NCBI RefSeq assembly: GCF_024171725.1
Contig: NZ_JAMTCG010000003.1
Coordinates: forward strand, 310,001 to 374,000
DNA length: 64,000 bases
Source of the DNA: Williamsia serinedens
GTDB taxonomy: Bacteria; Actinomycetota; Actinomycetes; Mycobacteriales; Mycobacteriaceae
Reading direction: 5' to 3'
The notes beneath the pieces are model-generated. The model was not told the origin of the DNA, did no database searches, and saw only the letters and a list, made by a program, of their open reading frames with translations. Shown one piece after another: positions 1-64,000 of the stretch. The position numbers and the translations under genes were made by a program. Position 1 is the stretch's first letter. Every line of letters starts with the position of its first letter.

Positions 1-33
1 GGCGACACCCCGGACGCGCCCGGCCAGAACTGA
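1..33 (+). CDS. Possible 3' end of an upstream gene
   Basis: Reading from base 1, ten sense codons (G D T P D A P G Q N) end in TGA at 31-33, and a terminator-like hairpin follows. This fits the last residues of a gene that begins outside the window. Ten codons carry too little information to name a product, and an open frame this short could also be chance. Confidence 0.3.
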   Translation, partial: GDTPDAPGQN

Positions 34-47
34 CCGTCGGCGACGCC

Positions 48-80
48 ATCCGGCGGTGCCCGCACCGGGCATCGCCGGAT
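48..80. terminator. Terminator-like hairpin
   Basis: ATCCGGCG at 48-55 pairs with CGCCGGAT at 73-80. Five inner pairs and one G-T pair extend this to about 14 bp around the loop GCACC. No T-run follows, which is common for actinobacterial terminators. It lies between the presumed end of an upstream gene and the ribosome-binding site of the response regulator at 114. Confidence 0.45.
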
Positions 81-113
81 GCTGTATTCGTTGACCATCA
101 CGAGGAGGCGGCC

Positions 114-788
114 GTGCGGATCCTGGTCATCGACGACGACGCGAACGGCGCGGAGACCGTCCGCAGGACTCTGGTCGCCGAGGGCTGGGTCGTCGATGTC
201 GTCGACAACGGCGACGACGGACTGCTCCAGGGCCTCCACGGGCGATACCAGGCCATCGTGTGCGACATCATGATGCCCGGGTTGAACGGCTACGAGGTGG
301 TGCGCCGGCTGCGGTCGGAGCAGGTGTGGACCCCGGTGCTCATGTTGACGGCCAAAGACGGGGATTACGACGAGATCGACGCGTTCGACCTCGGCGCCGA
401 CGACTACCTGACCAAGCCGTTCTCGGTGGAGGTGCTCGTCGCCCGTCTCCGAGCGGTGATACGGAGAGCGGGACCCGGTCGAGCAGCTGTTCTCACCGCC
501 GGATCGCTCACCCTCGACCCTGCCGCTCACGTCGTGCGCCGCCGCGGCTCCGAGATCTCGCTGACTCCCAAGGAGTTCGGGGTTCTCGAGTTCCTCCTGC
601 AGAACGCGGGAGTGGCCGTCACGAAGGCCGAGATCCTGCAGGCTGTGTGGGACAGCAACTTCGACGGGGACCTGAACGTGGTGGAGGTGTACATCGGCTA
701 TCTCCGCAAGCGGGTGGACCGGCCGTTCGGATGTGCGTCCATCGAGACGGTGCGCGGTGTCGGATACCGGCTAGTCGCGGTCGACTGA
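114..788 (+). CDS. OmpR/PhoP-family response regulator
   Basis: A cytoplasmic two-component response regulator of 224 residues. The receiver domain (about 1-120) shows acidic residues D7-D9, phospho-acceptor D51, T79 and K101 of the family. The winged-helix DNA-binding domain (about 130-222) ends in the usual VRGVGYRL motif. Translation starts at a GTG about 6 bases after GAGGAGG. Its probable partner kinase lies tail to tail on the other strand (771-2198), and the two reading frames overlap by 18 bp. Its recognition region ([14 protein letters not shown]) resembles that of MprA at 16 kb ([14 protein letters not shown]), so the two may read similar CTCAG-repeat sites. The target assignment is inference. 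Confidence 0.93.
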   Translation: MRILVIDDDANGAETVRRTLVAEGWVVDVVDNGDDGLLQGLHGRYQAIVCDIMMPGLNGYEVVRRLRSEQVWTPVLMLTAKDGDYDEIDAFDLGADDYLTKPFSVEVLVARLRAVIRRAGPGRAAVLTAGSLTLDPAAHVVRRRGSEISLTPKEFGVLEFLLQNAGVAVTKAEILQAVWDSNFDGDLNVVEVYIGYLRKRVDRPFGCASIETVRGVGYRLVAVD

Positions 789-2198
789 GGCCTCGTCGAC
801 GTCGTCGCACTCGGCGGGGATGCTCATCGTCACGGACGCTCCGCCGATCCTGGCGACGCCGATGGTGACCGCTCCGCCGTGCGCACGGACGATCTCGTCG
901 ACGATGGCGAGTCCGAGCCCGGTGCCGCCACTGCTGCGACGACGGTCGGGGTCGAGGCGGACGAACCTGTCGAGGACACGCTGTCGGTCGTCGTGAGGGA
1001 TACCGTCGCCGTCGTCGTCGATGGTGATCGTGCATGATCGCGACCCTGCGTCGGACCGCAGCCCGATCTCGATCGCCGAGTGCGCATGTCGCAAGGCGTT
1101 GTCGGCGACGTTGCGTACTGCCCGAACCAGCTTGTCGCGGTCGCCGGAGACCTGGACGGCGTCGATGTGGACGACCACCGACACGGTCCCCAGTCGCCGT
1201 AGCCGCGCGGCCTCGTCCGCGACGATGTCGTCCACGTCGACGACGCTGCGTCGCAGCGGGATCCCGCGCTCGTCGGCGCGTGCGAGTATCAGCAGGTCGT
1301 CGACCATCATCTGCAGGCGAATCGCCTCGGGGTGGAGGATGCTGTCGATCGTCGCGTAATTGATCGATTCCCCCCGTGTGCGCGCAAGGTCCAGCAGGCC
1401 CACCAGCGTGACGAGCGGGCTACGGAGTTCGTGGGAGGCGTCACCGACGAATCTCAACTGCGCCTCGTTGGCCGTCTGCAGCCGCTGCAGCATCGCGTTC
1501 ATCGTCCCCGCCAGCCGGTCCACCTCGTCCCCGGTGTGCGGCTCGGACACTCGCTTGCTGAGGTCACTGCTGGTGATCACGGCCACCTCCGAACGGATGC
1601 GTTCCACCGGCCGCAGCGTCCGCCCGACGAAGAACCAGGTGGCGGCAGCCAGCAGGACGAGAACGAGGGGGAACACCGACGCGAACAGAATCGCCACGGT
1701 CAGGACGACCTCGGTGATCGGTCCTTCTGCGGCGGCGACGGCGACCGTCACGGTCCCGCGAGAGGTCGCCACACCGACTGCTGTCGCCCGGTATTCGGTG
1801 GGATCGTCTCCGATGGTGGCTCCATCCAGCGTGGCTCGGGACCCGGCTCTCAGGGGTCTCGTGATCGGCGTGGTGCGGTCACCCGGCGTCGCCGCCACGA
1901 CCCGACCGCCGGCCTCGATGATCTGGATGGCGTCGATGTCCTTGGACGTCGTCAGCGACGAGGCGTCGAGTCCCGCGATGGATTCGGTTCGAAGCGTTGC
2001 GGCGAGTTCACCGGCCCGCGTGGAGGTGGCGGCGTCGGCGGAGTTCAGCAGCGACTGGTGCAACACCAGCAGCATGAGTCCGCCCGCGCAGGCCAGCGCG
2101 ACGGCAGACAAGAGGGTCGCGAGGATCGTCAGCCGCGCGCGCACACCCGTCGTCGATCTCCGCAGGAATGCCCGCGATGATCGCGCGATGTCCATCAT
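771..2198 (-). CDS. Sensor histidine kinase, probable partner of the 114-788 regulator
   Basis: A membrane-bound two-component sensor kinase of 475 residues. Transmembrane segments lie near 24-46 and 164-190, with an extracytoplasmic sensor region of about 115 residues between them. A HAMP linker follows, then the dimerisation helix with phospho-acceptor H256 (DASHELRSPL) and an ATPase domain with the N, D (DDDGDGI) and G (GGTGLGLAI) boxes. Tail-to-tail placement with its regulator is unusual, because such pairs are normally co-transcribed. Its promoter region (2199-2303) is shared with the divergent PAP2 gene and contains four CTCAG-type repeats, so autoregulation is possible. The signal sensed is unknown. 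Confidence 0.92.
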   Translation of the reverse strand: MMDIARSSRAFLRRSTTGVRARLTILATLLSAVALACAGGLMLLVLHQSLLNSADAATSTRAGELAATLRTESIAGLDASSLTTSKDIDAIQIIEAGGRVVAATPGDRTTPITRPLRAGSRATLDGATIGDDPTEYRATAVGVATSRGTVTVAVAAAEGPITEVVLTVAILFASVFPLVLVLLAAATWFFVGRTLRPVERIRSEVAVITSSDLSKRVSEPHTGDEVDRLAGTMNAMLQRLQTANEAQLRFVGDASHELRSPLVTLVGLLDLARTRGESINYATIDSILHPEAIRLQMMVDDLLILARADERGIPLRRSVVDVDDIVADEAARLRRLGTVSVVVHIDAVQVSGDRDKLVRAVRNVADNALRHAHSAIEIGLRSDAGSRSCTITIDDDGDGIPHDDRQRVLDRFVRLDPDRRRSSGGTGLGLAIVDEIVRAHGGAVTIGVARIGGASVTMSIPAECDDVDEASVDRD

Positions 2199-2242
2199 CC
2201 CGCGAGCCTAGGCACTGGCTGTTCACGCATCCACGATCGCAC

Positions 2243-2281
2243 TTCAGCGTTCTCTCAGGCACTTACAGCGTCGCCTCAGCA
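2243..2281. promoter_or_regulatory. Four-unit CTCAG direct repeat, OmpR/MprA-type operator
   Basis: TTCAGCG (2243), CTCAGGC (2254), TACAGCG (2264) and CTCAGCA (2275) repeat at 11, 10 and 11 bp, one helical turn each, as OmpR-family dimers bind. The block lies between the divergent kinase and PAP2 starts and ends 23 bases before the preferred PAP2 start at 2304. The motif matches the CTCAG pairs before mprA and pepD in this window. Which regulator binds cannot be read from the sequence. Confidence 0.6.
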
Positions 2282-2303
2282 ACGCTTGGGCACTGTTGCG
2301 CGG

Positions 2304-3053
2304 GTGAACCCCGGCAGCACCCGTGACACCCCATCCCGACATGTCGTCTCGACGCTCGCACTCGCGGCGGTGTGGCTCCTGGGCCTGGTCATCACCGCGC
2401 ACCACAACCCGGTCGCCGCGATCGACACGTCAGTGTGGGAGTGGTGGGCGGGGCATCGATCACCGGGGACCACCGCCGTCGTCTCCGCTCTCACGGTCAT
2501 GTTCAGCCCGGTGTGGATCGGCATCTGGACAGTCATCGCAGCTGGATTCCTGGCCGTCGTGGACAGATCCGTGCTGCGCGCGGCCCAGGTGATGGCGACT
2601 GTCGTCGCGGTCGGCGCGGTGTGCGAGATCGTCAAGCTCGCGGTGGGCCGGGCACGGCCACCCGTCGCGTCTCAGATCGGCGGCCCGGAACTGTCGCTGT
2701 CCTTCCCGTCGGGCCATGTGTCCGGGACAGCCGCGCTCGCGATCGGGTTCGCCGTGGTGGTCACCGCACGATCGACGCGAGCCAGGCGCGTCGCGGCGAT
2801 CGCGATCGCACTCGCCGTGACCGTGGTCGCCGCGGTCACCCGGCTCTACCTGGAGCTGCACTGGCTCACCGACGTTGTCGCGGCGATGGTCCTCGCGGGC
2901 GCGCTCGCCGCGATCGTCCCCACCGTCGTGACCGCCGCACTCTCCCGGCTCGGCACCCATGTGCCGGAACGGATCCACCCGTACGTCGACCCTTCCCGAA
3001 CCCGGGAGCCCACCACCGAGGAGGAGTCCGCCCGATGGACCGTGACGCAGTGA
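2304..3053 (+). CDS. PAP2-family membrane phosphatase
   Basis: A multi-pass membrane protein of 249 residues with all three PAP2 acid-phosphatase motifs: K111-x6-RP, PSGH at 135-138, and R180-x5-H186-x3-D190. Such enzymes dephosphorylate lipid phosphates such as phosphatidate or polyprenyl pyrophosphate on the outer face of the membrane. A TTG at 2286 would add six residues. GTG 2304 is preferred because it lies the same distance from the upstream CTCAG repeats as the start of the gene at 6284. The next gene starts inside its 3' end (3035). The substrate is not known. Confidence 0.85.
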   Translation: MNPGSTRDTPSRHVVSTLALAAVWLLGLVITAHHNPVAAIDTSVWEWWAGHRSPGTTAVVSALTVMFSPVWIGIWTVIAAGFLAVVDRSVLRAAQVMATVVAVGAVCEIVKLAVGRARPPVASQIGGPELSLSFPSGHVSGTAALAIGFAVVVTARSTRARRVAAIAIALAVTVVAAVTRLYLELHWLTDVVAAMVLAGALAAIVPTVVTAALSRLGTHVPERIHPYVDPSRTREPTTEEESARWTVTQ

Positions 3054-3850
3054 CCCATGAGAGCCCGCACACGGTGCGATACGCGATGAGCAAGGTCCCC
3101 GAGGTGACCGTCTACTTCTGGGTGATCAAGATCCTCGCCACCACCGTGGGTGAGACCGCGGCGGACTACCTGAACGGAACACTGGGGTTCGGTCTGACGA
3201 ACACGACGGTCGTGGCCGTCGTACTCCTCGTCGTTAGTCTGGTCGGGCAGTTCGCGGTTCCCCGATACATCCCGGCGGTGTACTGGTGGATCGTCGTGCT
3301 GGTCAGCGTGACAGGCACTCTCATCACCGACAATCTCACCGACACTCTGGGCGTGCCGCTGACGGTGACCACCACCGTCTTCGCCTGCGCCCTGGTCGTC
3401 GTGTTCGCACTCTGGTGGGCGGCGGAGCGCACCCTGTCGATCCACTCGATCCGCACACGCCGGCGTGAGGCGTTCTACTGGCTCGCGATCCTGGTGACCT
3501 TCGCGCTGGGCACCGCTGCAGGAGACCTGATCGCCGAGCGCCTGGCACTCGGATACGGCTGGTCGCTGGTGCTGTTCGCCGCCGTGATCGCTGCGATCGC
3601 CGGCGCGCACTACGGGTTGCGGATGAATGCGGTCGTGGCCTTCTGGGCCGCGTATGTCGTCACCCGTCCCCTCGGGGCGTCCATGGGCGACCTGCTGACC
3701 CAACCCTCTGATGCCGGCGGCCTGGGCCTCGGCACCACGGCTGTGAACACGGTTTTCTTCGCCGTCATCATCGCGCTCGTCGCCTATCTCAGCGTGACGC
3801 GCGTGGACCGACTCGAACAGCGGACGACCACGTCGGCGGTCCGGGCATGA
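3035..3850 (+). CDS. COG4705-type multi-pass membrane protein, paralogue 1
   Basis: An integral membrane protein of 271 residues of the uncharacterised COG4705 type. It begins at ATG 3035 after a GAGGAGGAG ribosome site and overlaps the end of the PAP2 gene. Several hydrophobic helices carry recurring small motifs: TTVGETAADYL, SVTGTLITDNL, TFALGTAAGDL and TRPLGASMGDL. These suggest internal duplication with a conserved small residue and an Asp in each unit. It is a paralogue of the product at 6284-7069. COG4705 proteins often lie near two-component systems, as here. Transport has been suggested for the group, but no substrate can be inferred. Confidence 0.8.
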   Translation: MDRDAVTHESPHTVRYAMSKVPEVTVYFWVIKILATTVGETAADYLNGTLGFGLTNTTVVAVVLLVVSLVGQFAVPRYIPAVYWWIVVLVSVTGTLITDNLTDTLGVPLTVTTTVFACALVVVFALWWAAERTLSIHSIRTRRREAFYWLAILVTFALGTAAGDLIAERLALGYGWSLVLFAAVIAAIAGAHYGLRMNAVVAFWAAYVVTRPLGASMGDLLTQPSDAGGLGLGTTAVNTVFFAVIIALVAYLSVTRVDRLEQRTTTSAVRA

Positions 3851-4107
3851 TCTCCGTTCGGCCGACGGGGCCGGGCGGACATCCTTCTGTCCCGCGATGG
3901 CTGCTCGGCGTCGCCGCCGCCTACGCTGCCATCGCGACGACGGCGGTCACGTCGGTCCTGGCGACGGCCGAGATGCACGTCTGTCCGGCGAATGTGCTGA
4001 CGACAGAATGGTTGTGGGAGTGCGCGGTGACCACAGCGGCGGTTACCGCTGCAGTGGTCGTGGCGATCGGGACAGGCGCGGCCGCGGATGATCACGCGGA
4101 GAGCTGA
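3847..4107 (+). CDS. Small membrane protein
   Basis: An 86-residue protein translationally coupled to the COG4705 gene by an ATGA overlap. It has two hydrophobic segments (about 17-38 and 60-80). Between them is a stretch with two cysteines (about 45-60, CPAN...WEC) that could form a disulphide outside the membrane. No family was recognised. The coupling suggests a role together with its membrane-protein neighbours. Confidence 0.6.
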   Translation: MISVRPTGPGGHPSVPRWLLGVAAAYAAIATTAVTSVLATAEMHVCPANVLTTEWLWECAVTTAAVTAAVVVAIGTGAAADDHAES

Positions 4108-5224
4108 GGAGCGCCGACCTCCCGCGCCTCGGCGCAGCCGGAGGACACGACGACGCGCCACTGCTGTCGTCGCCGCGATGATCCTGGGACTGTGCGTGAT
4201 CATCGGAGCGTCCTACATGCGCGCGCTCAGCGCCCCCGGCTACGCGACATTCGCCGACACGACATCCGCGTGGCTGCGCGACCACGGTGGCGGCGATCTG
4301 GTCGACCACGTCGAGGCCTGGTGGTACTCGCGTCACAAGCCGTCCCGCACACCCGCCGACCTCCGTCAGTTCGCCACCGACGCGCGGCCACAGAACGGCT
4401 CTGCGACACCTCGGATCGGCGTGCCGACCCTTCCACGTCCGGTCGGGTCGGCGGTCTCGCCGACCTGGCACGCCGCTGCGGTCACGACAGACGGGGGACC
4501 GGTCGTGTACGTTAGCGCCTTCGAACCCGACCCGGCTCTCCCGAGCGTGGTCGCCGGAGTGGCGGTGATCGACCAGAGGTCCACCCACACACACTTCGTG
4601 ACCGGCCTCGCGGAACCGGGCCACACCAGGACCAGGGGCGAGGTACCGCCCGTCGACATCCCCCACCTCGCAGCCACCTTCAACTCCGGTTTCCGCTTCG
4701 CCGACATCTCGGGCGGCGTCATGGCGGGCGGACATGTTCTGCGCCAGATGCGCACAGGGCAGGCGACCGCGGCCATCGACGCCCACGGGCACATGACGGT
4801 CGGTCAGTGGGGCCGCGATGTGGGGACGACGACGCCGCTGGTTGCGGCCCGGCAGAACCTGGACCTCATCGTCGACAGGGGACGCGCGCTACCCGCGCCG
4901 GGTCACAGCTCGGACAGGTGGGGTGGAACGCACCTTCAGTACCAATACACCTGGAGATCAGGGCTCGGCGTCGACCGAGCCGGCAACCTGATCTACCTGG
5001 CCGGGAACCATCTCGACCTGCAAGCCCTCGCCACAGGACTGGTCGTCGCCGGCGCCGTGCGCGCGATGGAACTCGACATGCACAGCGGGATGACGTCGTT
5101 CAGCAGCTGGCAGCACATCGGCGGCCAGGCGACCCCCACCCGTCTCCTGTCCGGGATGAATGGGCCCGAACGTCGGTATCTCGAGCCCGACCGGCGCGAC
5201 TTCTTCTACCTGACGACGCCGTGA
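4088..5224 (+). CDS. Phosphodiester glycosidase (NAGPA-like) domain protein
   Basis: A 378-residue protein with an Arg-rich N-terminus and one transmembrane or signal-anchor segment at about 25-47, so the rest should lie outside the membrane. The C-terminal part (about 190-370) resembles the NAGPA/phosphodiester glycosidase fold: FNSGFRFADISGG, a GVDRAGNLIYLAG strand, and an MELDMHSG motif near the end. Family members uncover or remove sugar-1-phosphodiesters in envelope polymers. The actual substrate is unknown. It overlaps the preceding small gene by 20 bp and the following one by 4 bp, so this is one operon. Confidence 0.75.
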   Translation: MITRRAEERRPPAPRRSRRTRRRATAVVAAMILGLCVIIGASYMRALSAPGYATFADTTSAWLRDHGGGDLVDHVEAWWYSRHKPSRTPADLRQFATDARPQNGSATPRIGVPTLPRPVGSAVSPTWHAAAVTTDGGPVVYVSAFEPDPALPSVVAGVAVIDQRSTHTHFVTGLAEPGHTRTRGEVPPVDIPHLAATFNSGFRFADISGGVMAGGHVLRQMRTGQATAAIDAHGHMTVGQWGRDVGTTTPLVAARQNLDLIVDRGRALPAPGHSSDRWGGTHLQYQYTWRSGLGVDRAGNLIYLAGNHLDLQALATGLVVAGAVRAMELDMHSGMTSFSSWQHIGGQATPTRLLSGMNGPERRYLEPDRRDFFYLTTP

Positions 5225-5379
5225 GCTCGCCGTCCGGATGCATGCCCACCGACCTCCTCGTCACGGTGATCGCCGGGGCAGTTGCTCTGTGGGTGGCCCT
5301 CTCCTGCGCCGTGGCCCTGGTCATCGGGGGCGCCATCCGTATCGCCGATGATCGTGACAGTCCTGCATCATCGCTCTGA
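5221..5379 (+). CDS. Small single-span membrane protein
   Basis: GTG at 5221 overlaps the stop of the glycosidase gene (GTGA). An internal ATG at 5242 is the alternative start. The 52-residue product has one long hydrophobic segment (about 10-38) and an acidic tail. No family was recognised. Support comes from translational coupling and from the matching small membrane protein at 3847 in the same operon. Confidence 0.45.
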   Translation: MSSPSGCMPTDLLVTVIAGAVALWVALSCAVALVIGGAIRIADDRDSPASSL

Positions 5380-5421
5380 CGCGGGCTGCGGACGCCGCGC
5401 GCATCCGACGACGGGGGCACC

Positions 5422-6171
5422 GTGATCGACTACATCCGGTTGATCGTCGGCGCGGTGGCCCTGCTGACGATCGCCGTGATCGTGTTGGCCTTCTATCGCG
5501 TGGGCAAGGAGCTGGGCGCGATTCGCGCGGTCGGCCGTGCGGCGATCCAACTCACGTTCGTCGCGATCGTCCTGCGCTCCGCGATCCACACCGGCTGGGG
5601 AGCCGCGGCAGTGGTCGCCGTCATGTTCACCGTGGCAGCCGTGACGGCATATCGACGGATGAGCACCCTCGACCGGTCGTTGGTCGCTGCCGTGTTCGGC
5701 TGTGCGGCAGGGTCCATCGTGTCGATCGGGATCATCGTCGGCGCCTCGGTCCTCACCCGCGATCTCCGCACGCTCATCGCGGTCTCGGGAATCATCATCG
5801 GCGGGTGCATGACCGCGGTGACGCTCACCGGGCGGCACCTCAGGGACGGAATGGTCCACCGCCGCGACGAGATCGAGGGGTGGCTCGCGATCGGCGCCAC
5901 ACCGCGTCACGCCCTGCGCGACATCGCCCGTCGTGCCGCCGGGGAATCACTCATCCCCGGCCATGACCAGACGCGGACGGTGGGCCTCGTCTCGTTGCCG
6001 GGGGCGTTCGTGGGCGCGTTGCTCGCCGGCGCCGATGCCGGCGCGGCGGCGCGGTTCCAGTTCGTCGTTCTCACCGGACTGATCTGCGCGCAGGCGGTCG
6101 CCGCCGTGGTCACCGCCATCATTCTGACGTCGGTCGATCGCCTGGAGCTCCCCCAACCCGCCGGAACGTAG
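5422..6171 (+). CDS. FetB/UPF0014-family permease (orphan)
   Basis: A 249-residue multi-pass permease of the FetB (YbbM, UPF0014) family. It has the characteristic cytoplasmic loop rich in RRDEIEGWLAIGATP and the LVSLPGAFVGALLAGADA motif. In Escherichia coli FetB works with the ATPase FetA in iron export. No FetA-like ATPase is encoded beside it here, so it either uses an ATPase encoded elsewhere or has another role. It starts at GTG 5422 and continues the envelope operon. Confidence 0.78.
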   Translation: MIDYIRLIVGAVALLTIAVIVLAFYRVGKELGAIRAVGRAAIQLTFVAIVLRSAIHTGWGAAAVVAVMFTVAAVTAYRRMSTLDRSLVAAVFGCAAGSIVSIGIIVGASVLTRDLRTLIAVSGIIIGGCMTAVTLTGRHLRDGMVHRRDEIEGWLAIGATPRHALRDIARRAAGESLIPGHDQTRTVGLVSLPGAFVGALLAGADAGAAARFQFVVLTGLICAQAVAAVVTAIILTSVDRLELPQPAGT

Positions 6172-6242
6172 TCGAACGTCGAGTGCAGTCGATCACACCC
6201 GCCCGGCACCGACCTGGTGATGTAATCCCGCCGTAGCCTGCG

Positions 6243-6260
6243 CTCAGCGATCTCTCAGCG
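6243..6260. promoter_or_regulatory. CTCAGCG direct repeat, OmpR/MprA-type operator
   Basis: Two perfect CTCAGCG heptamers begin at 6243 and 6254, exactly 11 bp apart. The second ends 23 bases before the ATG at 6284. The same spacing is seen before the PAP2 gene (23 bases) and mprA (23 bases), which suggests a conserved promoter layout in which the regulator sits next to the -35 region. Confidence 0.62.
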
Positions 6261-6283
6261 ACGGTCCGGCAGCCTCATCACCC

Positions 6284-7069
6284 ATGACCTCTGACCCGCG
6301 CGCGAGCACGGCATCGATCTCGCAGGGACCGCAGGCGGAGCGAGCCTGGATGCGCGTGCCCGAGGTGACCGCACTCTTCTGGGCGATCAAGATTCTCACC
6401 ACCGGCATGGGCGAGACCCTGTCCGACTTCCTCGGGACCCACCTGCCGCCGGAGATCGCCGGCGGGATCATCCTCCTGGCCTTCGTCGCCGCGTTCGCGG
6501 TCCTCTTCCGCTCCCGGTCGTTCCGGGCGTGGAAATACTGGCTGGCCGTCAGCATGGTCAGCGTCTTCGGCACGGTCGTCGCCGACGTCATCCACACCAT
6601 CGTCGGCGTCCCCTACGTGGTGAGCAGCGCCGTGTTCGCCGTCGCCGTCGTCGTGATCCTCGGCCTGTGGCATCGGAGCACCGGCTCGCTCGACGTGCAC
6701 GACATCACCGACCGCCGGTCGGAGCTCTTGTACTGGGCGACGGTCTGCGCGACGTTCGCGCTGGGAACGGCGCTCGGCGACTGGACCGCCGCGTCGCTCG
6801 GACTCGGATACCTCGCGTCGGCGATCCTGTTCGGCGTCGCGATCGTCCTCCCCCTCCTCGCCTGGCGCTTCGGCCTGAACCCCGTCGCCACCTTCTGGGT
6901 CGCGTACGTCCTGACCCGTCCGCTCGGAGCCTCCACCGCGGACTGGCTCGCCGACGCCAAGCACGGAGGACTCGGGTGGGGCACGGGTCCCGTCACCCTG
7001 GGATGGGTCGTCGCGATCGCAGCCCTCACCGTCGTCGCCACGCGGCAGGACACGTCAGCGCGCAGCTGA
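6284..7069 (+). CDS. COG4705-type multi-pass membrane protein, paralogue 2
   Basis: A 261-residue integral membrane protein, clearly related to the product at 3035-3850. The shared motifs are VPEVT-FW-IKIL, TFALGTA-GD and YV-TRPLGAS. The four recurring units here are TTGMGETLSDF, SVFGTVVADVI, TFALGTALGDW and TRPLGASTADW. It has its own promoter region carrying the CTCAGCG pair and no clear ribosome-binding site before ATG 6284, which fits a leaderless message. The function is unknown. Two copies under similar operators suggest a shared stress response. Confidence 0.8.
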   Translation: MTSDPRASTASISQGPQAERAWMRVPEVTALFWAIKILTTGMGETLSDFLGTHLPPEIAGGIILLAFVAAFAVLFRSRSFRAWKYWLAVSMVSVFGTVVADVIHTIVGVPYVVSSAVFAVAVVVILGLWHRSTGSLDVHDITDRRSELLYWATVCATFALGTALGDWTAASLGLGYLASAILFGVAIVLPLLAWRFGLNPVATFWVAYVLTRPLGASTADWLADAKHGGLGWGTGPVTLGWVVAIAALTVVATRQDTSARS

Positions 7070-7179
7070 GCGACCCGTCGCCGCCGAATGACCCCCTCCC
7101 ATCCGCGCGTGTGTCCCTCCTCGACGCGCCGACGTCGATAAGGTGATCAGGCATTTCAACCACGGCACGAGGAGGAGAC

Positions 7180-7644
7180 ATGCTCAAGGGCTTCAAGGAC
7201 TTCCTGATGCGCGGGAACGTCATCGACCTGGCGGTCGCGGTCGTCATCGGCGCCGCGTTCAGCGCCATCGTGAAGGCGTTCACCGACAGCATCATCCAGC
7301 CGCTCATCAACTCGCTCGGCAGCACGAACCAGGCCGAGGGGCTCGGCTTCCTCATCCGCAGCGGCAAGGCCAACACGTTCGTCGACTTCGGCACGCTCAT
7401 CACCGCCGCGATCAACTTCGTCATCATCGCCGCGGTCGTCTACTTCGTGATCGTCCTGCCGTTCGAGAAGATCAAGGCCCTCAGCGCGAAGAAGGGCGAC
7501 GACGCAGCGGCCCTGACCGAGGCAGAACTGCTCACCGAGATCCGCGATCTCCTCGCCTCTCAGCAGGGCGACGGCCGCTCCACCGGCAGCGCCGGGACGG
7601 CATCGTCGTCCGCGACCGACGGCCCGGGACGACACGAGGCGTAA
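7180..7644 (+). CDS. mscL: Large-conductance mechanosensitive channel MscL
   Basis: A homopentameric inner-membrane channel that opens under membrane tension to release solutes on osmotic downshock. The 154 residues begin with the amphipathic N-terminal helix and first membrane helix (MLKGFKDFLMRGNVIDLAVA). They continue with a periplasmic loop, a second membrane helix (about 68-92) and a charged cytoplasmic bundle. A low-complexity Ser/Thr/Gly tail makes it slightly longer than usual. A GAGGAGGAGAC ribosome site precedes ATG 7180. In mycobacteria mscL lies close to the mprAB-pepD-moaB2 block, which is 5 kb away here. Confidence 0.95.
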   Translation: MLKGFKDFLMRGNVIDLAVAVVIGAAFSAIVKAFTDSIIQPLINSLGSTNQAEGLGFLIRSGKANTFVDFGTLITAAINFVIIAAVVYFVIVLPFEKIKALSAKKGDDAAALTEAELLTEIRDLLASQQGDGRSTGSAGTASSSATDGPGRHEA

Positions 7645-7699
7645 GCGGCAACGAGTTAGCCGGCCGAGCATGTCCGCCTCGCCCGATTAGGGTGCAGGC

Positions 7700-8380
7700 G
7701 TGATCCAAGGACTCTTCGACTGGTTGCTCGACCTGCCGCCGTGGCTGGTGCTGTTCATGGCGTTCCTGTTCCCGGCGCTCGAGGCGTCGGTGTTCGTCGG
7801 CGTCGTCATCCCCGGGGAGATCGCGGTCCTTGTCGCCGGTGTCACCGCGAGCGGCGGTCGCCTGGAGTTGTGGGAGGTGATCGTCGCGGCGATCGCCGGC
7901 GCGATCATCGGCGACTTCATCGGCTTCGAGGTCGGCCGTCGCTGGGGTGCGGTGCTGCTCGCGAAGCTGCCCGAACGGCTGGTGAAGCCCCACCACGTGG
8001 AACGGGGACGGCACGAACTCCGCAGGCGCGGCGCCATCGCGGTCCTCGTCGGGCGGTGGACGGCTGCGCTGCGCGCGCTGATGCCGGGCCTGGCCGGCAT
8101 GAGCGACGTGCGGTTCCGCACGTTCGCGATCGCCAACGCCATCGGCGGCACCATCTGGGTGGCCGTCGTCGCCGGTCTCGGATTCGCTGCCGGAACGTCC
8201 TACGAGCGCATCGAGAAAATCCTCGGCAACACCTCGTGGGTCATCACGGGGATCGTCGTGCTGGCAATCGTGCTGCTGGTGGTGCAGCACCGGGTGCGCC
8301 GTCGCCGGGCAGGACGGCAGCAGGACGTCACGCCACCCGCGTCTGCTCCGATCGCCACGCCCGGTGGCGCGACCGACTGA
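7700..8380 (+). CDS. DedA-family membrane protein
   Basis: A 226-residue DedA/VTT-superfamily protein. The family is involved in lipid flipping and envelope homeostasis. The signature is visible as FPALEASVFVGVVIPGE near the start and GRWTAALRALMPGLAGMSDV in the second half, with four to five hydrophobic segments. GTG 7700 follows a TAGGGT -10-like hexamer by six bases and has no ribosome site, so the message may be leaderless. Its 3' end overlaps the convergent GGDEF gene by 53 bp. Confidence 0.88.
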   Translation: MIQGLFDWLLDLPPWLVLFMAFLFPALEASVFVGVVIPGEIAVLVAGVTASGGRLELWEVIVAAIAGAIIGDFIGFEVGRRWGAVLLAKLPERLVKPHHVERGRHELRRRGAIAVLVGRWTAALRALMPGLAGMSDVRFRTFAIANAIGGTIWVAVVAGLGFAAGTSYERIEKILGNTSWVITGIVVLAIVLLVVQHRVRRRRAGRQQDVTPPASAPIATPGGATD

Positions 8381-9479
8381 TCTGACCCGGCCGCCACTCG
8401 ATCGTGCCGAGACTGCCCGAACCGACCCGGTCGCGGCCACCCTGTTTCGCTGCGTAGAGGTGGCGGTCTGCGGAGTGTGACAACCGGTCGATCAGGTCGC
8501 GACTCGGACACTCGGACGTGGACAGCCCATCCATGGCCATCGCTCGGACGTCCGCGTACACGGCTCCCACACTCACTGTCACGTCCGTGTCCCGGGCGAC
8601 CCGTTCGCGGATGGACTCCGCGGTGCGCGAGATGTCGCGCTCATCCTCGACCAGGGCGAGAAGCAGGAACTCCTCTCCCCCGACCCTGGCGACGACGGAG
8701 TCGTCCGGAGCAGCGGCGCGGACCGCCTCGGCGACGTCGACGAGGACCCGATCCCCGGTCGAGTGCCCGAAGCGGTCGTTGACGGTCTTGAAGAAGTCGA
8801 TGTCGACGATGGCGGCACCCAGTCCACGGTCGCCGAGCGCGGCGCCGTCCAGCAGTACGTGCAGATGCGCCTCGACACCTCGCCGATTCAGTACCCCGGT
8901 CAACGGATCCGTGTCACCGATCGCCTCGAGTCGCGCGACGAGATTCATGAGCGAGCGACGTAACGCCGCGACGAGGACCGTCGGGATCGTCACCGCCATC
9001 GCCGTCGAACCGGTCGCGACGGCGAACTCGGGCCACGACGGGGCCACAGCAGCCGAGACCGCCACAGCCAGAACGAGTGCGATGACCACGAACCCGACGA
9101 CTATCGAGGGGCGGGAGTGCATGGCGGCGAGCGCCGGGATGGCTGCCAGGAGGACCAGAACCGCGTGGGACGTGCCCGGGTCGGCGAGAACGAAGGCCGA
9201 ACCCGCCACACCGAGCATCCCGCCGGCACCCAGGACGACGAACTGACGATCGGTCAGGTGACCCGCGACGACGGTGACCACCATCGAGAACGCCGAATAC
9301 GCCCAGATGACGAGCAGCCACACCATCAAGCCCTGCTTGACCATGGAAGGGAACACCACGGGGAAGATCGGGAGAACCACTGCCCCCGCGGTGCTCGCCA
9401 GTACGGCGAGCGAACGCTGGTCGAACCGCTTGACGCGGGCCAGCACCCAGTCGTTCATCACGCGATCCGTTCGGCCCAT
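8328..9479 (-). CDS. GGDEF-domain diguanylate cyclase with membrane sensor
   Basis: The N-terminal half holds about six hydrophobic helices. The C-terminal half is a GGDEF domain with the active-site motif in its GGEEF form (VARVGGEEFLL) and the preceding DIDFFKTVNDRFGH signature, so synthesis of cyclic di-GMP is expected. The start is uncertain: ATG at 9479, 9458 or 9506, or GTG further up to 9551. The 9479 choice gives 383 residues. An RxxD inhibitory site is not obvious. The gene is monocistronic and converges on dedA. Confidence 0.85.
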   Translation of the reverse strand: MGRTDRVMNDWVLARVKRFDQRSLAVLASTAGAVVLPIFPVVFPSMVKQGLMVWLLVIWAYSAFSMVVTVVAGHLTDRQFVVLGAGGMLGVAGSAFVLADPGTSHAVLVLLAAIPALAAMHSRPSIVVGFVVIALVLAVAVSAAVAPSWPEFAVATGSTAMAVTIPTVLVAALRRSLMNLVARLEAIGDTDPLTGVLNRRGVEAHLHVLLDGAALGDRGLGAAIVDIDFFKTVNDRFGHSTGDRVLVDVAEAVRAAAPDDSVVARVGGEEFLLLALVEDERDISRTAESIRERVARDTDVTVSVGAVYADVRAMAMDGLSTSECPSRDLIDRLSHSADRHLYAAKQGGRDRVGSGSLGTIEWRPGQISRSRHRAWRSEQTRVA

Positions 9480-9627
9480 CGGGCACCGCCCCGTGAAGCG
9501 GCGCATGTCGAGATGCCGGACGGTTGCACTTCCTCGCTGCGGAGGACACACACAGTTGCGGCACGCGTACCGTACCCCGCGCGGAGCATCCTGCTCAACA
9601 GCTACAGAGACTGCTGCACCCTGGTGA

Positions 9628-9906
9628 TCAGCCGGCGCGGGCCAGCCAGAGACGCTTGCGGCAGACGGCTTTCATCTTCTCGACGACGTGCGGCGGCAGA
9701 GCCTCGTCGCGGTGAGCGACCGACTCGTCGAGGTATTCGTTGAGACGGTGGAAGAACTCGGCGTCGCCGATCCCGAACTCCTCGCGGATCTTCTCGCTCG
9801 GTCCCCCGCCGCGCTGGAACCAGCCCAGCTCGAACGCCAACAGCTTCCCGTCGTCCTGGCCGCGGTTCCCCAGACCGCCGCCGACAGCCACACCACCCAT
9901 GTTCAT
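9628..9906 (-). CDS. DUF3263-like small protein
   Basis: A 92-residue protein. The segment LLAFELGWFQRGGGPSEKIREEFGI followed by FFHRLNEYLDE and a basic C-terminus (KMKAVCRKRLWLARAG) matches the pattern of actinobacterial DUF3263 proteins, which look like small helix-turn-helix proteins. The N-terminal Gly-rich stretch is atypical. The open frame reaches back to 10023, but the extra 39 residues look unstructured, so ATG 9906 was chosen. The function is unknown. Confidence 0.6.
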   Translation of the reverse strand: MNMGGVAVGGGLGNRGQDDGKLLAFELGWFQRGGGPSEKIREEFGIGDAEFFHRLNEYLDESVAHRDEALPPHVVEKMKAVCRKRLWLARAG

Positions 9907-10050
9907 CCCCACTGCGTTGTGTTCCGATGTCCGTTGCGCCCGTTGCGCACCCGTCGCACCGGGTTGGCTCCACCGGCGCTGCGCGACCCGTCCATTGTGC
10001 CGACCAAGAGTGACATGAGCCACCCTTATTGCGCACCGCGAATGAATACA

Positions 10051-10088
10051 CGAAAAACGGGGAGCGACCCTGTGGGCCGCTCCCCGTT
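10051..10088 (-). terminator. Rho-independent terminator of the porin genes
   Basis: An 11-bp stem pairs AACGGGGAGCG with CGCTCCCCGTT. CCC/GGG pairs inside extend it past a single mismatch, and the loop is TGT. Read on the minus strand the hairpin runs into five T residues, so it terminates transcription coming from the MspA gene that ends at 10109. Confidence 0.85.
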
Positions 10089-10108
10089 CTCCGAGAGGTC
10101 GAGCGTGA

Positions 10109-10780
10109 TCAGCCGATGCTGAACGGACGCCCGTAGAGGGTGACGTAGCCGTCGACCGCGTCGGTCGAGACCTTCACCGAGATGGCAGCCTTGGCGGACG
10201 CGTACCCGGCGCAGCCGTTCACCTGGAACGTCTCCTGCGAGTAGGCGATGCCACCACGGTTGCCCTTGAACGAGAAGCTCGTGTCCGAGGAGTCGGAGCC
10301 GTTGTACTTGCCGACACCGCTGTCGAGGACCGGGATGAACTTCGCGACACCCGGGGCCAGCGTGACCGAGCCGTTCGGGGTCACGTTGGTGTCGCCGGCT
10401 GCGATACCGCCGTTGTCGAACGCGAGCGCGCCACCCGAGCCGACGCTGCCGCCGCCCGAGAAGTCGACCTGGCAACCGACGAGGTACCCGGCCGTGACAT
10501 CGCCACCGGACGCCTGCGCGCCGTTGACGGTGACGATGACCTTGCCGGACACCCAGGCGTTGCGGGTGGTGGCGTTGGCCGCGCCCGAGCGGGCGATGGT
10601 GACGAACTCGTCCTTGAGCTGGACCGACACCTTGGTGCCGTCGGCCAGCGTCTGTGTGGTGAAGCCGCCCGGCAGCGGGCCGGCCGCGGCGCCACCGGCG
10701 CCCATGCTCGAGAGGGCGACGGCCGAGACCGCGGCGATGCCGGCGGCGGCGCCGACGCGACGCTTGGTGCTGTTCTTCAT
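10109..10780 (-). CDS. MspA-family outer-membrane porin 1
   Basis: An exported 223-residue porin of the MspA type, which forms octameric water-filled channels across the mycolic-acid outer membrane. A signal peptide (about 1-33: basic start, hydrophobic core, cleavage after GGAAA) precedes the mature chain. Family features include GYLVGCQVDF near the middle, the NGCAGYASA motif near the end, and two cysteines. GAAGGGG lies before ATG 10780. It sits 70 bp downstream of a second mspA-like gene, and a strong terminator follows it. Confidence 0.93.
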   Translation of the reverse strand: MKNSTKRRVGAAAGIAAVSAVALSSMGAGGAAAGPLPGGFTTQTLADGTKVSVQLKDEFVTIARSGAANATTRNAWVSGKVIVTVNGAQASGGDVTAGYLVGCQVDFSGGGSVGSGGALAFDNGGIAAGDTNVTPNGSVTLAPGVAKFIPVLDSGVGKYNGSDSSDTSFSFKGNRGGIAYSQETFQVNGCAGYASAKAAISVKVSTDAVDGYVTLYGRPFSIG

Positions 10781-10850
10781 GGTTTCCCCTTCAGGAAAGT
10801 CGTTCTGCCTGCGAGCAGATCAAAGAAAGTGGTCGGGTTTGTCTGCTGGG

Positions 10851-11459
10851 TCAGTTCAGGCTGAACGGAGCGCCGTAGAGGGTGGACTTGATGTACGAAT
10901 CGCCCTTGAGTTCCACCTGCGAGTACGCACGCGCGGTCGCGTAGCCACCGCACTTCTGCACGTCGATCTGCTGGCGCTTGTACTGGATGATCGCCTGTCC
11001 GCCCTTGATGGTCTTGGGGGAGGAGATCGGCACGAAAGTGGCCTGGCCGGGCGAGAGCGGCAGCGAGAACGAACCGCCGAGGATGCCCTCCGGGCTGAGG
11101 TCGAGGCTGCCGTTCAGGCCGAGCGACAGTCCGCCGACGTTGATCTGGCAGCCGACGATGTAGCCGGAGATGAGGGTCGCGTCGGAGCCCTTGGGAGCGG
11201 TGGCGACGATGGTGCCGCTCACCTCGGCCGCGCGACCGAAGCTGTTGTTGGCCACCGACGGCACCGGGTAGGCGCTCTCACCGAGACGCTTCAGGGTGAC
11301 GACCTCACCATCGATGCCGGTCGTGGTCTTCGATCCGTTCGGGAGGGGGCCCGCGGCTGCGTTGCCGGCGCCCATGCTGGCCAGACCGACGGCCGAGACC
11401 GCGGCGATGGCGGCGCCCGCCGCGAGGCGGCGCAGACCGAGCTTGCTCTTCGTGCTCAT
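10851..11459 (-). CDS. MspA-family outer-membrane porin 2
   Basis: A 202-residue MspA-type porin with a signal peptide of about 32 residues ending in GNAAA. GYIVGCQINVGG and CGGYATARAYSQV are equivalent to the motifs in the neighbouring porin, and both proteins end in LYG-PFS. ATG 11459 was chosen because GAGAGGGAA precedes it and the signal peptide begins there. The open frame runs further upstream to 11750, but without signal-like sequence. The tandem arrangement recalls hetero-oligomeric porin pairs of Nocardia and Rhodococcus. No terminator was seen between the two genes, so co-transcription is likely. Confidence 0.92.
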   Translation of the reverse strand: MSTKSKLGLRRLAAGAAIAAVSAVGLASMGAGNAAAGPLPNGSKTTTGIDGEVVTLKRLGESAYPVPSVANNSFGRAAEVSGTIVATAPKGSDATLISGYIVGCQINVGGLSLGLNGSLDLSPEGILGGSFSLPLSPGQATFVPISSPKTIKGGQAIIQYKRQQIDVQKCGGYATARAYSQVELKGDSYIKSTLYGAPFSLN

Positions 11460-11836
11460 TCGTTCCCTCTCAAGGACGTGCGTGAACCGGAGTACATCTT
11501 CACTTTCGTGAAGCGAACTGTAACCCGGTCTAACCTGGCGGTCCGCGAAATCGTGGCCTGAACACTTGACGGTGTTGTTGCCCAATGTTTCCCAGACGTT
11601 AATTCCGGGTGGGCTCAACCCCCGTGCACGTGCCACAGCCCGACCCGCGGCGACGCCACACCGTGTTCGGTGTGTTGTCGGGAGGAAACTTAACCCGTGC
11701 GGCTTGACCCGACAACAGATGGGATCGGGCGCGTCACGAAATGGACGCACCGATCGGACATCCGGGACGACGGGGTGCCGACATCACGACAAAGCGGACA
11801 CGCGGGCGCCCGTCGTGCGGCGCTGTCCTGACGTGG
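11460..11836. other. Intergenic regulatory region upstream of the porins
   Basis: No convincing gene was found in these 377 bases, which are less GC-rich than the surroundings. The porin leader on the minus strand contains a hairpin, CTTCAC-GAAA-GTGAAG (11498-11513), with a GNRA tetraloop about 40 bases before the start codon. This could stabilise the abundant porin mRNA. Further up are a 7-bp hairpin (11657-11674, CACACCG/CGGTGTG) and a longer inverted repeat listed separately. Exact promoter hexamers could not be assigned. Confidence 0.5.
11673..11717. repeat. 10-bp inverted repeat
   Basis: TGTTGTCGGG at 11673-11682 is exactly inverted as CCCGACAACA at 11708-11717, with 25 bases between. 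It overlaps the edge of the hairpin at 11657-11674. It lies in the gene-free region between the porin genes and the small gene at 11837. It may be an operator, a terminator or part of a small RNA. Nothing in the sequence decides between these. Confidence 0.4.
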
Positions 11837-12040
11837 CTATTCGTGGTGCGGCGGCCGGTTCTCCGTCAGCCACCGATCGGCGGCCGAGGGGCCGGTGCCG
11901 TGATCTGTGTCACGGTTGGTGAGGCTGGCCTCATCTGAGGTCACCGAGGGCAGGTCGTCACCGAACACGGCAGCGAGACGACGACGACGCTCCCAGGCGG
12001 TTTCCCGCTCGGGAGCGTCGTCGGACGAGCTGTCTGTCAC
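11837..12040 (-). CDS. Small conserved hydrophilic protein
   Basis: A 67-residue acidic protein with a charged helix (ETAWERRRRLAAVFGDDLP) and a C-terminal DRWLTENRPPHH motif of a type seen in other actinobacterial small proteins. It starts 12 bp after the moaB-like gene on the same strand, so it probably belongs to the mprA-mprB-pepD-moaB2 operon. It has no membrane segment, no known domain and no assignable function. Confidence 0.6.
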   Translation of the reverse strand: MTDSSSDDAPERETAWERRRRLAAVFGDDLPSVTSDEASLTNRDTDHGTGPSAADRWLTENRPPHHE

Positions 12041-12052
12041 CGACTCCGCGGC

Positions 12053-12724
12053 TCAGAGTTCGGTGAGCGAGGCGATGATGCGCTTGGCGAGCGGCGCGAC
12101 CGTGGCCATCCCGTCGCGGACGGCGGCGCGCGAGCTCGCGAGGTTCACGACCAGCGTCTGACCCGACATCCCCGCGACCCCGCGGGAGAGGCCCGCGTCG
12201 GACGCGCCTGCGGCGAGACCCGAACTGCGCACGGCCTCCTCGATACCCGGCAGGGTGCGGTCCAACAGGCCCGACGTCGCCTCCGGGGTGACGTCGCGGG
12301 GCCGCACACCGACACCGCCGACCGAGATGACCAGGTCGACACCGCCGATGACCGCGGTGTTCAGGGCGTTGCGGATCTCCACCTCGTCGGCCGCGACCGC
12401 GATGGTGGCGTCGACGTGGAAGCCGGCCTCGGTGAGCAGCTCGCCCACCAGCGGCCCGATGAGCGTCTGGTCCTCCCCGTGCGCCGCGCGGTCGTCGACG
12501 ACGACCACGAGGGCGCGGCCGAGGTCGCTGGACTCCAGGCTGACCGATGTCATGCGCTCATCCTCGCGCGAACCCGCCGCCAGCTGCTCGGCGGCCCGGT
12601 CCGCAGCCGCGACGTCCTGCGCCGAGACGCCGAGGCCGATCGAGGCGAGCTCGTCGTCGAGGGTGTCCGCCGCGGGCGGCTCGGGCAGGATCCGCAGGAT
12701 CGTGGTGCGGTTGTCGGTGCTCAT
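12053..12724 (-). CDS. moaB2: MoaB/Mog-family molybdopterin-binding protein
   Basis: A 223-residue protein whose region 55-220 is a MoaB/MogA domain, the fold that adenylylates molybdopterin in molybdenum cofactor synthesis. The signature VDLVISVGGVGVRPRDVTPEAT carries the family's substrate-binding GG...DVTPEA residues (one Gly of the usual TGGTG is Val here). LAGMSGQTLVVNLASSR is the second motif. An extra N-terminal stretch of about 55 residues is present. The ATG overlaps the pepD stop (ATGA). The order mprA-mprB-pepD-moaB2 is that of mycobacteria. Confidence 0.88.
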   Translation of the reverse strand: MSTDNRTTILRILPEPPAADTLDDELASIGLGVSAQDVAAADRAAEQLAAGSREDERMTSVSLESSDLGRALVVVVDDRAAHGEDQTLIGPLVGELLTEAGFHVDATIAVAADEVEIRNALNTAVIGGVDLVISVGGVGVRPRDVTPEATSGLLDRTLPGIEEAVRSSGLAAGASDAGLSRGVAGMSGQTLVVNLASSRAAVRDGMATVAPLAKRIIASLTEL

Positions 12725-14307
12725 CAGCGTCCTCCGGTGTCGAGCGTGTCGAGGGTGACCTGCACGGTCCGCGACGAACCGTTGGCCGTGTAGGTGATGG
12801 AGACGGTGTCCCCGGGTGCGTGCGAGCGGATGGCCGCGACGAGCGCGTCACCGGAACTGATGACGCGGTCGTTGACCTTGGTGATCAGCGCGCCGGTGGG
12901 GATGCCGGCTTTCGACGCCGCTCCCCCGGCCTGGACGGCGGAGATCAGGGCGCCCGGTGTCGCGGCGTTCTCGCCCGACGACTGCACCGACACCCCGAGT
13001 CCGGCCTGCGTGGCGCGGCCCGTGCGTTGCAGCTCCTGGGCGATCCGCATCGCCTGGTCGATCGGGATGGCGAAACCGAGGCCGATGCTGCCGCCCTGCT
13101 GGCTGGAGCTGTCGGACAGGCTCGCGATCGCGGTGTTGATGCCGATGAGCGCACCGTTGCCGTTGACGAGGGCACCACCGGAGTTGCCGGGGTTGATCGC
13201 CGCGTCGGTCTGGATGGCGTCGATCACCGAGGCGGTGCTGTCGTTCTCACCCTGCGTGGACACCGGCCGGTTCAGCGAGCTGATGATGCCGGTGGTCACG
13301 GTGCCGGCGAGGCCCAGCGGCGAGCCGACCGCGATGACGTTCTGGCCGACGGCCAGGTTCGCGGAGGTCCCGACGGTGATGGGCGTCAGCCCGGTCTTGT
13401 CGGCCTTGATGACGGCGATGTCGGAGATCGGGTCGGCGCCGACGACCGAGGCACCCGAGGTGCTGCCGTCGTTGTAGCTGACCGTCAGCTGGCCCGATCG
13501 GCCCGACTCGGCGGTCACCACGTGGTTGTTGGTGAGGATGAACCCGTCCTGACTCAGGACGACGCCGGACCCCTCGCCCTCGCGGTTGCCGACACGCACG
13601 TCGATGGACACCACCGACGGCAGCACCTTGGCCGCGACCTCCTGCACCGACCCCTGCGCGCCCTGCACGGGCTGCGAGGTGTCGCGGTCACCGCCGAGAG
13701 GCGACGACAGCGACCGGGTCGAGGAGTCCTCGAGCCCCGCACCGACCACACCGCCGATGCCGCCGGCCAGTGCCGTCAGCACGATCACCCCCGCGACAAG
13801 ACCCGCTCGCGACCCACCGCGCCTGGGCTGGGTGGTCGTCGCCGGGTAGTAGGACGGCGAGGACTGTCCGTAGGGCGACGACCCGAAGGGCTGCGTCTGG
13901 CCGTACTGCTGGGCACCGCCGTAGGGGTTGCCGGAGTACGACTGGCCGTACGGCTGCGTGAACGAGCCGTCGCTGCCGTACTGCTGACCCGGGTCCTGCC
14001 GGCCGGAGCCGTACTGCTGACCCGATCCGTACTGGCCCGACCCGTACTGGCCCGAGCCGTACTGGCCGTAGGACGGCTGCGACCCGTACTGCGAGGAGCT
14101 GTCCTGACCGGTACCCGACGAGCCGTGCCGGGCGGTGTCGTCCGATCCGTACTGTCCCGATCCCTGGGCCGACGACCCGTACTGTGCCGATCCGTCCTGG
14201 GCCGACCCGTACTGGGGTGTCGACCCCTCGTGTCGGCCGTGCTCACCGCTCGGACCGGACGACGGCGAGTCCGAGGTGTTCTCGCCGTCCTGCTGGTTGT
14301 CGGTCAT
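12724..14307 (-). CDS. pepD: HtrA-like serine protease PepD
   Basis: A 527-residue membrane-anchored protease and chaperone of the envelope stress response. Residues 1-165 are a cytoplasmic low-complexity region rich in QYGS units. A transmembrane helix at about 168-191 follows. Then comes a trypsin-like domain with the triad H262 (TNNHVV), D296 (SDIAVIK) and S376 (GNSGGAL), and a PDZ domain at about 430-520. In mycobacteria PepD acts with MprAB and SigE. Here it follows mprB on the same strand with a 203-bp gap that contains its own CTCAG operator. Confidence 0.94.
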   Translation of the reverse strand: MTDNQQDGENTSDSPSSGPSGEHGRHEGSTPQYGSAQDGSAQYGSSAQGSGQYGSDDTARHGSSGTGQDSSSQYGSQPSYGQYGSGQYGSGQYGSGQQYGSGRQDPGQQYGSDGSFTQPYGQSYSGNPYGGAQQYGQTQPFGSSPYGQSSPSYYPATTTQPRRGGSRAGLVAGVIVLTALAGGIGGVVGAGLEDSSTRSLSSPLGGDRDTSQPVQGAQGSVQEVAAKVLPSVVSIDVRVGNREGEGSGVVLSQDGFILTNNHVVTAESGRSGQLTVSYNDGSTSGASVVGADPISDIAVIKADKTGLTPITVGTSANLAVGQNVIAVGSPLGLAGTVTTGIISSLNRPVSTQGENDSTASVIDAIQTDAAINPGNSGGALVNGNGALIGINTAIASLSDSSSQQGGSIGLGFAIPIDQAMRIAQELQRTGRATQAGLGVSVQSSGENAATPGALISAVQAGGAASKAGIPTGALITKVNDRVISSGDALVAAIRSHAPGDTVSITYTANGSSRTVQVTLDTLDTGGR

Positions 14308-14437
14308 GCGTGGCAGTCCTCCATCGCTGCTCCGGGGCGGTCGGGGTCGGCCTGCGTCGGCGAGACGCGGGACCCTCCGCGGGGAGTGACGCCCGAGGCG
14401 TCGTCGTACGTGTCGACCCTAATCCTGGAGGGGGGTC

Positions 14438-14455
14438 CTGAGAGGCGTCTGAGAC
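14438..14455 (-). promoter_or_regulatory. MprA-type box upstream of pepD
   Basis: On the minus strand two TCTCAG hexamers lie 11 bp apart (plus-strand CTGAGA-type copies begin at 14438 and 14449). This fits the loosely conserved direct-repeat MprA box. It lies about 130 bases before the pepD start, between mprB and pepD, so pepD probably has its own MprA-dependent promoter besides read-through. Confidence 0.62.
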
Positions 14456-14509
14456 CCTCCGGTGAGTACCGATAGGAACTCGGTCGCCCGACTCCGGGTC
14501 ACGGTGAGG

Positions 14510-16069
14510 TCACCGCGCGTCGTCGACGGGTCCGAACCCCGGCGTCGGACGTCCGGGGAGCTCGATCCGGATCCGTGCGCCGCCCAGGGCGGACTCACCC
14601 GCCTCCACCGATCCCCCGTGGCGCACCACGACCTGACGGACGATGGCGAGGCCGAGCCCCGATCCGGGCATCGACCGCGCCGAGTCCGACCGGTAGAACC
14701 GCTCGAACACCAGCCCCCGGTCCTGCTCGGGGATACCGGGTCCGGCGTCGGAGACGGACAACTCGGCGCGGTCGGGGCCGATCGGACGCAGTTCCACGAC
14801 GACCGGCCGGTCGGGCGGGCTCCACTTCGCGGCGTTGTCGAGGACGTTGAGGACCGCGCGCGAGAGCCCGTTGGACTCGCCGAACACGAACCACGGCGCC
14901 ATCGACACCGAGAAGTCGACGTCGCTGCGACGGCGGCGGACACGCTCGAGCGACCGGTCGACGACCTCGGTGAGGTCGATCTCCTCGGCCACCGCCTGTG
15001 GGGCGTCGTCACGGGCGAGATCGACGAGATCGCCCACGAGAGTGGACAACTCCTCGATCTGGGCCATCACGTCCTGCTGGAGTTCGACCATGTCGGCCTC
15101 GGGCAGGGTGCGGGCTCCGGGTGCGCTGCTCGCGATGAGCAACTCCAGGTTGGTCCGCAGCGAGGTCAAGGGCGTGCGCAGCTCGTGTCCGGCGTCGGCG
15201 ACGAGCCGCGACTGTCTCTCCCGCGACTCGGCCAGCGCCCGCAGCATCGCGTTGAAGCTGTCGGTGAGTCGGGCGAGCTCGTCGTTGCCGCTGACCGGGA
15301 TGGGCTCGAGATCGTCTGTGCGGGCGACCCGTTCGGCCGCCTGGGTCAATCGCGCCACCGGTCTCAACCCTGCACGCGCGACGGTGGTGCCCGCGACGGC
15401 GGCGAGGATGACGCCGCAGCCGCCGACGATCGCCAACACCCATGCGAGTCGGCCCAGCACCTTGTCGGTGGGTTCGAGGCTCTGGGCCATCACCAACGTG
15501 TTGCCGTCGGCCAGTTTTCGCGCCAGCACCCGCTGGTCACCGACCGTCCGCAGGCTCGACGCCGCAGCCGACGACGGGTCCGGGGCGGCGACGACGTCGC
15601 GTTCGACGGACCCGATGGGGACCTCACCGATCTGGAAGACCTGACCGTTCGAGCGCACCAGCGCGACGGAGATGTCGGAGGAGAAGATCGTGCCCGCGAC
15701 GAGGCTCTCGGGCGAGGAGTCGAGCAGACCGAGCCGCGCGAGCTGGGTCATGCCGTCGGCGCGGTTCACCAGTTGCGCGTCCACGTCGGCGTACATCGCG
15801 CGGTAGACCACGGCGTAGGCGCTCGCGGCCATCACGGCGACCGCGATGCCCACCACCGTCGCAGCGAGCAGCGTGACGCGCATCCGCAGCGAGATCTCGC
15901 GGGTCAGCGCGGTCGGTTCCCGCATCACCCGGCCGTGGTGACCGGGTGCCGGCTGCCAGCCGGGCGGGGCCGAGTGCGGCGGCGGCGGGTCGACGCCGTC
16001 CCCCATGCCGTGCTGGGGGTGGACGACGGTGTCGGGCGCGCCGCCGTCGCGTCCGGCGCCCGACGGCAT
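14510..16069 (-). CDS. mprB: Sensor histidine kinase MprB
   Basis: A 519-residue envelope-stress sensor kinase. Transmembrane helices lie near 66-90 and 207-230 around an extracytoplasmic domain. A HAMP linker, the H-box with H295 (ADAGHELRTPL), and N/D/G ATPase boxes (DAGPGIPE, GSGLGLAIV) follow. The ATG overlaps the mprA stop as ATGA, which supports this start. It adds about 50 Pro/His-rich residues before the first hydrophobic region that mycobacterial MprB lacks. Met49 (15925) is an alternative start. It phosphorylates MprA, encoded just upstream. Confidence 0.93.
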   Translation of the reverse strand: MPSGAGRDGGAPDTVVHPQHGMGDGVDPPPPHSAPPGWQPAPGHHGRVMREPTALTREISLRMRVTLLAATVVGIAVAVMAASAYAVVYRAMYADVDAQLVNRADGMTQLARLGLLDSSPESLVAGTIFSSDISVALVRSNGQVFQIGEVPIGSVERDVVAAPDPSSAAASSLRTVGDQRVLARKLADGNTLVMAQSLEPTDKVLGRLAWVLAIVGGCGVILAAVAGTTVARAGLRPVARLTQAAERVARTDDLEPIPVSGNDELARLTDSFNAMLRALAESRERQSRLVADAGHELRTPLTSLRTNLELLIASSAPGARTLPEADMVELQQDVMAQIEELSTLVGDLVDLARDDAPQAVAEEIDLTEVVDRSLERVRRRRSDVDFSVSMAPWFVFGESNGLSRAVLNVLDNAAKWSPPDRPVVVELRPIGPDRAELSVSDAGPGIPEQDRGLVFERFYRSDSARSMPGSGLGLAIVRQVVVRHGGSVEAGESALGGARIRIELPGRPTPGFGPVDDAR

Positions 16070-16755
16070 CACGGCGGTGTCTCGCGGAGGACGTACCCGA
16101 TCCCGCGGACGGTGTGGATCAGCCGCGGTTCCCCGTCGGCCTCGGTCTTGCGCCGCAGGTAGCCGATGTAGACCTCCAGGGCGTTGCCCGAGGTCGGGAA
16201 GTCGTAGCCCCACACCTCCTCGAGGATGCGCCCGCGGGTGAGGACGCGCCGAGGGTTGGCCATCAACATCTCCAGCAACGCGAACTCGGTCCGGGTCAGA
16301 CTGATCGACCGCTCACCGCGCGACACGTCGCGGGTCACGGGGTCCAGCCGCAGGTCCGAGAACTCCATCGTCTCGGAGTCGGCCTCGACGTCGGCGCCGG
16401 CGCGACGCAGCAGGGCGCGCAGTCGGGCGAGGAGCTCCTCGAGGGCGAACGGCTTCGGGAGGTAGTCGTCGGCGCCGGCGTCGAGGCCCGACACCCGTTC
16501 GGAGACGCTGTCGCGGGCCGTGAGCACGAGTATGGGCAGGTCGTCGCCGGTGCTGCGGAGACGGCGGCACACCTCGAGACCGTCGAGCCGGGGCATCATG
16601 ACGTCGAGCACGACGGCGTCGGGCCGTTCGGACTTGATGGTGTCGAGGGCCTCCATGCCGTCGCTCGCGGTCTCCACGGTGTAGCCGTTGAACGACAACG
16701 ACCGTCGCAACGACTCCCGGACCGCGCGATCGTCGTCGACCACCAGGATGCGCAT
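16069..16755 (-). CDS. mprA: Response regulator MprA
   Basis: A 228-residue OmpR-family regulator with D7-D9, phospho-acceptor D51 (VVLDVMMP), the TARDS threonine and the PKPF lysine in the receiver. A winged-helix DNA-binding domain ends in [10 protein letters not shown]. The ATG at 16755 has TGGAGC upstream. The longer open frame to 16881 reads through the promoter and is not coding. It starts the mprA-mprB-pepD-moaB2 block, and an MprA-type box lies 23 bases upstream of the start, which suggests autoregulation as in Mycobacterium tuberculosis. Confidence 0.95.
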
Positions 16756-16778
16756 GCGCTCCAGTAAAGACGCGCCGA

Positions 16779-16795
16779 CTGAGATCGTGCTGAGA
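16779..16795 (-). promoter_or_regulatory. MprA-type box upstream of mprA
   Basis: On the minus strand TCTCAGCACGATCTCAG is a pair of TCTCAG hexamers spaced 11 bp (plus-strand CTGAGA at 16779 and 16790). It ends 23 bases before the mprA ATG. This matches the known MprA recognition pattern and supports positive autoregulation. Confidence 0.72.
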
Positions 16796-16969
16796 CGACA
16801 CGGCCCGCCTCGTGGTCGGAACCCGTCACAGCGGTGAATCGGCGTCAACAGACGTTGCGGCCGCCGTCTGTGGGAGCTCACAAACTTGTGCGACGGCGGT
16901 CACACTTGCCCCTTTTGCGCGGATACGGTCACTCCCGTTCGAGCAGACGCGACGGGGAGGTTTCGAGGG

Positions 16970-18226
16970 ATGGATCACGGGGTGGGATCAACGGGTGAGT
17001 CGTTGCGGCCGGTGTGGCCGCACGCGGATGCGCTCATCACCCGCGACTGCCGGAGCCTGCGCTTCGCCGGCAAGTACGCCGACGTCGTCGCGCTGAGCAC
17101 CGGCGATCCGACGGCCCTGCGGCCCACGGTCGACGCCGCCACCCGGCGTCGCGTCGCGACGATGCCCGAACCGCGTCTGGACACGGCACTGGTGTTGGGC
17201 GGCAACGGCTTCCTCGGCGCGCACCTGATCGGACGGCTCTCCTGCGACCCGGGCATCACCGAGGTCGTCGCGATGATCCGGCCCACCGAGACCGAGTCGG
17301 CCCGGCGTCGTCTGCAGGCCACGATCGACCGGTACGAGGTCGCGGTCGACATGGGCAAGGTGCGGATCGTCGAGGGCAACCCGACCGCCCGGTTCTTCGG
17401 CCTCGACCGCGAGGGATACACCGCGCTGGCCGACTCGATCGGCCTGATCTACAACTGCGCGAGCTCCACCGACTACCTGTCGAGCTACGTCGACCTGCGG
17501 GACGACTGGTTCCTCAGCCTGCTGCGGGTGCTCGAGTTCTCGATCACCCGGACCCGCAAGCACATCACCTACGTCGGCAGCATCGGCGCCCACCTCTACC
17601 AGCGGGCCGAGGACTTCCGCCGGCCCGACTCGTGGTGGTACTCGGGCTACGCGCAGATGAAGTGGGTGAACGCGGTGCTGCTCGGGTGGCTCGCCGACGA
17701 CGACACCTTCTCGGTGACGCTGTGCGAGGCGCCCTACATCCTGGGCAGCACGCAGCGCGGGCTCGATCCCGGCCGCGCCTACAGCTTCTGGCGCATCATC
17801 GAGGTAGCGATCGCCGTCGGAGCGATCTGGGACGGCCCGGGGATGAACTACGTTCCGGTCGACGTGATCTGCGAGGTCATGGTGGACAACGCCCAGGCCG
17901 ACGTCCCGATGGCGCGGATGCTGCCGTCGAACCCGACCGACTACAGCCACCGTCTCTATGCGGAACTGCTCGGCCTGGACCTCGTCACCTGGGACGAGTT
18001 CTACCGGCGCGTCGCCGATCTCGCGGGGGAGAAGTTCGCCGCCACGATGCTCGGCGACAACATCGACGTCCTGATGCGCAAGGTCCACAAGCCGGAGGCC
18101 ATCTTCCCGGCCGACCACGACACCTCGTGGTGCGACCACCGACGGCTGTTCGAGCTGTACTTCAGCACCGTCACCCTCAAGGACCTGCTCTCGGGCCGGC
18201 GCGCGCCCGCCATGACCGGCGCGTGA
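16970..18226 (+). CDS. Thioester-reductase-like extended SDR
   Basis: A 418-residue NAD(P)-dependent oxidoreductase resembling the reductase domains of carboxylic acid reductases and fatty acyl-CoA reductases. A Rossmann motif GGNGFLGAHL lies at 77-86, a catalytic YxxxK (YAQMK) follows a WWYSG stretch at about two-fifths of the length, and YNCASSTDYL matches the family's NCA/G-A substrate-pocket segment. No adenylation or carrier domain is present. ATG 16970 was chosen because GAGGTTTCGAGGG precedes it and the upstream extension lies in the promoter. It is the first gene of a five-gene operon with lipid-type enzymes. The product could be a fatty aldehyde or alcohol; this is inference. Confidence 0.78.
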   Translation: MDHGVGSTGESLRPVWPHADALITRDCRSLRFAGKYADVVALSTGDPTALRPTVDAATRRRVATMPEPRLDTALVLGGNGFLGAHLIGRLSCDPGITEVVAMIRPTETESARRRLQATIDRYEVAVDMGKVRIVEGNPTARFFGLDREGYTALADSIGLIYNCASSTDYLSSYVDLRDDWFLSLLRVLEFSITRTRKHITYVGSIGAHLYQRAEDFRRPDSWWYSGYAQMKWVNAVLLGWLADDDTFSVTLCEAPYILGSTQRGLDPGRAYSFWRIIEVAIAVGAIWDGPGMNYVPVDVICEVMVDNAQADVPMARMLPSNPTDYSHRLYAELLGLDLVTWDEFYRRVADLAGEKFAATMLGDNIDVLMRKVHKPEAIFPADHDTSWCDHRRLFELYFSTVTLKDLLSGRRAPAMTGA

Positions 18227-18444
18227 CGCATCCACAGACCGGGGTCGTCGGCCGCCGCGCCGAGCCGTCGCGGGTCGCACGGGCCGACACCCCGCTGCGT
18301 CCGGAGATCGCCAATGCGGTGCTGTCGATCGGGTTCTATCTCGCGTGCACCGGGATCGGGCTGCTGCCCGGCGGTTGGGCTCGGCCCGCACTCGAGCGCT
18401 ACGTGGGATGGGCTGCGGCCATGGACGAGAGGCGATCGCAGTGA
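18223..18444 (+). CDS. Small protein in the lipid-type operon
   Basis: A 73-residue protein coupled by GTGA overlaps at both ends (start 18223, stop 18444). A hydrophobic stretch (VLSIGFYLACTGIGLLPGGWA, about 34-54) could lie in or on the membrane. The rest is basic at the N-terminus and acidic at the end. No serine-containing carrier-protein motif was seen. Its double coupling argues that it is a real gene. Confidence 0.5.
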   Translation: MTHPQTGVVGRRAEPSRVARADTPLRPEIANAVLSIGFYLACTGIGLLPGGWARPALERYVGWAAAMDERRSQ

Positions 18445-19217
18445 GCCGGTGGACAACCCGGCTCATCTGGTCGATCGGCGTCGGCGCAGTGGCCACAGCG
18501 GCGGTCGCCGGTGTGCTGGCGTGGTGGCGTCTGCGGTTCTTCTTCCGTGACCCGGTGCGGACGCCACCGGCCGACCAACGGGCTGTCGTCGCACCCGCCG
18601 ACGGCCTCGTCGTCTACGTCAAGCGTGTCGAGCACGGTCAGGTCCCCTTCGCGGTCAAGAAGGGTCGGACGATCCCCCTCGAGGAGTTCACCGACATGGC
18701 CACCGACACCAGCGGATTCCTGGTCGGCGTGTACATGACGGAGTACTCGGTGCACCGCAACCGTGCACCCGTCGCCGGGACCGTCGTCGCGCGTCGCCAC
18801 CGTGCCGCCGCACCGTTCAACCGGTCGATGGCGCGCGTCGGCGCGAACCTGGTCGCCCGGCAGACCCCCTACGACGAGGGCTGCGACCACCTGCTCACCA
18901 ACGAGCGGTTGACGATCGGTGTGCGGCATCCCTCGGGCGCGGTGGCCACCGTCACCCAGATCGCCGACCTGTGGGTCAACCGGATCGTGGCGCACGTCGA
19001 CGTCGGCGAGACTGTCGGGCGCGGTGAGCAGTACGGGATGATCCGGTTCGGTTCGCAGTGCGATGTCTTCCTGCCCGACCCCCTCGTCGAGCGCATCACC
19101 GTCCGGCCCGGGCAGTACGTCTTCGCCGGGAGCACCGTGATCGCCGAGTCGCCCGTCGACGTCGATGTCGCGCAGACCGACTCCCCTGCCTCCGCTCTCG
19201 AGGAGGCGACCCTGTGA
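18441..19217 (+). CDS. Phosphatidylserine-decarboxylase-like enzyme
   Basis: A 258-residue pyruvoyl-type decarboxylase with an N-terminal membrane helix (about 8-30). Family motifs: FFRDP at 34-38, APADG at 51-55, VHRNRAP at 104-110, and an FGSQCDVF autocleavage-type site with G204-S205. The usual candidates for the self-processing Asp/His/Ser are all present. No phosphatidylserine synthase gene is adjacent, so this is more likely a specialised paralogue acting on an aminoacyl lipid head group than the housekeeping enzyme. GTGA overlaps link it to both neighbours. Confidence 0.82.
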   Translation: MSRWTTRLIWSIGVGAVATAAVAGVLAWWRLRFFFRDPVRTPPADQRAVVAPADGLVVYVKRVEHGQVPFAVKKGRTIPLEEFTDMATDTSGFLVGVYMTEYSVHRNRAPVAGTVVARRHRAAAPFNRSMARVGANLVARQTPYDEGCDHLLTNERLTIGVRHPSGAVATVTQIADLWVNRIVAHVDVGETVGRGEQYGMIRFGSQCDVFLPDPLVERITVRPGQYVFAGSTVIAESPVDVDVAQTDSPASALEEATL

Positions 19218-20374
19218 TCAGCGTCGTACCCGTGCGTTCGACCGCGGACTGGAAGGACTTCGCCGCCGTCTACGCGACTGTCTACGCCGACGATCCCCAC
19301 GGCCTCCCCGACGAGCCGATCGACATCGGCGCGACCCTCCGCTCACCGGCGACGGAGCTGCGGGGCGTTCGCATGACGCAGGCTTTCGTCGCGCTCGACG
19401 GGCTGCGCCCCGTCGGCCGCGTCGCCGCCATCCACGACACGGCGTTCACGTCGTACACCGGTGAATCCATCGGGTTCTTCGGCTTCTACGAGTGCGTCGA
19501 CGACTACACCGTCGCCGAGGCCCTCCTCGACGCCGCGTCGTCGTGGTTGGCCGAACGGGGACTGGCCACGATGGCGGGCCCGTTCAGCCCGTCGATGTTC
19601 TACAGCGCCGGGGTGCTCGTCGACGACGCGGACAAGCTCCCCCTCATCGGGATGCCCCACAACCCGCTGTACTACGCGGTGCAGCTGGAGAAGTGGGGCA
19701 TGGCCGCGATCAAGGACTTCTACAGCTACCGGTTCGACGAGCCCTACGAGCTGTTCTGCAGCCCGACGTTCGCGCGGCACAAGCAGCTCTACGACCGGGT
19801 CAGCGCGCGGTCGGAGGTCACCTTCCGCACGATGAGCTACCGAACGCTGCGACGCGACGCCGAGATCGTGCGCGAGCTGTACAACACGACCTTCCGCGAC
19901 TTCTGGGGTTTCTCGCCGCTGTCGAGGGCCGAGATGTGGGACCTGCTGAAGATGATGCTGCCCGTCCTCGACCGCGAGCTGACGCTGCTCGCCGAGTACC
20001 GCGGGAAGCCTGTGGCGTTCTTCATGGGCATCCCCGACGCGAACCAGGCCATGGCGCGGGCGTCGCGGCATCGGACACGCCTCATGCGCGACCTGTCGAC
20101 GTTGCGGACGGTGAAGGGGCGCAAGCGGACACAGGTGGTGGATGGCGTCCGCGTCGACATGATGCTCGTCGACAAGGACTGCCCGGACCGCTCGGTGGCG
20201 TCGCAGATCGTCGTCGAGATGTGGCGGCGCGTCGCCGAGCGCGGGTACACGCGGATGGAGGGAGCGCCCGTCCTCGACGACAGCGAGTGGATGAGGGGCT
20301 CGGTGCTCTCGCGTGTGCAGATGAGCCCGTACCGCACATACCGCATCTACTCCCGCGAGATCGCCCGAGGCTGA
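19214..20374 (+). CDS. Large GNAT-fold acyltransferase
   Basis: A 386-residue protein of the large GNAT type. GRVAAIHDTAFT, IGFFGFYECVDD and AGPFSPSMFYSAGVLVD with MPHNPLYYAVQLEKWG are typical of a family found in bacterial lipid gene clusters, including proteins that N-acylate sphingoid bases. That resemblance is from memory and unverified. It starts at GTG 19214 overlapping the decarboxylase stop, and only 3 bp separate it from the MMPL gene. N-acylation of an amine made by the preceding decarboxylase would be a logical role, but this is inference. Confidence 0.7.
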   Translation: MISVVPVRSTADWKDFAAVYATVYADDPHGLPDEPIDIGATLRSPATELRGVRMTQAFVALDGLRPVGRVAAIHDTAFTSYTGESIGFFGFYECVDDYTVAEALLDAASSWLAERGLATMAGPFSPSMFYSAGVLVDDADKLPLIGMPHNPLYYAVQLEKWGMAAIKDFYSYRFDEPYELFCSPTFARHKQLYDRVSARSEVTFRTMSYRTLRRDAEIVRELYNTTFRDFWGFSPLSRAEMWDLLKMMLPVLDRELTLLAEYRGKPVAFFMGIPDANQAMARASRHRTRLMRDLSTLRTVKGRKRTQVVDGVRVDMMLVDKDCPDRSVASQIVVEMWRRVAERGYTRMEGAPVLDDSEWMRGSVLSRVQMSPYRTYRIYSREIARG

Positions 20375-20377
20375 TCC

Positions 20378-22594
20378 GTGATCGGCACCGTCGAACATCC
20401 CGCGCCGGCCACCGCGCGCCGCTCCCCCGGCGTCGTGTGGGGCGAGTTCGTGGCGCGCCACCGGTATCCGGTGCTCTCCCTCGGGCTGCTGTTCGTCGTC
20501 GTCTCGGCGGTGCTGTACCCCACGCTGCAGGCCCGACTGGTCGGGGTGGATTTCTCCGTCCCCGACCGCGACTCCTCGATCTCCGACCAGGTGATCGCGA
20601 AGCACTTCGCCGCCTTCGGCACCGAGCAGCTCGCGGTCACCTTCTCCTCCGACGACCACCTGGTGTCCGACCAGCGGTTCCGAGACCGCGTGGAGTCCGT
20701 GGGGCAGGAACTGCGGAGCCACCGCGACGTGGTGACGGTCGTCGATCCCTATCAGACACAGGGGTTCGCACCGCAGATCTCGCAGGACCGGACCGCCGCG
20801 GTCGCGCTCGTCGGGATCTCCGGTGACGCGAGCGACCGCATCGGGGTCGCCGAGCGCCTGCAGTCGTCGTTGTCGGGGGCGAGCCGCGACGGCGTCACCG
20901 TCGCCATGACGGGGTACTCGCCGATGACCGTCGACCTCACCCGGGTCGAGTCCGACGACGCGACACGCGCCGAGAGCGTCGGCATCCCCATCGCCCTGAT
21001 CGTCCTGGTGCTCGCCCTCGGTGGGATCGTCGCCGGTGCGATCCCCCTCGTCTCCACCGGCATCGGTCTGGTGTTCGCGTTCGGCGTGATCGCTGCCCTG
21101 GCGCACGTCATGTCCTTCGACGTGCTGGTCACGACGGTCGCCTCGATGATCGGCCTCGGCCTGGGTATCGACTACTCACTGTTCGTCGTCAGCCGGTTCC
21201 GCGAGGAACTCGCGCGACGCGGCGTGACCTCACGCTCCGACCGGGAGGGCGTGACGCATGCGACCGGCGTCGCGGTCGGCACCGCCGGACACACCATCGC
21301 CATCTCGGGGTTGATCGTGATGATCGCGCTGGCGTCGTTGACGATCGTCGACGTCCCGGCCATCCGGACCATCTCGTTCGTCGTCGCTCTGACCATCGTG
21401 TGTGTCCTCGTCGCCGCGTGGACCGTCCTGCCCGCCGCGCTCGCGGCCCTCGGACCCGCCGTGAACCGCCTGGGCCTGCCCGAACGGTGCCGCCCCACCG
21501 ACTCTCGCGCGTACGCCGGACACAGCCGCTGGGCGCGATGGGCCCGTCACGTGATGCGGCACCCGTGGACGTACGCGGTGGCCGGGGTCCTGCTGTTGGT
21601 GCTGTGCATCATCCCGCTGGGGTCGATCAGGTACGGCGTGGACATCGGCACCGCGGCGCTGCGCGACCAGCCGACCGGGCCCGCGAACACCGTTCTCGCC
21701 GAGAAGTTCGCGCCCGGGACGTCGTCACCGGTGACGACGGTCTTCACCGGGCCGGACCGCGGACCGATGAGCGACCGTCAGGCCGAGCAGGCCGTCGAAC
21801 TCGAGTACGCGCTGCGCACGGACCCCCGGGTCGCGTTCACCTACTCGCAGAGCTCCGACGGCCGGTCGCTGATGGTGGTCATCCCGTCGGTGCCGATCGA
21901 CTCGTCGAGGGCCAACGAGCTGGTGCAGTCGATCCGCGACCGCGCCGACGCGATCACGGCCGACGGTGGACCCCGCGCCTACGTCGGCGGCACCACGGCG
22001 CTCGTCGTCGATGCGTCGTCGGAGATCTCCGGGAAACTGCCGTGGGTGGTGGCCGCGGTGCTGGGCTTCTCGTTCCTCTACCTCGCGATCGTGTTCCGCA
22101 GCATCGTCATCCCCGTCAAGGCCGTGCTGATGAACCTGCTGGTGACCGGCGCCGCGATGGGGTTGACGGTCGCGGTGTTCCAGTGGGGGTGGCTGTCGTC
22201 GGCGCTCGGGTTCACCAGCGTCGGCTTCGTGCAGATCTACCTGCCCATCACCGTGTTCGCGGTCGTGTTCGGGCTGTCGATGGACTACGAGGTGTTCCTC
22301 ATCGGCCGGATGCGGGAGGTGTTCACCCGCACCGGCGACAACCTCGAGTCGGTGGTCGACGGCATCGAGCACACCGCGCGCCCCATCACCGCCGCCGCGG
22401 CGATCATGATCGCGGTGTTCGCGAGCTTCCTCACCGCGAACGTGCTGGAGCTCAAACAGTTCGGCTTCGCCCTGTCGGTCGCGGTGCTCTTCGACGCCAT
22501 CCTCGTCCGGATGATCCTCGTCCCCGCGATGATGCGCCTCTTCGGTGCGCGCAACTGGTGGCCGGGGAGTCGGACGGGCGGGAACGCCTCCTGA
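20378..22594 (+). CDS. MMPL/RND-family lipid exporter
   Basis: A 738-residue polytopic protein built as two repeats. Each has one membrane helix, an extracytoplasmic domain (about 60-190 and 420-530) and five more membrane helices. GLGLGIDYSLFVVSRFREE in the first half and GLSMDYEVFLIGRMRE in the second are the MMPL signatures carrying the proton-relay Asp-Tyr pairs. MMPL proteins export envelope lipids in mycolata. Its position as last gene of the SDR-decarboxylase-GNAT operon suggests it transports their product. Confidence 0.9.
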   Translation: MIGTVEHPAPATARRSPGVVWGEFVARHRYPVLSLGLLFVVVSAVLYPTLQARLVGVDFSVPDRDSSISDQVIAKHFAAFGTEQLAVTFSSDDHLVSDQRFRDRVESVGQELRSHRDVVTVVDPYQTQGFAPQISQDRTAAVALVGISGDASDRIGVAERLQSSLSGASRDGVTVAMTGYSPMTVDLTRVESDDATRAESVGIPIALIVLVLALGGIVAGAIPLVSTGIGLVFAFGVIAALAHVMSFDVLVTTVASMIGLGLGIDYSLFVVSRFREELARRGVTSRSDREGVTHATGVAVGTAGHTIAISGLIVMIALASLTIVDVPAIRTISFVVALTIVCVLVAAWTVLPAALAALGPAVNRLGLPERCRPTDSRAYAGHSRWARWARHVMRHPWTYAVAGVLLLVLCIIPLGSIRYGVDIGTAALRDQPTGPANTVLAEKFAPGTSSPVTTVFTGPDRGPMSDRQAEQAVELEYALRTDPRVAFTYSQSSDGRSLMVVIPSVPIDSSRANELVQSIRDRADAITADGGPRAYVGGTTALVVDASSEISGKLPWVVAAVLGFSFLYLAIVFRSIVIPVKAVLMNLLVTGAAMGLTVAVFQWGWLSSALGFTSVGFVQIYLPITVFAVVFGLSMDYEVFLIGRMREVFTRTGDNLESVVDGIEHTARPITAAAAIMIAVFASFLTANVLELKQFGFALSVAVLFDAILVRMILVPAMMRLFGARNWWPGSRTGGNAS

Positions 22595-22603
22595 CCCGAC
22601 GGC

Positions 22604-22701
22604 GCTCCACATCCAGGGTTCCCGCTCCACTTCCAGGGTTCCCGCTCCACTTATTCGACGACGCTCCGGATATATCCGGAGCGTCGTCATATATGTGGAG
22701 C
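22604..22701. repeat. Left inverted-repeat block of the DUF559 cassette
   Basis: GCTCCAC recurs at 22604, 22624 and 22644. The units are 20 bp apart and the spacer reads TCCAGGGTTCCC. The last copy opens a 58-bp dyad (22644-22701): GCTCCAC, six bases, a perfect 32-bp palindrome at 22657-22688 (centre TATA), six bases, then GTGGAGC. The right block at 23807-23905 has the same design in reverse orientation. The hairpin could also end transcription of the MMPL operon. Confidence 0.8.
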
Positions 22702-23773
22702 GTCTCGCTCTCGCGGCCGGCGATTCACAGTTCGCCCGTCATCCACGACCAAGCCGGTCGACGGTTCGCGACGTCGCCTCACCGGACGGGACCCCGGGCT
22801 CTGCTGGCGACACGACACCGAATCACCACTCTCGCCCGGGCCAGATACCTGCAGCCATTCACCGCGCCGACGCGATCGAGTCCGGTCTGACGGACTGGAT
22901 GCTCCGCCACGACGTCGCCGGCGGCGACCTCGAGCGGCTTTACCACGGGATGTACGCAGCGCCCGTTCGCTCCTTCACGACTGACGACGGGCGCGTGGTG
23001 GGGGCAGACGCGATCGAAGCGCGCCGGGACCACTACCGCCGGCGGGTGATCGCGGCAGCTCGCGTCGGCGAAGAACGGAAGGCCGCGAGCTACCAATCTG
23101 CCGCCGCCCTGCACAGCATTGCGGTCCTCGGCCTGCCCGAGGACATCCACTTCACCGCGGACCGTCACTCAGGGGGCGTCGTGAGGGCCGTGCGTTCTTC
23201 CTCCACGCGTCGCCCCTACCACCCGATGAGGTGACGGTGGTCGAGGGGATCCTCACGACGACGCTCGCCCGCACTGCGATGGACGTCGCCAGATCGGGCT
23301 CGTTCACCGAGGCCCTCGTCGTCCTCGACGGGGCATTGAGGGCGGGCGTGACGATCGAAGAACTCGCGATTCTCACCGATCGCGGCCGACGTCGTCGGGG
23401 AATCGCACTGGTCCGTCAGGCGATCACGTCGGCTGACGGGCGATCGGAGAGCGCAGGCGAATCACTCAGCCGGGCACTGATGATCCGGGCCGGCATCCCG
23501 CTCCCCGACCTGCAGGTCGAGTACCGAGAGGACGACGGCGAGGTGTTCGCCCGCGTCGACTTCGAATGGGGCGGCCGTGTGGTCGGTGAGTTCGACGGAC
23601 TGATGAAATACTGCGACGCGGGCGACGTCGTCGCAGAGAAGCGACGAGAGGACAAGCTCCGCGCGCTCGGGATCATCGTCGTCCGATGGACGTGGGATGA
23701 CCCGCGCCACCCGGACCGATTCATCGCGCTGTTGCGTCGCACCTTCACCGCAGCCGGGTTACTCGCGGCCTGA
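22695..23773 (+). pseudogene. Frameshifted DUF559/AbiEi-type protein gene
   Basis: Two overlapping frames together encode one protein of about 350 residues. The first part (AIHRADAIESGLTDWMLRHD...) looks like the winged-helix N-domain of AbiEi-like proteins. The second (GRAFFLHASPLPPDEVTVVEG..., then VDFEWGGRVVGEFDGLMKY) is a DUF559, Vsr-type nuclease-like fold with D, E-x-D and K in order. The frame switches at AGGGGGC near 23171-23177. One extra G there would restore SGGRREGRAFF. The start is uncertain; the only plausible one is GTG 22695 inside the left repeat. A sequencing error in the G-run is possible. Confidence 0.7.
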
Positions 23774-23806
23774 CGCGTCGACCGACGGCATCTCGACGAC
23801 GAAGCC

Positions 23807-23905
23807 GCTCCACGTGTTCGAGCACGCTCCGCCTGCAGGCGGAGCGTCCTTGAACACGTGGAGCGCCGAACCCTGGAGGTGGAGCGCCCACCCTGGAGGT
23901 GGAGC
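23807..23905. repeat. Right inverted-repeat block of the DUF559 cassette
   Basis: A 58-bp dyad (23807-23864) consists of GCTCCACGTGTTC, four bases, a perfect 24-bp palindrome at 23824-23847, four bases, then GAACACGTGGAGC. GTGGAGC recurs at 23858, 23879 and 23899, with spacers reading GAACCCTGGAG and CACCCTGGAG. These are the inverse of the left-block units. The outer copy touches the stop codon of the FAD hydroxylase gene. No target-site duplication was recognised. Confidence 0.8.
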
Positions 23906-23906
23906 G

Positions 23907-25124
23907 TCAGGAGGCAGCGACGTCCTGCGGGGCATGGTCGACATCGCTCGCGACGTGCCCGTGGATCCAGTCGAGGTGACGGTCGGGCATGGACGGGTCG
24001 GCCAACCGCGCGTCGCGTGCGGCCCGCAGCGGCGAGTCGTCGGGCAGGTGCAGGACGTCGGCGGTGGTGATCGACGCGTACTGGACCTTTCGAGTCCGGT
24101 CGTGACGGAGCGCGAAGTACCGGTCCTGCGCGGTCGTCACGTCCGGCGCGTCGGCGAGGCAGTCGGCCAGCACCACGGCGTCCTCCATCGACTGGTTCGC
24201 GCCTTGCCCGTGATGCGGCACCAGAGCGTGGGCGGAGTCGCCGAGGAGCGACACGCGACCGTAGTTCCAGCGCGCCAGGGGAGGTCGGTGCATCAGCGCC
24301 CACCGCTGCCCCACCGGCGCGGCATCGACCATCTCGCGCAGCGCGGGATGCCAGTCCTCGACGAGCGCGTCGCGATCCTCTGCGGTTCCCTCGACGGTCC
24401 ACGCCTCCGACGGCCACGGCGCCGGTCCCCGGTGGACGAGGAAGAAGTTCTGCTTCCCGGAACCGCTCGGGTAGTGCAGCATGTGGCCGCCTGGGCCCAT
24501 CCAGAACTGGATCGCGTCCGGATCCGGCATCGACGGAATGCGATCCGCGTCGACGACACCACGGAACGCCGAGCATCCGGAGTAGAGCGCGTCGTCGTAG
24601 CCGAGCAGCATCCTGCGCATGATCGACCGCGCGCCGTCGGCGGCCACGACGATGTCGGCGGCTGCCGAGGTGCCGTCGGCGAACGTCAGGACAGCGTCGC
24701 GCCCGTCCTCGACGCTGCCGAGGTCGCAGCCGACGACCGCCTTGCCGAGGTGGATGCACTCGTCCCCGACAGCGCCCGAGAGGATCGACTGCAGGTCCTT
24801 GCGGTGGATCCCGGCGTAGGTCGCGCCGTAGCGCTTCCGATAGCTGTCGCCCCCGTAGTGCCGGCCGATCACTGTTCCCGACCGGACGTCGCGGTAGACG
24901 AGTTGCGGGATGTCCGCCCACACGGCGTCGAGCTGGTCCTTCAGTCCGAAGGGTCCCTCGAGGAAGCGGGTCGCGTTGGCCGAGAGGGCGACCGCCGCAC
25001 CGACTTCCCCGAGCTCGCCGGTCTTCTCGTAGATGTCGCAGGCGATCCCGTGTCGTCGGAGCGCCAGGGCGAGCGTCAACCCACCGATGCCGGCGCCGAC
25101 GACGGCGACGCGGAGGTCATCCAC
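23907..25124 (-). CDS. FAD-dependent aromatic hydroxylase, salicylate-hydroxylase type
   Basis: A 405-residue flavoprotein monooxygenase of the class A type. The FAD-binding GxGxxG (VGAGIGG) lies at 9-15, the DG motif (AADGARS) at 161-167 and the GD motif (LLGDSAHAL) at 294-301. It should use NAD(P)H and O2 to hydroxylate, possibly with decarboxylation, an aromatic acid. It is the last gene behind catB-catA-catC and overlaps an esterase gene by 8 bp. Salicylate to catechol would fit both context and family. 3-Hydroxybenzoate 6-hydroxylase is the main alternative. Confidence 0.8.
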   Translation of the reverse strand: MDDLRVAVVGAGIGGLTLALALRRHGIACDIYEKTGELGEVGAAVALSANATRFLEGPFGLKDQLDAVWADIPQLVYRDVRSGTVIGRHYGGDSYRKRYGATYAGIHRKDLQSILSGAVGDECIHLGKAVVGCDLGSVEDGRDAVLTFADGTSAAADIVVAADGARSIMRRMLLGYDDALYSGCSAFRGVVDADRIPSMPDPDAIQFWMGPGGHMLHYPSGSGKQNFFLVHRGPAPWPSEAWTVEGTAEDRDALVEDWHPALREMVDAAPVGQRWALMHRPPLARWNYGRVSLLGDSAHALVPHHGQGANQSMEDAVVLADCLADAPDVTTAQDRYFALRHDRTRKVQYASITTADVLHLPDDSPLRAARDARLADPSMPDRHLDWIHGHVASDVDHAPQDVAAS

Positions 25125-25872
25125 GACGGCTCCCGACCGGGATCCCCACCGTGGCGGCCTCGACGAACGACGCGGCGAGCGTCTCGGGTGTTGTCAGCTG
25201 GGCCTCGTGACTTCCGGGGGTGTACAGCATCGGGGTGCCCTCAGGGAGCCGTTCGACGAACCGGTCCCACCCGAACTCGCCCGGGGGCAGGGCCATGTCG
25301 TCGTCGGACTTCAGGTACACCGACGGCAGTTCGAGGCGTGCCCAGTCGTCGAGGTCGAGCGAGTCGTCCATCGTGTGGAACGGCTGGCGCTCCAGCAACG
25401 GGTGGACCACCTGCATCACGTCCTCGGAGGCGTCCTGCATGAACGCCGCCGCGAACACCTCGAACGGGAACATCACCGAGTTGTCCCGCGACGCCTGCGC
25501 GGACCCACGGAACATGTCCCCGTAGGCCGGCGGGCACAGGTCGATCAGCGACTCGCCGGTCAGCGGCACGAACGCGCTCCAGTAGACGAGACGCTCGATT
25601 CGGTCCGGGATCCGTTGTGCCGCCCCGGACACCACGAAACCACCCCAGCTGTGACCCAGCAGCACGACGTCGTGCAGATCCCGCTGGGCGATGTAGTCGA
25701 CCAGCGCGGCGACCGAGTGCTCCAGCCGGACGTCCGCGCGGTCGTCCTCGGCGCCGAGGCCGGGCATTGTGGGGGTGTACACGGCGTGGCCCTGCTCGCG
25801 CAGGATCTCGGCGACGGGTCGCCAGGTCCAGCCGCCATGGCACGCGCCGTGGACGAGAACGAATGTGGTCAT
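25117..25872 (-). CDS. Alpha/beta hydrolase, methyl-salicylate-esterase-like
   Basis: A 251-residue hydrolase. FVLVHGACHGGWTW at the start is the oxyanion-hole region typical of plant SABP2/hydroxynitrile-lyase-like esterases. The nucleophile is S75 (GHSWGG), followed by an acid near YLKSDDD and a histidine in TPGSHEAQL. ATG 25872 was chosen for the AAGGA upstream; a GTG at 25887 is in frame. It sits between catC and an FAD hydroxylase and overlaps the latter. Release of a hydroxybenzoate from its methyl ester is a plausible role. Confidence 0.78.
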   Translation of the reverse strand: MTTFVLVHGACHGGWTWRPVAEILREQGHAVYTPTMPGLGAEDDRADVRLEHSVAALVDYIAQRDLHDVVLLGHSWGGFVVSGAAQRIPDRIERLVYWSAFVPLTGESLIDLCPPAYGDMFRGSAQASRDNSVMFPFEVFAAAFMQDASEDVMQVVHPLLERQPFHTMDDSLDLDDWARLELPSVYLKSDDDMALPPGEFGWDRFVERLPEGTPMLYTPGSHEAQLTTPETLAASFVEAATVGIPVGSRRG

Positions 25873-25951
25873 GTCGGTGTCCTTCACCTCGTTGTGCGGA
25901 ACTGTGGTCTTGGGGGAACGGGGAACGGGGAACAGGGACGGGGCGGCGGCG

Positions 25952-26236
25952 TCAGCCGACCGCGATGTCCGAGGGGTGCGTCGCCAGCGGGGTGACGTCG
26001 ATGGTCATGTACGGGAACAGCGGGAGATTCCAGAGGATGTCGTGCAGGCGCTCGTTGTCGGCGACGTCGAAGATGCTCAGGTTCGAGTACTGGCCGACGC
26101 GCCGCCAGATGCTGACCCACTCCCCTGCCCGCTGCAGGTCCTGCGAGTAGGTCTTCTCCCGGGCGAGGGTGTCGGCGCGGACCTCCGGATCCATGTCCGT
26201 GGGCAGCGCGACATCCATCGTGACCGCGAAGAGCAT
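25952..26236 (-). CDS. catC: Muconolactone delta-isomerase
   Basis: A 94-residue enzyme that converts muconolactone to beta-ketoadipate enol-lactone in the catechol branch. The start MLFAVTMDVALP, the REKTYSQDLQRAGEW core and the NLPLFPYMTIDVTPLATHPSD tail are the family pattern, and the length is normal. The ATG overlaps the catA stop (ATGA), so the two are co-translated. Confidence 0.95.
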   Translation of the reverse strand: MLFAVTMDVALPTDMDPEVRADTLAREKTYSQDLQRAGEWVSIWRRVGQYSNLSIFDVADNERLHDILWNLPLFPYMTIDVTPLATHPSDIAVG

Positions 26237-27087
26237 CAGCTCGTCGCCTCGCGGTCGAGGACGAAGTCGTAGGTGACCTGCTGGCCGCCGTCGATGTCCT
26301 GCGGGTCCAGGACGAGTTCCGGCTTCACGGCGCTGGCGACGTCGTCGTCGTTGTGCGGGTCGCCGGGGAAGTAGAGCTGCGTGGTGATCTGCTGACAGCC
26401 CTGCGCGCCGACTTTGAGGTGCAGGTGCGCGGGGCGCCACGGGTGCCAGCCGGCGGCCGAGATCAGCTTGCCGCAGGCGCCGTCCGTCGGGATCTGGTAC
26501 GGCGCGGGCTTCATCGTGTGGATGTGGAAGCGGCCGTCGGCATCTGCGGTGACCGTGCCGCGCAGGTTCCACTCCGGGATCCCCGGCGCGAACTGCGAGT
26601 AGAAGCCGTCGGCGTCGGCGTGCCAGATCTCCAGCGTCGCACCCGAGAGCGGCGTGCCGTCGACGGAACGGACCTGACCCTCGAACAGCAGCGGGGTGCC
26701 CTGCTCACCGTCGCGCGTGGGAAGCCATGCCTCCGAACCCAGTTCGGGCGCCTCCGGAACGTAGTAGGGCCCCTCGATGGTGCCCTTGCTGCCGTCCCGC
26801 GATTCGCTGGCCACCTCCTCGACGACGTGCTCGACCCACACGTCGAGGAACAGCGGCCACTCGCCGTCCTGGCCGACCTGGATCAGCCACGACTTGAGGG
26901 CGTTGTACTCGTCGTAGGTGACCTGGTGGTCGCGGATGGTCGCGTGCACCGCGGACAACACCTCGCGGGCGAGCATGCTCACCCGCTCGGGCGGCGTGTC
27001 GGCGACGACCCGCTTGTCGGTCGCGAACCGTTGCGTGGCGTTGGCGCCGGACGCCGCCGCGGTGGCGACGCTCTCGTCGACGGTCAT
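26236..27087 (-). CDS. catA: Catechol 1,2-dioxygenase
   Basis: A cytoplasmic intradiol dioxygenase of 283 residues that opens catechol to cis,cis-muconate with non-haem Fe(III). An N-terminal helical dimerisation domain precedes the beta-sandwich. The expected iron ligands are visible as Y163 (GFYSQF), Y197 (APYQIP), H221 and H223 (PAHLHLKV). It lies between catB (52-bp gap) and catC (ATGA overlap) in the usual actinobacterial order. Confidence 0.97.
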   Translation of the reverse strand: MTVDESVATAAASGANATQRFATDKRVVADTPPERVSMLAREVLSAVHATIRDHQVTYDEYNALKSWLIQVGQDGEWPLFLDVWVEHVVEEVASESRDGSKGTIEGPYYVPEAPELGSEAWLPTRDGEQGTPLLFEGQVRSVDGTPLSGATLEIWHADADGFYSQFAPGIPEWNLRGTVTADADGRFHIHTMKPAPYQIPTDGACGKLISAAGWHPWRPAHLHLKVGAQGCQQITTQLYFPGDPHNDDDVASAVKPELVLDPQDIDGGQQVTYDFVLDREATS

Positions 27088-27139
27088 GGTGTTCTCCTTC
27101 TTCTCAGGGCTGGTGAGAGTCGTTGTGATGAGGTGGTTC

Positions 27140-28243
27140 TCAGCGGTCTATGCGATAGGCCGCGAGCTTGTCGGGATCGATCTCGACCCCGAGGCCGGGT
27201 CCCGGGGGCACGGCGAGCTCGCCGTCCTGGATCGTCAGCGGCTCGACGAGCAGGTCGTCGGACATGTCGAGGAAGTTCGACAGCTCGCCCGCCCGCCGCG
27301 AGGTCGAGGCGAACGCTGCGCCGAACGCGACGGTGCAGGCCGTCCCGAGCTGTCCGTCGATCTGATTGCCCATCACGACGTCGACGCCGAGGCCCTCGCA
27401 GAGGTGGTGGACGCGCACCGAGCCGGTGAAGCCGGTGCGGGCGGTCTTGATCGACACCGCGGTGGCCGACCCGCCGAGGATCTCCCGGGTCACCTCCGCC
27501 GGCGTGGTGGCCGACTCGTCGGCGACGAACGGGACGCCGAGGCGCTGCACGAGCCAACGCCGGGACACGACGTCGTCGGCGGGACAGAGCTCCTCGGCGA
27601 GGGTGAGGCCCAGATCGGCCATCTCGTCCATCGCGCGGGCGGACTCCGCGGCCGTCCATCCCCGGTTGCCGTCGACGTAGAGCTCGATGCCGTCGCCGAG
27701 GCCGTCCCGCAGCGCGCGGACGACAGCGGTGTCGAGCTCGACCGGCCGGCGCCCGACCTTGACCTTGAACACGGTGATGCCGTGGGTGTCCCGCATGCGG
27801 ATCGCCTCGTCGACCATGGCCTCCGGGGTCTCGAACCCGAGCATGTGGCTGACGCGCATCCGGTCGGTGTGGCCGCCGAGCAGGTCGCCGACGGACAGGT
27901 CGAGGTTGCGTCCCAGCGCATCCCACATCGCCATGTCGACGGCGGACTTCGCGACCGGGTTGCCGACGGTGCGCTCGAGGCGCGCCCGGACGGTCTCCCG
28001 CTCGAGCAGCGTGGTCCCGACGATCTGCTCGGCGAAGAGGTCCTCGATCACCGCGACGACGCCGCGCTGGGTCTCCCCGTAGGTGAACGGACGCGGCGGT
28101 GCGTCCGCGACACCGACCACCCCGTCGTCGGTGTGGACCCGGACCAGCACGTGGTCGGCGGCGTGCACCTCACCGCTGGCGAACCGCAGCGGCTTACGAT
28201 ACGGGATCCGGTACGGGATCGCCTCGACGCGCGTGATCTTCAT
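27140..28243 (-). CDS. catB: Muconate cycloisomerase
   Basis: A 367-residue enolase-superfamily enzyme that lactonises cis,cis-muconate to muconolactone. The N-terminal capping domain precedes the barrel with the base motif KVK (VFKVKVG), metal ligands in YVDGNRGW and LAEELCP, and a second Lys region (ISIKTARTGF). ATG 28243 follows GGAGGACAT and overlaps the stop of the LysR gene (ATGA). Confidence 0.95.
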   Translation of the reverse strand: MKITRVEAIPYRIPYRKPLRFASGEVHAADHVLVRVHTDDGVVGVADAPPRPFTYGETQRGVVAVIEDLFAEQIVGTTLLERETVRARLERTVGNPVAKSAVDMAMWDALGRNLDLSVGDLLGGHTDRMRVSHMLGFETPEAMVDEAIRMRDTHGITVFKVKVGRRPVELDTAVVRALRDGLGDGIELYVDGNRGWTAAESARAMDEMADLGLTLAEELCPADDVVSRRWLVQRLGVPFVADESATTPAEVTREILGGSATAVSIKTARTGFTGSVRVHHLCEGLGVDVVMGNQIDGQLGTACTVAFGAAFASTSRRAGELSNFLDMSDDLLVEPLTIQDGELAVPPGPGLGVEIDPDKLAAYRIDR

Positions 28244-29205
28244 CGGATGTCCTCCAGGGTGTCGGCGGATCCGACGATCCACTCGTCGGGCAGGTCGGCA
28301 GGTGAGGGATCCGACGGCGAGACGGGGACGATGCCCGCGTCGCGGAGCACCGCGAGCAACGATTCGACCTGGGCCGAGCGCCGGTCACGCGACCAGGCGA
28401 CCGCGAGGTCGATGGTCTCGGCACCGTCGAGGTCACGCAGGACGACCCCGTCCAGGGTCAGTCGGCGGACGGACTCCGGGACGATCGCGACCCCGAGGCC
28501 CGCGGCGACGAGGGCGAGCAGTACCGCGGTGCCGGGCGCCTCGTGTGCGCGACGAGGTGCGAAACCCGCTGCCCGACAACTGCGGACGACGGCGTCGTTG
28601 ACCGCAGAGTGCGCGTCGGAGTACAGGACGAAGTCGTCGTGGGCGAGGTCGGCGACGCTCAGCGCCGGCTCGCCGGCGAGGCGGTGGTCGGCGGGCAGGG
28701 CGAGGACGAGCGACTCCGTCTTGAGGATGCGGGTCTCGATGTCGTCGCCGGCCACCGGCGGACGCAGCACGGCGACGTCGAGGTCACCGGAGCGCAGCGC
28801 CTCTACCTGGGCGGGGGTGAGCAGGTCGCCGTGGATCTCGAGCGACAGGGTGGGCAGGCGCGTGCCCGCGGCGCGGGCGATGGCGGGGAGCTGGTCGAAG
28901 GCCGCGGTGCCGGTGAAGCCGATCCGGACGAGGCCCGTCCGGCCGTCGGCGATGCGCCGGACGCCCTCGACGCCGCGCTCGAGTCCGCCGATCATGCGCT
29001 GCGCCTCGGCGCGGAAGAACTCGCCGGCAGGGGTCAGGGTCACGGACCGCGTCGTACGGGAGAACAGGGTGACGCCGAGCTCGTCCTCGAGCTGGCGGAT
29101 CGCCTGCGACAACGCAGGCTGCGCGACGTGCAGCCGCTGGGCGGCGCGGCCGAAGTGACAGGTGTCGGCGACGGCCACGAAGTACCGCAGGTGCCGCAGC
29201 TCCAT
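28240..29205 (-). CDS. catR: LysR-family regulator of the catechol genes
   Basis: A 321-residue LysR-type regulator. The winged helix-turn-helix at 1-65 (HFGRAAQRLHVAQPALSQAIRQLEDELG) is followed by an effector-binding domain that would sense muconate or benzoate. ATG 29205 was chosen for GGAAGGAGG just upstream. Unlike the common divergent layout, it is the first gene of the catRBAC transcript, overlapping catB by ATGA, while benA is the divergent neighbour. It may therefore control both sides from the 29206-29406 region. Confidence 0.88.
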   Translation of the reverse strand: MELRHLRYFVAVADTCHFGRAAQRLHVAQPALSQAIRQLEDELGVTLFSRTTRSVTLTPAGEFFRAEAQRMIGGLERGVEGVRRIADGRTGLVRIGFTGTAAFDQLPAIARAAGTRLPTLSLEIHGDLLTPAQVEALRSGDLDVAVLRPPVAGDDIETRILKTESLVLALPADHRLAGEPALSVADLAHDDFVLYSDAHSAVNDAVVRSCRAAGFAPRRAHEAPGTAVLLALVAAGLGVAIVPESVRRLTLDGVVLRDLDGAETIDLAVAWSRDRRSAQVESLLAVLRDAGIVPVSPSDPSPADLPDEWIVGSADTLEDIR

Positions 29206-29287
29206 CGCCGCCTCCTTCCGCGTCGCGGTGACGCCGTTCACAGTATGGTGCCGACTCTTTGCGCACAAAGACGTAAATACATTGGAT

Positions 29288-29306
29288 TGATCGCTGACAG
29301 TGATCA
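29288..29306. promoter_or_regulatory. Dyad in the catR-benA intergenic region, LysR-type
   Basis: TGATC-N9-GATCA forms a 19-bp interrupted palindrome between the divergent catR and benA genes. Its size and symmetry suit a LysR-type site. A second near-palindrome (CTTTG-CGCA-CAAAG) lies about 25 bases closer to catR. The binding protein is inferred from position only. Confidence 0.4.
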
Positions 29307-29341
29307 GTCGATGCCCTACCCAGGCCTCGGCAAAACCCTGG

Positions 29342-29357
29342 TGTGATCTGGTTCACG
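29342..29357. promoter_or_regulatory. CRP/GlxR-type site upstream of benA
   Basis: TGTGATCTGGTTCACG matches the CRP/GlxR pattern TGTGA-N6-TCACA with one mismatch at the last base. It lies about 50 bases before the benA start, a position that suits cAMP-dependent control of benzoate use. In Corynebacterium glutamicum GlxR acts on many aromatic catabolic genes. Confidence 0.5.
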
Positions 29358-29406
29358 TGCTGTGACCATCGGTGCGGACACCCGATCACCCCGACTGGAG
29401 GCAACG

Positions 29407-30759
29407 ATGACCGCGACGACGGATCACCTGCGCAGCACCCTCGACACCGCGGTGGTCGAGGACCCCGAGGCCGGCCTCTACCGGGCCAATCGCCGGATCT
29501 TCACCGACGAGGAGGTCTTCGAACTCGAGATGCGGCACATCTTCGAGGGCAACTGGATCTACCTCGCCCACGAGAGCCAGGTCGCGAACCCCGGTGACTA
29601 CTTCACCACCTACATGGGGCGGCAGCCCGTCGTCATCACCCGCGACAAGGAGGGGGAGCTGCACTGCCTGATCAACGCGTGCGCCCACCGCGGCGCGATG
29701 ATCTGTCGTCGCAAGACCGACAACCGCTCGACGCTCACCTGCCCGTTCCACGGGTGGACGTTCCGCAACGACGGGACGCTGCTCAAGGTGAAGGACCCTG
29801 AGGGCGCGGGCTATCCCGAGTCGTTCAACTCGGGTGGGTCGCACGACATGACGAAGGTGCCGCAGTTCGGCAGCTACCGCGGCTTCCTGTTCGGCAGCCT
29901 GAACGCCGACGTCGTCACGCTCGCGGAGCACCTCGGTGACACGACGAAGGTCATCGACATGCTCGTCGACCAGTCCCCCGAGGGACTGGAGGTGCTCCGC
30001 GGGTCGTCGACGTACACCTTCGACGGCAACTGGAAGGTGCAGGCGGAGAACGGCGCCGACGGCTACCACGTCACCGCGACGCACTGGAACTACGCGGCCA
30101 CCACCTCACGCCGGAACAACGGCGAGTCGACGAACACGACCAAGGCGCTCGACGCCGGCGGGTGGGGCAAGTCGGGCGGCGGTTACTGGTCGTACCCGAA
30201 CGGCCATCTCTGCCTGTGGACCTGGGCGGCCAACCCGCAGGACCGCCCGCTGTGGGACCAGATGGACGCGCTCAAGGAGCAGTTCGGTGACGCCAAGGGC
30301 GAGTTCATGGTCAAGGGTTCTCGCAACCTGTGCCTCTACCCGAACGTCTACCTGATGGACCAGTTCAGCACGCAGATCCGGCATTTCCGCCCGATCGCGC
30401 CGGACAAGACCGAGGTCACCATCTACTGCATCGCGCCCAAGGGCGAGAGCGCGCAGGCCCGGTCGCACCGGATCCGCCAATACGAGGATTTCTTCAACGC
30501 GTCGGGCATGGCCACACCCGACGACCTCGAGGAGTTCCGCTCCTGCCAGTTGACGTTCCAGGCGTCGACCGCCCCGTGGAACGACATGAGCCGCGGCGCC
30601 GAACACTGGCTCACCGGACCCGATCCGGTCGCCGAGGCCCTCGACATGCCCGGCGTCATCTCCGCCGGCGTCAAGAACGAGGACGAGGGACTGTTCACCG
30701 TCCAGCACGGGTACTGGCGGTCGACGCTGCTGGCCGCCGTCGAGAACGAGGAGAAGTGA
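29407..30759 (+). CDS. benA: Benzoate 1,2-dioxygenase large subunit
   Basis: The 450-residue alpha subunit of the ring-hydroxylating oxygenase that turns benzoate into the cis-1,2-dihydrodiol carboxylate. The Rieske [2Fe-2S] ligands are C92, H94, C112 and H115. Mononuclear iron ligands H221 and H226 are seen in GADGYHVTATHW. ATG 29407 follows CTGGAGG. benB begins one base after its stop. The gene is divergent from catR. Confidence 0.97.
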   Translation: MTATTDHLRSTLDTAVVEDPEAGLYRANRRIFTDEEVFELEMRHIFEGNWIYLAHESQVANPGDYFTTYMGRQPVVITRDKEGELHCLINACAHRGAMICRRKTDNRSTLTCPFHGWTFRNDGTLLKVKDPEGAGYPESFNSGGSHDMTKVPQFGSYRGFLFGSLNADVVTLAEHLGDTTKVIDMLVDQSPEGLEVLRGSSTYTFDGNWKVQAENGADGYHVTATHWNYAATTSRRNNGESTNTTKALDAGGWGKSGGGYWSYPNGHLCLWTWAANPQDRPLWDQMDALKEQFGDAKGEFMVKGSRNLCLYPNVYLMDQFSTQIRHFRPIAPDKTEVTIYCIAPKGESAQARSHRIRQYEDFFNASGMATPDDLEEFRSCQLTFQASTAPWNDMSRGAEHWLTGPDPVAEALDMPGVISAGVKNEDEGLFTVQHGYWRSTLLAAVENEEK

Positions 30760-30760
30760 C

Positions 30761-31294
30761 GTGACCACCACCGAACCCCGGCCCGCAGCAACCGAGACCC
30801 GCATGCCGATCACCCAGAACGCCATCGAGCAGTTCCTCTACCGCGAGGCCCGCTACCTCGACGACCGTGAGTTCGAGAAGTGGCTCTCCTGCTACGCCGA
30901 CGACGTCGAGTACTGGATGCCGAGTTGGGGCGACGACGACCGGCTGACCGAGGACCCGCAGACCGACATCTCCCTCATCTACTACCCGAACAAGGGTGGG
31001 CTCGAGGACCGGGTGTTCCGCATCCGCACCGAACGATCCAGTGCCACCTCCATCCCCGAACCGCGGACGAGCCACAACATCAGCAACGTCGAGGTTATCG
31101 AGCGGCGCGGCGACATCGTCGACGTCCGATTCAACTGGCACACCATGTATTTCCGGTACAAGACGATCGACCCGTACTACGGCACGTCGTTCTACACCAT
31201 CGACTTCTCCGGCGAGTCCCCCCTGATCCGCCGCAAGACCGTGGTGCTCAAGAACGACTACATCCACCACGTCGTCGACGTGTACCACTTCTGA
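30761..31294 (+). CDS. benB: Benzoate 1,2-dioxygenase small subunit
   Basis: The 177-residue beta subunit, which shapes the oxygenase hexamer. AIEQFLYREARYLDDREFEKWLSCYADD and SHNISNVEV are the usual motifs. GTG 30761 has GAGGAGAAG at the right distance, while an internal ATG at 30803 is less well placed. It lies between benA and the fused reductase-dehydrogenase gene. Confidence 0.95.
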   Translation: MTTTEPRPAATETRMPITQNAIEQFLYREARYLDDREFEKWLSCYADDVEYWMPSWGDDDRLTEDPQTDISLIYYPNKGGLEDRVFRIRTERSSATSIPEPRTSHNISNVEVIERRGDIVDVRFNWHTMYFRYKTIDPYYGTSFYTIDFSGESPLIRRKTVVLKNDYIHHVVDVYHF

Positions 31295-31311
31295 ATCCCA
31301 GGGAGGCGGCC

Positions 31312-34035
31312 ATGAGTCACCGCGTCGCGCTGTCCTTCGAGGACGGTGTCACCCGCTTCATCACGTGCGAGCCCGGACAGACCGTCGCCGACGCCGCCTA
31401 CCGCGCACGGATCAACATCCCGCTCGACTGTCGCGACGGCGCCTGCGGGACGTGCAAGGCGCAGTGCGAATCCGGTGAGTACGACGGCGGGCACTACATC
31501 GACGACGCGCTGACCGCCGGCGAGGCCGCCGACGGGTTCTGTCTGCCCTGCAGCATGACCCCGTCGTCAGATCTGGTGCTGCAGATCGCGAGCACGTCGG
31601 CCGTCGCCAAGACGCAGGCGGCAACCCACACGACGACGGTCACGGCCGTCGACCGTCTGTCACCGACGACGGTACGGCTGGCCGTCGCGGCGCCTGCCGG
31701 CGCCGGGATCGCCTTCCTGCCCGGCCAGTACGTGAACATCGCGGTCCCGGGCAGCGACGAGACGCGCTCGTACTCGTTCAGTTGCCCGTCGGGGTCGGAC
31801 GAACTGGAGTTCCTCATCAAGCTGATCCCCGGCGGGCTCATGTCGCGCTGGCTCGACACCGCGGCGGTCGGCGACGAGATCTCGTTCACGGGGCCGAACG
31901 GCAGCTTCTTCCTCCGCGAGGCCGAGCGCCCGGCGCTGTTGCTCGCCGGCGGGACCGGCCTCGCGCCGGTGCTCTCGATCCTGCGGACGCTGGCCCGTGA
32001 CGGCAACCCGCGTCCCGTGCATCTCGTCTACGGCGTCAGCACCGACGACGACCTCGTCGAGCTGGACACCCTGGAGGAGCTCACCACGACGCTGTCGTCG
32101 TTTACGTTCGAGTTCTGCGTGTCGGACCCGAACACCACTGCGGCGCATCGGGGCCACGTGACGAGCCTGATCCATCCCGAGCACCTGAACGACGGTGACG
32201 TCGCCATCTACCTGTGCGGCCCGCCGCCCATGGTCGAGTCGGTGCGCGCGCACCTCGCCGACCGGGACGTGGAGCCGACCGGCTTCTACTACGAGAAGTT
32301 CGCGCCCTCGTCGGCGGCGGCACCCGTCGTCGAGGACGACACCGAGTCCCCGGCGGAGAACGCCGCGCCGCCCATGGAGGTCGGCGAGACCGAGACCGAG
32401 GCCGCACCCACCGTCGCACCGACGGTGATCACACACGCGGCCGACAGCGACGGGCTGCTGATCGTGGCCGACGGTGTCGTACGGAGGGTGGCCGGACAGG
32501 ACGTCTTCCCCGGCCGTGACGTCGCCGGCGTCGCCGCGCACGCATCTGCCCCTGCCGACGAGGCGACGACGATGCGGAGGATCGCCGGCCAGGTCGTCGG
32601 ACACGTCGGCTCCGACGCCGATCCCGCACCGATCGATCCCGACGGCCCGATCGTCGACGCACCCGAAGCCCGTTCCGTCGCCGGACAGCAGATGTGGCCC
32701 GACCGCGACATCGCTCCCCTCGTCGACCGACCGGACATCGCTGCAGCAGAACACGGATCGCCGGTGACCGGCTACGAGATCGGCGAGGAACATCCGTCGG
32801 TCCACGAGTCCGACGCGGTGTTCGAGGCGCGGCGCGCCCTGGAACTGGGGGCGCTCGAACTGGTCATCGGCCGCATGTCGTCGCAGGCGATCGCCGGGTA
32901 CCGGCTCCTCGCCGACGTCACGACGCGCTATGTCGACGGCGACCGTTTCGTCGACGCGGCCGCCTACACCGAGACCAACGCCGCGTTCCACGATTACCTG
33001 TTCACCCAGACCGGGAACGAGCATCTTCTGCAGGCCTATCGGGCGCTCGGCGTCAAGGCCGCGATGGCCGAGACGCTGCGCAACGCCACCTGGTGCGACC
33101 CGTCGTGCGCCCAGGATCACCTCGACATCGTCGACGCCATCGAGGCGCAGGATCGGGAGCGCGCGCGGACGCTGATCGCCGACCACGCCGAGCGCTCGAA
33201 GATCACCATGCGACGCGCGATGCAGGACACCGCCGCGAGCAAGCGTCCGGCGTTCGTGAGTCCCGGCCGGTTCGCGGGCAAGGTCGTCGTCGTGACCGGC
33301 GCCGCCCAGGGCATCGGCGAGTGGGTCGCCCGACGGATCGCCGCCGAGAGCGGCACACTCGTCCTCGCCGACCGGTCCGAACTCGTCGAGTCCTTCGCGC
33401 AGGAGCTCTCCGCGGAGACCACCGCGACGGGTGTGATGGCCGACCTCGAGACCTGGGACGGCGCTGCGAAGGTCGTCGACGCGGCGATCGCCGAGCACGG
33501 TCGGGTGGACGTCGCCATCCACGTCGTCGGCGGCACCATCTGGGCCAAGCCGTTCGCCGAGTACCCGCCCGAACAGATCGAGAAGGAGCTGTCTCGGTCG
33601 CTCTACCCGACGCTGTGGTCGTGCCGCGCCGTCATCGGACCGATGATCGAGCAGGGCTCGGGCACCATCGTGAACGTCTCCTCGGTCGCGACGCGGGGCG
33701 TCCATCGGGTGCCCTACGCCGCCGCGAAGGGTGGCGTCAACGCGATCACGTCGGCGCTCGCCCTCGAAGGGGCTCCCCACGGGGTGCGCGTCGTCGCGAC
33801 CGCACCCGGCGGGACCGACGCCCCACCGCGGCGCATCCCCCGGGGTCCGGCGCCGCAGACAGATAAGGAGAAGGCCTGGTATCAGGCCCTCGTCGACCAG
33901 ACGGTCGAGTCGTCCCTGTTGAAGCGCTACGGCACGCTCGACGAGCAAGCCGCTGCGATCTGCTTCCTCGCTTCGGACGAGGCGTCCTACATCACCGGCA
34001 CGGTGCTGCCGGTCGCCGGCGGGGACCTCGGCTGA
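31312..34035 (+). CDS. benC-benD: BenC-FCD-BenD triple fusion: reductase, FCD domain and diol dehydrogenase
   Basis: A 907-residue fusion. Residues 1-95 are a plant-type ferredoxin domain (C40, C45, C48, C80). Residues 105-335 are an FAD/NAD reductase (RSYSFS, GGTGLAPV, CGPPPMV), together BenC. Residues 340-500 are a linker with three degenerate units (RRVAGQDVFPGRDVA, RRIAGQVVG, RSVAGQQMWPDRDIA). Residues 500-645 are an FCD domain, normally the effector-binding half of GntR regulators, with its metal-site residues H560, H603 and H625 but no DNA-binding domain. Residues 652-907 are BenD (TGAAQGIGE, Y802-x3-K806), the SDR that makes catechol. ATG 31312 follows GGGAGGCGG. Confidence 0.92.
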   Translation: MSHRVALSFEDGVTRFITCEPGQTVADAAYRARINIPLDCRDGACGTCKAQCESGEYDGGHYIDDALTAGEAADGFCLPCSMTPSSDLVLQIASTSAVAKTQAATHTTTVTAVDRLSPTTVRLAVAAPAGAGIAFLPGQYVNIAVPGSDETRSYSFSCPSGSDELEFLIKLIPGGLMSRWLDTAAVGDEISFTGPNGSFFLREAERPALLLAGGTGLAPVLSILRTLARDGNPRPVHLVYGVSTDDDLVELDTLEELTTTLSSFTFEFCVSDPNTTAAHRGHVTSLIHPEHLNDGDVAIYLCGPPPMVESVRAHLADRDVEPTGFYYEKFAPSSAAAPVVEDDTESPAENAAPPMEVGETETEAAPTVAPTVITHAADSDGLLIVADGVVRRVAGQDVFPGRDVAGVAAHASAPADEATTMRRIAGQVVGHVGSDADPAPIDPDGPIVDAPEARSVAGQQMWPDRDIAPLVDRPDIAAAEHGSPVTGYEIGEEHPSVHESDAVFEARRALELGALELVIGRMSSQAIAGYRLLADVTTRYVDGDRFVDAAAYTETNAAFHDYLFTQTGNEHLLQAYRALGVKAAMAETLRNATWCDPSCAQDHLDIVDAIEAQDRERARTLIADHAERSKITMRRAMQDTAASKRPAFVSPGRFAGKVVVVTGAAQGIGEWVARRIAAESGTLVLADRSELVESFAQELSAETTATGVMADLETWDGAAKVVDAAIAEHGRVDVAIHVVGGTIWAKPFAEYPPEQIEKELSRSLYPTLWSCRAVIGPMIEQGSGTIVNVSSVATRGVHRVPYAAAKGGVNAITSALALEGAPHGVRVVATAPGGTDAPPRRIPRGPAPQTDKEKAWYQALVDQTVESSLLKRYGTLDEQAAAICFLASDEASYITGTVLPVAGGDLG

Positions 34036-34088
34036 CCCGCTCGCTCATCCGGCAGACCCCGCGAGGCGGGCTGACTACCCTCGCCGTC

Positions 34089-36794
34089 ATGGACGCGAGG
34101 TCGACGCCGGTGGGCCTCGACGGTCCGCTCACCGCCCTGCGGGAGCGACTGGCCACAGCTCGCGCACGGTCGACGTGCGTCGTGGTCGATGCCGACGCCG
34201 GCGTCGGACTCACCACGCTCCTGCGGGCGTTCGTCGACGGTCTCGGCGGTGACGACGGCGTCCACACCGCCCGCGGGCTGGCGTGGGAGACCTCGGTGAC
34301 CGAAGCTGTCCTGCACCAGCTCGTCAGGGGTGACGTGGACGGCCACGACGACCTCGTCGGCCGGCTCGGGTGCCGTTCGCGCCAGGTCACCGCGGTCGTC
34401 GTCGACGACGCCCACCTCGCGGACGCGTCGTCGCTGCGACACCTGGCCGGGGCGGTCCGGCACGACCCCGACGCGCATCTCCTCCTCGTCCTCGGGCGCC
34501 ATCGGCTGCCCGACGCCGACCCCGTGGTGCTGACCGTGCTCGACGCCGCGGGAGACACCGTCGTGGACCTGCCACCGCTGTCCCCCGACGACGTCGCGGA
34601 ACTGGCAGGCAGGCACGGGGTCGCGCTGCGCCCGTCCACCGCCGCCCACCTCACGCGCCACACCCGCGGAGCTCCCCGCGCGGTGGTCGCGCTGCTCCGC
34701 GAACTCCCCCGCGAGACGTGGGCACAGTCGACGGGACCGCTGCCTGCGCCGCGCCACATTCGGGCCGTGGTCCAGGCAACGCTCGACGCGGCTGACGCCC
34801 CGACCCGGCGTCTCGTCGAGACAGTCGCCGTCCTCGGCGAGCCGACACCTCTTCCCGTCGTCGCCGAGATCCTCGGGCTCTCGGATCCGCTCGCCGTGGT
34901 CGACGCCGCGGCCGGCGCCGGGCTGATCACCGCGCGCGACGGTCCCGGCGGCACCGACCTCGACGCAGCCGACCCGATGGCGCGGGCCGCAGTGCTCGAG
35001 GGCATGACGCGAACGGCCGTCGCCGCGGCACACACGACGATCGCCGAGGCGGTCGCCGCGTCCGACCCGTCGCGGGCATTGGCGCACCGGGCTCGGGCGA
35101 CACCACTGCCCGATCCGAATCTCGCCGCGCGCCTGACGTCGGCGGCCGACCACAGTGGCGCCACCGGCGCATGGTCGACCGCAGCCACGCTGTTCGGTCT
35201 CGCGAGCCGTCTGACCACCGACATCCAGGACCGCGAGTCGACGTTCCTGCGGGCCGTCGACGCACAGATCAGCGCCGGCGACATCGCCTCGGCCGCCGAC
35301 CATCTCGCCGCCGTCGAGAGTCTCCGCGAGACTCCACTGCGGAACTCGGTGCTGGGGTATCTCGCCATCCTGCGCGGCCGACCGGAGGAGGCGTCGGCGC
35401 GTCTGCGGCGAGCGTGGGAGATGGTGCGGCCCGCGCATGACCCCGAGTCGGCCGCGACCGTCTGTCACCGGCAGGTCCTGCACAGCCTCGCGCGGTGCGA
35501 CGGGCGGCGACTGGTGCGATGGGCCGACGAGGCGGTGACGCTGGTCGGCGCCGACCACCCGGTGGCCGTCGAGGTGGGGGCGATCCGCGGCCTCGGACTC
35601 GGGGCCACCGGCCGCATGCGCGAGGCACTCGTCGGCTACGAGAACCTCTGGGACCACAACCGTGTCGGACCGGTCGGTCAGCGCGTCCAGATGGGGGCGG
35701 GATGGCTGCATCTCGCCGCCGACGACGTCGCGCGGGCCCGGACCGAACTGGAGACCGCGATCCCCACCGACCATCTCGGCGGGTCGACCCGCATCGCGTT
35801 GTGGGCCCACTCGTGGCTGGCGCGAACGTGTTTCGTCACCGGGGACTGGCCGGCCGCGATGCGTGCGGCGCAGGCCGGTCTGGCCCTCGCCGACCGGACC
35901 GGTACCCGGCTGATGGTGCCGCTGCTGTCGTGGACGGTCGCCCAGATCGGCGCACTGCGCGGCGACTGGGAGACGGCCGAGAGGGCACTCCGCCAGGGTG
36001 ATTCGGGTTCCCAGGACTACGAGATCATGCGCGTGCCGGCGGCTCTGGCCCGCGCAGCGGTGGCCGAGGCCCGCGCCGACTACGCGGCGGTGCTGCGCGC
36101 CCTGTCACCGCTGACGGAGAGCTGGGCGCCCGAGGACATCGTCGAGCCGGGGTTCTGGCCGTGGCCCGACGTGTACGGCAACGCGCTCGTGATGGAGGGC
36201 CGCCTCGACGACGCGGAGACGTTCCTCTCCCCGCACGAACGACGGGCGCGGGATCGCGGTCACCGGTCGGCGCAGGCGCGCCTGGCCTACGTCCGTGGCC
36301 GGCTGCTGGGCGCGCGCGGCGAGATCGACGCCGCCGTCGACGTCTTCGACGACGCGCTCGCCACCCTCGTCGACCTCCCCCTGCTCCACGATCGGGCCCG
36401 CGTCGCGTTCGCCTACGGGCAGACACTGCGGCGTGCGGGTCGGCGGCGTGACGCCGACGTGGTGATCACCGAGGCACGCGATCACTTCCGCGCACTCGGT
36501 GCGATCACCTACGTCGCCCGCTGCGACCGGGAGCTGAAAGCCGGTGGGGTGCGCGCGGTCATCGCCGACCGACCACACGACGCGCTGACACCGCAGGAGG
36601 ACGCCGTCGCCGCCCTCGTCGCCACCGGGATGACCAACCGCGAGGTCGCCGCCGAGCTGTTCCTGTCGGTGAAGACCGTGCAGTACCACCTCACCCGCGT
36701 CTACGCGAAGCTGGGCATCCGCTCCCGTGCCGAGCTCGCCGCGCGCCGCGCGCAGGACGGCACGACGGAGCCCGTCACCGTCGAGCCTGGATAG
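34089..36794 (+). CDS. benR: LuxR-type STAND regulator of benzoate genes (BenR-like)
   Basis: A 901-residue large LuxR-family regulator. An N-terminal ATPase-like domain has a Walker B-like VTAVVVDDAH. Its P-loop position reads DADAGVGLTTLL, lacking the GK[ST] lysine, so ATP binding may be lost. A long helical repeat region follows, and a C-terminal LuxR helix-turn-helix (LTPQEDAVAALVATGMTNREVAAELFLSVKTVQYHL) ends the protein. In Corynebacterium glutamicum a LuxR-type BenR likewise follows the ben genes. A TACCCT -10-like hexamer seven bases before ATG suggests a leaderless transcript. Confidence 0.85.
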   Translation: MDARSTPVGLDGPLTALRERLATARARSTCVVVDADAGVGLTTLLRAFVDGLGGDDGVHTARGLAWETSVTEAVLHQLVRGDVDGHDDLVGRLGCRSRQVTAVVVDDAHLADASSLRHLAGAVRHDPDAHLLLVLGRHRLPDADPVVLTVLDAAGDTVVDLPPLSPDDVAELAGRHGVALRPSTAAHLTRHTRGAPRAVVALLRELPRETWAQSTGPLPAPRHIRAVVQATLDAADAPTRRLVETVAVLGEPTPLPVVAEILGLSDPLAVVDAAAGAGLITARDGPGGTDLDAADPMARAAVLEGMTRTAVAAAHTTIAEAVAASDPSRALAHRARATPLPDPNLAARLTSAADHSGATGAWSTAATLFGLASRLTTDIQDRESTFLRAVDAQISAGDIASAADHLAAVESLRETPLRNSVLGYLAILRGRPEEASARLRRAWEMVRPAHDPESAATVCHRQVLHSLARCDGRRLVRWADEAVTLVGADHPVAVEVGAIRGLGLGATGRMREALVGYENLWDHNRVGPVGQRVQMGAGWLHLAADDVARARTELETAIPTDHLGGSTRIALWAHSWLARTCFVTGDWPAAMRAAQAGLALADRTGTRLMVPLLSWTVAQIGALRGDWETAERALRQGDSGSQDYEIMRVPAALARAAVAEARADYAAVLRALSPLTESWAPEDIVEPGFWPWPDVYGNALVMEGRLDDAETFLSPHERRARDRGHRSAQARLAYVRGRLLGARGEIDAAVDVFDDALATLVDLPLLHDRARVAFAYGQTLRRAGRRRDADVVITEARDHFRALGAITYVARCDRELKAGGVRAVIADRPHDALTPQEDAVAALVATGMTNREVAAELFLSVKTVQYHLTRVYAKLGIRSRAELAARRAQDGTTEPVTVEPG

Positions 36795-36804
36795 GCTCCG
36801 GCGC

Positions 36805-37545
36805 ATGGCCGACGAGTTCGTGCAGTCCCTCGCCCGCGGGTTGTCGGTGATCACCGCCTTCGACGCCGAGCATCCCGCGATGACGCTGAGTGCCGTCGCC
36901 GCGCGGGCAGGGTTGACCCGGGCCACCGCGCGTCGATTGCTGCACACGCTCGTCGAGCTGGGCTACGTCCGCGTCGACGGCACCGACTTCGCCCTGACCC
37001 CCCAGGTGCTGCGCCTCGGGACCGCCTATCTCGCGGGGCTCGGTCTGCCGGAGGTCGCGCAACCGCACCTCGCGGAACTGTCCGCACGGGTCGGTGAGTC
37101 GACGTCGGCGGCGATCCTCGACGGCGACGACATCGTCTACATCGCGCGCGTCGCGTCGAGCCACCGGCTGATGCGGGTCGGGATCACCGTCGGCACACGG
37201 TTCCCCGCGTGGGCGACGTCGATGGGACGCGTCCTGCTCGCCGACCGGCCCGGCGACCCCCTCGCCGACGTCGAGCTGCGGCCTCTCACGCCCCGCACCG
37301 TGACCGATCCAGATCGGCTGCGCGGCATCCTCGCCGACGTCCACACGCACGGGTACGCCGTCGTCGACGAGGAACTCGAGGTCGGACTGCGGTCGATCGC
37401 GGTCCCCGTCCGCACCGCAGACGGTGTCGTCGCCGCGGTGAACATCTCGCTCAACGCCGGGTCGCAGGATCCGGAGACTCACCTCGACGACCTCCGCGCC
37501 ACCGCGACGGCGATCTCCGACGACCTCGCGGCCCTGGCGCGATGA
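36805..37545 (+). CDS. pcaR: IclR-family regulator of the beta-ketoadipate pathway
   Basis: A 246-residue IclR-type protein. The winged helix-turn-helix at about 8-70 is followed by an effector-binding domain with the pattern MRVGITVGTRFPAWATSMGRVLLA typical of the PcaR/PcaU/PobR group. It precedes pcaF, and two tandem GTTCGC dyads that look like its operator lie between them. TAGGCT ends seven bases before ATG 36805 and there is no ribosome site, so it is probably leaderless. The effector is likely beta-ketoadipate or protocatechuate. Confidence 0.88.
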   Translation: MADEFVQSLARGLSVITAFDAEHPAMTLSAVAARAGLTRATARRLLHTLVELGYVRVDGTDFALTPQVLRLGTAYLAGLGLPEVAQPHLAELSARVGESTSAAILDGDDIVYIARVASSHRLMRVGITVGTRFPAWATSMGRVLLADRPGDPLADVELRPLTPRTVTDPDRLRGILADVHTHGYAVVDEELEVGLRSIAVPVRTADGVVAAVNISLNAGSQDPETHLDDLRATATAISDDLAALAR

Positions 37546-37564
37546 GCCGGCCGTTTGCTACCGT

Positions 37565-37598
37565 GTTCGCATAGCGTACGTGCGTTCGCACAGCGAAC
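37565..37598. promoter_or_regulatory. Tandem IclR-type operator before pcaF
   Basis: Two 15-bp dyads lie 19 bp apart: GTTCGCATAGCGTAC (37565-37579) and the perfect GTTCGCACAGCGAAC (37584-37598). They resemble the GTTCGAT-type sites of the IclR regulators PcaU and PobR. They sit 20-55 bases before the pcaF start, just behind pcaR. Confidence 0.7.
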
Positions 37599-37618
37599 AC
37601 GAGACCAGTGAGGTGCCG

Positions 37619-38809
37619 ATGACCGACGCCTTCCTCCACACCGCGGTCCGGACACCGTTCGGTCGCTTCGGCGGTGCGCTGTCCGGCTCCCGCCCCGACG
37701 ATCTCGCGGCAGGCGTCGTGCGTGCCGTCGTGGATCGCACCAACGGCCTCGACGGCGCCGACGTCGACGAGGTCGTCCTCGGGTGCGCCAACCAGGCCGG
37801 TGAGGACAACCGCAACGTCGCACGGATGGCAGTGCTGCTCGCCGATCTCCCGACGTCGGTGCCGGCGACGACCGTCAACCGCCTCTGCGGATCGAGCCTC
37901 GACGCCGCGATCCTCGCGTCCCGTGCCATCGAGACCGGCGATGCGTCGGTCGTCGTCGCGGGCGGTGTCGAGTCCATGACGCGCGCACCGTGGGTGCTGC
38001 CGAAGCCGTCGCGCGCCTTCCCCGCCGGGGACGTCACCGCCGTGTCGACGACGCTGGGGTGGCGCCTGGTGAACAGCCGCATGCCCGCCGAGTGGACCGC
38101 CTCGCTCGGCGAGTGCAACGAGCAACTCGCCGAGCGGTTCTCCATCTCCCGGGACCGGCAGGACGCGTTCGCGGCCCGCTCGCACCTACTCTCTGCGCAG
38201 GCGTGGGACGAGGGGTTCTACGACGACCTCGTCGTGGCCGTCGAGGGCGTGGACCTCGACCGCGACGAGTGCATCCGCCCCGACACCACCGTCGACACCC
38301 TCGCCGGCCTGCGGACGGCGTTCCGCCGCGACGGCACCATCACCGCCGGCAACGCCAGCCCGCTCAACGACGGCGCCTCGGCCGTCGTGCTCGCCGCCGA
38401 GGGCGCACTCCCCGGCGATCCGCTGGCGCGTGTCGCCGGTCGCGCCGCGCACGCGCTCACCCCGCAGGACTTCGGCATCGCGCCGATCGACGCCGCCGAG
38501 AAGGCGTTGTCGCGCGCCGGGATCGGCTGGTCGGACGTGGGAGCGGTCGAGCTCAACGAGGCCTTCGCCGTCCAGTCCCTGGCCTGTGTGGACGCCTGGG
38601 GCATCGACCCGGAGATCGTCAACACCCGCGGTGGCGCCATCGCGATCGGGCATCCACTCGGCGCGTCCGGCACCCGCATCCTCGGCACGCTCGCACACCG
38701 CCTGCGTGACGAGAAGCAGCGGTGGGGTGTGGCCGCCATCTGCATCGGCGTCGGCCAGGCCCTAGCCGTCGTCCTCGAGAACGCCACCTACACGGGGAGG
38801 CCCGCATGA
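37619..38809 (+). CDS. pcaF: Beta-ketoadipyl-CoA thiolase
   Basis: A 396-residue thiolase that cleaves beta-ketoadipyl-CoA to acetyl-CoA and succinyl-CoA, the last step of the pathway. The acyl-enzyme cysteine is in VNRLCGSSLDA. GHPLGASGTRI carries the catalytic His, and CIGVGQALAVV the second Cys. The frame begins at 37580, but ATG 37619 was chosen because the upstream part contains the operator dyads. It is followed by pcaI with an ATGA overlap. Confidence 0.95.
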   Translation: MTDAFLHTAVRTPFGRFGGALSGSRPDDLAAGVVRAVVDRTNGLDGADVDEVVLGCANQAGEDNRNVARMAVLLADLPTSVPATTVNRLCGSSLDAAILASRAIETGDASVVVAGGVESMTRAPWVLPKPSRAFPAGDVTAVSTTLGWRLVNSRMPAEWTASLGECNEQLAERFSISRDRQDAFAARSHLLSAQAWDEGFYDDLVVAVEGVDLDRDECIRPDTTVDTLAGLRTAFRRDGTITAGNASPLNDGASAVVLAAEGALPGDPLARVAGRAAHALTPQDFGIAPIDAAEKALSRAGIGWSDVGAVELNEAFAVQSLACVDAWGIDPEIVNTRGGAIAIGHPLGASGTRILGTLAHRLRDEKQRWGVAAICIGVGQALAVVLENATYTGRPA

Positions 38810-39474
38810 GCATCACCGAGATCTGCGCCGACACCGCCGAGGCGGTCGCCGGCATCACCGACGGCTCCACGGTCCTCGTCGGCGGCTTCGGGATGGCCGG
38901 CATGCCCGTCGCCTTGATCGATGCACTGATCGACCAGGGCGCCTCCGACCTGACCGTCGTCTCCAACAACGCCGGCAACGGTGACACGGGGCTCTCGGCG
39001 CTGCTGGCGAAACGTCGTGTCCGCAAGGTCATCTGCTCGTTCCCGCGCCAGTCCGACTCGTGGGTGTTCGACGGCCTGTACCGCGACGGCGCCATCGAGC
39101 TCGAGGTGGTACCCCAGGGCACACTCGCCGAACGGATGCGCGCGGCCGGCGCCGGCATCGGCGCCTTCTTCTGCCCCACCGGTGTCGGCACGCTGCTCGC
39201 CGAGGGCAAGGAGACCCGCGAGATCGACGGCCGCACACACGTCCTCGAGTACCCGATCCGCGGCGACGTCGCCCTCATCCGGGCGCACACCGCCGACCGC
39301 ATGGGCAACCTCGTCTACCGCAAGACGGCGCGCAACTTCGGTCCGGTGATGGCCACCGCCGCTGCCCGGACCATCGTCGAGGTCACCGACATCGTCGAGA
39401 CCGGTTCCCTCGATCCCGAATCCGTCGTCACCCCGTCGATCTACGTCGACCGCATCGTGGAGGTGCCCCGATGA
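38806..39474 (+). CDS. pcaI: 3-oxoadipate CoA-transferase subunit A
   Basis: The 222-residue alpha subunit of the enzyme that moves CoA from succinyl-CoA to beta-ketoadipate. The glycine-rich start (GSTVLVGGFGMAGMP) and FFCPTGVGTLLAEGKE are the family motifs. ATGA overlaps link it to pcaF upstream and pcaJ downstream, as expected for subunits made in equal amounts. Confidence 0.95.
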   Translation: MSITEICADTAEAVAGITDGSTVLVGGFGMAGMPVALIDALIDQGASDLTVVSNNAGNGDTGLSALLAKRRVRKVICSFPRQSDSWVFDGLYRDGAIELEVVPQGTLAERMRAAGAGIGAFFCPTGVGTLLAEGKETREIDGRTHVLEYPIRGDVALIRAHTADRMGNLVYRKTARNFGPVMATAAARTIVEVTDIVETGSLDPESVVTPSIYVDRIVEVPR

Positions 39475-40115
39475 CCGACAGTCCCCGCACGAAGGACGAG
39501 ATCGCCGCGGCGATCGCCGCCGACATCCCGCGCGGTTCGTTCGTCAACCTCGGCATCGGTCAACCGACGCTGGTCGCCGACCATCTCTCCGCCGACTCGG
39601 GCATCGTGCTGCACACCGAGAACGGGATGCTCAACATGGGACCGGCCGCCAGCGGGGACGACGTCGACCCCGACCTCACCAACGCGGGCAAGATCCCCGT
39701 CACCGAGCTGCCCGGCGCCTCGTATTTCCACCACGCCGACTCGTTCGCCATGATGCGCGGCGGCCACCTCGATGTCTGCGTGCTCGGCGCGTTCCAGGTG
39801 TCGACGAGCGGCGACCTCGCGAACTGGCACACCGGGAAACCGGACGCGATCCCCGCCGTCGGTGGGGCGATGGACCTCGCGATCGGGGCCAAGCAGGTGT
39901 TCGTGATGATGACCCTGCTCGCCAAGGACGGCTCCTCGAAGCTGGTGCGCGAGTGCAGCTATCCGCTCACCGGCGTCGGCTGTGTCACCCGCGTCTACAC
40001 CGACGTCGCCACCTTCGACGTCGGGCCGGACGGTGCGCATGTCCGAGACCTGCACGGGATGACGCTCGACGAGCTGCGAGACGCGGTCGGACTCGAGCTG
40101 GAGCTCGCGTCGTGA
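39471..40115 (+). CDS. pcaJ: 3-oxoadipate CoA-transferase subunit B
   Basis: The 214-residue beta subunit. VNLGIGQPTLVADHL and the active-site glutamate in LHTENGMLNMGP are visible. The ATG overlaps the pcaI stop. The gene ends the pcaFIJ unit; 82 bases with a putative operator separate it from pcaH. Confidence 0.95.
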   Translation: MTDSPRTKDEIAAAIAADIPRGSFVNLGIGQPTLVADHLSADSGIVLHTENGMLNMGPAASGDDVDPDLTNAGKIPVTELPGASYFHHADSFAMMRGGHLDVCVLGAFQVSTSGDLANWHTGKPDAIPAVGGAMDLAIGAKQVFVMMTLLAKDGSSKLVRECSYPLTGVGCVTRVYTDVATFDVGPDGAHVRDLHGMTLDELRDAVGLELELAS

Positions 40116-40139
40116 CCGGGACGGACGGAGGCGCGATCA

Positions 40140-40154
40140 TTTCGCCCAGTGGAA
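40140..40154. promoter_or_regulatory. IclR-type operator before pcaH
   Basis: TTTCGCCCAGTGGAA is a 15-bp near-palindrome of the same type as those before the HD gene (43935), creJ (45459) and pobA (55043). A TAGGTT -10-like hexamer follows at 40186-40191, six bases before the pcaH ATG, so the pcaHGBL message is probably leaderless. Confidence 0.6.
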
Positions 40155-40197
40155 TCACCCGCTCGCCCCGCGGGTCGTCGGTGCCTAGGTTCCCCTC

Positions 40198-40983
40198 ATG
40201 ACCACAGCAGCAGAGTCGCCCTCGGTGTCGACGCCGGGATCGCCGGACCGTCTGACGCAGAAGCACATCGACGGCGAGATCGCCGCGCTCGCCGGGGACA
40301 CCTCGGGGCCGCAGCCGCGCCTGGACTACGCGCCCTACCGCAGCAGCCTCCTGCGCCACCCGCGCGTCGCACCGGTCGACGTCGACCCGGAGGGCGTGGA
40401 GCTGTGGGCGCCGGTGTTCGGACACCGGGACGTGTCGCCGCTCGAGAGCGACCTCACGATCGCCCACCGCGGTGAGCCGATCGGTGAGCGGATGGTCGTC
40501 ACCGGTCGCGTGATCGACGGTGACGGCCGACCGGTCGCGGGCCAGCTGGTCGAGGTCTGGCAGGCCAACGCCGCCGGCCGCTACGTCCACCAGCGTGACC
40601 AGCACCCGGCCCCGCTGGACCCCAACTTCACCGGGACCGGCCGCTGCCTCACCGACGCCGACGGCACCTACCGCTTCGTCACCATCAAGCCCGGGCCCTA
40701 CCCCTGGCGCAACCACGAGAACGCCTGGCGGCCGGCACACATCCACTTCTCGCTGTTCGGCACCGACTTCACCCAGCGGCTGATCACCCAGATGTACTTC
40801 CCCGGCGACCCGCTGATCGCGCTCGACCCGATCTGCCAGGCCATCACCGACCCCGCCGCGCGGGACCGACTGGTCGCCACCTACGACCACGACGTGACAC
40901 GCCCCGAACTGAGCACGGGGTACCGGTGGGACATCGTCCTGACCGGGTCGGCCCGGACGGTCTTCGAGGAGGACGAGCAGTGA
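40198..40983 (+). CDS. pcaH: Protocatechuate 3,4-dioxygenase beta subunit
   Basis: The iron-bearing 261-residue subunit of the intradiol enzyme that opens protocatechuate to 3-carboxy-cis,cis-muconate. Fe(III) ligands Y129 (GRYVHQ), Y168 (GPYPW), H181 and H183 (AHIHFS) and the R178 base are in place. No ribosome site precedes ATG 40198. It overlaps pcaG by GTGA. Confidence 0.96.
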   Translation: MTTAAESPSVSTPGSPDRLTQKHIDGEIAALAGDTSGPQPRLDYAPYRSSLLRHPRVAPVDVDPEGVELWAPVFGHRDVSPLESDLTIAHRGEPIGERMVVTGRVIDGDGRPVAGQLVEVWQANAAGRYVHQRDQHPAPLDPNFTGTGRCLTDADGTYRFVTIKPGPYPWRNHENAWRPAHIHFSLFGTDFTQRLITQMYFPGDPLIALDPICQAITDPAARDRLVATYDHDVTRPELSTGYRWDIVLTGSARTVFEEDEQ

Positions 40984-41531
40984 GCGCACCGACCCCGGGC
41001 CAGACCGTCGGACCCTTCTTCGGCTACGCACTCCCCTACGCCGGCGGCGAGCACCTCGTGCCGGTCGGTCGCGCGGACGCGATCCGCCTGACCGGCCGCG
41101 TCCTCGACGGCCACGGCGAGCCCGTCCCCGACGCCCTCGTCGAGATCTGGCAGCGCGATGCGGACGGGTCGACGCCACAGGTCGAGGGCTCGCTCGCGCG
41201 GGACGGCTGGACCTTCACCGGTTTCGGTCGCGCGCCGACCGACGCGACCGGCCGGTTCACCTTCACCACGCTGCGCCCCGGGCGGCCGACCACCGGGGGT
41301 GCGTCGTTCATCGCGGTCGCGGTGATGGCGCGCGGCCTCCTCGATCGCCTGCTCACCCGCGTCTACCTCCCCGACGACCCCGCCCTCGACGACGACCCCC
41401 TGCTGTCCTCGCTGCCCGCCGAACGGCGCGCGACACTGATCGCCACGGCGGACGACGCGGGGTACGTCTTCGACATCCGACTCCAGGGCGCGGACGAGAC
41501 AGTGTTCCTGCACCACGGCGCCGCGCACTGA
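40980..41531 (+). CDS. pcaG: Protocatechuate 3,4-dioxygenase alpha subunit
   Basis: The 183-residue alpha subunit, with the same beta-sandwich fold but without the iron ligands. TPGQTVGPFFGYALPY at the start and LVEIWQRDADG are characteristic. GTG 40980 overlaps the pcaH stop, and its own stop overlaps the pcaB ATG (TGATG). Confidence 0.95.
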   Translation: MSAPTPGQTVGPFFGYALPYAGGEHLVPVGRADAIRLTGRVLDGHGEPVPDALVEIWQRDADGSTPQVEGSLARDGWTFTGFGRAPTDATGRFTFTTLRPGRPTTGGASFIAVAVMARGLLDRLLTRVYLPDDPALDDDPLLSSLPAERRATLIATADDAGYVFDIRLQGADETVFLHHGAAH

Positions 41532-42751
41532 TGACCGGTCTCCTGTGGCCGGGTGACCACCGCGCCGGAGACGCTTTCTCCGACGCATCCGTGGTCGCCG
41601 CCGCGGTGCGCGTCGAGTCGGTGTGGCTGTCCGCGCTCGGTGAGATCGGCGTCGCCCCACGGTTCGCCGACGGGATCGTCGACGAGGCGGGTGCAGCTCT
41701 CGCCGACGATGCCGAGATCGCGGCACTCGCGGCCGCGGGCGAGAACGCGGGCAACCCGATCGTCCCGCTGCTCTCCCGCCTCCGGGACCTTCTCGCCGAC
41801 CGCGATCCCGACGCGGCACGGTGGCTGCACGCAGGCCTGACGAGTCAGGACGTCCTCGACACCGCACTGATGATCGTCACCCGCGACACCGTCCGCGCGA
41901 TCCGCGCGGAACTCGATGGCGTGATCACCGCGCTCGCCGGCCACCTCGACCGCCACCGATCCACACCCATGATCGGCCGCACACTGACCCAGCCCGCCGT
42001 CGAGATCACCGCCGGGGTCAAGATCGCCGCCTGGTGCGACGGCGTCCTCGACGCCGACGACGATCTCACCGCCCTGCGCTTCCCGGCCTCGCTCTCCGGC
42101 GCAGCCGGCTCACGGTCGGGAACAGTCGCCCTCGGCGTCGCGGCACCTCGCGACCTCGCGGACACCGTCGCGGCCGGACTCGGCCTGGCCACCACACATC
42201 CCTGGCACACGACCCGCGCGCCGATCACCCGCGCCGCCGACGCGCTCCAGGGCTGCACCGCGGCCCTCGGTCGCATCGCCACCGACGTCATCACGGGGTC
42301 GCGACCGGAGATCGGCGAGTTCACCGAACCCACCGCCGCGGGCCGGGGCGGATCGTCGGCGATGCCACAGAAGGTGAACCCCGTCCTGTCGGTGCTCATC
42401 CGACGGACGGCACTGACCGCTCCCGCGCTCGCGGCACTGATTCACACCGCCGCCGCCGACGCCGGCGACGAACGCCCACCCGGCGCATGGCACGTCGAAT
42501 GGGAACCCCTGCAGTCGCTGGCCCGGCACACCCTGGCCGCCGCCCGACAGGCCGCCGAACTCACCGCCGGATTGCAGATCCACGCCGACGCGATGGCCGG
42601 TCGGGTCGCGCGACACCGCGACGACATCGACGCCGAACATCGCACGCTCGGTCGACTCGTCGGTCGCGACGACATCGACGCCCGTGGCGACGCCGACGCC
42701 ATCGTCGACGCCACCCTGACCCGCATCCGACAGCGAGAGGATCACCCGTGA
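41531..42751 (+). CDS. pcaB: 3-carboxy-cis,cis-muconate cycloisomerase
   Basis: A 406-residue fumarase/aspartase-superfamily enzyme that lactonises carboxymuconate. GRGGSSAMPQKVNP is the superfamily signature loop with the catalytic serine. HAGLTSQDVLDTAL and GRTLTQPAVEITAG are further family motifs. It is coupled to pcaG and, by overlap, to the pcaD-pcaC fusion. Confidence 0.95.
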   Translation: MTGLLWPGDHRAGDAFSDASVVAAAVRVESVWLSALGEIGVAPRFADGIVDEAGAALADDAEIAALAAAGENAGNPIVPLLSRLRDLLADRDPDAARWLHAGLTSQDVLDTALMIVTRDTVRAIRAELDGVITALAGHLDRHRSTPMIGRTLTQPAVEITAGVKIAAWCDGVLDADDDLTALRFPASLSGAAGSRSGTVALGVAAPRDLADTVAAGLGLATTHPWHTTRAPITRAADALQGCTAALGRIATDVITGSRPEIGEFTEPTAAGRGGSSAMPQKVNPVLSVLIRRTALTAPALAALIHTAAADAGDERPPGAWHVEWEPLQSLARHTLAAARQAAELTAGLQIHADAMAGRVARHRDDIDAEHRTLGRLVGRDDIDARGDADAIVDATLTRIRQREDHP

Positions 42752-43926
42752 CCGCACTGCGTCTGAGCACCGTCGATCTGAGCGATCACCAGCCAGGGCG
42801 GCCGATCGTCGTCCTCGGACCGTCGCTCGGGACGTCGGTCACCGCACTCTGGGGCACCTGCGCCGCACTGCTCGCCGACCACGCGGACGTCGTCGGCTGG
42901 GACCTGCCCGGCCACGGCACCGGGACACCGGTCGACGCCGCGTTCTCCGTCGAGGACCTCGCCGACGCGGTGGCCGCGATCGTTGACGACCTGCGCGACA
43001 CCCGCGGCCACGTGCCGATCCACTACGCCGGCGACTCGGTCGGGGGCGCTGTCGGACTCGCTCTCGCACTGCGTCATCCGCACCTGCTCTCCACCGCGAC
43101 GCTGGCGTGCACCGGCGCGCGGATCGGCACCGAGGAGAGCTGGAGGGACCGGGCGGCCACCGTCCGGTCGGGAGGTGTCGAGGCCGTCGTCGAGGGGTCC
43201 CTCGAGCGGTGGTTCGGGCCGGGGTTCCGCGACCGCGAACCCGCCGCGGTCGCGGATCTCATCGCGGCCCTGCGCGCCTGCGACGCGGAGAGCTACGCGC
43301 GGGTGTGCGAGGCGCTCGGCGCCTTCGACATCCGGGAGTCCCTGCCCCGCATCGTGACCCCGATCCGCCTGATCGCCGGCCGCGACGACGTCGCCACCCC
43401 GGTCGACGGCATGGAATTCGTCGCCGAGCGCGTCCCGAGCGGACGTCTGCGGGTGCTCGACGGCGTCGGTCATCTCGCGCCGATCGAGGCGCCGCAGATC
43501 GTCGCCGACGAGATCGTCGCCGGACTCGACGCCGCGGGCTCGGCGACCGCGGCGCAGACGTACGCGCGCGGGATGAGCGTCCGACGGCAGGTGGCCGGCG
43601 AGGACTGGGTCGACCGGGCCGTCGCGGCGACGACGCCGTTCACCGCGGACTTCCAGGACTTCATCACGCGCTACGCGTGGGGATCGGTCTGGACCCGCCC
43701 CGGCCTCGACCGTCGCAGCCGCTCGATGATCACCATCACCGCCCTCGTCGCGCGGGGTCACCAGCACGAGCTGGCCATGCACATCCGGGCCGGCCTCACC
43801 AACGGGTTGTCGCGGGAAGAAATCCGCGAGGTGCTGATGAACGCCGCGATCTACTGCGGCGTGCCCGACGCCAACACCGCGTTCCGCATCGCGCAGTCGG
43901 TGTTCGACGAGCTCGACGCCACCTGA
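42748..43926 (+). CDS. pcaL: PcaD-PcaC fusion (PcaL): enol-lactonase and decarboxylase
   Basis: A 392-residue bifunctional protein. Residues 1-260 are an alpha/beta hydrolase (nucleophile S97 in AGDSVGG, His in GVGHLAPIE), the beta-ketoadipate enol-lactone hydrolase. Residues about 270-392 form the AhpD-like 4-carboxymuconolactone decarboxylase (RSRSMITITALVARG and HIRAGLTNGLSREEIREVLMNAAIYCGVP). Such fusions are known in Rhodococcus and Streptomyces. GTG 42748 overlaps the pcaB stop. Confidence 0.95.
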   Translation: MTALRLSTVDLSDHQPGRPIVVLGPSLGTSVTALWGTCAALLADHADVVGWDLPGHGTGTPVDAAFSVEDLADAVAAIVDDLRDTRGHVPIHYAGDSVGGAVGLALALRHPHLLSTATLACTGARIGTEESWRDRAATVRSGGVEAVVEGSLERWFGPGFRDREPAAVADLIAALRACDAESYARVCEALGAFDIRESLPRIVTPIRLIAGRDDVATPVDGMEFVAERVPSGRLRVLDGVGHLAPIEAPQIVADEIVAGLDAAGSATAAQTYARGMSVRRQVAGEDWVDRAVAATTPFTADFQDFITRYAWGSVWTRPGLDRRSRSMITITALVARGHQHELAMHIRAGLTNGLSREEIREVLMNAAIYCGVPDANTAFRIAQSVFDELDAT

Positions 43927-43934
43927 GGCGCGAC

Positions 43935-43949
43935 TTCCACTCAGCGGAA
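43935..43949. promoter_or_regulatory. IclR-type operator before the HD gene
   Basis: TTCCACTCAGCGGAA is an imperfect 15-bp palindrome in the 55-bp gap between pcaL and the HD-domain gene. Its reverse complement TTCCGCTGAGTGGAA is nearly identical to the site before creJ (TTCCGCTGAACGGAA). Confidence 0.6.
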
Positions 43950-43981
43950 GCCGCGGGTGGACTCAGGCCGACCCGACAGGT

Positions 43982-44683
43982 GTGATCCAGGTCATGCTCC
44001 CCGTGTTGACGCCCTCGCAGAACCAGCTCGGCCGCGACGTCGCCCGATTCGTGCCCGCGGCGTCCGAGGTGCCGGGGATGCAGGAGTTGCCGCCCGCGCA
44101 CCGGGAGATCTGGGAGCGCGCAGTGCCCTACCTCGACACCCGCGGCAACGACGGCCACACCATCTACGCCTACGGCCTGGCGCGCGCGCTGGTCGACCTG
44201 CATCCTGACGCCGATCCCGAGGTCGTGCTGCCGGCGATCCTGCTCCACGACACCGGGTGGTCCCAGGTCCCGTCCGACGACGTCCTCTCCGCCATCGAAC
44301 CCGGCGCCGGACGGCCCGACCTGGTGATCCTCCACGAGAAGGAGGGGGCCCGGATCGCGACCGACATCCTCACCGAGCTGGGACATGACGCGGACCGGAC
44401 CGCGCGAATCGTCGAGATCATCGACGGTCACGACTCCCGACGGACCGCCTTGTCGCTCGACGACTCGCTGATGAAGGACGCCGACAAGCTGTGGCGCCTC
44501 ACGCCACACGGCGTCGACCTCGTCATGGACTGGTTCGGCCTCGACCGGAACGCCGCACACCGTCTCATCGGCTCCCGAGTGCACGAGCACCTCTTCACCG
44601 ACGCCGCCCGGACGATGGCTCGCGGGTTCGCCGCGATCGCCTCGATCGACACCCTCGACCAGCGCGTCGCGCTCGGCCGCTGA
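43982..44683 (+). CDS. HD-domain phosphohydrolase, CreD paralogue
   Basis: A 233-residue HD-superfamily protein. The metal-binding His-Asp pair is H89-D90 in AILLHDTGW, with further expected ligands in HTIYAYGLA and EIIDGHDSR, and DADKLWR near the end. It shares this whole pattern with creD (52127). It is followed immediately by an IclR gene and preceded by an IclR-type operator. It starts at GTG 43982; ATG 43994 is possible. A second aryl-phosphate phosphatase is the best guess. Confidence 0.72.
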   Translation: MIQVMLPVLTPSQNQLGRDVARFVPAASEVPGMQELPPAHREIWERAVPYLDTRGNDGHTIYAYGLARALVDLHPDADPEVVLPAILLHDTGWSQVPSDDVLSAIEPGAGRPDLVILHEKEGARIATDILTELGHDADRTARIVEIIDGHDSRRTALSLDDSLMKDADKLWRLTPHGVDLVMDWFGLDRNAAHRLIGSRVHEHLFTDAARTMARGFAAIASIDTLDQRVALGR

Positions 44684-44684
44684 C

Positions 44685-45467
44685 GTGCGGACATCGGAAC
44701 CCGGGCGCAGCGTCGCCGGTCGTGTCCTGAGCCTCCTCGAGGCGTTCGAGACGCGCGGGTCGGCCCTCACCCTCACCCAGCTGGCCGAGGCCGCGGGACT
44801 GCCCGCGTCGACGGCGCATCGCCTCGTCGGCGAACTCGTCGAGTGGGGGGCGCTCACCCGCGACGAACAGGGGCGCTACCACGTCGGGATGCGGCTGTGG
44901 GAGCTGTCTCAGAGCGCCGACCGGCGGTTGCGCGACACCGCGCGTCCCTTCCTGCAGGACCTGTTCTCGCTCACCGGCGAGACCGCTCACCTCGCGGTGC
45001 GCGTCGAGAACGACGCGTTGTACGTCGACCGGGTCTACGGGTCGCGCCGGGTCCCCCGCGCGTCGCGGATCGGCGGGCGACTCCCGTTGCACGCGACCGC
45101 CGTCGGGAAAGTACTGCTCGCCGGCGAGGAGCCGTGGTTTTGCGACGCCTACCTCGCGCGGGCGCTCGAGGCACCCACCCGCCGCACCCACGTCGACCCT
45201 GCCGGGCTGAGCAGCGAGCTGCGCCGCATCGCCGACGCGGGCCACGCGATCACGGCCGAGGAGGTGCGCGTCGGAGCGTCGTCGATCGCGGTGCCCGTGG
45301 TCGTCGGCGGCGTCGTCGTCGCGGCCATCGGCCTGGTCGTCGGGTCCCACGACTCGTCGCGGATGACGCGCCACCTGCCGACGTTGCACGGCGTCGCCGA
45401 CCGCGTCGGGACGGCTCTGTCTCACCTCCCCGCGGGCTACACGCGCCCCGCAGCTCACTTCCGCTGA
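44685..45467 (+). CDS. IclR-family regulator of the cre cluster (CreR-like)
   Basis: A 260-residue IclR-type regulator with an N-terminal winged helix (LTLTQLAEAAGLPASTAHRLVGELV) and effector domain (GGRLPLHATAVGKVLLA). GTG 44685 follows the HD gene by one base. Its stop codon lies inside the TTCCGCTGAACGGAA dyad that precedes creJ. Position suggests control of the cresol genes and perhaps of the HD gene and pcaH, whose promoters carry similar dyads. Confidence 0.8.
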   Translation: MRTSEPGRSVAGRVLSLLEAFETRGSALTLTQLAEAAGLPASTAHRLVGELVEWGALTRDEQGRYHVGMRLWELSQSADRRLRDTARPFLQDLFSLTGETAHLAVRVENDALYVDRVYGSRRVPRASRIGGRLPLHATAVGKVLLAGEEPWFCDAYLARALEAPTRRTHVDPAGLSSELRRIADAGHAITAEEVRVGASSIAVPVVVGGVVVAAIGLVVGSHDSSRMTRHLPTLHGVADRVGTALSHLPAGYTRPAAHFR

Positions 45468-45473
45468 ACGGAA
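45459..45473. promoter_or_regulatory. IclR-type operator before creJ
   Basis: TTCCGCTGAACGGAA pairs TTCCG with CGGAA around five bases. It overlaps the end of the IclR gene and lies about 75 bases before the creJ start. It is the most symmetric of the four related dyads in the window. Confidence 0.65.
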
Positions 45474-45546
45474 AGCGGCCGTTGTGACCGCAGCCACACC
45501 CTTCGACACTCGACGAGTCAGATCACAGAAGCGAACTGGAGTTCTC

Positions 45547-46794
45547 GTGACCGCACAGACGATGGGATGCCCGGCCCACCACGGGTACGAACCGTTCCGT
45601 CAGGACGACCCGTTCCCCTCGTACGCCGCCCTGCGCCGCGACGAGCCGGTGATGTACGACGAGCGCATCGGGTACTGGGTGGTCACCCGCTACGACGACG
45701 TCAAGGCCGTGTTCGGTGACTGGGACACCTTCAGCAGCGAGAACGCGCAGGCACCCGTCCGCAAGCGCGGCCCCGAGGCCACCCGGATCATGACCGAGGG
45801 CGGCTTCACCGCGTACTCCGGACTGTCGGCTCGCATCCCGCCGGACCACACCCGGATCCGCAAGATCGCGCAGAAGGCCTTCACCCCGCGGCGCTACCGG
45901 GTCCTCGAGCCCAGCATCCGCGCGCACGTCGTCTCCCAGGTCGAGGCCATGCTCGCCCGCGCGACACCCGGCGGCGACATCGTCCGCGACCTCGCCTACG
46001 ACGTCCCCACCGTCACGATCCTCACGCTGCTCGGCGCGGACGTGACCCAGGTGGAGCAGTTCAAGCGGTGGTCCGACTCGCGCGCCGCGATGACGTGGGG
46101 TGACCTGTCCGACGAGGAGCAGATCCCGCACGCGCACAACCTCGTCGAGTACTGGGCCGAGTGCCGACGCCTCGTGGCGCAGGCACACGAGACCGGTCCC
46201 GACAGCCTCATCGGCGATCTCGTCCGCGCACAACAGGCCGGCGACGAGATCACCGACCACGAGATCGCCTCGCTCGCCTACAGCATGCTGTTCGCCGGCC
46301 ACGAGACGACGACGACGCTGATCGCCAACTCGGTCCGGGAACTGCTGTCGCACCCCGATGAATGGGCGGAGGTCGTCGCCGATCCCGACCGCATCCCCGG
46401 CGCCGTCGACGAGGTGCTCCGCCACAGCGGGTCGATCGTCGCCTGGCGGCGAAAAGCGCTGCGCGACGCCCAGATCGGTGGCGTCGACATCCCGGAGGGT
46501 GCCGAGATCCTGCTGGTGATGGGGTCGGCGAACCGGGACGAGGACCGGTTCGAGGACGGCGAGACCTTCGACATCACCCGCGCGAACGCCCGCGAGCACC
46601 TGTCGTTCGGCTTCGGCATCCACTTCTGCCTCGGCAACCTGCTGGCCAAGCTGCAGGCGAAGGTCGCCCTCGAGGAACTCGTCCGGCTCGCACCGGATCT
46701 CCGTCTCACCGATGACGCCGACATCCGCTTCGGCGACAACCTGTCCTTCCGGGCCCCGACGACGGTCCCGGTCACATGGGAGGCACGGTCATGA
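45547..46794 (+). CDS. creJ: Cytochrome P450, CreJ type
   Basis: A 415-residue soluble P450. The I-helix motif is AGHETTT (250-256), the K-helix is EVLR (289-292) and the haem ligand is C361 (FGFGIHFCLG). GTG 45547 has CTGGAG upstream; the earlier GTG 45484 would add 21 residues. It heads a run of creH, creI, SDR, ferredoxin, ferredoxin reductase, HD phosphatase and aldehyde dehydrogenase, the gene set of the Corynebacterium glutamicum cre system, where CreJ oxidises the methyl group of 4-methylphenyl phosphate. The substrate is inferred from that context. Confidence 0.88.
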   Translation: MTAQTMGCPAHHGYEPFRQDDPFPSYAALRRDEPVMYDERIGYWVVTRYDDVKAVFGDWDTFSSENAQAPVRKRGPEATRIMTEGGFTAYSGLSARIPPDHTRIRKIAQKAFTPRRYRVLEPSIRAHVVSQVEAMLARATPGGDIVRDLAYDVPTVTILTLLGADVTQVEQFKRWSDSRAAMTWGDLSDEEQIPHAHNLVEYWAECRRLVAQAHETGPDSLIGDLVRAQQAGDEITDHEIASLAYSMLFAGHETTTTLIANSVRELLSHPDEWAEVVADPDRIPGAVDEVLRHSGSIVAWRRKALRDAQIGGVDIPEGAEILLVMGSANRDEDRFEDGETFDITRANAREHLSFGFGIHFCLGNLLAKLQAKVALEELVRLAPDLRLTDDADIRFGDNLSFRAPTTVPVTWEARS

Positions 46795-47870
46795 CCGTCC
46801 ACATCCAGTTCTTCGACGCCGGACTGCCCGGTGACATCGACCTGCTCGGCGGCAAGTGCGCCTCCCTGGTCACCATGACCGCCGCCGGGATGCCCGTCCC
46901 ACCCGGGTTCGCCGTCACGACAGCGGCCTACGACGCGTTCGTCACCGGATCAGGGCTACGCGCCATCATCGACGACGAGCTCACCGGCCTCGACCCCGCC
47001 GACGTCGCGGGCGTCGACGCGGTCTCGTCCCGCATCCGCGACGCGATCTGCGCGGCGGAGGTGCCCGCCGACCTCCGCGCCGCGACGATCGCGGCCTACG
47101 AGGACCTGCAGAGCCGCTTCGCGACCACGGTGCCGGTGGCGGTGCGGTCGTCGGCCACCGCCGAGGATCTCCCCGACGCGAGCTTCGCCGGCCAGCAGGA
47201 CACCTATCTGTGGCTGACCGACCTCGACAGCGTCCTGCACCACATCCGGCGCTGCTGGGCGTCGCTCTACACCAGTCGCGCCATCACCTACCGGCTGAAG
47301 AACGGTATCACCGAGGACGGCCTCTCGATGGCCGTCGCCGTCCAGAAGATGGTGTCGGCGAGGACCGCCGGCGTGGCCATGACGCTGAACCCGACGACCG
47401 GCGACCGCTCCAAGATCGCCATCGACGCCTCCTGGGGCGTGGGCGAATCCGTCGTCTCCGGCACCGTGACCCCCGACAACCTCCTGCTGGACAAGGTGAT
47501 GCTGTCCGTCGTCACCGAGCGCATCGGCGACAAGCACGTCGAGCTCGTCCCCGACGTCGACGCCGGACGGCTCGTCGAACGCGAGGTCGAGCCGGACCGC
47601 CGGAGCGTCCGGTGTCTGTCCGACGAGCAGGTCACCGCGGTGGCGGCGATGGCCAAGCGCGCCGAGAAGCACTACGGCTGCCCGCAGGACATCGAGTGGG
47701 CGTTCGACCGCGACCTCCCTGCCGGGGAGGACCTCGTGTTGCTGCAGTCCCGACCGGAGACCGTGCACTCCTGTGCGGCCGCCGTGGCACCGGCGCATTC
47801 GGCCCCGGCCGGCACCGGCTTCTCCTTCTCCGGGTTGTCGACCGGCCTGTTCGGCCGACCCACGACCTGA
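46791..47870 (+). CDS. creH: Phenol-phosphorylating synthase, ATP-binding subunit (CreH type)
   Basis: A 359-residue protein matching only the N-terminal ATP-binding domain of PEP synthase: LGGKCASLVTMTAAGMPVPPGFAVTT, VAVRSSATAEDLPDASFAGQQDTYL, and QDIEWAFD with LLQSRPET near the end. The phospho-histidine domain is supplied by the next gene. In cre systems CreH and CreI together phosphorylate p-cresol on its hydroxyl. The ATG overlaps the creJ stop. Confidence 0.88.
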   Translation: MTVHIQFFDAGLPGDIDLLGGKCASLVTMTAAGMPVPPGFAVTTAAYDAFVTGSGLRAIIDDELTGLDPADVAGVDAVSSRIRDAICAAEVPADLRAATIAAYEDLQSRFATTVPVAVRSSATAEDLPDASFAGQQDTYLWLTDLDSVLHHIRRCWASLYTSRAITYRLKNGITEDGLSMAVAVQKMVSARTAGVAMTLNPTTGDRSKIAIDASWGVGESVVSGTVTPDNLLLDKVMLSVVTERIGDKHVELVPDVDAGRLVEREVEPDRRSVRCLSDEQVTAVAAMAKRAEKHYGCPQDIEWAFDRDLPAGEDLVLLQSRPETVHSCAAAVAPAHSAPAGTGFSFSGLSTGLFGRPTT

Positions 47871-47914
47871 CCTGTTCCGCACCAGCCCACTCACACACCA
47901 CGACAGGACACCTG

Positions 47915-49750
47915 ATGACCACCACGCAACCCGCCCAGGCCGCGATGAAGTCGTTCCCGCGCCCCTCCTCACTGCCCGTCCCCGAGGGGGCGGAGGGGTG
48001 GGAGAAGCTGTACCCCTACAACCTGGCGTTCCAGAACGTCGACGGCCCCGACGACGAGAAGTTCTGGTTCTGCGACAGCCAGCACTGGCCGACGGTGTAC
48101 AAGCCGTTCGAGACCATCGGCGGCGAGTTCGCGGTGAAGTGCTTGGGGCAGTACAACACCCGCCACCTGATGATCCCGCCGGCCAACGGCATCGAGTTCA
48201 AGATCCACCTCGGCTACCTCTACATGAGCCCGGTCGCCGTGCCCGAGGACCAGATCGCCGCGCGTGTCCCCGAGTTCGAGAAGCGCGTCGGACACTACTT
48301 CCAGAACTGGGACAGCCTCCTCGAGCAGTGGAAGATCAAGGTGCGCGCCACCATCGACGAGATGGAGGCGCTGACCTTCGCCCCGCTGCCCGACATGGTG
48401 CCGTTCGACGACATCGTCTCCGGCAAGGCCAAGGACGGCTCCGAGGTCCTCATGGAGAACTACGACCGCCTGATCCAGCTCTGTTATCAGAACTGGCAGT
48501 ACCACTTCGAGTTCCTCAACCTCGGGTACATCGCCTACCTCGACTTCTTCACCTTCGCCAAGCAGGTGTTCCCCGACATCCCCGACCTCGCCGTCGCGAA
48601 GATGGTGCAGGGCGTCGACATGGAGCTGTTCCGTCCCGACGACGAGCTGAAGAAGCTCGCGGCCCTCGCCGTCCGGATCGGCCTGCACGACGAGTTCGAC
48701 GACACCGATGACGTGGCGGGGACGCTGGCGCGCATCGCATCCCACGCCCAGGGGCAGCAGTGGATCGACGCCTGGACCGCGGCCCAGGACCCGTGGTTCA
48801 ACTTCACCGTCGGCAACGGCTTCTACGGCCACGACAAGTACTGGATCGAGCACCTGGAGATCCCGCTCGGGTTCATCAAGGACTACATCCGTCGGCTCGA
48901 GGACGGACAGGACATCATGCGTCCCGTCGAGACCCTCGTCGCCGAGCGCGAGCGCATCGTCGAGGAGTACCGATCGATGCTCGACGGTGAGAACCTCGCC
49001 GCATTCGACGCCAAGCGCGGCCTCGCCGCCACCGCCTACCCGTACGTCGAGAACCACAACTTCTACATCGAGCACTGGACGATGGGTGTGTTCTGGCGGA
49101 AGGTCCGTGAGCTGTCACGGGTGTTCGTCGCCGACCGGTTCTGGGCCGACGAGAACGACATGCTGTTCCTCACCCGCAGCGAGGTGCGCGACGCGCTGTT
49201 CGACCTCGTCACCGGGTGGGCGGTCGGTGTCACCCCGACGGGTCCGAGTTACTGGCCGAAGGAGATCGAGCGGCGACGCGGCATCGTCGACGCCCTGTCC
49301 ACGCAGCGGCCGCAGCCCGCGCTGAACACACCGCCGGCGCAGATCACCGAGCCGTTCACCCAGATGCTCTGGGGCATCACCACCGAACAGGTGCAGCAGT
49401 GGCTCGCCGACGACGAGGACTCCGACGGTGCCATCACCGGCATGGCGGCCTCCCCCGGTGTCGTGGAGGGACGGGCCCGGGTCGTGTACCACGCGGACCA
49501 GCTGAGCGAGGTGCAGGCCGGCGAGATCCTCGTCGCCACCATCACCGCCCCGTCGTGGGGTCCGGTGTTCGGGAAGATCACCGCGACCGTCACCGACATC
49601 GGCGGGATGATGAGCCACGCGGCCATCGTGTGCCGCGAGTACGGCCTCCCCGCGGTGACCGGGACCGGCAACGGTTCCACCACCATCACCACCGGTCAGC
49701 TCATCCGCGTCGACGGCACCCGCGGCCGCGTCGAGATCCTCGAGGACTGA
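47915..49750 (+). CDS. creI: Phenol-phosphorylating synthase, phospho-histidine subunit (CreI type)
   Basis: A 611-residue protein. The large N-terminal region (about 1-500) has many aromatic residues and is taken as the phenol-binding part. The C-terminal 110 residues are a PEP-utilising mobile domain with the phospho-carrier histidine near 568 (TDIGGMMSHAAIV). It resembles the alpha subunit of phenylphosphate synthase, and with CreH reconstitutes a split PEP-synthase-like enzyme that makes aryl phosphate. ATG 47915 follows AGGA. A PEP-synthase catalytic barrel is not evident. Confidence 0.85.
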   Translation: MTTTQPAQAAMKSFPRPSSLPVPEGAEGWEKLYPYNLAFQNVDGPDDEKFWFCDSQHWPTVYKPFETIGGEFAVKCLGQYNTRHLMIPPANGIEFKIHLGYLYMSPVAVPEDQIAARVPEFEKRVGHYFQNWDSLLEQWKIKVRATIDEMEALTFAPLPDMVPFDDIVSGKAKDGSEVLMENYDRLIQLCYQNWQYHFEFLNLGYIAYLDFFTFAKQVFPDIPDLAVAKMVQGVDMELFRPDDELKKLAALAVRIGLHDEFDDTDDVAGTLARIASHAQGQQWIDAWTAAQDPWFNFTVGNGFYGHDKYWIEHLEIPLGFIKDYIRRLEDGQDIMRPVETLVAERERIVEEYRSMLDGENLAAFDAKRGLAATAYPYVENHNFYIEHWTMGVFWRKVRELSRVFVADRFWADENDMLFLTRSEVRDALFDLVTGWAVGVTPTGPSYWPKEIERRRGIVDALSTQRPQPALNTPPAQITEPFTQMLWGITTEQVQQWLADDEDSDGAITGMAASPGVVEGRARVVYHADQLSEVQAGEILVATITAPSWGPVFGKITATVTDIGGMMSHAAIVCREYGLPAVTGTGNGSTTITTGQLIRVDGTRGRVEILED

Positions 49751-49753
49751 GCG

Positions 49754-50530
49754 GTGGTCGATCCCGAGGGGCCCGACCCCCGCCCGACCGGCCGGCGCAC
49801 GGTCCTCGTGACCGGCGCCGCCGGCGGTCTCGGCCGCGCCTTCGCGCTGGGGTTCGCCGCCCGCGGTCACGCGGTCGCGGTGGCCGACACCAACGTCGAC
49901 GGCGTCGCAGAGACCGCACGGCTCGTGGCCGATCACGGTGTCCCGTCCTGGCACGGACGGGTCGACGTCACCGACAGCGAGTCGACGCGCGAGGTCGCCG
50001 CGGCGGTCGCCGAGTTCGGCGGCGGCCACATCGACGTCGTGGTGAACAACGCAGCGCTCTACGCCGGCGTCACCCGCGCCCCGCTCGAGGAGATCGACGG
50101 CGACGAGTGGGACCGTGTCATGGCGGTGAACACCAAGGGCCCCTGGCTGATGACGCGGGCCGCGAGCCCACACCTCTCCGACGGTGCCCGCGTGGTGAAC
50201 CTGTCGTCGGCGACGGTCTTCTCGGGGTCCGAGCAGTGGGCCCACTACGTCGCGTCGAAAGGCGCTGTCATCGCACTGACCCGCGTGATGGCCAAGGAAC
50301 TCGGACGCCGGTCGATCACCGTCAACGCGATCGCGCCCGGCTTCACCCTGACCGAGGCCAGCTACGGGCTCATGAAGGACGCCGAGACCTACGGCGTCGA
50401 CCGGGGCGCACTGCGCCGTGCCGGTCACCCCGACGACATCGTCGGTGCCGCACTGTTCCTCGCCGGCCCCGACGCCGCCTACATCAGCGGCCAGACGCTC
50501 GTCGTCGACGGCGGCCGCCAGTTCATCTGA
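49754..50530 (+). CDS. creG: Short-chain alcohol dehydrogenase (CreG type)
   Basis: A 258-residue classical SDR. Cofactor motif TGAAGGLGRAFA lies near 18-29, then NNAALYAG, a catalytic Ser in LSSATVFSG, and Y-x3-K in HYVASKGAVIA. In the cre pathway this oxidises 4-hydroxybenzyl alcohol to the aldehyde. It starts at GTG 49754 just after creI, and a 9-bp gap leads to the ferredoxin gene. Confidence 0.85.
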   Translation: MVDPEGPDPRPTGRRTVLVTGAAGGLGRAFALGFAARGHAVAVADTNVDGVAETARLVADHGVPSWHGRVDVTDSESTREVAAAVAEFGGGHIDVVVNNAALYAGVTRAPLEEIDGDEWDRVMAVNTKGPWLMTRAASPHLSDGARVVNLSSATVFSGSEQWAHYVASKGAVIALTRVMAKELGRRSITVNAIAPGFTLTEASYGLMKDAETYGVDRGALRRAGHPDDIVGAALFLAGPDAAYISGQTLVVDGGRQFI

Positions 50531-50539
50531 GGAGACCTC

Positions 50540-50860
50540 ATGCCCACGATCACCTTCACCGACCCCGACGGCACCGCCAGCTCCATCGACGCCACCCCCG
50601 GCGACTCGGTCATGGAGACCGCCGTGCGCAACGGCGTCACCGGGATCGTCGCCGAGTGCGGCGGATCCCTGTCCTGCGCCACGTGCCACGTGTTCGTCGA
50701 CCCCTCCGACGCCGCAGATCTCCCCCCGATGGAGGAGATGGAGGACGAGATGCTCTGGGGCACCGCCGTCGACCGCGGCGACACCTCGCGTCTCTCGTGC
50801 CAGATCCGCGTCACCGACGGCATGGACCTGCACGTCGCCCTCCCCGAGACCCAGGTGTGA
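50540..50860 (+). CDS. creF: [2Fe-2S] ferredoxin (CreF type)
   Basis: A 106-residue adrenodoxin/putidaredoxin-type ferredoxin with cluster ligands C40, C46, C49 and C87 (ECGGSLSCATCH and RLSCQI). It carries electrons from the reductase encoded next to the P450 CreJ. GAGGAGACC precedes ATG 50540. Confidence 0.92.
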   Translation: MPTITFTDPDGTASSIDATPGDSVMETAVRNGVTGIVAECGGSLSCATCHVFVDPSDAADLPPMEEMEDEMLWGTAVDRGDTSRLSCQIRVTDGMDLHVALPETQV

Positions 50861-50864
50861 CGCC

Positions 50865-52130
50865 GTGTCCGCCCCAGGGATGCTCATCGTCGGCTCGTCG
50901 CAGGCGGGCGTGCAGCTCGCCGTGTCGCTGCGCGCACTCGGCTACGCCGACCCCGTGACGCTTCTCGGCGACGAGGACCACCGCCCCTACCAACGGCCCG
51001 CGCTGTCCAAGGAGTTCCTCCAGGACGCCGTCGGCAAGGAGTCGCTCATCTTCCGCTCGGCGGAGTACTGGCGTGACAACGGGATCGACGTCGTCAAGGG
51101 ACACCGGATCGACACCGTCGCCACCCGCGCCGACGGCTCCGGTCTCGCGACCGCCCGGGACGGACGTGAGTTCTCCTTCGACCGGCTCGCGCTGACCGTC
51201 GGTGCCCGGGCGCGGCGCCTCTCGGTTCCCGGTGCCGACCTCGACGGCGTGCTGTACCTCCGCACCGCCGACGACGCGCTGGCGCTCAAGGCGCGGGTCC
51301 CCGAGGTGCGACGTGCGGTGGTGATCGGCGGCGGGTTCATCGGCCTCGAGACCGCCGCCAGCCTGCACACCCTGGGTATCGAGGTCACGGTCATCGAGTT
51401 CGCGGACCGGCTCGTCGCGCGGGCCGTCGGCGCGGCGACGTCGGACTTCCTGTTCCGTCATCACACCGACGCCGGCATCGACATCCGTCTCGGCACGGCC
51501 GTCGAACAGGTCGTCGGGCGGGACGGGCAGGTGAGCGGGGTGATCGCCGGCGGTGTCGAGATCCCTGCCGACGTCGTGCTCGTCGGCATCGGGGTCATCC
51601 CGAACACCGCGCTCGCCGAGCAGATGGGACTCGCGGTCGACGACGGAATCGTCGTCGACGACCACGCCGTCACCTCCGACGGACACACCCTGGCCGTCGG
51701 TGACTGCGCGAACCTGCCCGACCCGTCGCCCGGTGCGCCGGCGGGACGACGTGTGCGGTTCGAGAGCGTGAACCACGCGATCGAGCAGGCCAAGGTCGCC
51801 GCGTACGCGGCGGTCGGACGGTCGCAGGAGTACGCGTCCGTGCCCTGGTTCTGGTCGACCCAGGGTGTACTCAAGCTGCAGATCGCCGGCGTGTCCGGCG
51901 GCCACGACACCGTCGTCGACCGCAGCGCCCCGGACCCCCGCAAGCACTCTGTCCTCTACTACCGCGGTGACCGGCTCGTCGCCGCCGAGTGCGTGAACAC
52001 GCCGCTGGACTTCATCGCCGTGAAGAAGGCGCTCGCCCAGCAGATCTCGCTGCCACCGGCGACCGTGACCGACCCGGCCACGCCCCTGTCCGCGGTCCTG
52101 GCTGCCGCCTCCGGAAGGAAAGCATCATGA
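50865..52130 (+). CDS. creE: Ferredoxin reductase (CreE type)
   Basis: A 421-residue NADH-dependent flavoprotein of the putidaredoxin-reductase class. The FAD motif GSSQAGVQ is at the start, the NADH motif VVIGGGFIGLE in the middle, AVGDCAN for FAD later, and a C-terminal reductase domain with WFWSTQG. It completes the CreJ electron chain. GTG 50865 is preferred over ATG 50880, which has no room for a ribosome site. The stop overlaps creD. Confidence 0.9.
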   Translation: MSAPGMLIVGSSQAGVQLAVSLRALGYADPVTLLGDEDHRPYQRPALSKEFLQDAVGKESLIFRSAEYWRDNGIDVVKGHRIDTVATRADGSGLATARDGREFSFDRLALTVGARARRLSVPGADLDGVLYLRTADDALALKARVPEVRRAVVIGGGFIGLETAASLHTLGIEVTVIEFADRLVARAVGAATSDFLFRHHTDAGIDIRLGTAVEQVVGRDGQVSGVIAGGVEIPADVVLVGIGVIPNTALAEQMGLAVDDGIVVDDHAVTSDGHTLAVGDCANLPDPSPGAPAGRRVRFESVNHAIEQAKVAAYAAVGRSQEYASVPWFWSTQGVLKLQIAGVSGGHDTVVDRSAPDPRKHSVLYYRGDRLVAAECVNTPLDFIAVKKALAQQISLPPATVTDPATPLSAVLAAASGRKAS

Positions 52131-52816
52131 CCGTCGAGCTCACCGCGACGACACATCCGCTGCCCCCGACACCCATCCCGGCCGACGGGCCGGTGGACAC
52201 GTCGCCGATCTGTGGCACACCGTCGCTGCAGACCGACCTCGATCCCGTGTGGGCGGCGGTGGTCGCGTGCACCCGGGTGCGGGGCAACGACATCCACCTG
52301 CCCATCTCGCTCGCGTTCGCCGAGCGCCTCGTCGCCGCCCACCCGGAGGCGAACGCGATGCTGGTGCGGGTGGCCATCCTCCTCCACGACACGGGCTGGG
52401 CTCGGGTCGACGAGAGCAAGATCATCTCCGAGGGCTTCTCCGGCGACTGGCGCAAGGCGGAGATCCGCTTCGAGCACGAGCGCAAGGGGTGCGAGATCGC
52501 CCGAGAGGTGTTGCCGCCACTGGGATACGACGCGCGGTTCGTCGACGAGGTGGTCGCGATCATCGACGGCCATGACACGCGGGCCGAGGCGCACTCCCTC
52601 GAGGACGCCCTCGTCCGTGACGCCGACCGTCTGTGGCGTTTCGACCACGCAGGCATCGCCCTCGCGTCGGGCTGGTTCGGTCTCGACCCGGCGACCTACT
52701 GCGATCGCCTGCGCGCGGAGATCATCCCCGAACTGCTCACCGAAGCGGGCACCGCGATGGGTCTTGCGCACCTCGACCGCTCGGTGGCGCTGTTGAAGAC
52801 GGCGGTGCTGCGATGA
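52127..52816 (+). CDS. creD: HD-domain aryl-phosphate phosphohydrolase (CreD type)
   Basis: A 229-residue HD-superfamily hydrolase. H57, the pair H87-D88 in AILLHDTGW, H149-D150 in IIDGHD, and DADRLWR near 165-171 form the metal site. In cre systems CreD removes the phosphate after P450 oxidation to give the free hydroxybenzyl product. ATGA overlaps with creE and creC. It is a paralogue of the protein at 43982. Confidence 0.87.
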   Translation: MTVELTATTHPLPPTPIPADGPVDTSPICGTPSLQTDLDPVWAAVVACTRVRGNDIHLPISLAFAERLVAAHPEANAMLVRVAILLHDTGWARVDESKIISEGFSGDWRKAEIRFEHERKGCEIAREVLPPLGYDARFVDEVVAIIDGHDTRAEAHSLEDALVRDADRLWRFDHAGIALASGWFGLDPATYCDRLRAEIIPELLTEAGTAMGLAHLDRSVALLKTAVLR

Positions 52817-54264
52817 CCGAGTGGACCCACGTCGACGACCTGTTCGTCGACGGTCGGTGGACCCCTGTTCTCGGAACCGACCGCCTCGAGGTCACCGATC
52901 CCGCACGCGGTGACGTGTGGGGCAGTGTGCCGCAGGCGAACCCCGCCGATCTGGACGTCGTCGTCGGCGCAGCCCGCGCCGCCTTCGACACCGGGCCATG
53001 GCCACGGATGCGCGCAGCCGACCGTGCCGAGATCCTCCTGCGCGCCGCCGACGAGATCGAGAAGCGCTCCGCCGAGATCTCGACCACCGTGACCCGCGAG
53101 AACGGCTCCCCGATCGCCGAGACCTCCGGCGCCGCCGCGAACGCCGCGGGACTGTTCCGGGCTGTCGCCGGCCTGGCCGAGCACCTCGACCGCGAGGACG
53201 TCCGCCCGTTCCCGTCGGGCGAGAACGAGACCCTGGTGCGCCGCGACCCCGTGGGGGTGTGTGCGCTCATCGCGCCGTGGAACTTCCCGATCAACCTCGT
53301 CGCGGTGAAGCTCGCGCCCGCCCTGCTGGCCGGGTGCACCGCGGTGATCAAGCCGGCGGAGTCGACGCCGCTGTCGATCCGGCACGTCGTCGAGGCGCTC
53401 GATGCCGCCGGCGTCCCGCCCGGGGTCGTCGGCCTCGTCACGGGAGACGGCGCGGTCGGTGACGCATTGGTTCGTCACCCGGGCGTCGACAAGGTGGCGT
53501 TCACCGGGTCCACCGGTGTGGGCCGGAAGATCGCCGCAGCCTGCGGCGAACTCCTGCGGCCCGTCACGCTGGAACTCGGCGGCAAGTCGGCGGCGATCGT
53601 CCTCGACGACGCCGATCTCGACCATCTCGCGTCCGTCCTCATCCGGTCCTGCATGCGCAACACCGGTCAGACCTGCTACATCTCCACCCGCGTCCTCGCA
53701 CCGCGGTCGCGCTACGAGGAGATCGTCGATGTCATCGCACGCACCATCTCCGCTGCACCCGTCGGCGACCCCACCGACCCGGCGACGGTGTTCGGGCCCG
53801 TCGCGTCCGAACGCCAGCGGGACATCGTCGCCGGCTACCTCGAGAGCGCCCGCGCCGAGGGCGCGAGGGTCGTCGTCGGCGGTTCGGTCCTCGACGAACG
53901 ACCCGGGTCGTTCGTCGAGCCCACCGTCCTCGCCGACGTGACCGAGTCGATGACCGTCGCCCGCGAGGAGGTCTTCGGCCCGGTCCTCGTCGTGATGCCC
54001 TACGAGGACGTCGACGACGCGATACGCATCGCGAACGCCACCCCGTTCGGGTTGGGCGGCATCGTGTTCGGCACCGACACCACCCGCGCCCAGGAGGTCG
54101 CCGAGCGCATCGACACCGGCTCGGTGGGCATCAACTTCTTCGCGTCGAACCATGCGGCACCGTTCGGCGGGCGCCACGACTCCGGGCTCGGTGTGGAGTA
54201 CGGGGTGGAGGGACTCGAGCAGTACGTGACGTTCAAGTCCATCCACCGGCGGCGAGTCGACTGA
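52813..54264 (+). CDS. creC: 4-hydroxybenzaldehyde-type aldehyde dehydrogenase (CreC type)
   Basis: A 483-residue NAD(P)-dependent aldehyde dehydrogenase. APWNFPINL, FTGSTGVG, the general base in LELGGKSAAIV, the catalytic cysteine in NTGQTCYIST and EEVFGPVL are all present. The last cre step gives 4-hydroxybenzoate, the substrate of PobA encoded 0.9 kb away. Its 3' end overlaps the convergent IclR gene by 32 bp. Confidence 0.9.
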   Translation: MTEWTHVDDLFVDGRWTPVLGTDRLEVTDPARGDVWGSVPQANPADLDVVVGAARAAFDTGPWPRMRAADRAEILLRAADEIEKRSAEISTTVTRENGSPIAETSGAAANAAGLFRAVAGLAEHLDREDVRPFPSGENETLVRRDPVGVCALIAPWNFPINLVAVKLAPALLAGCTAVIKPAESTPLSIRHVVEALDAAGVPPGVVGLVTGDGAVGDALVRHPGVDKVAFTGSTGVGRKIAAACGELLRPVTLELGGKSAAIVLDDADLDHLASVLIRSCMRNTGQTCYISTRVLAPRSRYEEIVDVIARTISAAPVGDPTDPATVFGPVASERQRDIVAGYLESARAEGARVVVGGSVLDERPGSFVEPTVLADVTESMTVAREEVFGPVLVVMPYEDVDDAIRIANATPFGLGGIVFGTDTTRAQEVAERIDTGSVGINFFASNHAAPFGGRHDSGLGVEYGVEGLEQYVTFKSIHRRRVD

Positions 54265-55021
54265 ACTCGGCCGCACGGGCCAGTTCACGACCGATGCCCT
54301 GGGCCGCGACCGTCGCGGCGGCTGAGAGCCGCGTCCGTTCCCGGTCGAGGGACGGGACCACGACGCCGAGCGCGGCGACCACGTCCCCGTCGGGTCCGTG
54401 GACGGGCACCGCGAGAGAGCAGGCCCCCAGGCTCATCTCCTCCACCGTCGTCGCGTAGCCCTCCCGGCGGACACGCGCGAGCTGCGTCGTCAGCATCGCG
54501 GGAGCGGTGATCGTGTGGGGAGTCTGCCGCGTGAGGTGGCGCAGGACATGGTGGTGCACCTCGTCCGGCGCCCACGCCAACAACACCTTGCCGACCCCGG
54601 TGCAGTGCAACGGGAGTCGACTGCCGACCTTGCTCACCACCGGCACCGACCGGCGTCCCGCGAGTCGCTCCAGGTACAGCGTCTCGTGGCCCTCACGCAC
54701 GGCGAGGTGGACGGTCGCGCGCGTCGCCGCCTGCAGGTCCTGGAGATATGGCGCGCAGATGTCCCGGAGGTCGGTCTGCACCGGCGCGAGCAACCCGAGC
54801 CGCCAGACCCGTCGACCCACCACATAGGCGCCGTCGTCGGTGCGTTCGAGGACCTCGCCCTCCACGAGCTGCCGGATCAGACGCAGGGCTGTCGGCGCGG
54901 GAAGGTCGGCGCGCGTGGCGATCTCGCTCAGTGTCAGCACCCGGTGCCGCTCGTCGAACGCGCCCAGGACCGACAACGCGCGCGCCACCACCGAGACCCC
55001 CGCCGGGGACCGTCCCGCCAT
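54233..55021 (-). CDS. pobR: IclR-family regulator, PobR type
   Basis: A 262-residue IclR-type protein: helix-turn-helix at about 10-75 (LTLSEIATRADLPAPTALRLIRQLV) and an effector domain with KVGSRLPLHCTGVGKVLLA. It is divergent from pobA, and a TTTCGCTCAGTGAAA dyad lies between the two starts. 4-Hydroxybenzoate is the likely effector. ATG 55021 gives the expected N-terminus, though no strong ribosome site is seen. Confidence 0.85.
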   Translation of the reverse strand: MAGRSPAGVSVVARALSVLGAFDERHRVLTLSEIATRADLPAPTALRLIRQLVEGEVLERTDDGAYVVGRRVWRLGLLAPVQTDLRDICAPYLQDLQAATRATVHLAVREGHETLYLERLAGRRSVPVVSKVGSRLPLHCTGVGKVLLAWAPDEVHHHVLRHLTRQTPHTITAPAMLTTQLARVRREGYATTVEEMSLGACSLAVPVHGPDGDVVAALGVVVPSLDRERTRLSAAATVAAQGIGRELARAAEFSRLAAGGWT

Positions 55022-55042
55022 CGTCGTCGCCTCGTCTCACGT

Positions 55043-55057
55043 TTTCGCTCAGTGAAA
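55043..55057. promoter_or_regulatory. IclR-type operator between pobR and pobA
   Basis: TTTCGCTCAGTGAAA pairs TTTC with GAAA around seven bases, 21 bases from the pobR start. It belongs to the same motif family as the dyads at 40140, 43935 and 45459. Confidence 0.65.
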
Positions 55058-55119
55058 CATAGCCGATGACCTCGGCCTGTCGCGTGGTTACCGTCACACC
55101 ATCGACAGAGAGGCCAGAC

Positions 55120-56301
55120 ATGAGTGTTCCCAGCACCTCCACGACCCGCGTCGCGATCGTCGGCGGCGGCCCCGCCGGCCTGATGCTGTCGCATCTGCTG
55201 CACATCGCAGGGATCGAGAGCGTCGTCCTGGAGCGGCGTGCCCGCCGCGACATCGAGACCACGCACCGGGCCGGCATCCTCGAGCGCGACAGCGTGCGAC
55301 TCCTCGTCGACAGCGGCGTGAGCGACCGCGTCCTGACCGACGGTGACCGCCACGGCGGCATCTACCTGCGCTTCGGCGGGGAGAGCCACCACATCGACTT
55401 CGACGCGCTGACCGGCGCCACTGTGTGGCTGTACCCCCAGACCGACGTGTTCACCGACCTCGCCGACGCGCGGGACCGCGACGGCGGTGACGTGCGCTTC
55501 GGGGTGAGTGACCTCGAGGTGCGCGACGTCCTCGACACGCCGACCGTGGCCTTCACCGACTCCGACGGGGTCGCGCAGGAGATCACCGCCGAGATCGTGG
55601 TCGGCGCCGACGGGTCACGCAGTATCTGCCGGGACCTCGTCGCCGACCGCCGGCAGTACTTCCGCGAGTACCCCTTCGCCTGGTTCGGCATCCTGTGCGA
55701 GGCGCCGAAGAGCTCCCCGGAGCTCATCTACGCACGATCCGACCGCGGGTTCGCCCTCATCAGTCAGCGCACGGAATCGGTGCAGCGCATGTACTTCCAG
55801 TGCGATCCGACCACGGACCCGTCGGCCTGGTCGGACGCGCAGATCTGGGAGGAACTCCAGACCCGACTCGCCGGTCGGGACGACTTCTCCCTCGTGGAGG
55901 GCACCGTGATCGACAAGTCCGTGCTCCCCTTCCGCAGCTTCGTGCAGACCCCGATGCGGCACGGGCAGTTGCTGCTCGCCGGCGACGCCGGCCACACCGT
56001 CCCCCCGACCGGCGCCAAAGGCCTCAACCTGGCGCTCGCCGACGTGCGGGTGCTCGCGGAGGTGCTCGAGCAGGCTCTGGGCAAGAACGACCCCGACGCC
56101 CTCGACACGTACAGCGACCGCGTCCTGGACCGGGTGTGGCGCGCGCAGAACTTCTCGTACTGGATGACGACGATGCTGCACCGCTCGGCCGACAGCTCGG
56201 ATTTCGACGAACGGCGCCAGCTCGGCGAGTTGGCAACCCTCGTCGCCTCCGACGCCGGGAAGACCTACCTCGCCGAGGGGTACACCGGCTGGCCGGCCTG
56301 A
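55120..56301 (+). CDS. pobA: 4-hydroxybenzoate 3-monooxygenase
   Basis: A 393-residue flavoprotein that converts 4-hydroxybenzoate to protocatechuate. The FAD motif is VGGGPAGLMLSHLLH near 13-27, the DG motif is VGADGSRS, and the GD motif is LLAGDAGHTVPPTGAKGLNLALADV. ERRARRDIETTHRAGILE in the first 65 residues is typical of PobA. ATG 55120 follows GAGAGGCC. It is convergent with the TetR gene, 6 bp apart. Confidence 0.95.
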   Translation: MSVPSTSTTRVAIVGGGPAGLMLSHLLHIAGIESVVLERRARRDIETTHRAGILERDSVRLLVDSGVSDRVLTDGDRHGGIYLRFGGESHHIDFDALTGATVWLYPQTDVFTDLADARDRDGGDVRFGVSDLEVRDVLDTPTVAFTDSDGVAQEITAEIVVGADGSRSICRDLVADRRQYFREYPFAWFGILCEAPKSSPELIYARSDRGFALISQRTESVQRMYFQCDPTTDPSAWSDAQIWEELQTRLAGRDDFSLVEGTVIDKSVLPFRSFVQTPMRHGQLLLAGDAGHTVPPTGAKGLNLALADVRVLAEVLEQALGKNDPDALDTYSDRVLDRVWRAQNFSYWMTTMLHRSADSSDFDERRQLGELATLVASDAGKTYLAEGYTGWPA

Positions 56302-56307
56302 CGCCTG

Positions 56308-56970
56308 CTACGCGTCGTCGGTGCCGGCGTGTTCCTCGACACCGGCGGTGAGGAAGGCGACGATCATGTCGCCCAACATCGTCCGGTGGGTTGCGCGCGC
56401 CTGCGTCGACGCGAGATCGCGCCCGAACAACGACTTCCACGTGTAGCGGTTGGCGACCCGGAAGAAGCAGAAGCTGCTGATCGCCAGGTGGACGTCCAGC
56501 GCGTCGACGTCATCGCGGAACACCCCTCGCGCGCGACCGGCGGCGAGGATGCTGCCCAGCACGTCGACGGCGGGGCTCCCCATGCTCTGCACCGCGGTCG
56601 AGTTCTTGATGTGCGCACCCTTGAGGATGTTCTCCCCGGCCACGATCCGGATGAAGTCGGGGTTGCGGGCGTGGTGGTCGAAGGTGACCTCGGCGAGCGC
56701 GCGGACCGCGGCGATCGGGTCGTCGTCGATGTGCGCGACCTTCTGCTCCAGGCTGCGGATCTTCCCGTACGACGCCTCGAGAACCGCCTGGTAGAGGCCC
56801 TCCTTGTCGCCGTAGTAGTAGTAGATCATCCGCTTGGTGGTGTGCGTCTTGGCGGTGATCTCGTCCACCCGCGCACCGGCGAACCCCTTGTCGGCGAACT
56901 CCTTCGTGGCGACCGCGATGATGTCGGCGCGCGTGCGATCGCTGTCGCGTCGACGAGTGGGTCCGGTCAC
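56308..56970 (-). CDS. TetR-family regulator of the quinate/shikimate genes
   Basis: A 220-residue TetR-type repressor. The helix-turn-helix is in IIAVATKEFADKGFAGARVDEITAKTHTTKRMIYYYYGDKEGLY. The C-terminal domain is helical and effector-binding (FDHHARNPDFIRIV). GTG 56970 is the most likely start. It is the distal gene of the transporter-dehydrogenase-tetR unit; its targets are probably that unit and the divergent dehydratase gene. Confidence 0.85.
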   Translation of the reverse strand: MTGPTRRRDSDRTRADIIAVATKEFADKGFAGARVDEITAKTHTTKRMIYYYYGDKEGLYQAVLEASYGKIRSLEQKVAHIDDDPIAAVRALAEVTFDHHARNPDFIRIVAGENILKGAHIKNSTAVQSMGSPAVDVLGSILAAGRARGVFRDDVDALDVHLAISSFCFFRVANRYTWKSLFGRDLASTQARATHRTMLGDMIVAFLTAGVEEHAGTDDA

Positions 56971-57008
56971 GACGTCGACTGTAACGGGCGACGTCGCCAC
57001 CTCCGGGG

Positions 57009-57938
57009 TCACGCGGAACGCAGCGCCGGCGCGTCCTCGGCCGCGACGAGCTCGCCCACGTGGGCCAGCATCCGTGCGGCGTCGGCGTCGACTCCGCAGA
57101 ACAACCCGAAGGCGTCGACGGCCTGGAACGCCGCCATCCCGTCCCCGGTCAGGGTCCTGGCGCCGAGTTGCCGTGCGGTGCGGACGAGTTCGGTGACGAC
57201 CGGACGGTAGACGATGTCGGCGACCCACAGGTCGCGACGGAGCCACGACCGGTCGACGGCCATGCCCGGGTGGTCGGCCATGCCGAGGGGTGTCGCGTTG
57301 ACCAGTCCGTCGGCGGCCGCGACACGCCCTGCGGCGCCGCGCAGATCGTCGGCGGTCACGGTGACGGGTCCGTTCGCCATGGCGCGCACGGCGTCGGCGA
57401 GGGCCTCCGCCCGCCCGCGGTCGACGTCGACGAGATGCAGCGTCGACACCCCCCGGGTCACCAACGCGTACGCGGTGGCCGCGCCCGCGCCACCCGCACC
57501 GACCTGCACGACGCTGTCCATCGCGACGTCGGATCCGAAGCCACGGTCGAGGTTTCGCGCGAATCCCGACCAGTCCGTGTTGTGCCCGCGCGCACCGTCC
57601 TCGTCGAACAGCACAGTGTTGACCGCGCCGAGTCGCGCAGCGTCCGGGGAGAGGTCGTCGAGGTGGGCGATGACGGCCTGCTTGAACGGATGGGTGACGT
57701 TCAGCCCGCGGATCCCCGCCGCCCGCGCGCCGTCGAGAAGTGCTCCGAGGTCGAGGTCGGTCACCCTGTCCATCGCGACGTCGAGGGTGAGGTAGCGGTA
57801 GGCGATCCCGTGGGCCGCGCCCTCCCGTTCGTGCAGTGCCGGCGTCAGGGACTGCGAGATGCCCTGCCCCACCAGGGCGCACACCTGCGTCCCTCCGGCG
57901 GCGAGCGCCTGGGCGGTCGCCAGTTCGGTGGAGAACAT
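57009..57938 (-). CDS. Shikimate/quinate dehydrogenase (AroE family)
   Basis: A 309-residue NAD(P)-dependent AroE-type enzyme. The substrate site is in GQGISQSLTPALHE, the catalytic Lys-Asp region in NVTHPFKQAV and GHNTDWSGF, the nucleotide motif in VGAGGAGAATAYAL, and DGLVNATPLGM follows. The linked transporter and dehydroshikimate dehydratase point to a catabolic role, feeding shikimate or quinate to 3-dehydroshikimate, like QsuD, rather than aromatic amino acid synthesis. ATG 57938 follows GAGGAA. Confidence 0.88.
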   Translation of the reverse strand: MFSTELATAQALAAGGTQVCALVGQGISQSLTPALHEREGAAHGIAYRYLTLDVAMDRVTDLDLGALLDGARAAGIRGLNVTHPFKQAVIAHLDDLSPDAARLGAVNTVLFDEDGARGHNTDWSGFARNLDRGFGSDVAMDSVVQVGAGGAGAATAYALVTRGVSTLHLVDVDRGRAEALADAVRAMANGPVTVTADDLRGAAGRVAAADGLVNATPLGMADHPGMAVDRSWLRRDLWVADIVYRPVVTELVRTARQLGARTLTGDGMAAFQAVDAFGLFCGVDADAARMLAHVGELVAAEDAPALRSA

Positions 57939-57982
57939 GTCGGGTTCCTCGGTTCGGGACGGTCGGTCGGGCGGGCCTGCGT

Positions 57983-59338
57983 TCACGCGGGGACCGTGGT
58001 CATCGGGGTGGTGGTCGGTGCCGACGCGGTCGCCGAGCGCTTCTCGCCGAGATCCATGGTCCCGGTCCGGTGCGTCTCCCGCGCGGTGCCGGCGGCGAGT
58101 GCGGCCGCCAGCGAGAACGCCGCCACCACGATGGCGATCGGGATCCAGCCGAGGGTGCCGTCGCCGAGGATCGCCGAGGCGATCAGGGGCAGGAAACCGG
58201 AGATCATGAAGCCGAGCTGGGTGCCGATCGCGACGCCGGAGTACCGCACGCGGGCCGGGAACATCTCGGCGTAGAACGAGGGCCAGATGGCGTTGGCGGC
58301 GGCGTAGACGACCGACTGGATGACGAGCGTGGCCGGGAGGATCGCCCAGAACGAGCCGGTGGTGATGATGGCGAGGTACGGGAAGGCCAGGACGGCGCAG
58401 CCCACCGCTCCGCCGATGAAGATCGGCTTGCGACCGATGCGGTCGGCGGCCATGCCCCACAGCGGCTGCGTGAACAGCATCGTCAGGTTGGCGAGCACGC
58501 TCACGAGGAGCATCGAACTCTTCGACACCTCGAAGTCGCTGGTGGCGTACTTCAGCGCGAAGGTCGAGAACAGGGTGCTCATCACCGAGACGGTGGCGCA
58601 GAGGATCACGCGGACCAGGGACCGCCAGTGGTGGCGGATCAGCACGACGAGGGGCACGTCGGAGACGGTGTCCTTGACCTGCTCGAAGACCGGCGTCTCG
58701 GGCAGGCTGCGGCGGATCAGGTAGGCGACGATCATCACGACGGCGCTGAACCAGAACGGCACGCGCCAGCCCCAGCTGAGCAGGTCGTCCTCGGGCAGGG
58801 CGGCGACCGGGATGAACGCCAGGGTGCCGACGAGCAGACCGGCCTGGGTGCCGTTGAGCGTCCAGCTCGCATAGAAGGCGCGCTTGGTGTCCTCGGAGTG
58901 CTCGACGGTCAGCGAGCTCGCGCCCGACTGCTCCCCCGACGCGGACAGCCCCTGCAGCAACCGAAGGGCCACCAGGGCGATCGGGGCGGCGATGCCGATC
59001 GTGGCGTAGTCGGGGAGGCAGCCGATCAGGAAGGTGGACACACCCATCAGCACGAGGGTGAACACGAGGACACGCTGACGTCCGATGCGATCGCCGTAGT
59101 GTCCGAGCACCACCGCCCCGAACGGGCGCGCCACGTAGGCGACGCCGAAGGTCGCGAAGGCGGCCAGCGTCCCGGCGCCCGAGCTGATCTCCGGGAAGAA
59201 AACCTTGTTGAACACCAGTGCCGAGGCGGTACCGAAGATGAAGAAGTCGTAGTACTCGACCAGGCTGCCCATGAAGCTGGCGAGGGCGGCCTTGCGCGGT
59301 TGCGACGCGGGCCTGCCCTCGGTCGTCGTGGTGGTCAT
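57983..59338 (-). CDS. MFS transporter, shikimate/aromatic acid type
   Basis: A 451-residue metabolite:H+ symporter of the MFS with about 12 membrane helices. ASFMGSLVEYYDFFIFGTASALVF at the start, GHYGDRIGRQRVLV in the first loop and ADRIGRKPIFIGG in the middle loop are typical of the ShiA/MHS group. It is encoded first in the unit that includes the shikimate dehydrogenase and TetR genes. Uptake of shikimate, quinate or protocatechuate is likely. ATG 59338 was chosen because the frame before it lies in the promoter. Confidence 0.9.
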   Translation of the reverse strand: MTTTTTEGRPASQPRKAALASFMGSLVEYYDFFIFGTASALVFNKVFFPEISSGAGTLAAFATFGVAYVARPFGAVVLGHYGDRIGRQRVLVFTLVLMGVSTFLIGCLPDYATIGIAAPIALVALRLLQGLSASGEQSGASSLTVEHSEDTKRAFYASWTLNGTQAGLLVGTLAFIPVAALPEDDLLSWGWRVPFWFSAVVMIVAYLIRRSLPETPVFEQVKDTVSDVPLVVLIRHHWRSLVRVILCATVSVMSTLFSTFALKYATSDFEVSKSSMLLVSVLANLTMLFTQPLWGMAADRIGRKPIFIGGAVGCAVLAFPYLAIITTGSFWAILPATLVIQSVVYAAANAIWPSFYAEMFPARVRYSGVAIGTQLGFMISGFLPLIASAILGDGTLGWIPIAIVVAAFSLAAALAAGTARETHRTGTMDLGEKRSATASAPTTTPMTTVPA

Positions 59339-59390
59339 CGTTGTCCTCCGGGCGGGGTCTGAGAGTGAGCGGCACCACATCGTCCGTGGT

Positions 59391-59403
59391 GTGTGGGTCA
59401 CAC
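59391..59403. promoter_or_regulatory. Candidate TetR operator before the MFS gene
   Basis: GTGTGGGTCACAC is a 13-bp dyad (5-bp arms, 3-bp centre) 53 bases before the MFS start, in the divergent region shared with the dehydratase gene. Short dyads of this kind suit TetR dimers, and a tetR gene lies at the end of this unit. The link is inference. Confidence 0.4.
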
Positions 59404-59454
59404 TACAAACCGCGGACGGATCACACAAGCACACTCACTAGATAGTTCATAAAT

Positions 59455-59483
59455 TTGACGTTAATGCAGCTGAGAGCATATTC
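59455..59483 (+). promoter_or_regulatory. Sigma-70-like promoter for the dehydratase gene
   Basis: TTGACG at 59455-59460 is followed, after 17 bases, by ATATTC at 59478-59483, in a patch richer in A and T than its surroundings. The resulting leader before ATG 59572 would be about 80 bases. Another dyad, ACCAACTGGT, lies downstream at about 59522-59531. Confidence 0.4.
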
Positions 59484-59571
59484 GTCGACGTGCGACGGTC
59501 TCGGACAATCGCTCTCTTATGCACCAACTGGTACATTTCTCATCACCGTGTCCTGCGTCACAGGAGAGCTC

Positions 59572-61491
59572 ATGGCCGCCCCGTCACCCATCGTCCGCCC
59601 CGCCGTCACCCCGGTGCGGACCTCGATCGCCACCGTCTGCCTGGCGGGGACGCTGCCGGAGAAACTCGACGCCGCCGCGGCCGCGGGGTTCGCCGGCATC
59701 GAGGTGTTCGAGCCCGACCTCGTCGCGTCGTCCCTGCGCCCGCGGGAGATCGCGGCCGCGGCCGCCGACCGCGGACTGATCGTCGACATGTATCAACCCT
59801 TCCGCGATCTCGACAGCAGCGACCCGATGCGCTTCTCCCGCAACCTCGTCCGTCTGCAGCGCAAGTTCGACGTCATGGACGACCTCGACACCGATCTCCT
59901 CCTGGTGTGTTCGTCGCCCTCCCCCGACGCGGTCGCCGACGACGCCCTCCTCGTCGACCAGCTCGGCGCCGCCGCCGACCTCGCCGCCGCCCGCGGCAAG
60001 CGCCTGGCCTATGAGGCTCTCGCCTGGGGACGGCACGTCCACGACTACCGTCTCGCGGCACGGCTCGTCTCGACCGTCGACCACCCCGCGCTGGGGACGT
60101 GCATCGACAGCTTCCACATCCTCTCGCGCGGACTGCCGCCGGAACCGATCGCCGACCTCGACCCGGACTCGATCTTCTTCCTGCAGCTCGCCGACGCCCC
60201 GCTGATGGTCATGGACGTGTTGCAGTGGAGTCGCCACCACCGGTGCCTGCCCGGCCAGGGCGGGTTCGACCTCCCGCGGTTCATGCGCGCCGTCGACGCC
60301 TCCGGCTACGCGGGGCCGTGGTCGCTCGAGGTCTTCAACGACGTGTTCCGCCACGCCGACCCGACCAGGATCGCCCGCGACGCGCGACGCTCACTGCGGT
60401 ACCTCGCGGAGACGACGCGCCACGAGCTGGCGGTGCCCGACGACGAGATCCTCAGCGGCGGTGAGGTCACCGCGGGCGACGTGGTGTCCATCCGGATCGC
60501 CGCGGGGCCGACGAAGGCCCCGCAGGTCGAGCGGATGCTGTCGCAGATCGGCTTCGACCTGCAGGGCGTCGACAGCGCGACGGGCCTGCGCCTGCACCGC
60601 GACGCCGACGTCGCGGTCGTCGTCGACCCGTCCGCCGGCACCGTGTGGACGGCACCGGGCTCGGAGGTCGCGACCATCGCCCAGATCGCACTGCGCACAG
60701 GCGATCCCGCCGCGTGGGCGCGTCGCGCGGAGTCCTTCGACGTCCCGGTCGCGCCCGTGCCCGTGCCCGGCGGGGACCCGGACGCCGCAGGCGACGCCGT
60801 TGTGCGTCTCGACGTCACCGACGTGCTGTCGGTGGATCTCCGCGGCCCAGTGAGCCGCTCGCTGTGGCGGGACCGGTTCGACCTGGTCCCCCGTGACCGG
60901 CACGAGCCGGCCGCGCTCTTCGACGGCGTCGACCACATCGGCGTGGGGGTGTCCCCCGCGGACTGGGAGACCGCGATGCTGTTGCTGCGCTCGGTCTTCG
61001 GGATGCGCGTGGAGGAGGGGATGGACATCCCGGACGCCGTCGGCACGCTGCGCAGTCAGGCGCTCACGGTCCGGACCGACACGGGCGGGACCCTGCGGAT
61101 CGTGGCCTCGCTGCTGCCCGACCGGATGGCGGGCACCGGCCCGGTGCGCCGCCGGGGCGGGCTGACCCACGCCGCCTTCGCATGCTCCGACATCTTCGCC
61201 GCCGCCGCGGCCTGCCGGGAGCGCGGACTGCGACCGGTCGTCATCCCGGACAACTACTACGACGACCTCGCGTCCCGCGTCGACCTGCCCGCCGACGTCG
61301 TCGAGCGGATGCGGCGCGAGCACATCCTCTACGACGCGGACGGGACGGGCGGCGAGTTCTGGCACTTCGTCACACCGACGATCGGGGACGACCTGTTCTT
61401 CGAGGTGGCCTGTCGGACCGGGGGGTATCGCGGCTACGGGGAGGTCAACTCGGCGGTACGGGTCGCGGCGGTGCTGGCCGCCGACACCTGA
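59572..61491 (+). CDS. qsuB: 3-dehydroshikimate dehydratase (QsuB/QuiC1 type), HPPD-fused
   Basis: A 639-residue two-domain enzyme converting 3-dehydroshikimate to protocatechuate. The N-terminal sugar-isomerase-like TIM barrel (about 15-290) has metal ligands E148, D179, Q205 and E253, with the family's spacing of 31, 26 and 48 residues. The C-terminal half (about 445-630) resembles 4-hydroxyphenylpyruvate dioxygenase (DHIGVGV, GGLTHAAFA, DDLFFEVAC). ATG 59572 follows CAGGAGAG. It is divergent from the transporter gene. Confidence 0.93.
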   Translation: MAAPSPIVRPAVTPVRTSIATVCLAGTLPEKLDAAAAAGFAGIEVFEPDLVASSLRPREIAAAAADRGLIVDMYQPFRDLDSSDPMRFSRNLVRLQRKFDVMDDLDTDLLLVCSSPSPDAVADDALLVDQLGAAADLAAARGKRLAYEALAWGRHVHDYRLAARLVSTVDHPALGTCIDSFHILSRGLPPEPIADLDPDSIFFLQLADAPLMVMDVLQWSRHHRCLPGQGGFDLPRFMRAVDASGYAGPWSLEVFNDVFRHADPTRIARDARRSLRYLAETTRHELAVPDDEILSGGEVTAGDVVSIRIAAGPTKAPQVERMLSQIGFDLQGVDSATGLRLHRDADVAVVVDPSAGTVWTAPGSEVATIAQIALRTGDPAAWARRAESFDVPVAPVPVPGGDPDAAGDAVVRLDVTDVLSVDLRGPVSRSLWRDRFDLVPRDRHEPAALFDGVDHIGVGVSPADWETAMLLLRSVFGMRVEEGMDIPDAVGTLRSQALTVRTDTGGTLRIVASLLPDRMAGTGPVRRRGGLTHAAFACSDIFAAAAACRERGLRPVVIPDNYYDDLASRVDLPADVVERMRREHILYDADGTGGEFWHFVTPTIGDDLFFEVACRTGGYRGYGEVNSAVRVAAVLAADT

Positions 61492-61513
61492 CCCGGGACA
61501 CCGATCGCGGCCG

Positions 61514-62619
61514 TCACCCCCGATGGCCCAGCCATGCGGTCGCCGCGACGACCAGCGCCTCGGTACCCGTCGTCAGCGTGGGCTGCAGGACCGGCGCGAA
61601 CGCGGCGGAGTGGTTGACCGGGATGTCGTCGGCGACACGGCCCGCGTCCTCGGCAGCGCGGTAGGTGTCGGGGTCGATCCCCCCGATTCCCCAGTAGGAC
61701 GACGGGACCCCGAACGCCCGCGGCAGGTCGGAGAAGTCCTCACTCGCGCTCTGCTGCGGGAGCGTGATCGCGGCGTCGCCGAAATGATCCGTGAACGCCT
61801 GCGCGACACGGTCGGTCGTCGCGGCGTCGTTGTCGGTGAGCGGGTAGCGGTCGTACAGCTCGAACTCCGGGTCGCGCGGGCACCGTGACGCCTCGCACTC
61901 GGCGCGCACGATGCGCTCGATGGCGTCGAGGACGGTCGAGCGCACCGACTCGTCGAAGGTCTTGGTGCCCGCCTGGATGCTGCCGACGGTCACCACCGCC
62001 GTGTCGCCGAGGGCGACCTCCCGCGCGACGATGCCCTGCAGGCGCATCACGATGCTCGCGGCCAACACCACCGGGTCCACCGCGGCCTGCGGCATGGAAC
62101 CGTGGGCGCCACGGCCGTGCAGGGTGATCGTCATGCTGTCGGCCGCCGACAGCACGGGTCCGGTCCGGGTCCCGACCGTCCCCGCGGGGAACGGCAGCAC
62201 GTGTTGGGCCGGCGCGACGTCGACGTGGCCCACGAGGTCGACCAGACCGTCGTCGATCATCACGCGGGCGCCGTCTGCGGTCTCCTCCGCACGTCGTGCC
62301 CGCAGGCGTGCATCACTGGGGCGCCGTCGTCCGTCGTCGCGGTGCTCGCGTACTCCAGTCCGGTGTCCTCACGCACGGGCAACGCGTCCGTGTCCGCGCG
62401 TAGCAGGACCGACGGCCCGTCTCCGTTGCGCAGGATCCCGACGACACCCGTCGCACCGATCCCTGTCGTCACCTCGCATCCGGACCCCTCGAGCCGGCGT
62501 GCGACGAGCTCCGCGGTGCGCTGCTCGGCGTGGGACAGCTCGGGGTGCGCGTGGATGTCGCGGTAGAGGTCCTCCTGCCACTCGCGCACGTCGGCCACGG
62601 CTTCGCTCAGGTCGGTCAT
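61514..62619 (-). pseudogene. M20 amidohydrolase gene with internal deletion and frameshift
   Basis: The first part (62619 down to 62260) runs from MTDLSEAVADVREWQEDLYRDIHAHPELS to VMHACGHDV, the metal-binding CGHD of M20 peptidases, then goes out of frame. The other frame resumes at AEETADGARVMIDDGLVDL and continues to the end (GRGAHGSMPQ, SASEDFSDLP). About 30 residues normally found between CGHD and PAEE are missing, and the deletion is not a multiple of three. Aminoacyl-amide hydrolases of this type act on N-acyl amino acids. The product should be non-functional. Confidence 0.82.
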
Positions 62620-62647
62620 CGCTCCATCAGGCGCCGACCCCGAGACA

Positions 62648-62683
62648 CGACAACGCTCCGCACGGGGGTGCGGAGCGTTGTCG
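62648..62683. terminator. Terminator-like hairpin after rpmF
   Basis: CGACAACGCTCCGCA pairs with TGCGGAGCGTTGTCG, a perfect stem of about 15-16 bp with a G-rich loop, between the end of rpmF (62719) and the start of the M20 pseudogene (62619). There is no T-run. It probably ends the cobW-L31-L32 transcript. Confidence 0.7.
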
Positions 62684-62718
62684 GAAGATCTCTGCGCGCA
62701 GAAGATACGCGCGGACCG

Positions 62719-62892
62719 TCAGCGACGGTCGAGGTCGATGATGCCCATCTGGACGGCCTTCACCAGGCGGCGCGGGACACGCTGGCTGACGCCACCGGCC
62801 TTGACCTCCTGCAGAGCCGGGTTCTCGGCCTTCCACTGCGCGCGACGACTCCGCGAGTTCGCCCGAGACATCCGCCGCTTCGGTACCGCCAT
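62719..62892 (-). CDS. rpmF: 50S ribosomal protein L32, cysteine-free
   Basis: A 57-residue protein beginning [20 protein letters not shown] and ending [19 protein letters not shown], clearly L32. It contains no cysteine, so it is the zinc-independent form that replaces the zinc-binding protein in zinc starvation. It follows the L31 gene by 30 bp in the same direction. Confidence 0.95.
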
Positions 62893-62922
62893 GATCCAGC
62901 CCTTCCGTTCACTTCACGATTC

Positions 62923-63213
62923 TCATCCGTCGATGTCGTCCTGCGACCTCGCGCCGGACGACGGCCGTGCCCGGCGCCCGTACCGGCGCTCGAACTTCTG
63001 CACTCGTCCTGCGGTGTCCATCACGCGGTGCGCACCAGTCCAGAACGGATGCGAGTCGGACGTGACATCGACAACCACAAGAGGGTACCGGTTCCCGTCC
63101 TCCCATTCCAAAGTGACGTCGGAGGTCACCGTGGAGCGGGTGAGGAACTCCTTGCCGGTCGACGAGTCGCGGAACACGACGGGGTGGTAGTCGGGGTGGA
63201 TGCCGGGTTTCAT
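62923..63213 (-). CDS. rpmE2: 50S ribosomal protein L31, type B (cysteine-free)
   Basis: A 96-residue L31: [29 protein letters not shown], then [26 protein letters not shown]. It lacks the CxxC zinc site, which marks it as the type B, zinc-independent paralogue. The C-terminal Arg/Ser/Asp tail is longer than usual. The ATG overlaps the cobW stop (ATGA), so it is co-translated with a putative metal chaperone. Confidence 0.95.
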
Positions 63214-64000
63214 CGGTTCTCCTCTGTGTCGGTGTCGACGAGCGATCCGCTCGTCTCCTCGGATGTCTCGCACGGGTCGGCGTGAAACGTGCCGAACGGG
63301 TCGTCCCACGTCGACCACACGTCCTGACCTGCGGCCATCTCTGCGTCGGTGAGGCAGGCGGCACGCAGGGCGGTACGGATGACGTCGGGGTCGGCACGCC
63401 AGACCAGGACGACGAGGCTGGTGTGCCGGTCGCCAAAGTCGGGGTCCCACCGGGCCGCGGCGAGCGCCACCCGTTCGGGGTCCGCGGCGGCGACCTCGTC
63501 GTCCGACATCGCGGCGAGCCACGGCCCGCCGGTGGCGACCCGTAATCCCCCACCGGCACTCTCGATCCACAGCGCCTCGTCGGGCTGCGTCGCGAGCCAC
63601 AGCCGGCCGCGCGAGCAGACGACGCCGTCGAGCAGGTGGTCGAGCGCGTCGTGCAGCCGCCCGGGGTGGAACGGCCGCGCGACGGTGAACTCGACGAGTT
63701 GCACGCCGCAGTCCGGCTCGAGCGGCGGTGTACCCGCCAACAGCGGGTCGAACGGGCCCACCGAGCGATCGCGTCGGACGCCGAGCGGCATGGCGGCCAC
63801 GAGAAGCGCGACCAGGCGTCCGTCGAGTGGTCGACCGGGCGCCTCCATCACGATCGGGACGCCCGGGGCGAGCCGTCGGACGACGGCGCCGAACACCGCG
63901 GCGTCCCAGTTCGCGACCGGTGCACCGTGCACGACCAGCGCGTCGGCGACCGCGACGTGTCCGACGGCCACCTGGGCGAGCGTCCGCTCGTCGGCGGGGT
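63210..64000 (-). CDS. CobW/COG0523-family GTPase, N-terminus beyond the window
   Basis: The C-terminal part, about 262 residues, of a CobW-type metallochaperone. The frame is open to base 64000 and reads [21 protein letters not shown], the end of the GTPase domain. The CobW C-terminal domain follows ([44 protein letters not shown]). A terminal Asp/Glu/Thr-rich tail follows. The P-loop and the metal-binding CxCC motif would lie outside the window. Its coupling to cysteine-free L31 and L32 suggests control by Zur and delivery of zinc. Confidence 0.88.

Follow-up and report, generated by a model that had tools for sequence, protein, structure and literature searches.

The locus examined here raises a plain question: why would an FCD domain, characteristic of GntR-type transcription regulators, sit in one polypeptide with two enzymes of benzoate oxidation? 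The window, a 64,000-nucleotide stretch of the Williamsia serinedens genome, contains a frame that was originally predicted, from the letters alone, to join the dioxygenase reductase BenC to the diol dehydrogenase BenD through such a domain, which would act either as a built-in effector sensor or as a scaffold between the enzymes.

Structure of the fusion gene and its surroundings

The fusion gene is a single stop-free frame whose ATG start is preceded by a GGGAGG stretch (Table 1). Pfam places Fer2 at residues 10-84, FAD_binding_6 at 109-199, NAD_binding_1 at 210-312, FCD (PF07729) at 503-627, and adh_short at 657-838, with the FCD match scoring 59.8 bits against a cut-off of 24.3. The outer parts exceed the NCBIfam equivalog cut-offs for BenC (NF040810, 479 bits against 430) and BenD (NF040811, 412.8 bits against 380). 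No GntR helix-turn-helix (PF00392) was listed in the 907-residue protein at an E limit of 1, at which HMMER filters drop most matches above 0.1. Frame, Pfam, and NCBIfam thus bear out the predicted order of BenC, linker, FCD, and BenD in one open frame, and the FCD indeed has three metal-site histidines (H560, H603, and H625) and no listed DNA-binding part. Four cysteines of the BenC part (C40, C45, C48, and C80), which we take to be the 2Fe-2S ligands, are invariant in an alignment of 60 sequences (the window protein and 59 of the 80 named-genome loci described below), as are S790, Y802, and K806, presumably the catalytic triad of a BenD-type short-chain dehydrogenase (SDR).

We found no second BenC or BenD in the rest of the W. 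serinedens genome, where the next-scoring SDR is 39% identical and the next-scoring reductase 32% identical. The fused protein must therefore serve as both enzymes if the pathway works. A predicted model of the full-length protein (mean pLDDT 76, pTM 0.60) does not fix the placement of the domains, and its BenC part aligned with 1krh only at an rmsd of 11.3.

Directly upstream lie benA and benB, both above their NCBIfam cut-offs. Apart from the catabolic genes in Table 1, a muconolactone isomerase frame scoring 130.0 bits, just below the cut-off of 130.6, lies nearby, together with a PcaR-type regulator, a thiolase, and both 3-oxoacid CoA-transferase subunits. Judged by these matches, the neighborhood covers most steps from benzoate towards central metabolism. 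The large frame downstream of the fusion has no NCBIfam match at 1e-10; its position is occupied by a "helix-turn-helix transcriptional regulator" in Tsukamurella and by a LuxR-type gene in Gordonia, according to the available part of the Gordonia report (PMC6362181).

Table 1. Features of the fusion gene and its neighborhood, in window coordinates
Feature	Position	Strand	Evidence
catA, catechol 1,2-dioxygenase	26236..27087	-	TIGR02438, 484 bits, cut-off 404
catB-like muconate cycloisomerase	27140..28282	-	best match TIGR02534, 202 bits, below cut-off 335
LysR-type regulator	28240..29268	-	
benA, oxygenase large subunit	29407..30759	+	TIGR03229, 795 bits, cut-off 781
benB, oxygenase small subunit	30803..31294	+	TIGR03232, 271 bits, cut-off 226
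benC-FCD-benD fusion gene, 907 aa	31312..34035	+	frame, Pfam, NCBIfam
BenC reductase, residues 3-333: 2Fe-2S (presumed ligands Cys40, 45, 48, 80), FAD and NAD domains	31318..32310	+	
Variable linker, residues 334-486	32311..32769	+	33-43% identity; dN/dS 0.28-0.67 (six comparisons); mostly low pLDDT
RRVAGQ unit 1, residues 391-396	32482..32499	+	
RRIAGQ unit 2, residues 422-427	32575..32592	+	
RSVAGQ unit 3, residues 454-459	32671..32688	+	
FCD domain, residues 487-640, without wHTH; Asn556, His560, His603, His625; Cys595/Cys599 pair	32770..33231	+	
YEIGEEH conserved stretch directly N-terminal of FCD	32773..32793	+	Y488, I490, G491, H494, P495 invariant in 60
BenD, benzoate diol dehydrogenase (SDR), residues 651-907; Ser790, Tyr802, Lys806	33262..34032	+	NF040811
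Large putative regulator directly downstream of fusion	34089..36794	+	LuxR-type by comparison only

Constraint on the FCD domain and the linker

In all six comparisons dN/dS was lower for the FCD (0.05-0.17) than for any other part, with 0.11-0.25 for BenC, the same range for BenD, and the highest values in the linker (Table 1); these ratios are rough, as dS is high in places and reaches 2.0 in the linker. Invariant residues are scattered across the whole FCD. The fourth metal-site residue, an Asp in textbook FCDs, is Asn556 here. All four site residues are kept in 84 of 84 rows of the three-part form (the window, 80 named loci, L189, L191, and L192, with L191 and L090 probably one genome). 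In the two-part form, where BenD is a separate gene, the three histidines are kept in 16 of 16 rows and the Asn in 15 (the 14 loci described below plus contig fragments L171 and L172). Asn also occupies this site in the FCDs of some GntR regulators (L196 and L222-L225). A WCxPxC cysteine pair is nearly invariant in the three-part rows (Cys595 in 84 of 84, Cys599 in 83); the corresponding residues are V/I in two-part rows and I/I in three rows from the P450 fusions described below. Searching the PDB by sequence with the FCD gave weak matches only (best E 0.16); the fold search gave a clear match and the all-helical FCD fold.

The three RxVAGQ-type units of the original prediction are present in the linker, and such units are not a product of chance: the pattern R.[VIL][AMC]GQ has 149 matches in the 84 three-part linkers, with at least one in 72, whereas 500 shuffles gave 0.05 on average and never more than 1. 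Their consensus is A-R-x-I/V-A-G-Q-x-V/M-F/L-P. The number of [AMC]GQ cores per linker ranges from 0 to 5 (three in 34 of 84), and because some members have none (6 of 84), the units are not essential. The 14 two-part linkers contain no match to the R.[VIL][AMC]GQ pattern. In the predicted model the units have slightly higher confidence than the first part of the linker, at a level that is still low. They resemble short docking motifs carried by a flexible tether.

Distribution of the three-part and two-part forms

We followed the gene through named genomes, a family sample of 251 genomes, and a class sample of 394; these overlap, and 7 of the 13 class genomes with a close BenC belong to the family sample as well. 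Every locus kept from named genomes (the best 80 of 112 confirmed) has the three-part frame, in a scan ranked by match to the whole query and hence favoring three-part proteins. The genera include Rhodococcus, Gordonia, Mycolicibacterium, Nocardia, Amycolatopsis, Saccharopolyspora, Kribbella, Nocardioides, Knoellia, Enemella, and Kitasatospora. Given this recurrence, we rejected both a sequencing or assembly error and a fusion unique to the W. serinedens strain. Williamsia maris has a three-part frame with 80-81% identity to the window protein; judged by its coordinates, its locus (L035) comes from the same genome as the second genus member, G003, and the two count as one witness. The Tsukamurella record and one Paraburkholderia record call the fused protein simply BenC.

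In the family sample, 86 genomes pass 1e-55 with BenC, and subtraction of five distant relatives (36-38%) leaves 81 with a close BenC. The FCD is in frame with BenC in 74 of these, the frame being at least 850 aa long in 39 and shorter in 35. Of the other seven, two have the FCD on a different contig, two have a gene truncated close to the end of a contig, and three (G022, G030, and G072) truly lack the FCD. Distant BenC-like proteins (36-39%) in family frames of 850-930 aa were set aside; the two scanned with Pfam had no FCD. A 77th family genome that matches the FCD, G173, does so through a GntR regulator. The class sample gave 20 places in 19 genomes; 13 of these genomes have a close BenC (at least 57% identity), and all but G567 carry the FCD.

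We read 14 two-part loci (L165-L170, L174-L179, L188, and L194), 13 of them from the family sample. In each, the gene after BenC-FCD is a separate benD, with a possible start codon that overlaps the stop of benC-FCD, in 13 cases as ATGA or GTGA. Ten of the linkers are 27-54 aa long and thus too short for a winged helix-turn-helix; the other four, all from one genus, are 204-217 aa long, and the two inspected have their own repeated IAARPVGF-like stretch. Since these loci keep BenC-FCD together with BenD apart, gene order indicates that the FCD belongs to the reductase, also in the absence of a BenD fusion. At least four lineages (L180, L181, L182, and L186) have lost the FCD while retaining benABCD, so it is dispensable somewhere. 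A six-frame profile search found no stand-alone FCD near the FCD-less benC of these four loci or of three proteobacterial loci (best E 2).

Order of joining

In a 50-row reductase tree (20 of 85 three-part rows used, seven distant rows dropped), FCD-bearing reductases form one clade (93/91) with four FCD-less rows nested inside, and the actinobacterial BenCs have the P450 fusion as their sister group. The tree requires FCD presence to change five times, which we read, with moderate support, as one gain and four losses; the loss count has another row set behind it (43 of 85 three-part rows, five distant ones dropped). The rows with BenD fused form a single clade (100/98) that contains one loss, L186; we read it as a loss and not as a primitive state because its BenC end retains an RCIAGQ remnant of the linker. 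The trees suggest, with moderate support, that the FCD joined the reductase first and that BenD was added later in one clade.

A 51-row FCD tree groups the Ben and P450 FCDs in one clade (88/88), and these with flavin-reductase FCDs and two GntRs (87/95). An earlier FCD tree without P450 rows (19 of 84 three-part FCDs used, L171 and L172 dropped; the 51-row tree additionally drops four long-branch GntRs) placed the Ben FCDs in one clade (98/95) and did not reject a Ben-plus-flavin-reductase clade (p 0.58). The reductase and FCD trees appear to agree, with moderate support: branch values are moderate, several branches are long (some of them FCD), GntR sampling is thin, and the outgroup does not fall on one side of a branch in the reductase tree or in either FCD tree. 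GntR regulators L222 and L225 fall among the reductase FCDs; both adjoin methylmalonyl-CoA mutase, which offers no clue to a ligand.

FCD domains on other reductases

When 72,556 plasmid records were searched with the FCD, six matched at 1e-8, five of them Paraburkholderia plasmids and the sixth a record with a three-part protein of Tsukamurella. The Paraburkholderia protein (929 aa) consists of a BenC-type reductase, which reaches 507 bits on the BenC model against a cut-off of 430, an FCD, and then a cytochrome P450; it is matched full-length at 90-100% identity in all five records, three of which (L234-L236) we read. The P450 domain passes no NCBIfam cut-off, and its nearest solved relatives are P450s of mixed function.

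Among 396 genomes sampled across the phylum, 12 match the FCD at 1e-8; Ben proteins account for four of these and other proteins for eight. The three best non-Ben matches (L218, L219, and L220; 69.6, 65.4, and 54.5 bits) are fusions of a flavin reductase to an FCD, and they outscore all GntR regulators listed (best 45.8 bits). L219 lies directly upstream of hpaB, which encodes the 4-hydroxyphenylacetate hydroxylase oxygenase, and still has a recognizable GntR domain between its flavin reductase and its FCD. This arrangement suggests a route of origin in which a reductase joined a whole regulator and the DNA-binding part was lost afterwards. With L219 as query at 1e-40, 296 class genomes gave a sole match, L233, a flavin reductase-FCD adjoining a luciferase-like monooxygenase. 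No oxygenase was seen among the few neighbors scanned for L218 and L220, and a further relative on a Dietzia plasmid (41% over most of the query) adjoins CoA-pathway genes. The FCD thus recurs on reductases of three oxygenase types: Rieske, P450, and flavin monooxygenase.

A possible sensor of pathway acids

We consider it slightly better than an even bet that the FCD is a sensor, free of DNA binding, through which an acid of the pathway gates the NADH-driven flow of electrons. The domain is best read as serving the reductase because it follows the reductase into Rieske and P450 systems and has relatives on the reductases of flavin monooxygenases; gating is proposed because the FCD tracks reductases and because a MarR domain on the Acinetobacter reductase AbHpaC, discussed below, sets a precedent. 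The FCD would then be a former GntR-type effector domain that shed its DNA-binding part and took on the regulation of an oxygenase reductase. When no pathway acid is present, it would keep the BenC part poorly active or wrongly placed. A pathway carboxylate, with benzoate the first candidate and the cis-diol or muconate the next, would bind to the Asn/His/His/His site, probably by way of a metal; this would move the FCD and let electrons from NADH pass via FAD and the 2Fe-2S center to the Rieske center of BenA, saving NADH and avoiding peroxide when substrate is absent. BenD would have been fused later at the C terminus, and the long linker may let BenC reach BenAB with BenD in its own oligomer. 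This attachment may bring local NADH recycling as a bonus, which is possible but not needed. We infer the metal, the ligand, the gating, the direction of control, and the purpose of the FCD. Several observations count against the proposal: the FCD has been lost at least four times; Asn556 replaces the textbook Asp; of the eight genomes in the window's genus, just two have a close BenC; only 3 of 5 flavin-reductase FCDs keep all four site residues; flavin reductase-FCD proteins are seldom met (a single one in 296 class genomes at 1e-40); L218 and L220 show no oxygenase among the few neighbors scanned; and the Dietzia relative adjoins genes of a CoA pathway.

Of the two roles first proposed for the FCD, the sensor appears better supported, since the domain is the most constrained, keeps its three histidines, and is joined to several reductases. 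The scaffold, by which FCD and linker would hold BenC and BenD for NADH reuse and diol transfer with no effector bound, is weakened because BenD-less reductase-FCD proteins are common and the FCD probably came before BenD. A spacer would also have no need of the kept site residues, and the long, poorly predicted tether makes an unlikely channel. In its favor, the overlap of benD start and benC-FCD stop in all 14 two-part loci makes fusion a short step, and both enzymes share one frame in the best 80 of 112 loci, from a scan that favors such frames. We judge the scaffold improbable as the main role, and possible as an added function in the three-part form. An account in terms of oligomerization, docking, or stability, with the FCD as a dimer-former that positions reductases on the oxygenase and any metal structural, seems unlikely. 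In its favor, FCDs contribute to dimers in GntR regulators, one entry from the fold search (5tpm) is titled "C-terminal Dimerization Domain", and a conserved FCD with invariant residues over its whole length could equally be such a module. It leaves unexplained, however, a ligand-sensing fold on the reductases of three oxygenase types, and BenD-type SDRs commonly form oligomers by themselves.

The near-invariant cysteine pair of the three-part form would suit a metal or redox sensor that responds to iron or zinc or, through Cys595/Cys599, to thiol state, and that restricts the entry of electrons in stress conditions. Neither the two-part nor the P450 FCDs examined have the pair; it therefore cannot represent the shared function, and we regard this explanation as very doubtful. 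We find it hard to credit that the FCD is a functionless relic of gene joining: its loss at least four times would fit, but it is under the strongest purifying constraint of all parts and stands in frame in 74 of 81 close-BenC family genomes, with only three truly without it.

Returning to the proposed gating of the reductase, uncoupled electron transfer, with its wasted NADH and peroxide, limits Rieske oxygenases and P450s both in nature and in biotechnology. If the reading is right, a compact substrate-sensing switch on the reductase would explain how some bacteria avoid this waste, and an FCD that switches reductases would offer a transplantable switch. More tentatively, one FCD lineage may be a portable gating module for oxygenase reductases, joined after loss of its DNA-binding half to ferredoxin-type (BenC) and flavin-type (HpaC-like) reductases and controlling electron supply to three unrelated oxygenase classes by substrate acid, behind database names such as "BenC" and "flavin reductase" that hide it. 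Such a history would illustrate a route from the effector domain of a regulator to a regulator of an enzyme.

Comparison with known systems

Proteobacterial BenABCD systems have the same enzymes and gene order as the window, but their records show a separate benC of about 340 aa without an FCD, followed by a separate benD. FCD regulators of the GntR family (TM0439, CGL2915, DhdR, and Atu1419) differ from the fusion, which has no winged helix-turn-helix, carries Asn for Asp, and is joined to enzymes. In the openly licensed PMC literature, where absence is weak evidence, we found no paper proposing a function for a BenC-linked FCD and none describing FCD-flavin reductases. Rhodococcus sp. TG-1 resembles the two-part form by label, its benC being called an "FCD domain-containing protein" with benD separate; the available part of that report gives expression only and does not discuss the domain (PMC11858498). 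Gordonia alkanivorans YC-RL2 is closer to the window: the same benC-FCD-benD fusion is stated, the FCD is named as characteristic of GntR regulators, and LysR and LuxR regulators are neighbors (PMC6362181, 2019). As available, that report covers one strain in two mentions and does not treat FCD function, distribution, or origin. As far as we have seen, then, the fusion architecture alone was already known; new are its distribution across genomes, the sequence in which its parts were joined, the parallels among P450 fusions and flavin reductases, and the reading as a gate.

The nearest functional parallel is HpaC of Acinetobacter baumannii (AbHpaC, PDB 5zc2), which likewise carries an effector domain of transcription-factor type on an oxygenase reductase. 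According to the available part of a review (PMC10816480), the MarR domain at its C terminus inhibits the enzyme until the substrate 4-HPA binds, which speeds up flavin reduction by a factor of 30 or more. AbHpaC pairs a flavin reductase with a MarR domain and was tested by experiment, whereas the protein described here pairs BenC with an FCD and is known from its sequence.

FCD fusions beyond benzoate oxidation

One locus from another genome, L186, appears to record a fission of the fusion. Its BenC is placed among the mycobacterial branches of the tree; because it retains an RCIAGQ linker stub without the FCD, and benD is again a separate, overlapping gene, we infer that the FCD was lost and the fusion split.

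On Paraburkholderia plasmids, the FCD instead joins a BenC-type reductase to a cytochrome P450, and one record's annotation names only BenC. Judged by its domains, this protein constitutes a predicted self-contained P450 with a sensor domain at its center. In L234, the neighboring genes encode an AraC-type regulator, an SDR, and an FAD oxidoreductase. The flavin reductase fusion beside hpaB (L219) still has a recognizable DNA-binding domain (GntR), and may represent a transitional form or genuinely serve two functions. Four distant BenC-type reductases (L183, L184, L185, and L195; 36 to 39%) lie in frames of 850 to 930 aa. In the two scanned, L184 and L185, the remainder is weakly similar to an FAD-dependent oxidoreductase, and no FCD was found.

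Features of the window and related loci
Feature	Locus	Position	Strand
BenC without FCD	L186	3563-4786	(-)
BenC-type reductase-FCD-cytochrome P450, 929 aa, Paraburkholderia plasmid	L234	3984-6773	
Same	L235	2984-5773	
Same	L236	2984-5773	
WCxPxC, fusion protein residues 594-599	window	33091-33108	
Flavin reductase-GntR-FCD, single frame	L219	5102-6331	(-)
hpaB, directly downstream	L219	3607-5058	(-)
Putative regulator, 901 aa, adjoins fusion gene	window	34089-36794	(+)

Cysteine pair, adjoining regulator, and linker repeats

Within the WCxPxC motif, Cys595 is kept in all 84 BenC-FCD-BenD proteins and Cys599 in 83 of 84; these positions are V/I in BenC-FCD proteins with separate benD, and I in the P450 fusions. 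The pair is a possible thiol switch.

The putative regulator had no NCBIfam match at 1e-10; PMC6362181 calls its Gordonia counterpart LuxR-type.

The BenC-FCD linkers of L168 and L169 (212 to 217 aa) carry three varied copies of an IAARPVGF-like stretch. This repeat, which looks like an independent docking motif set, differs from that of the BenC-FCD-BenD linkers.
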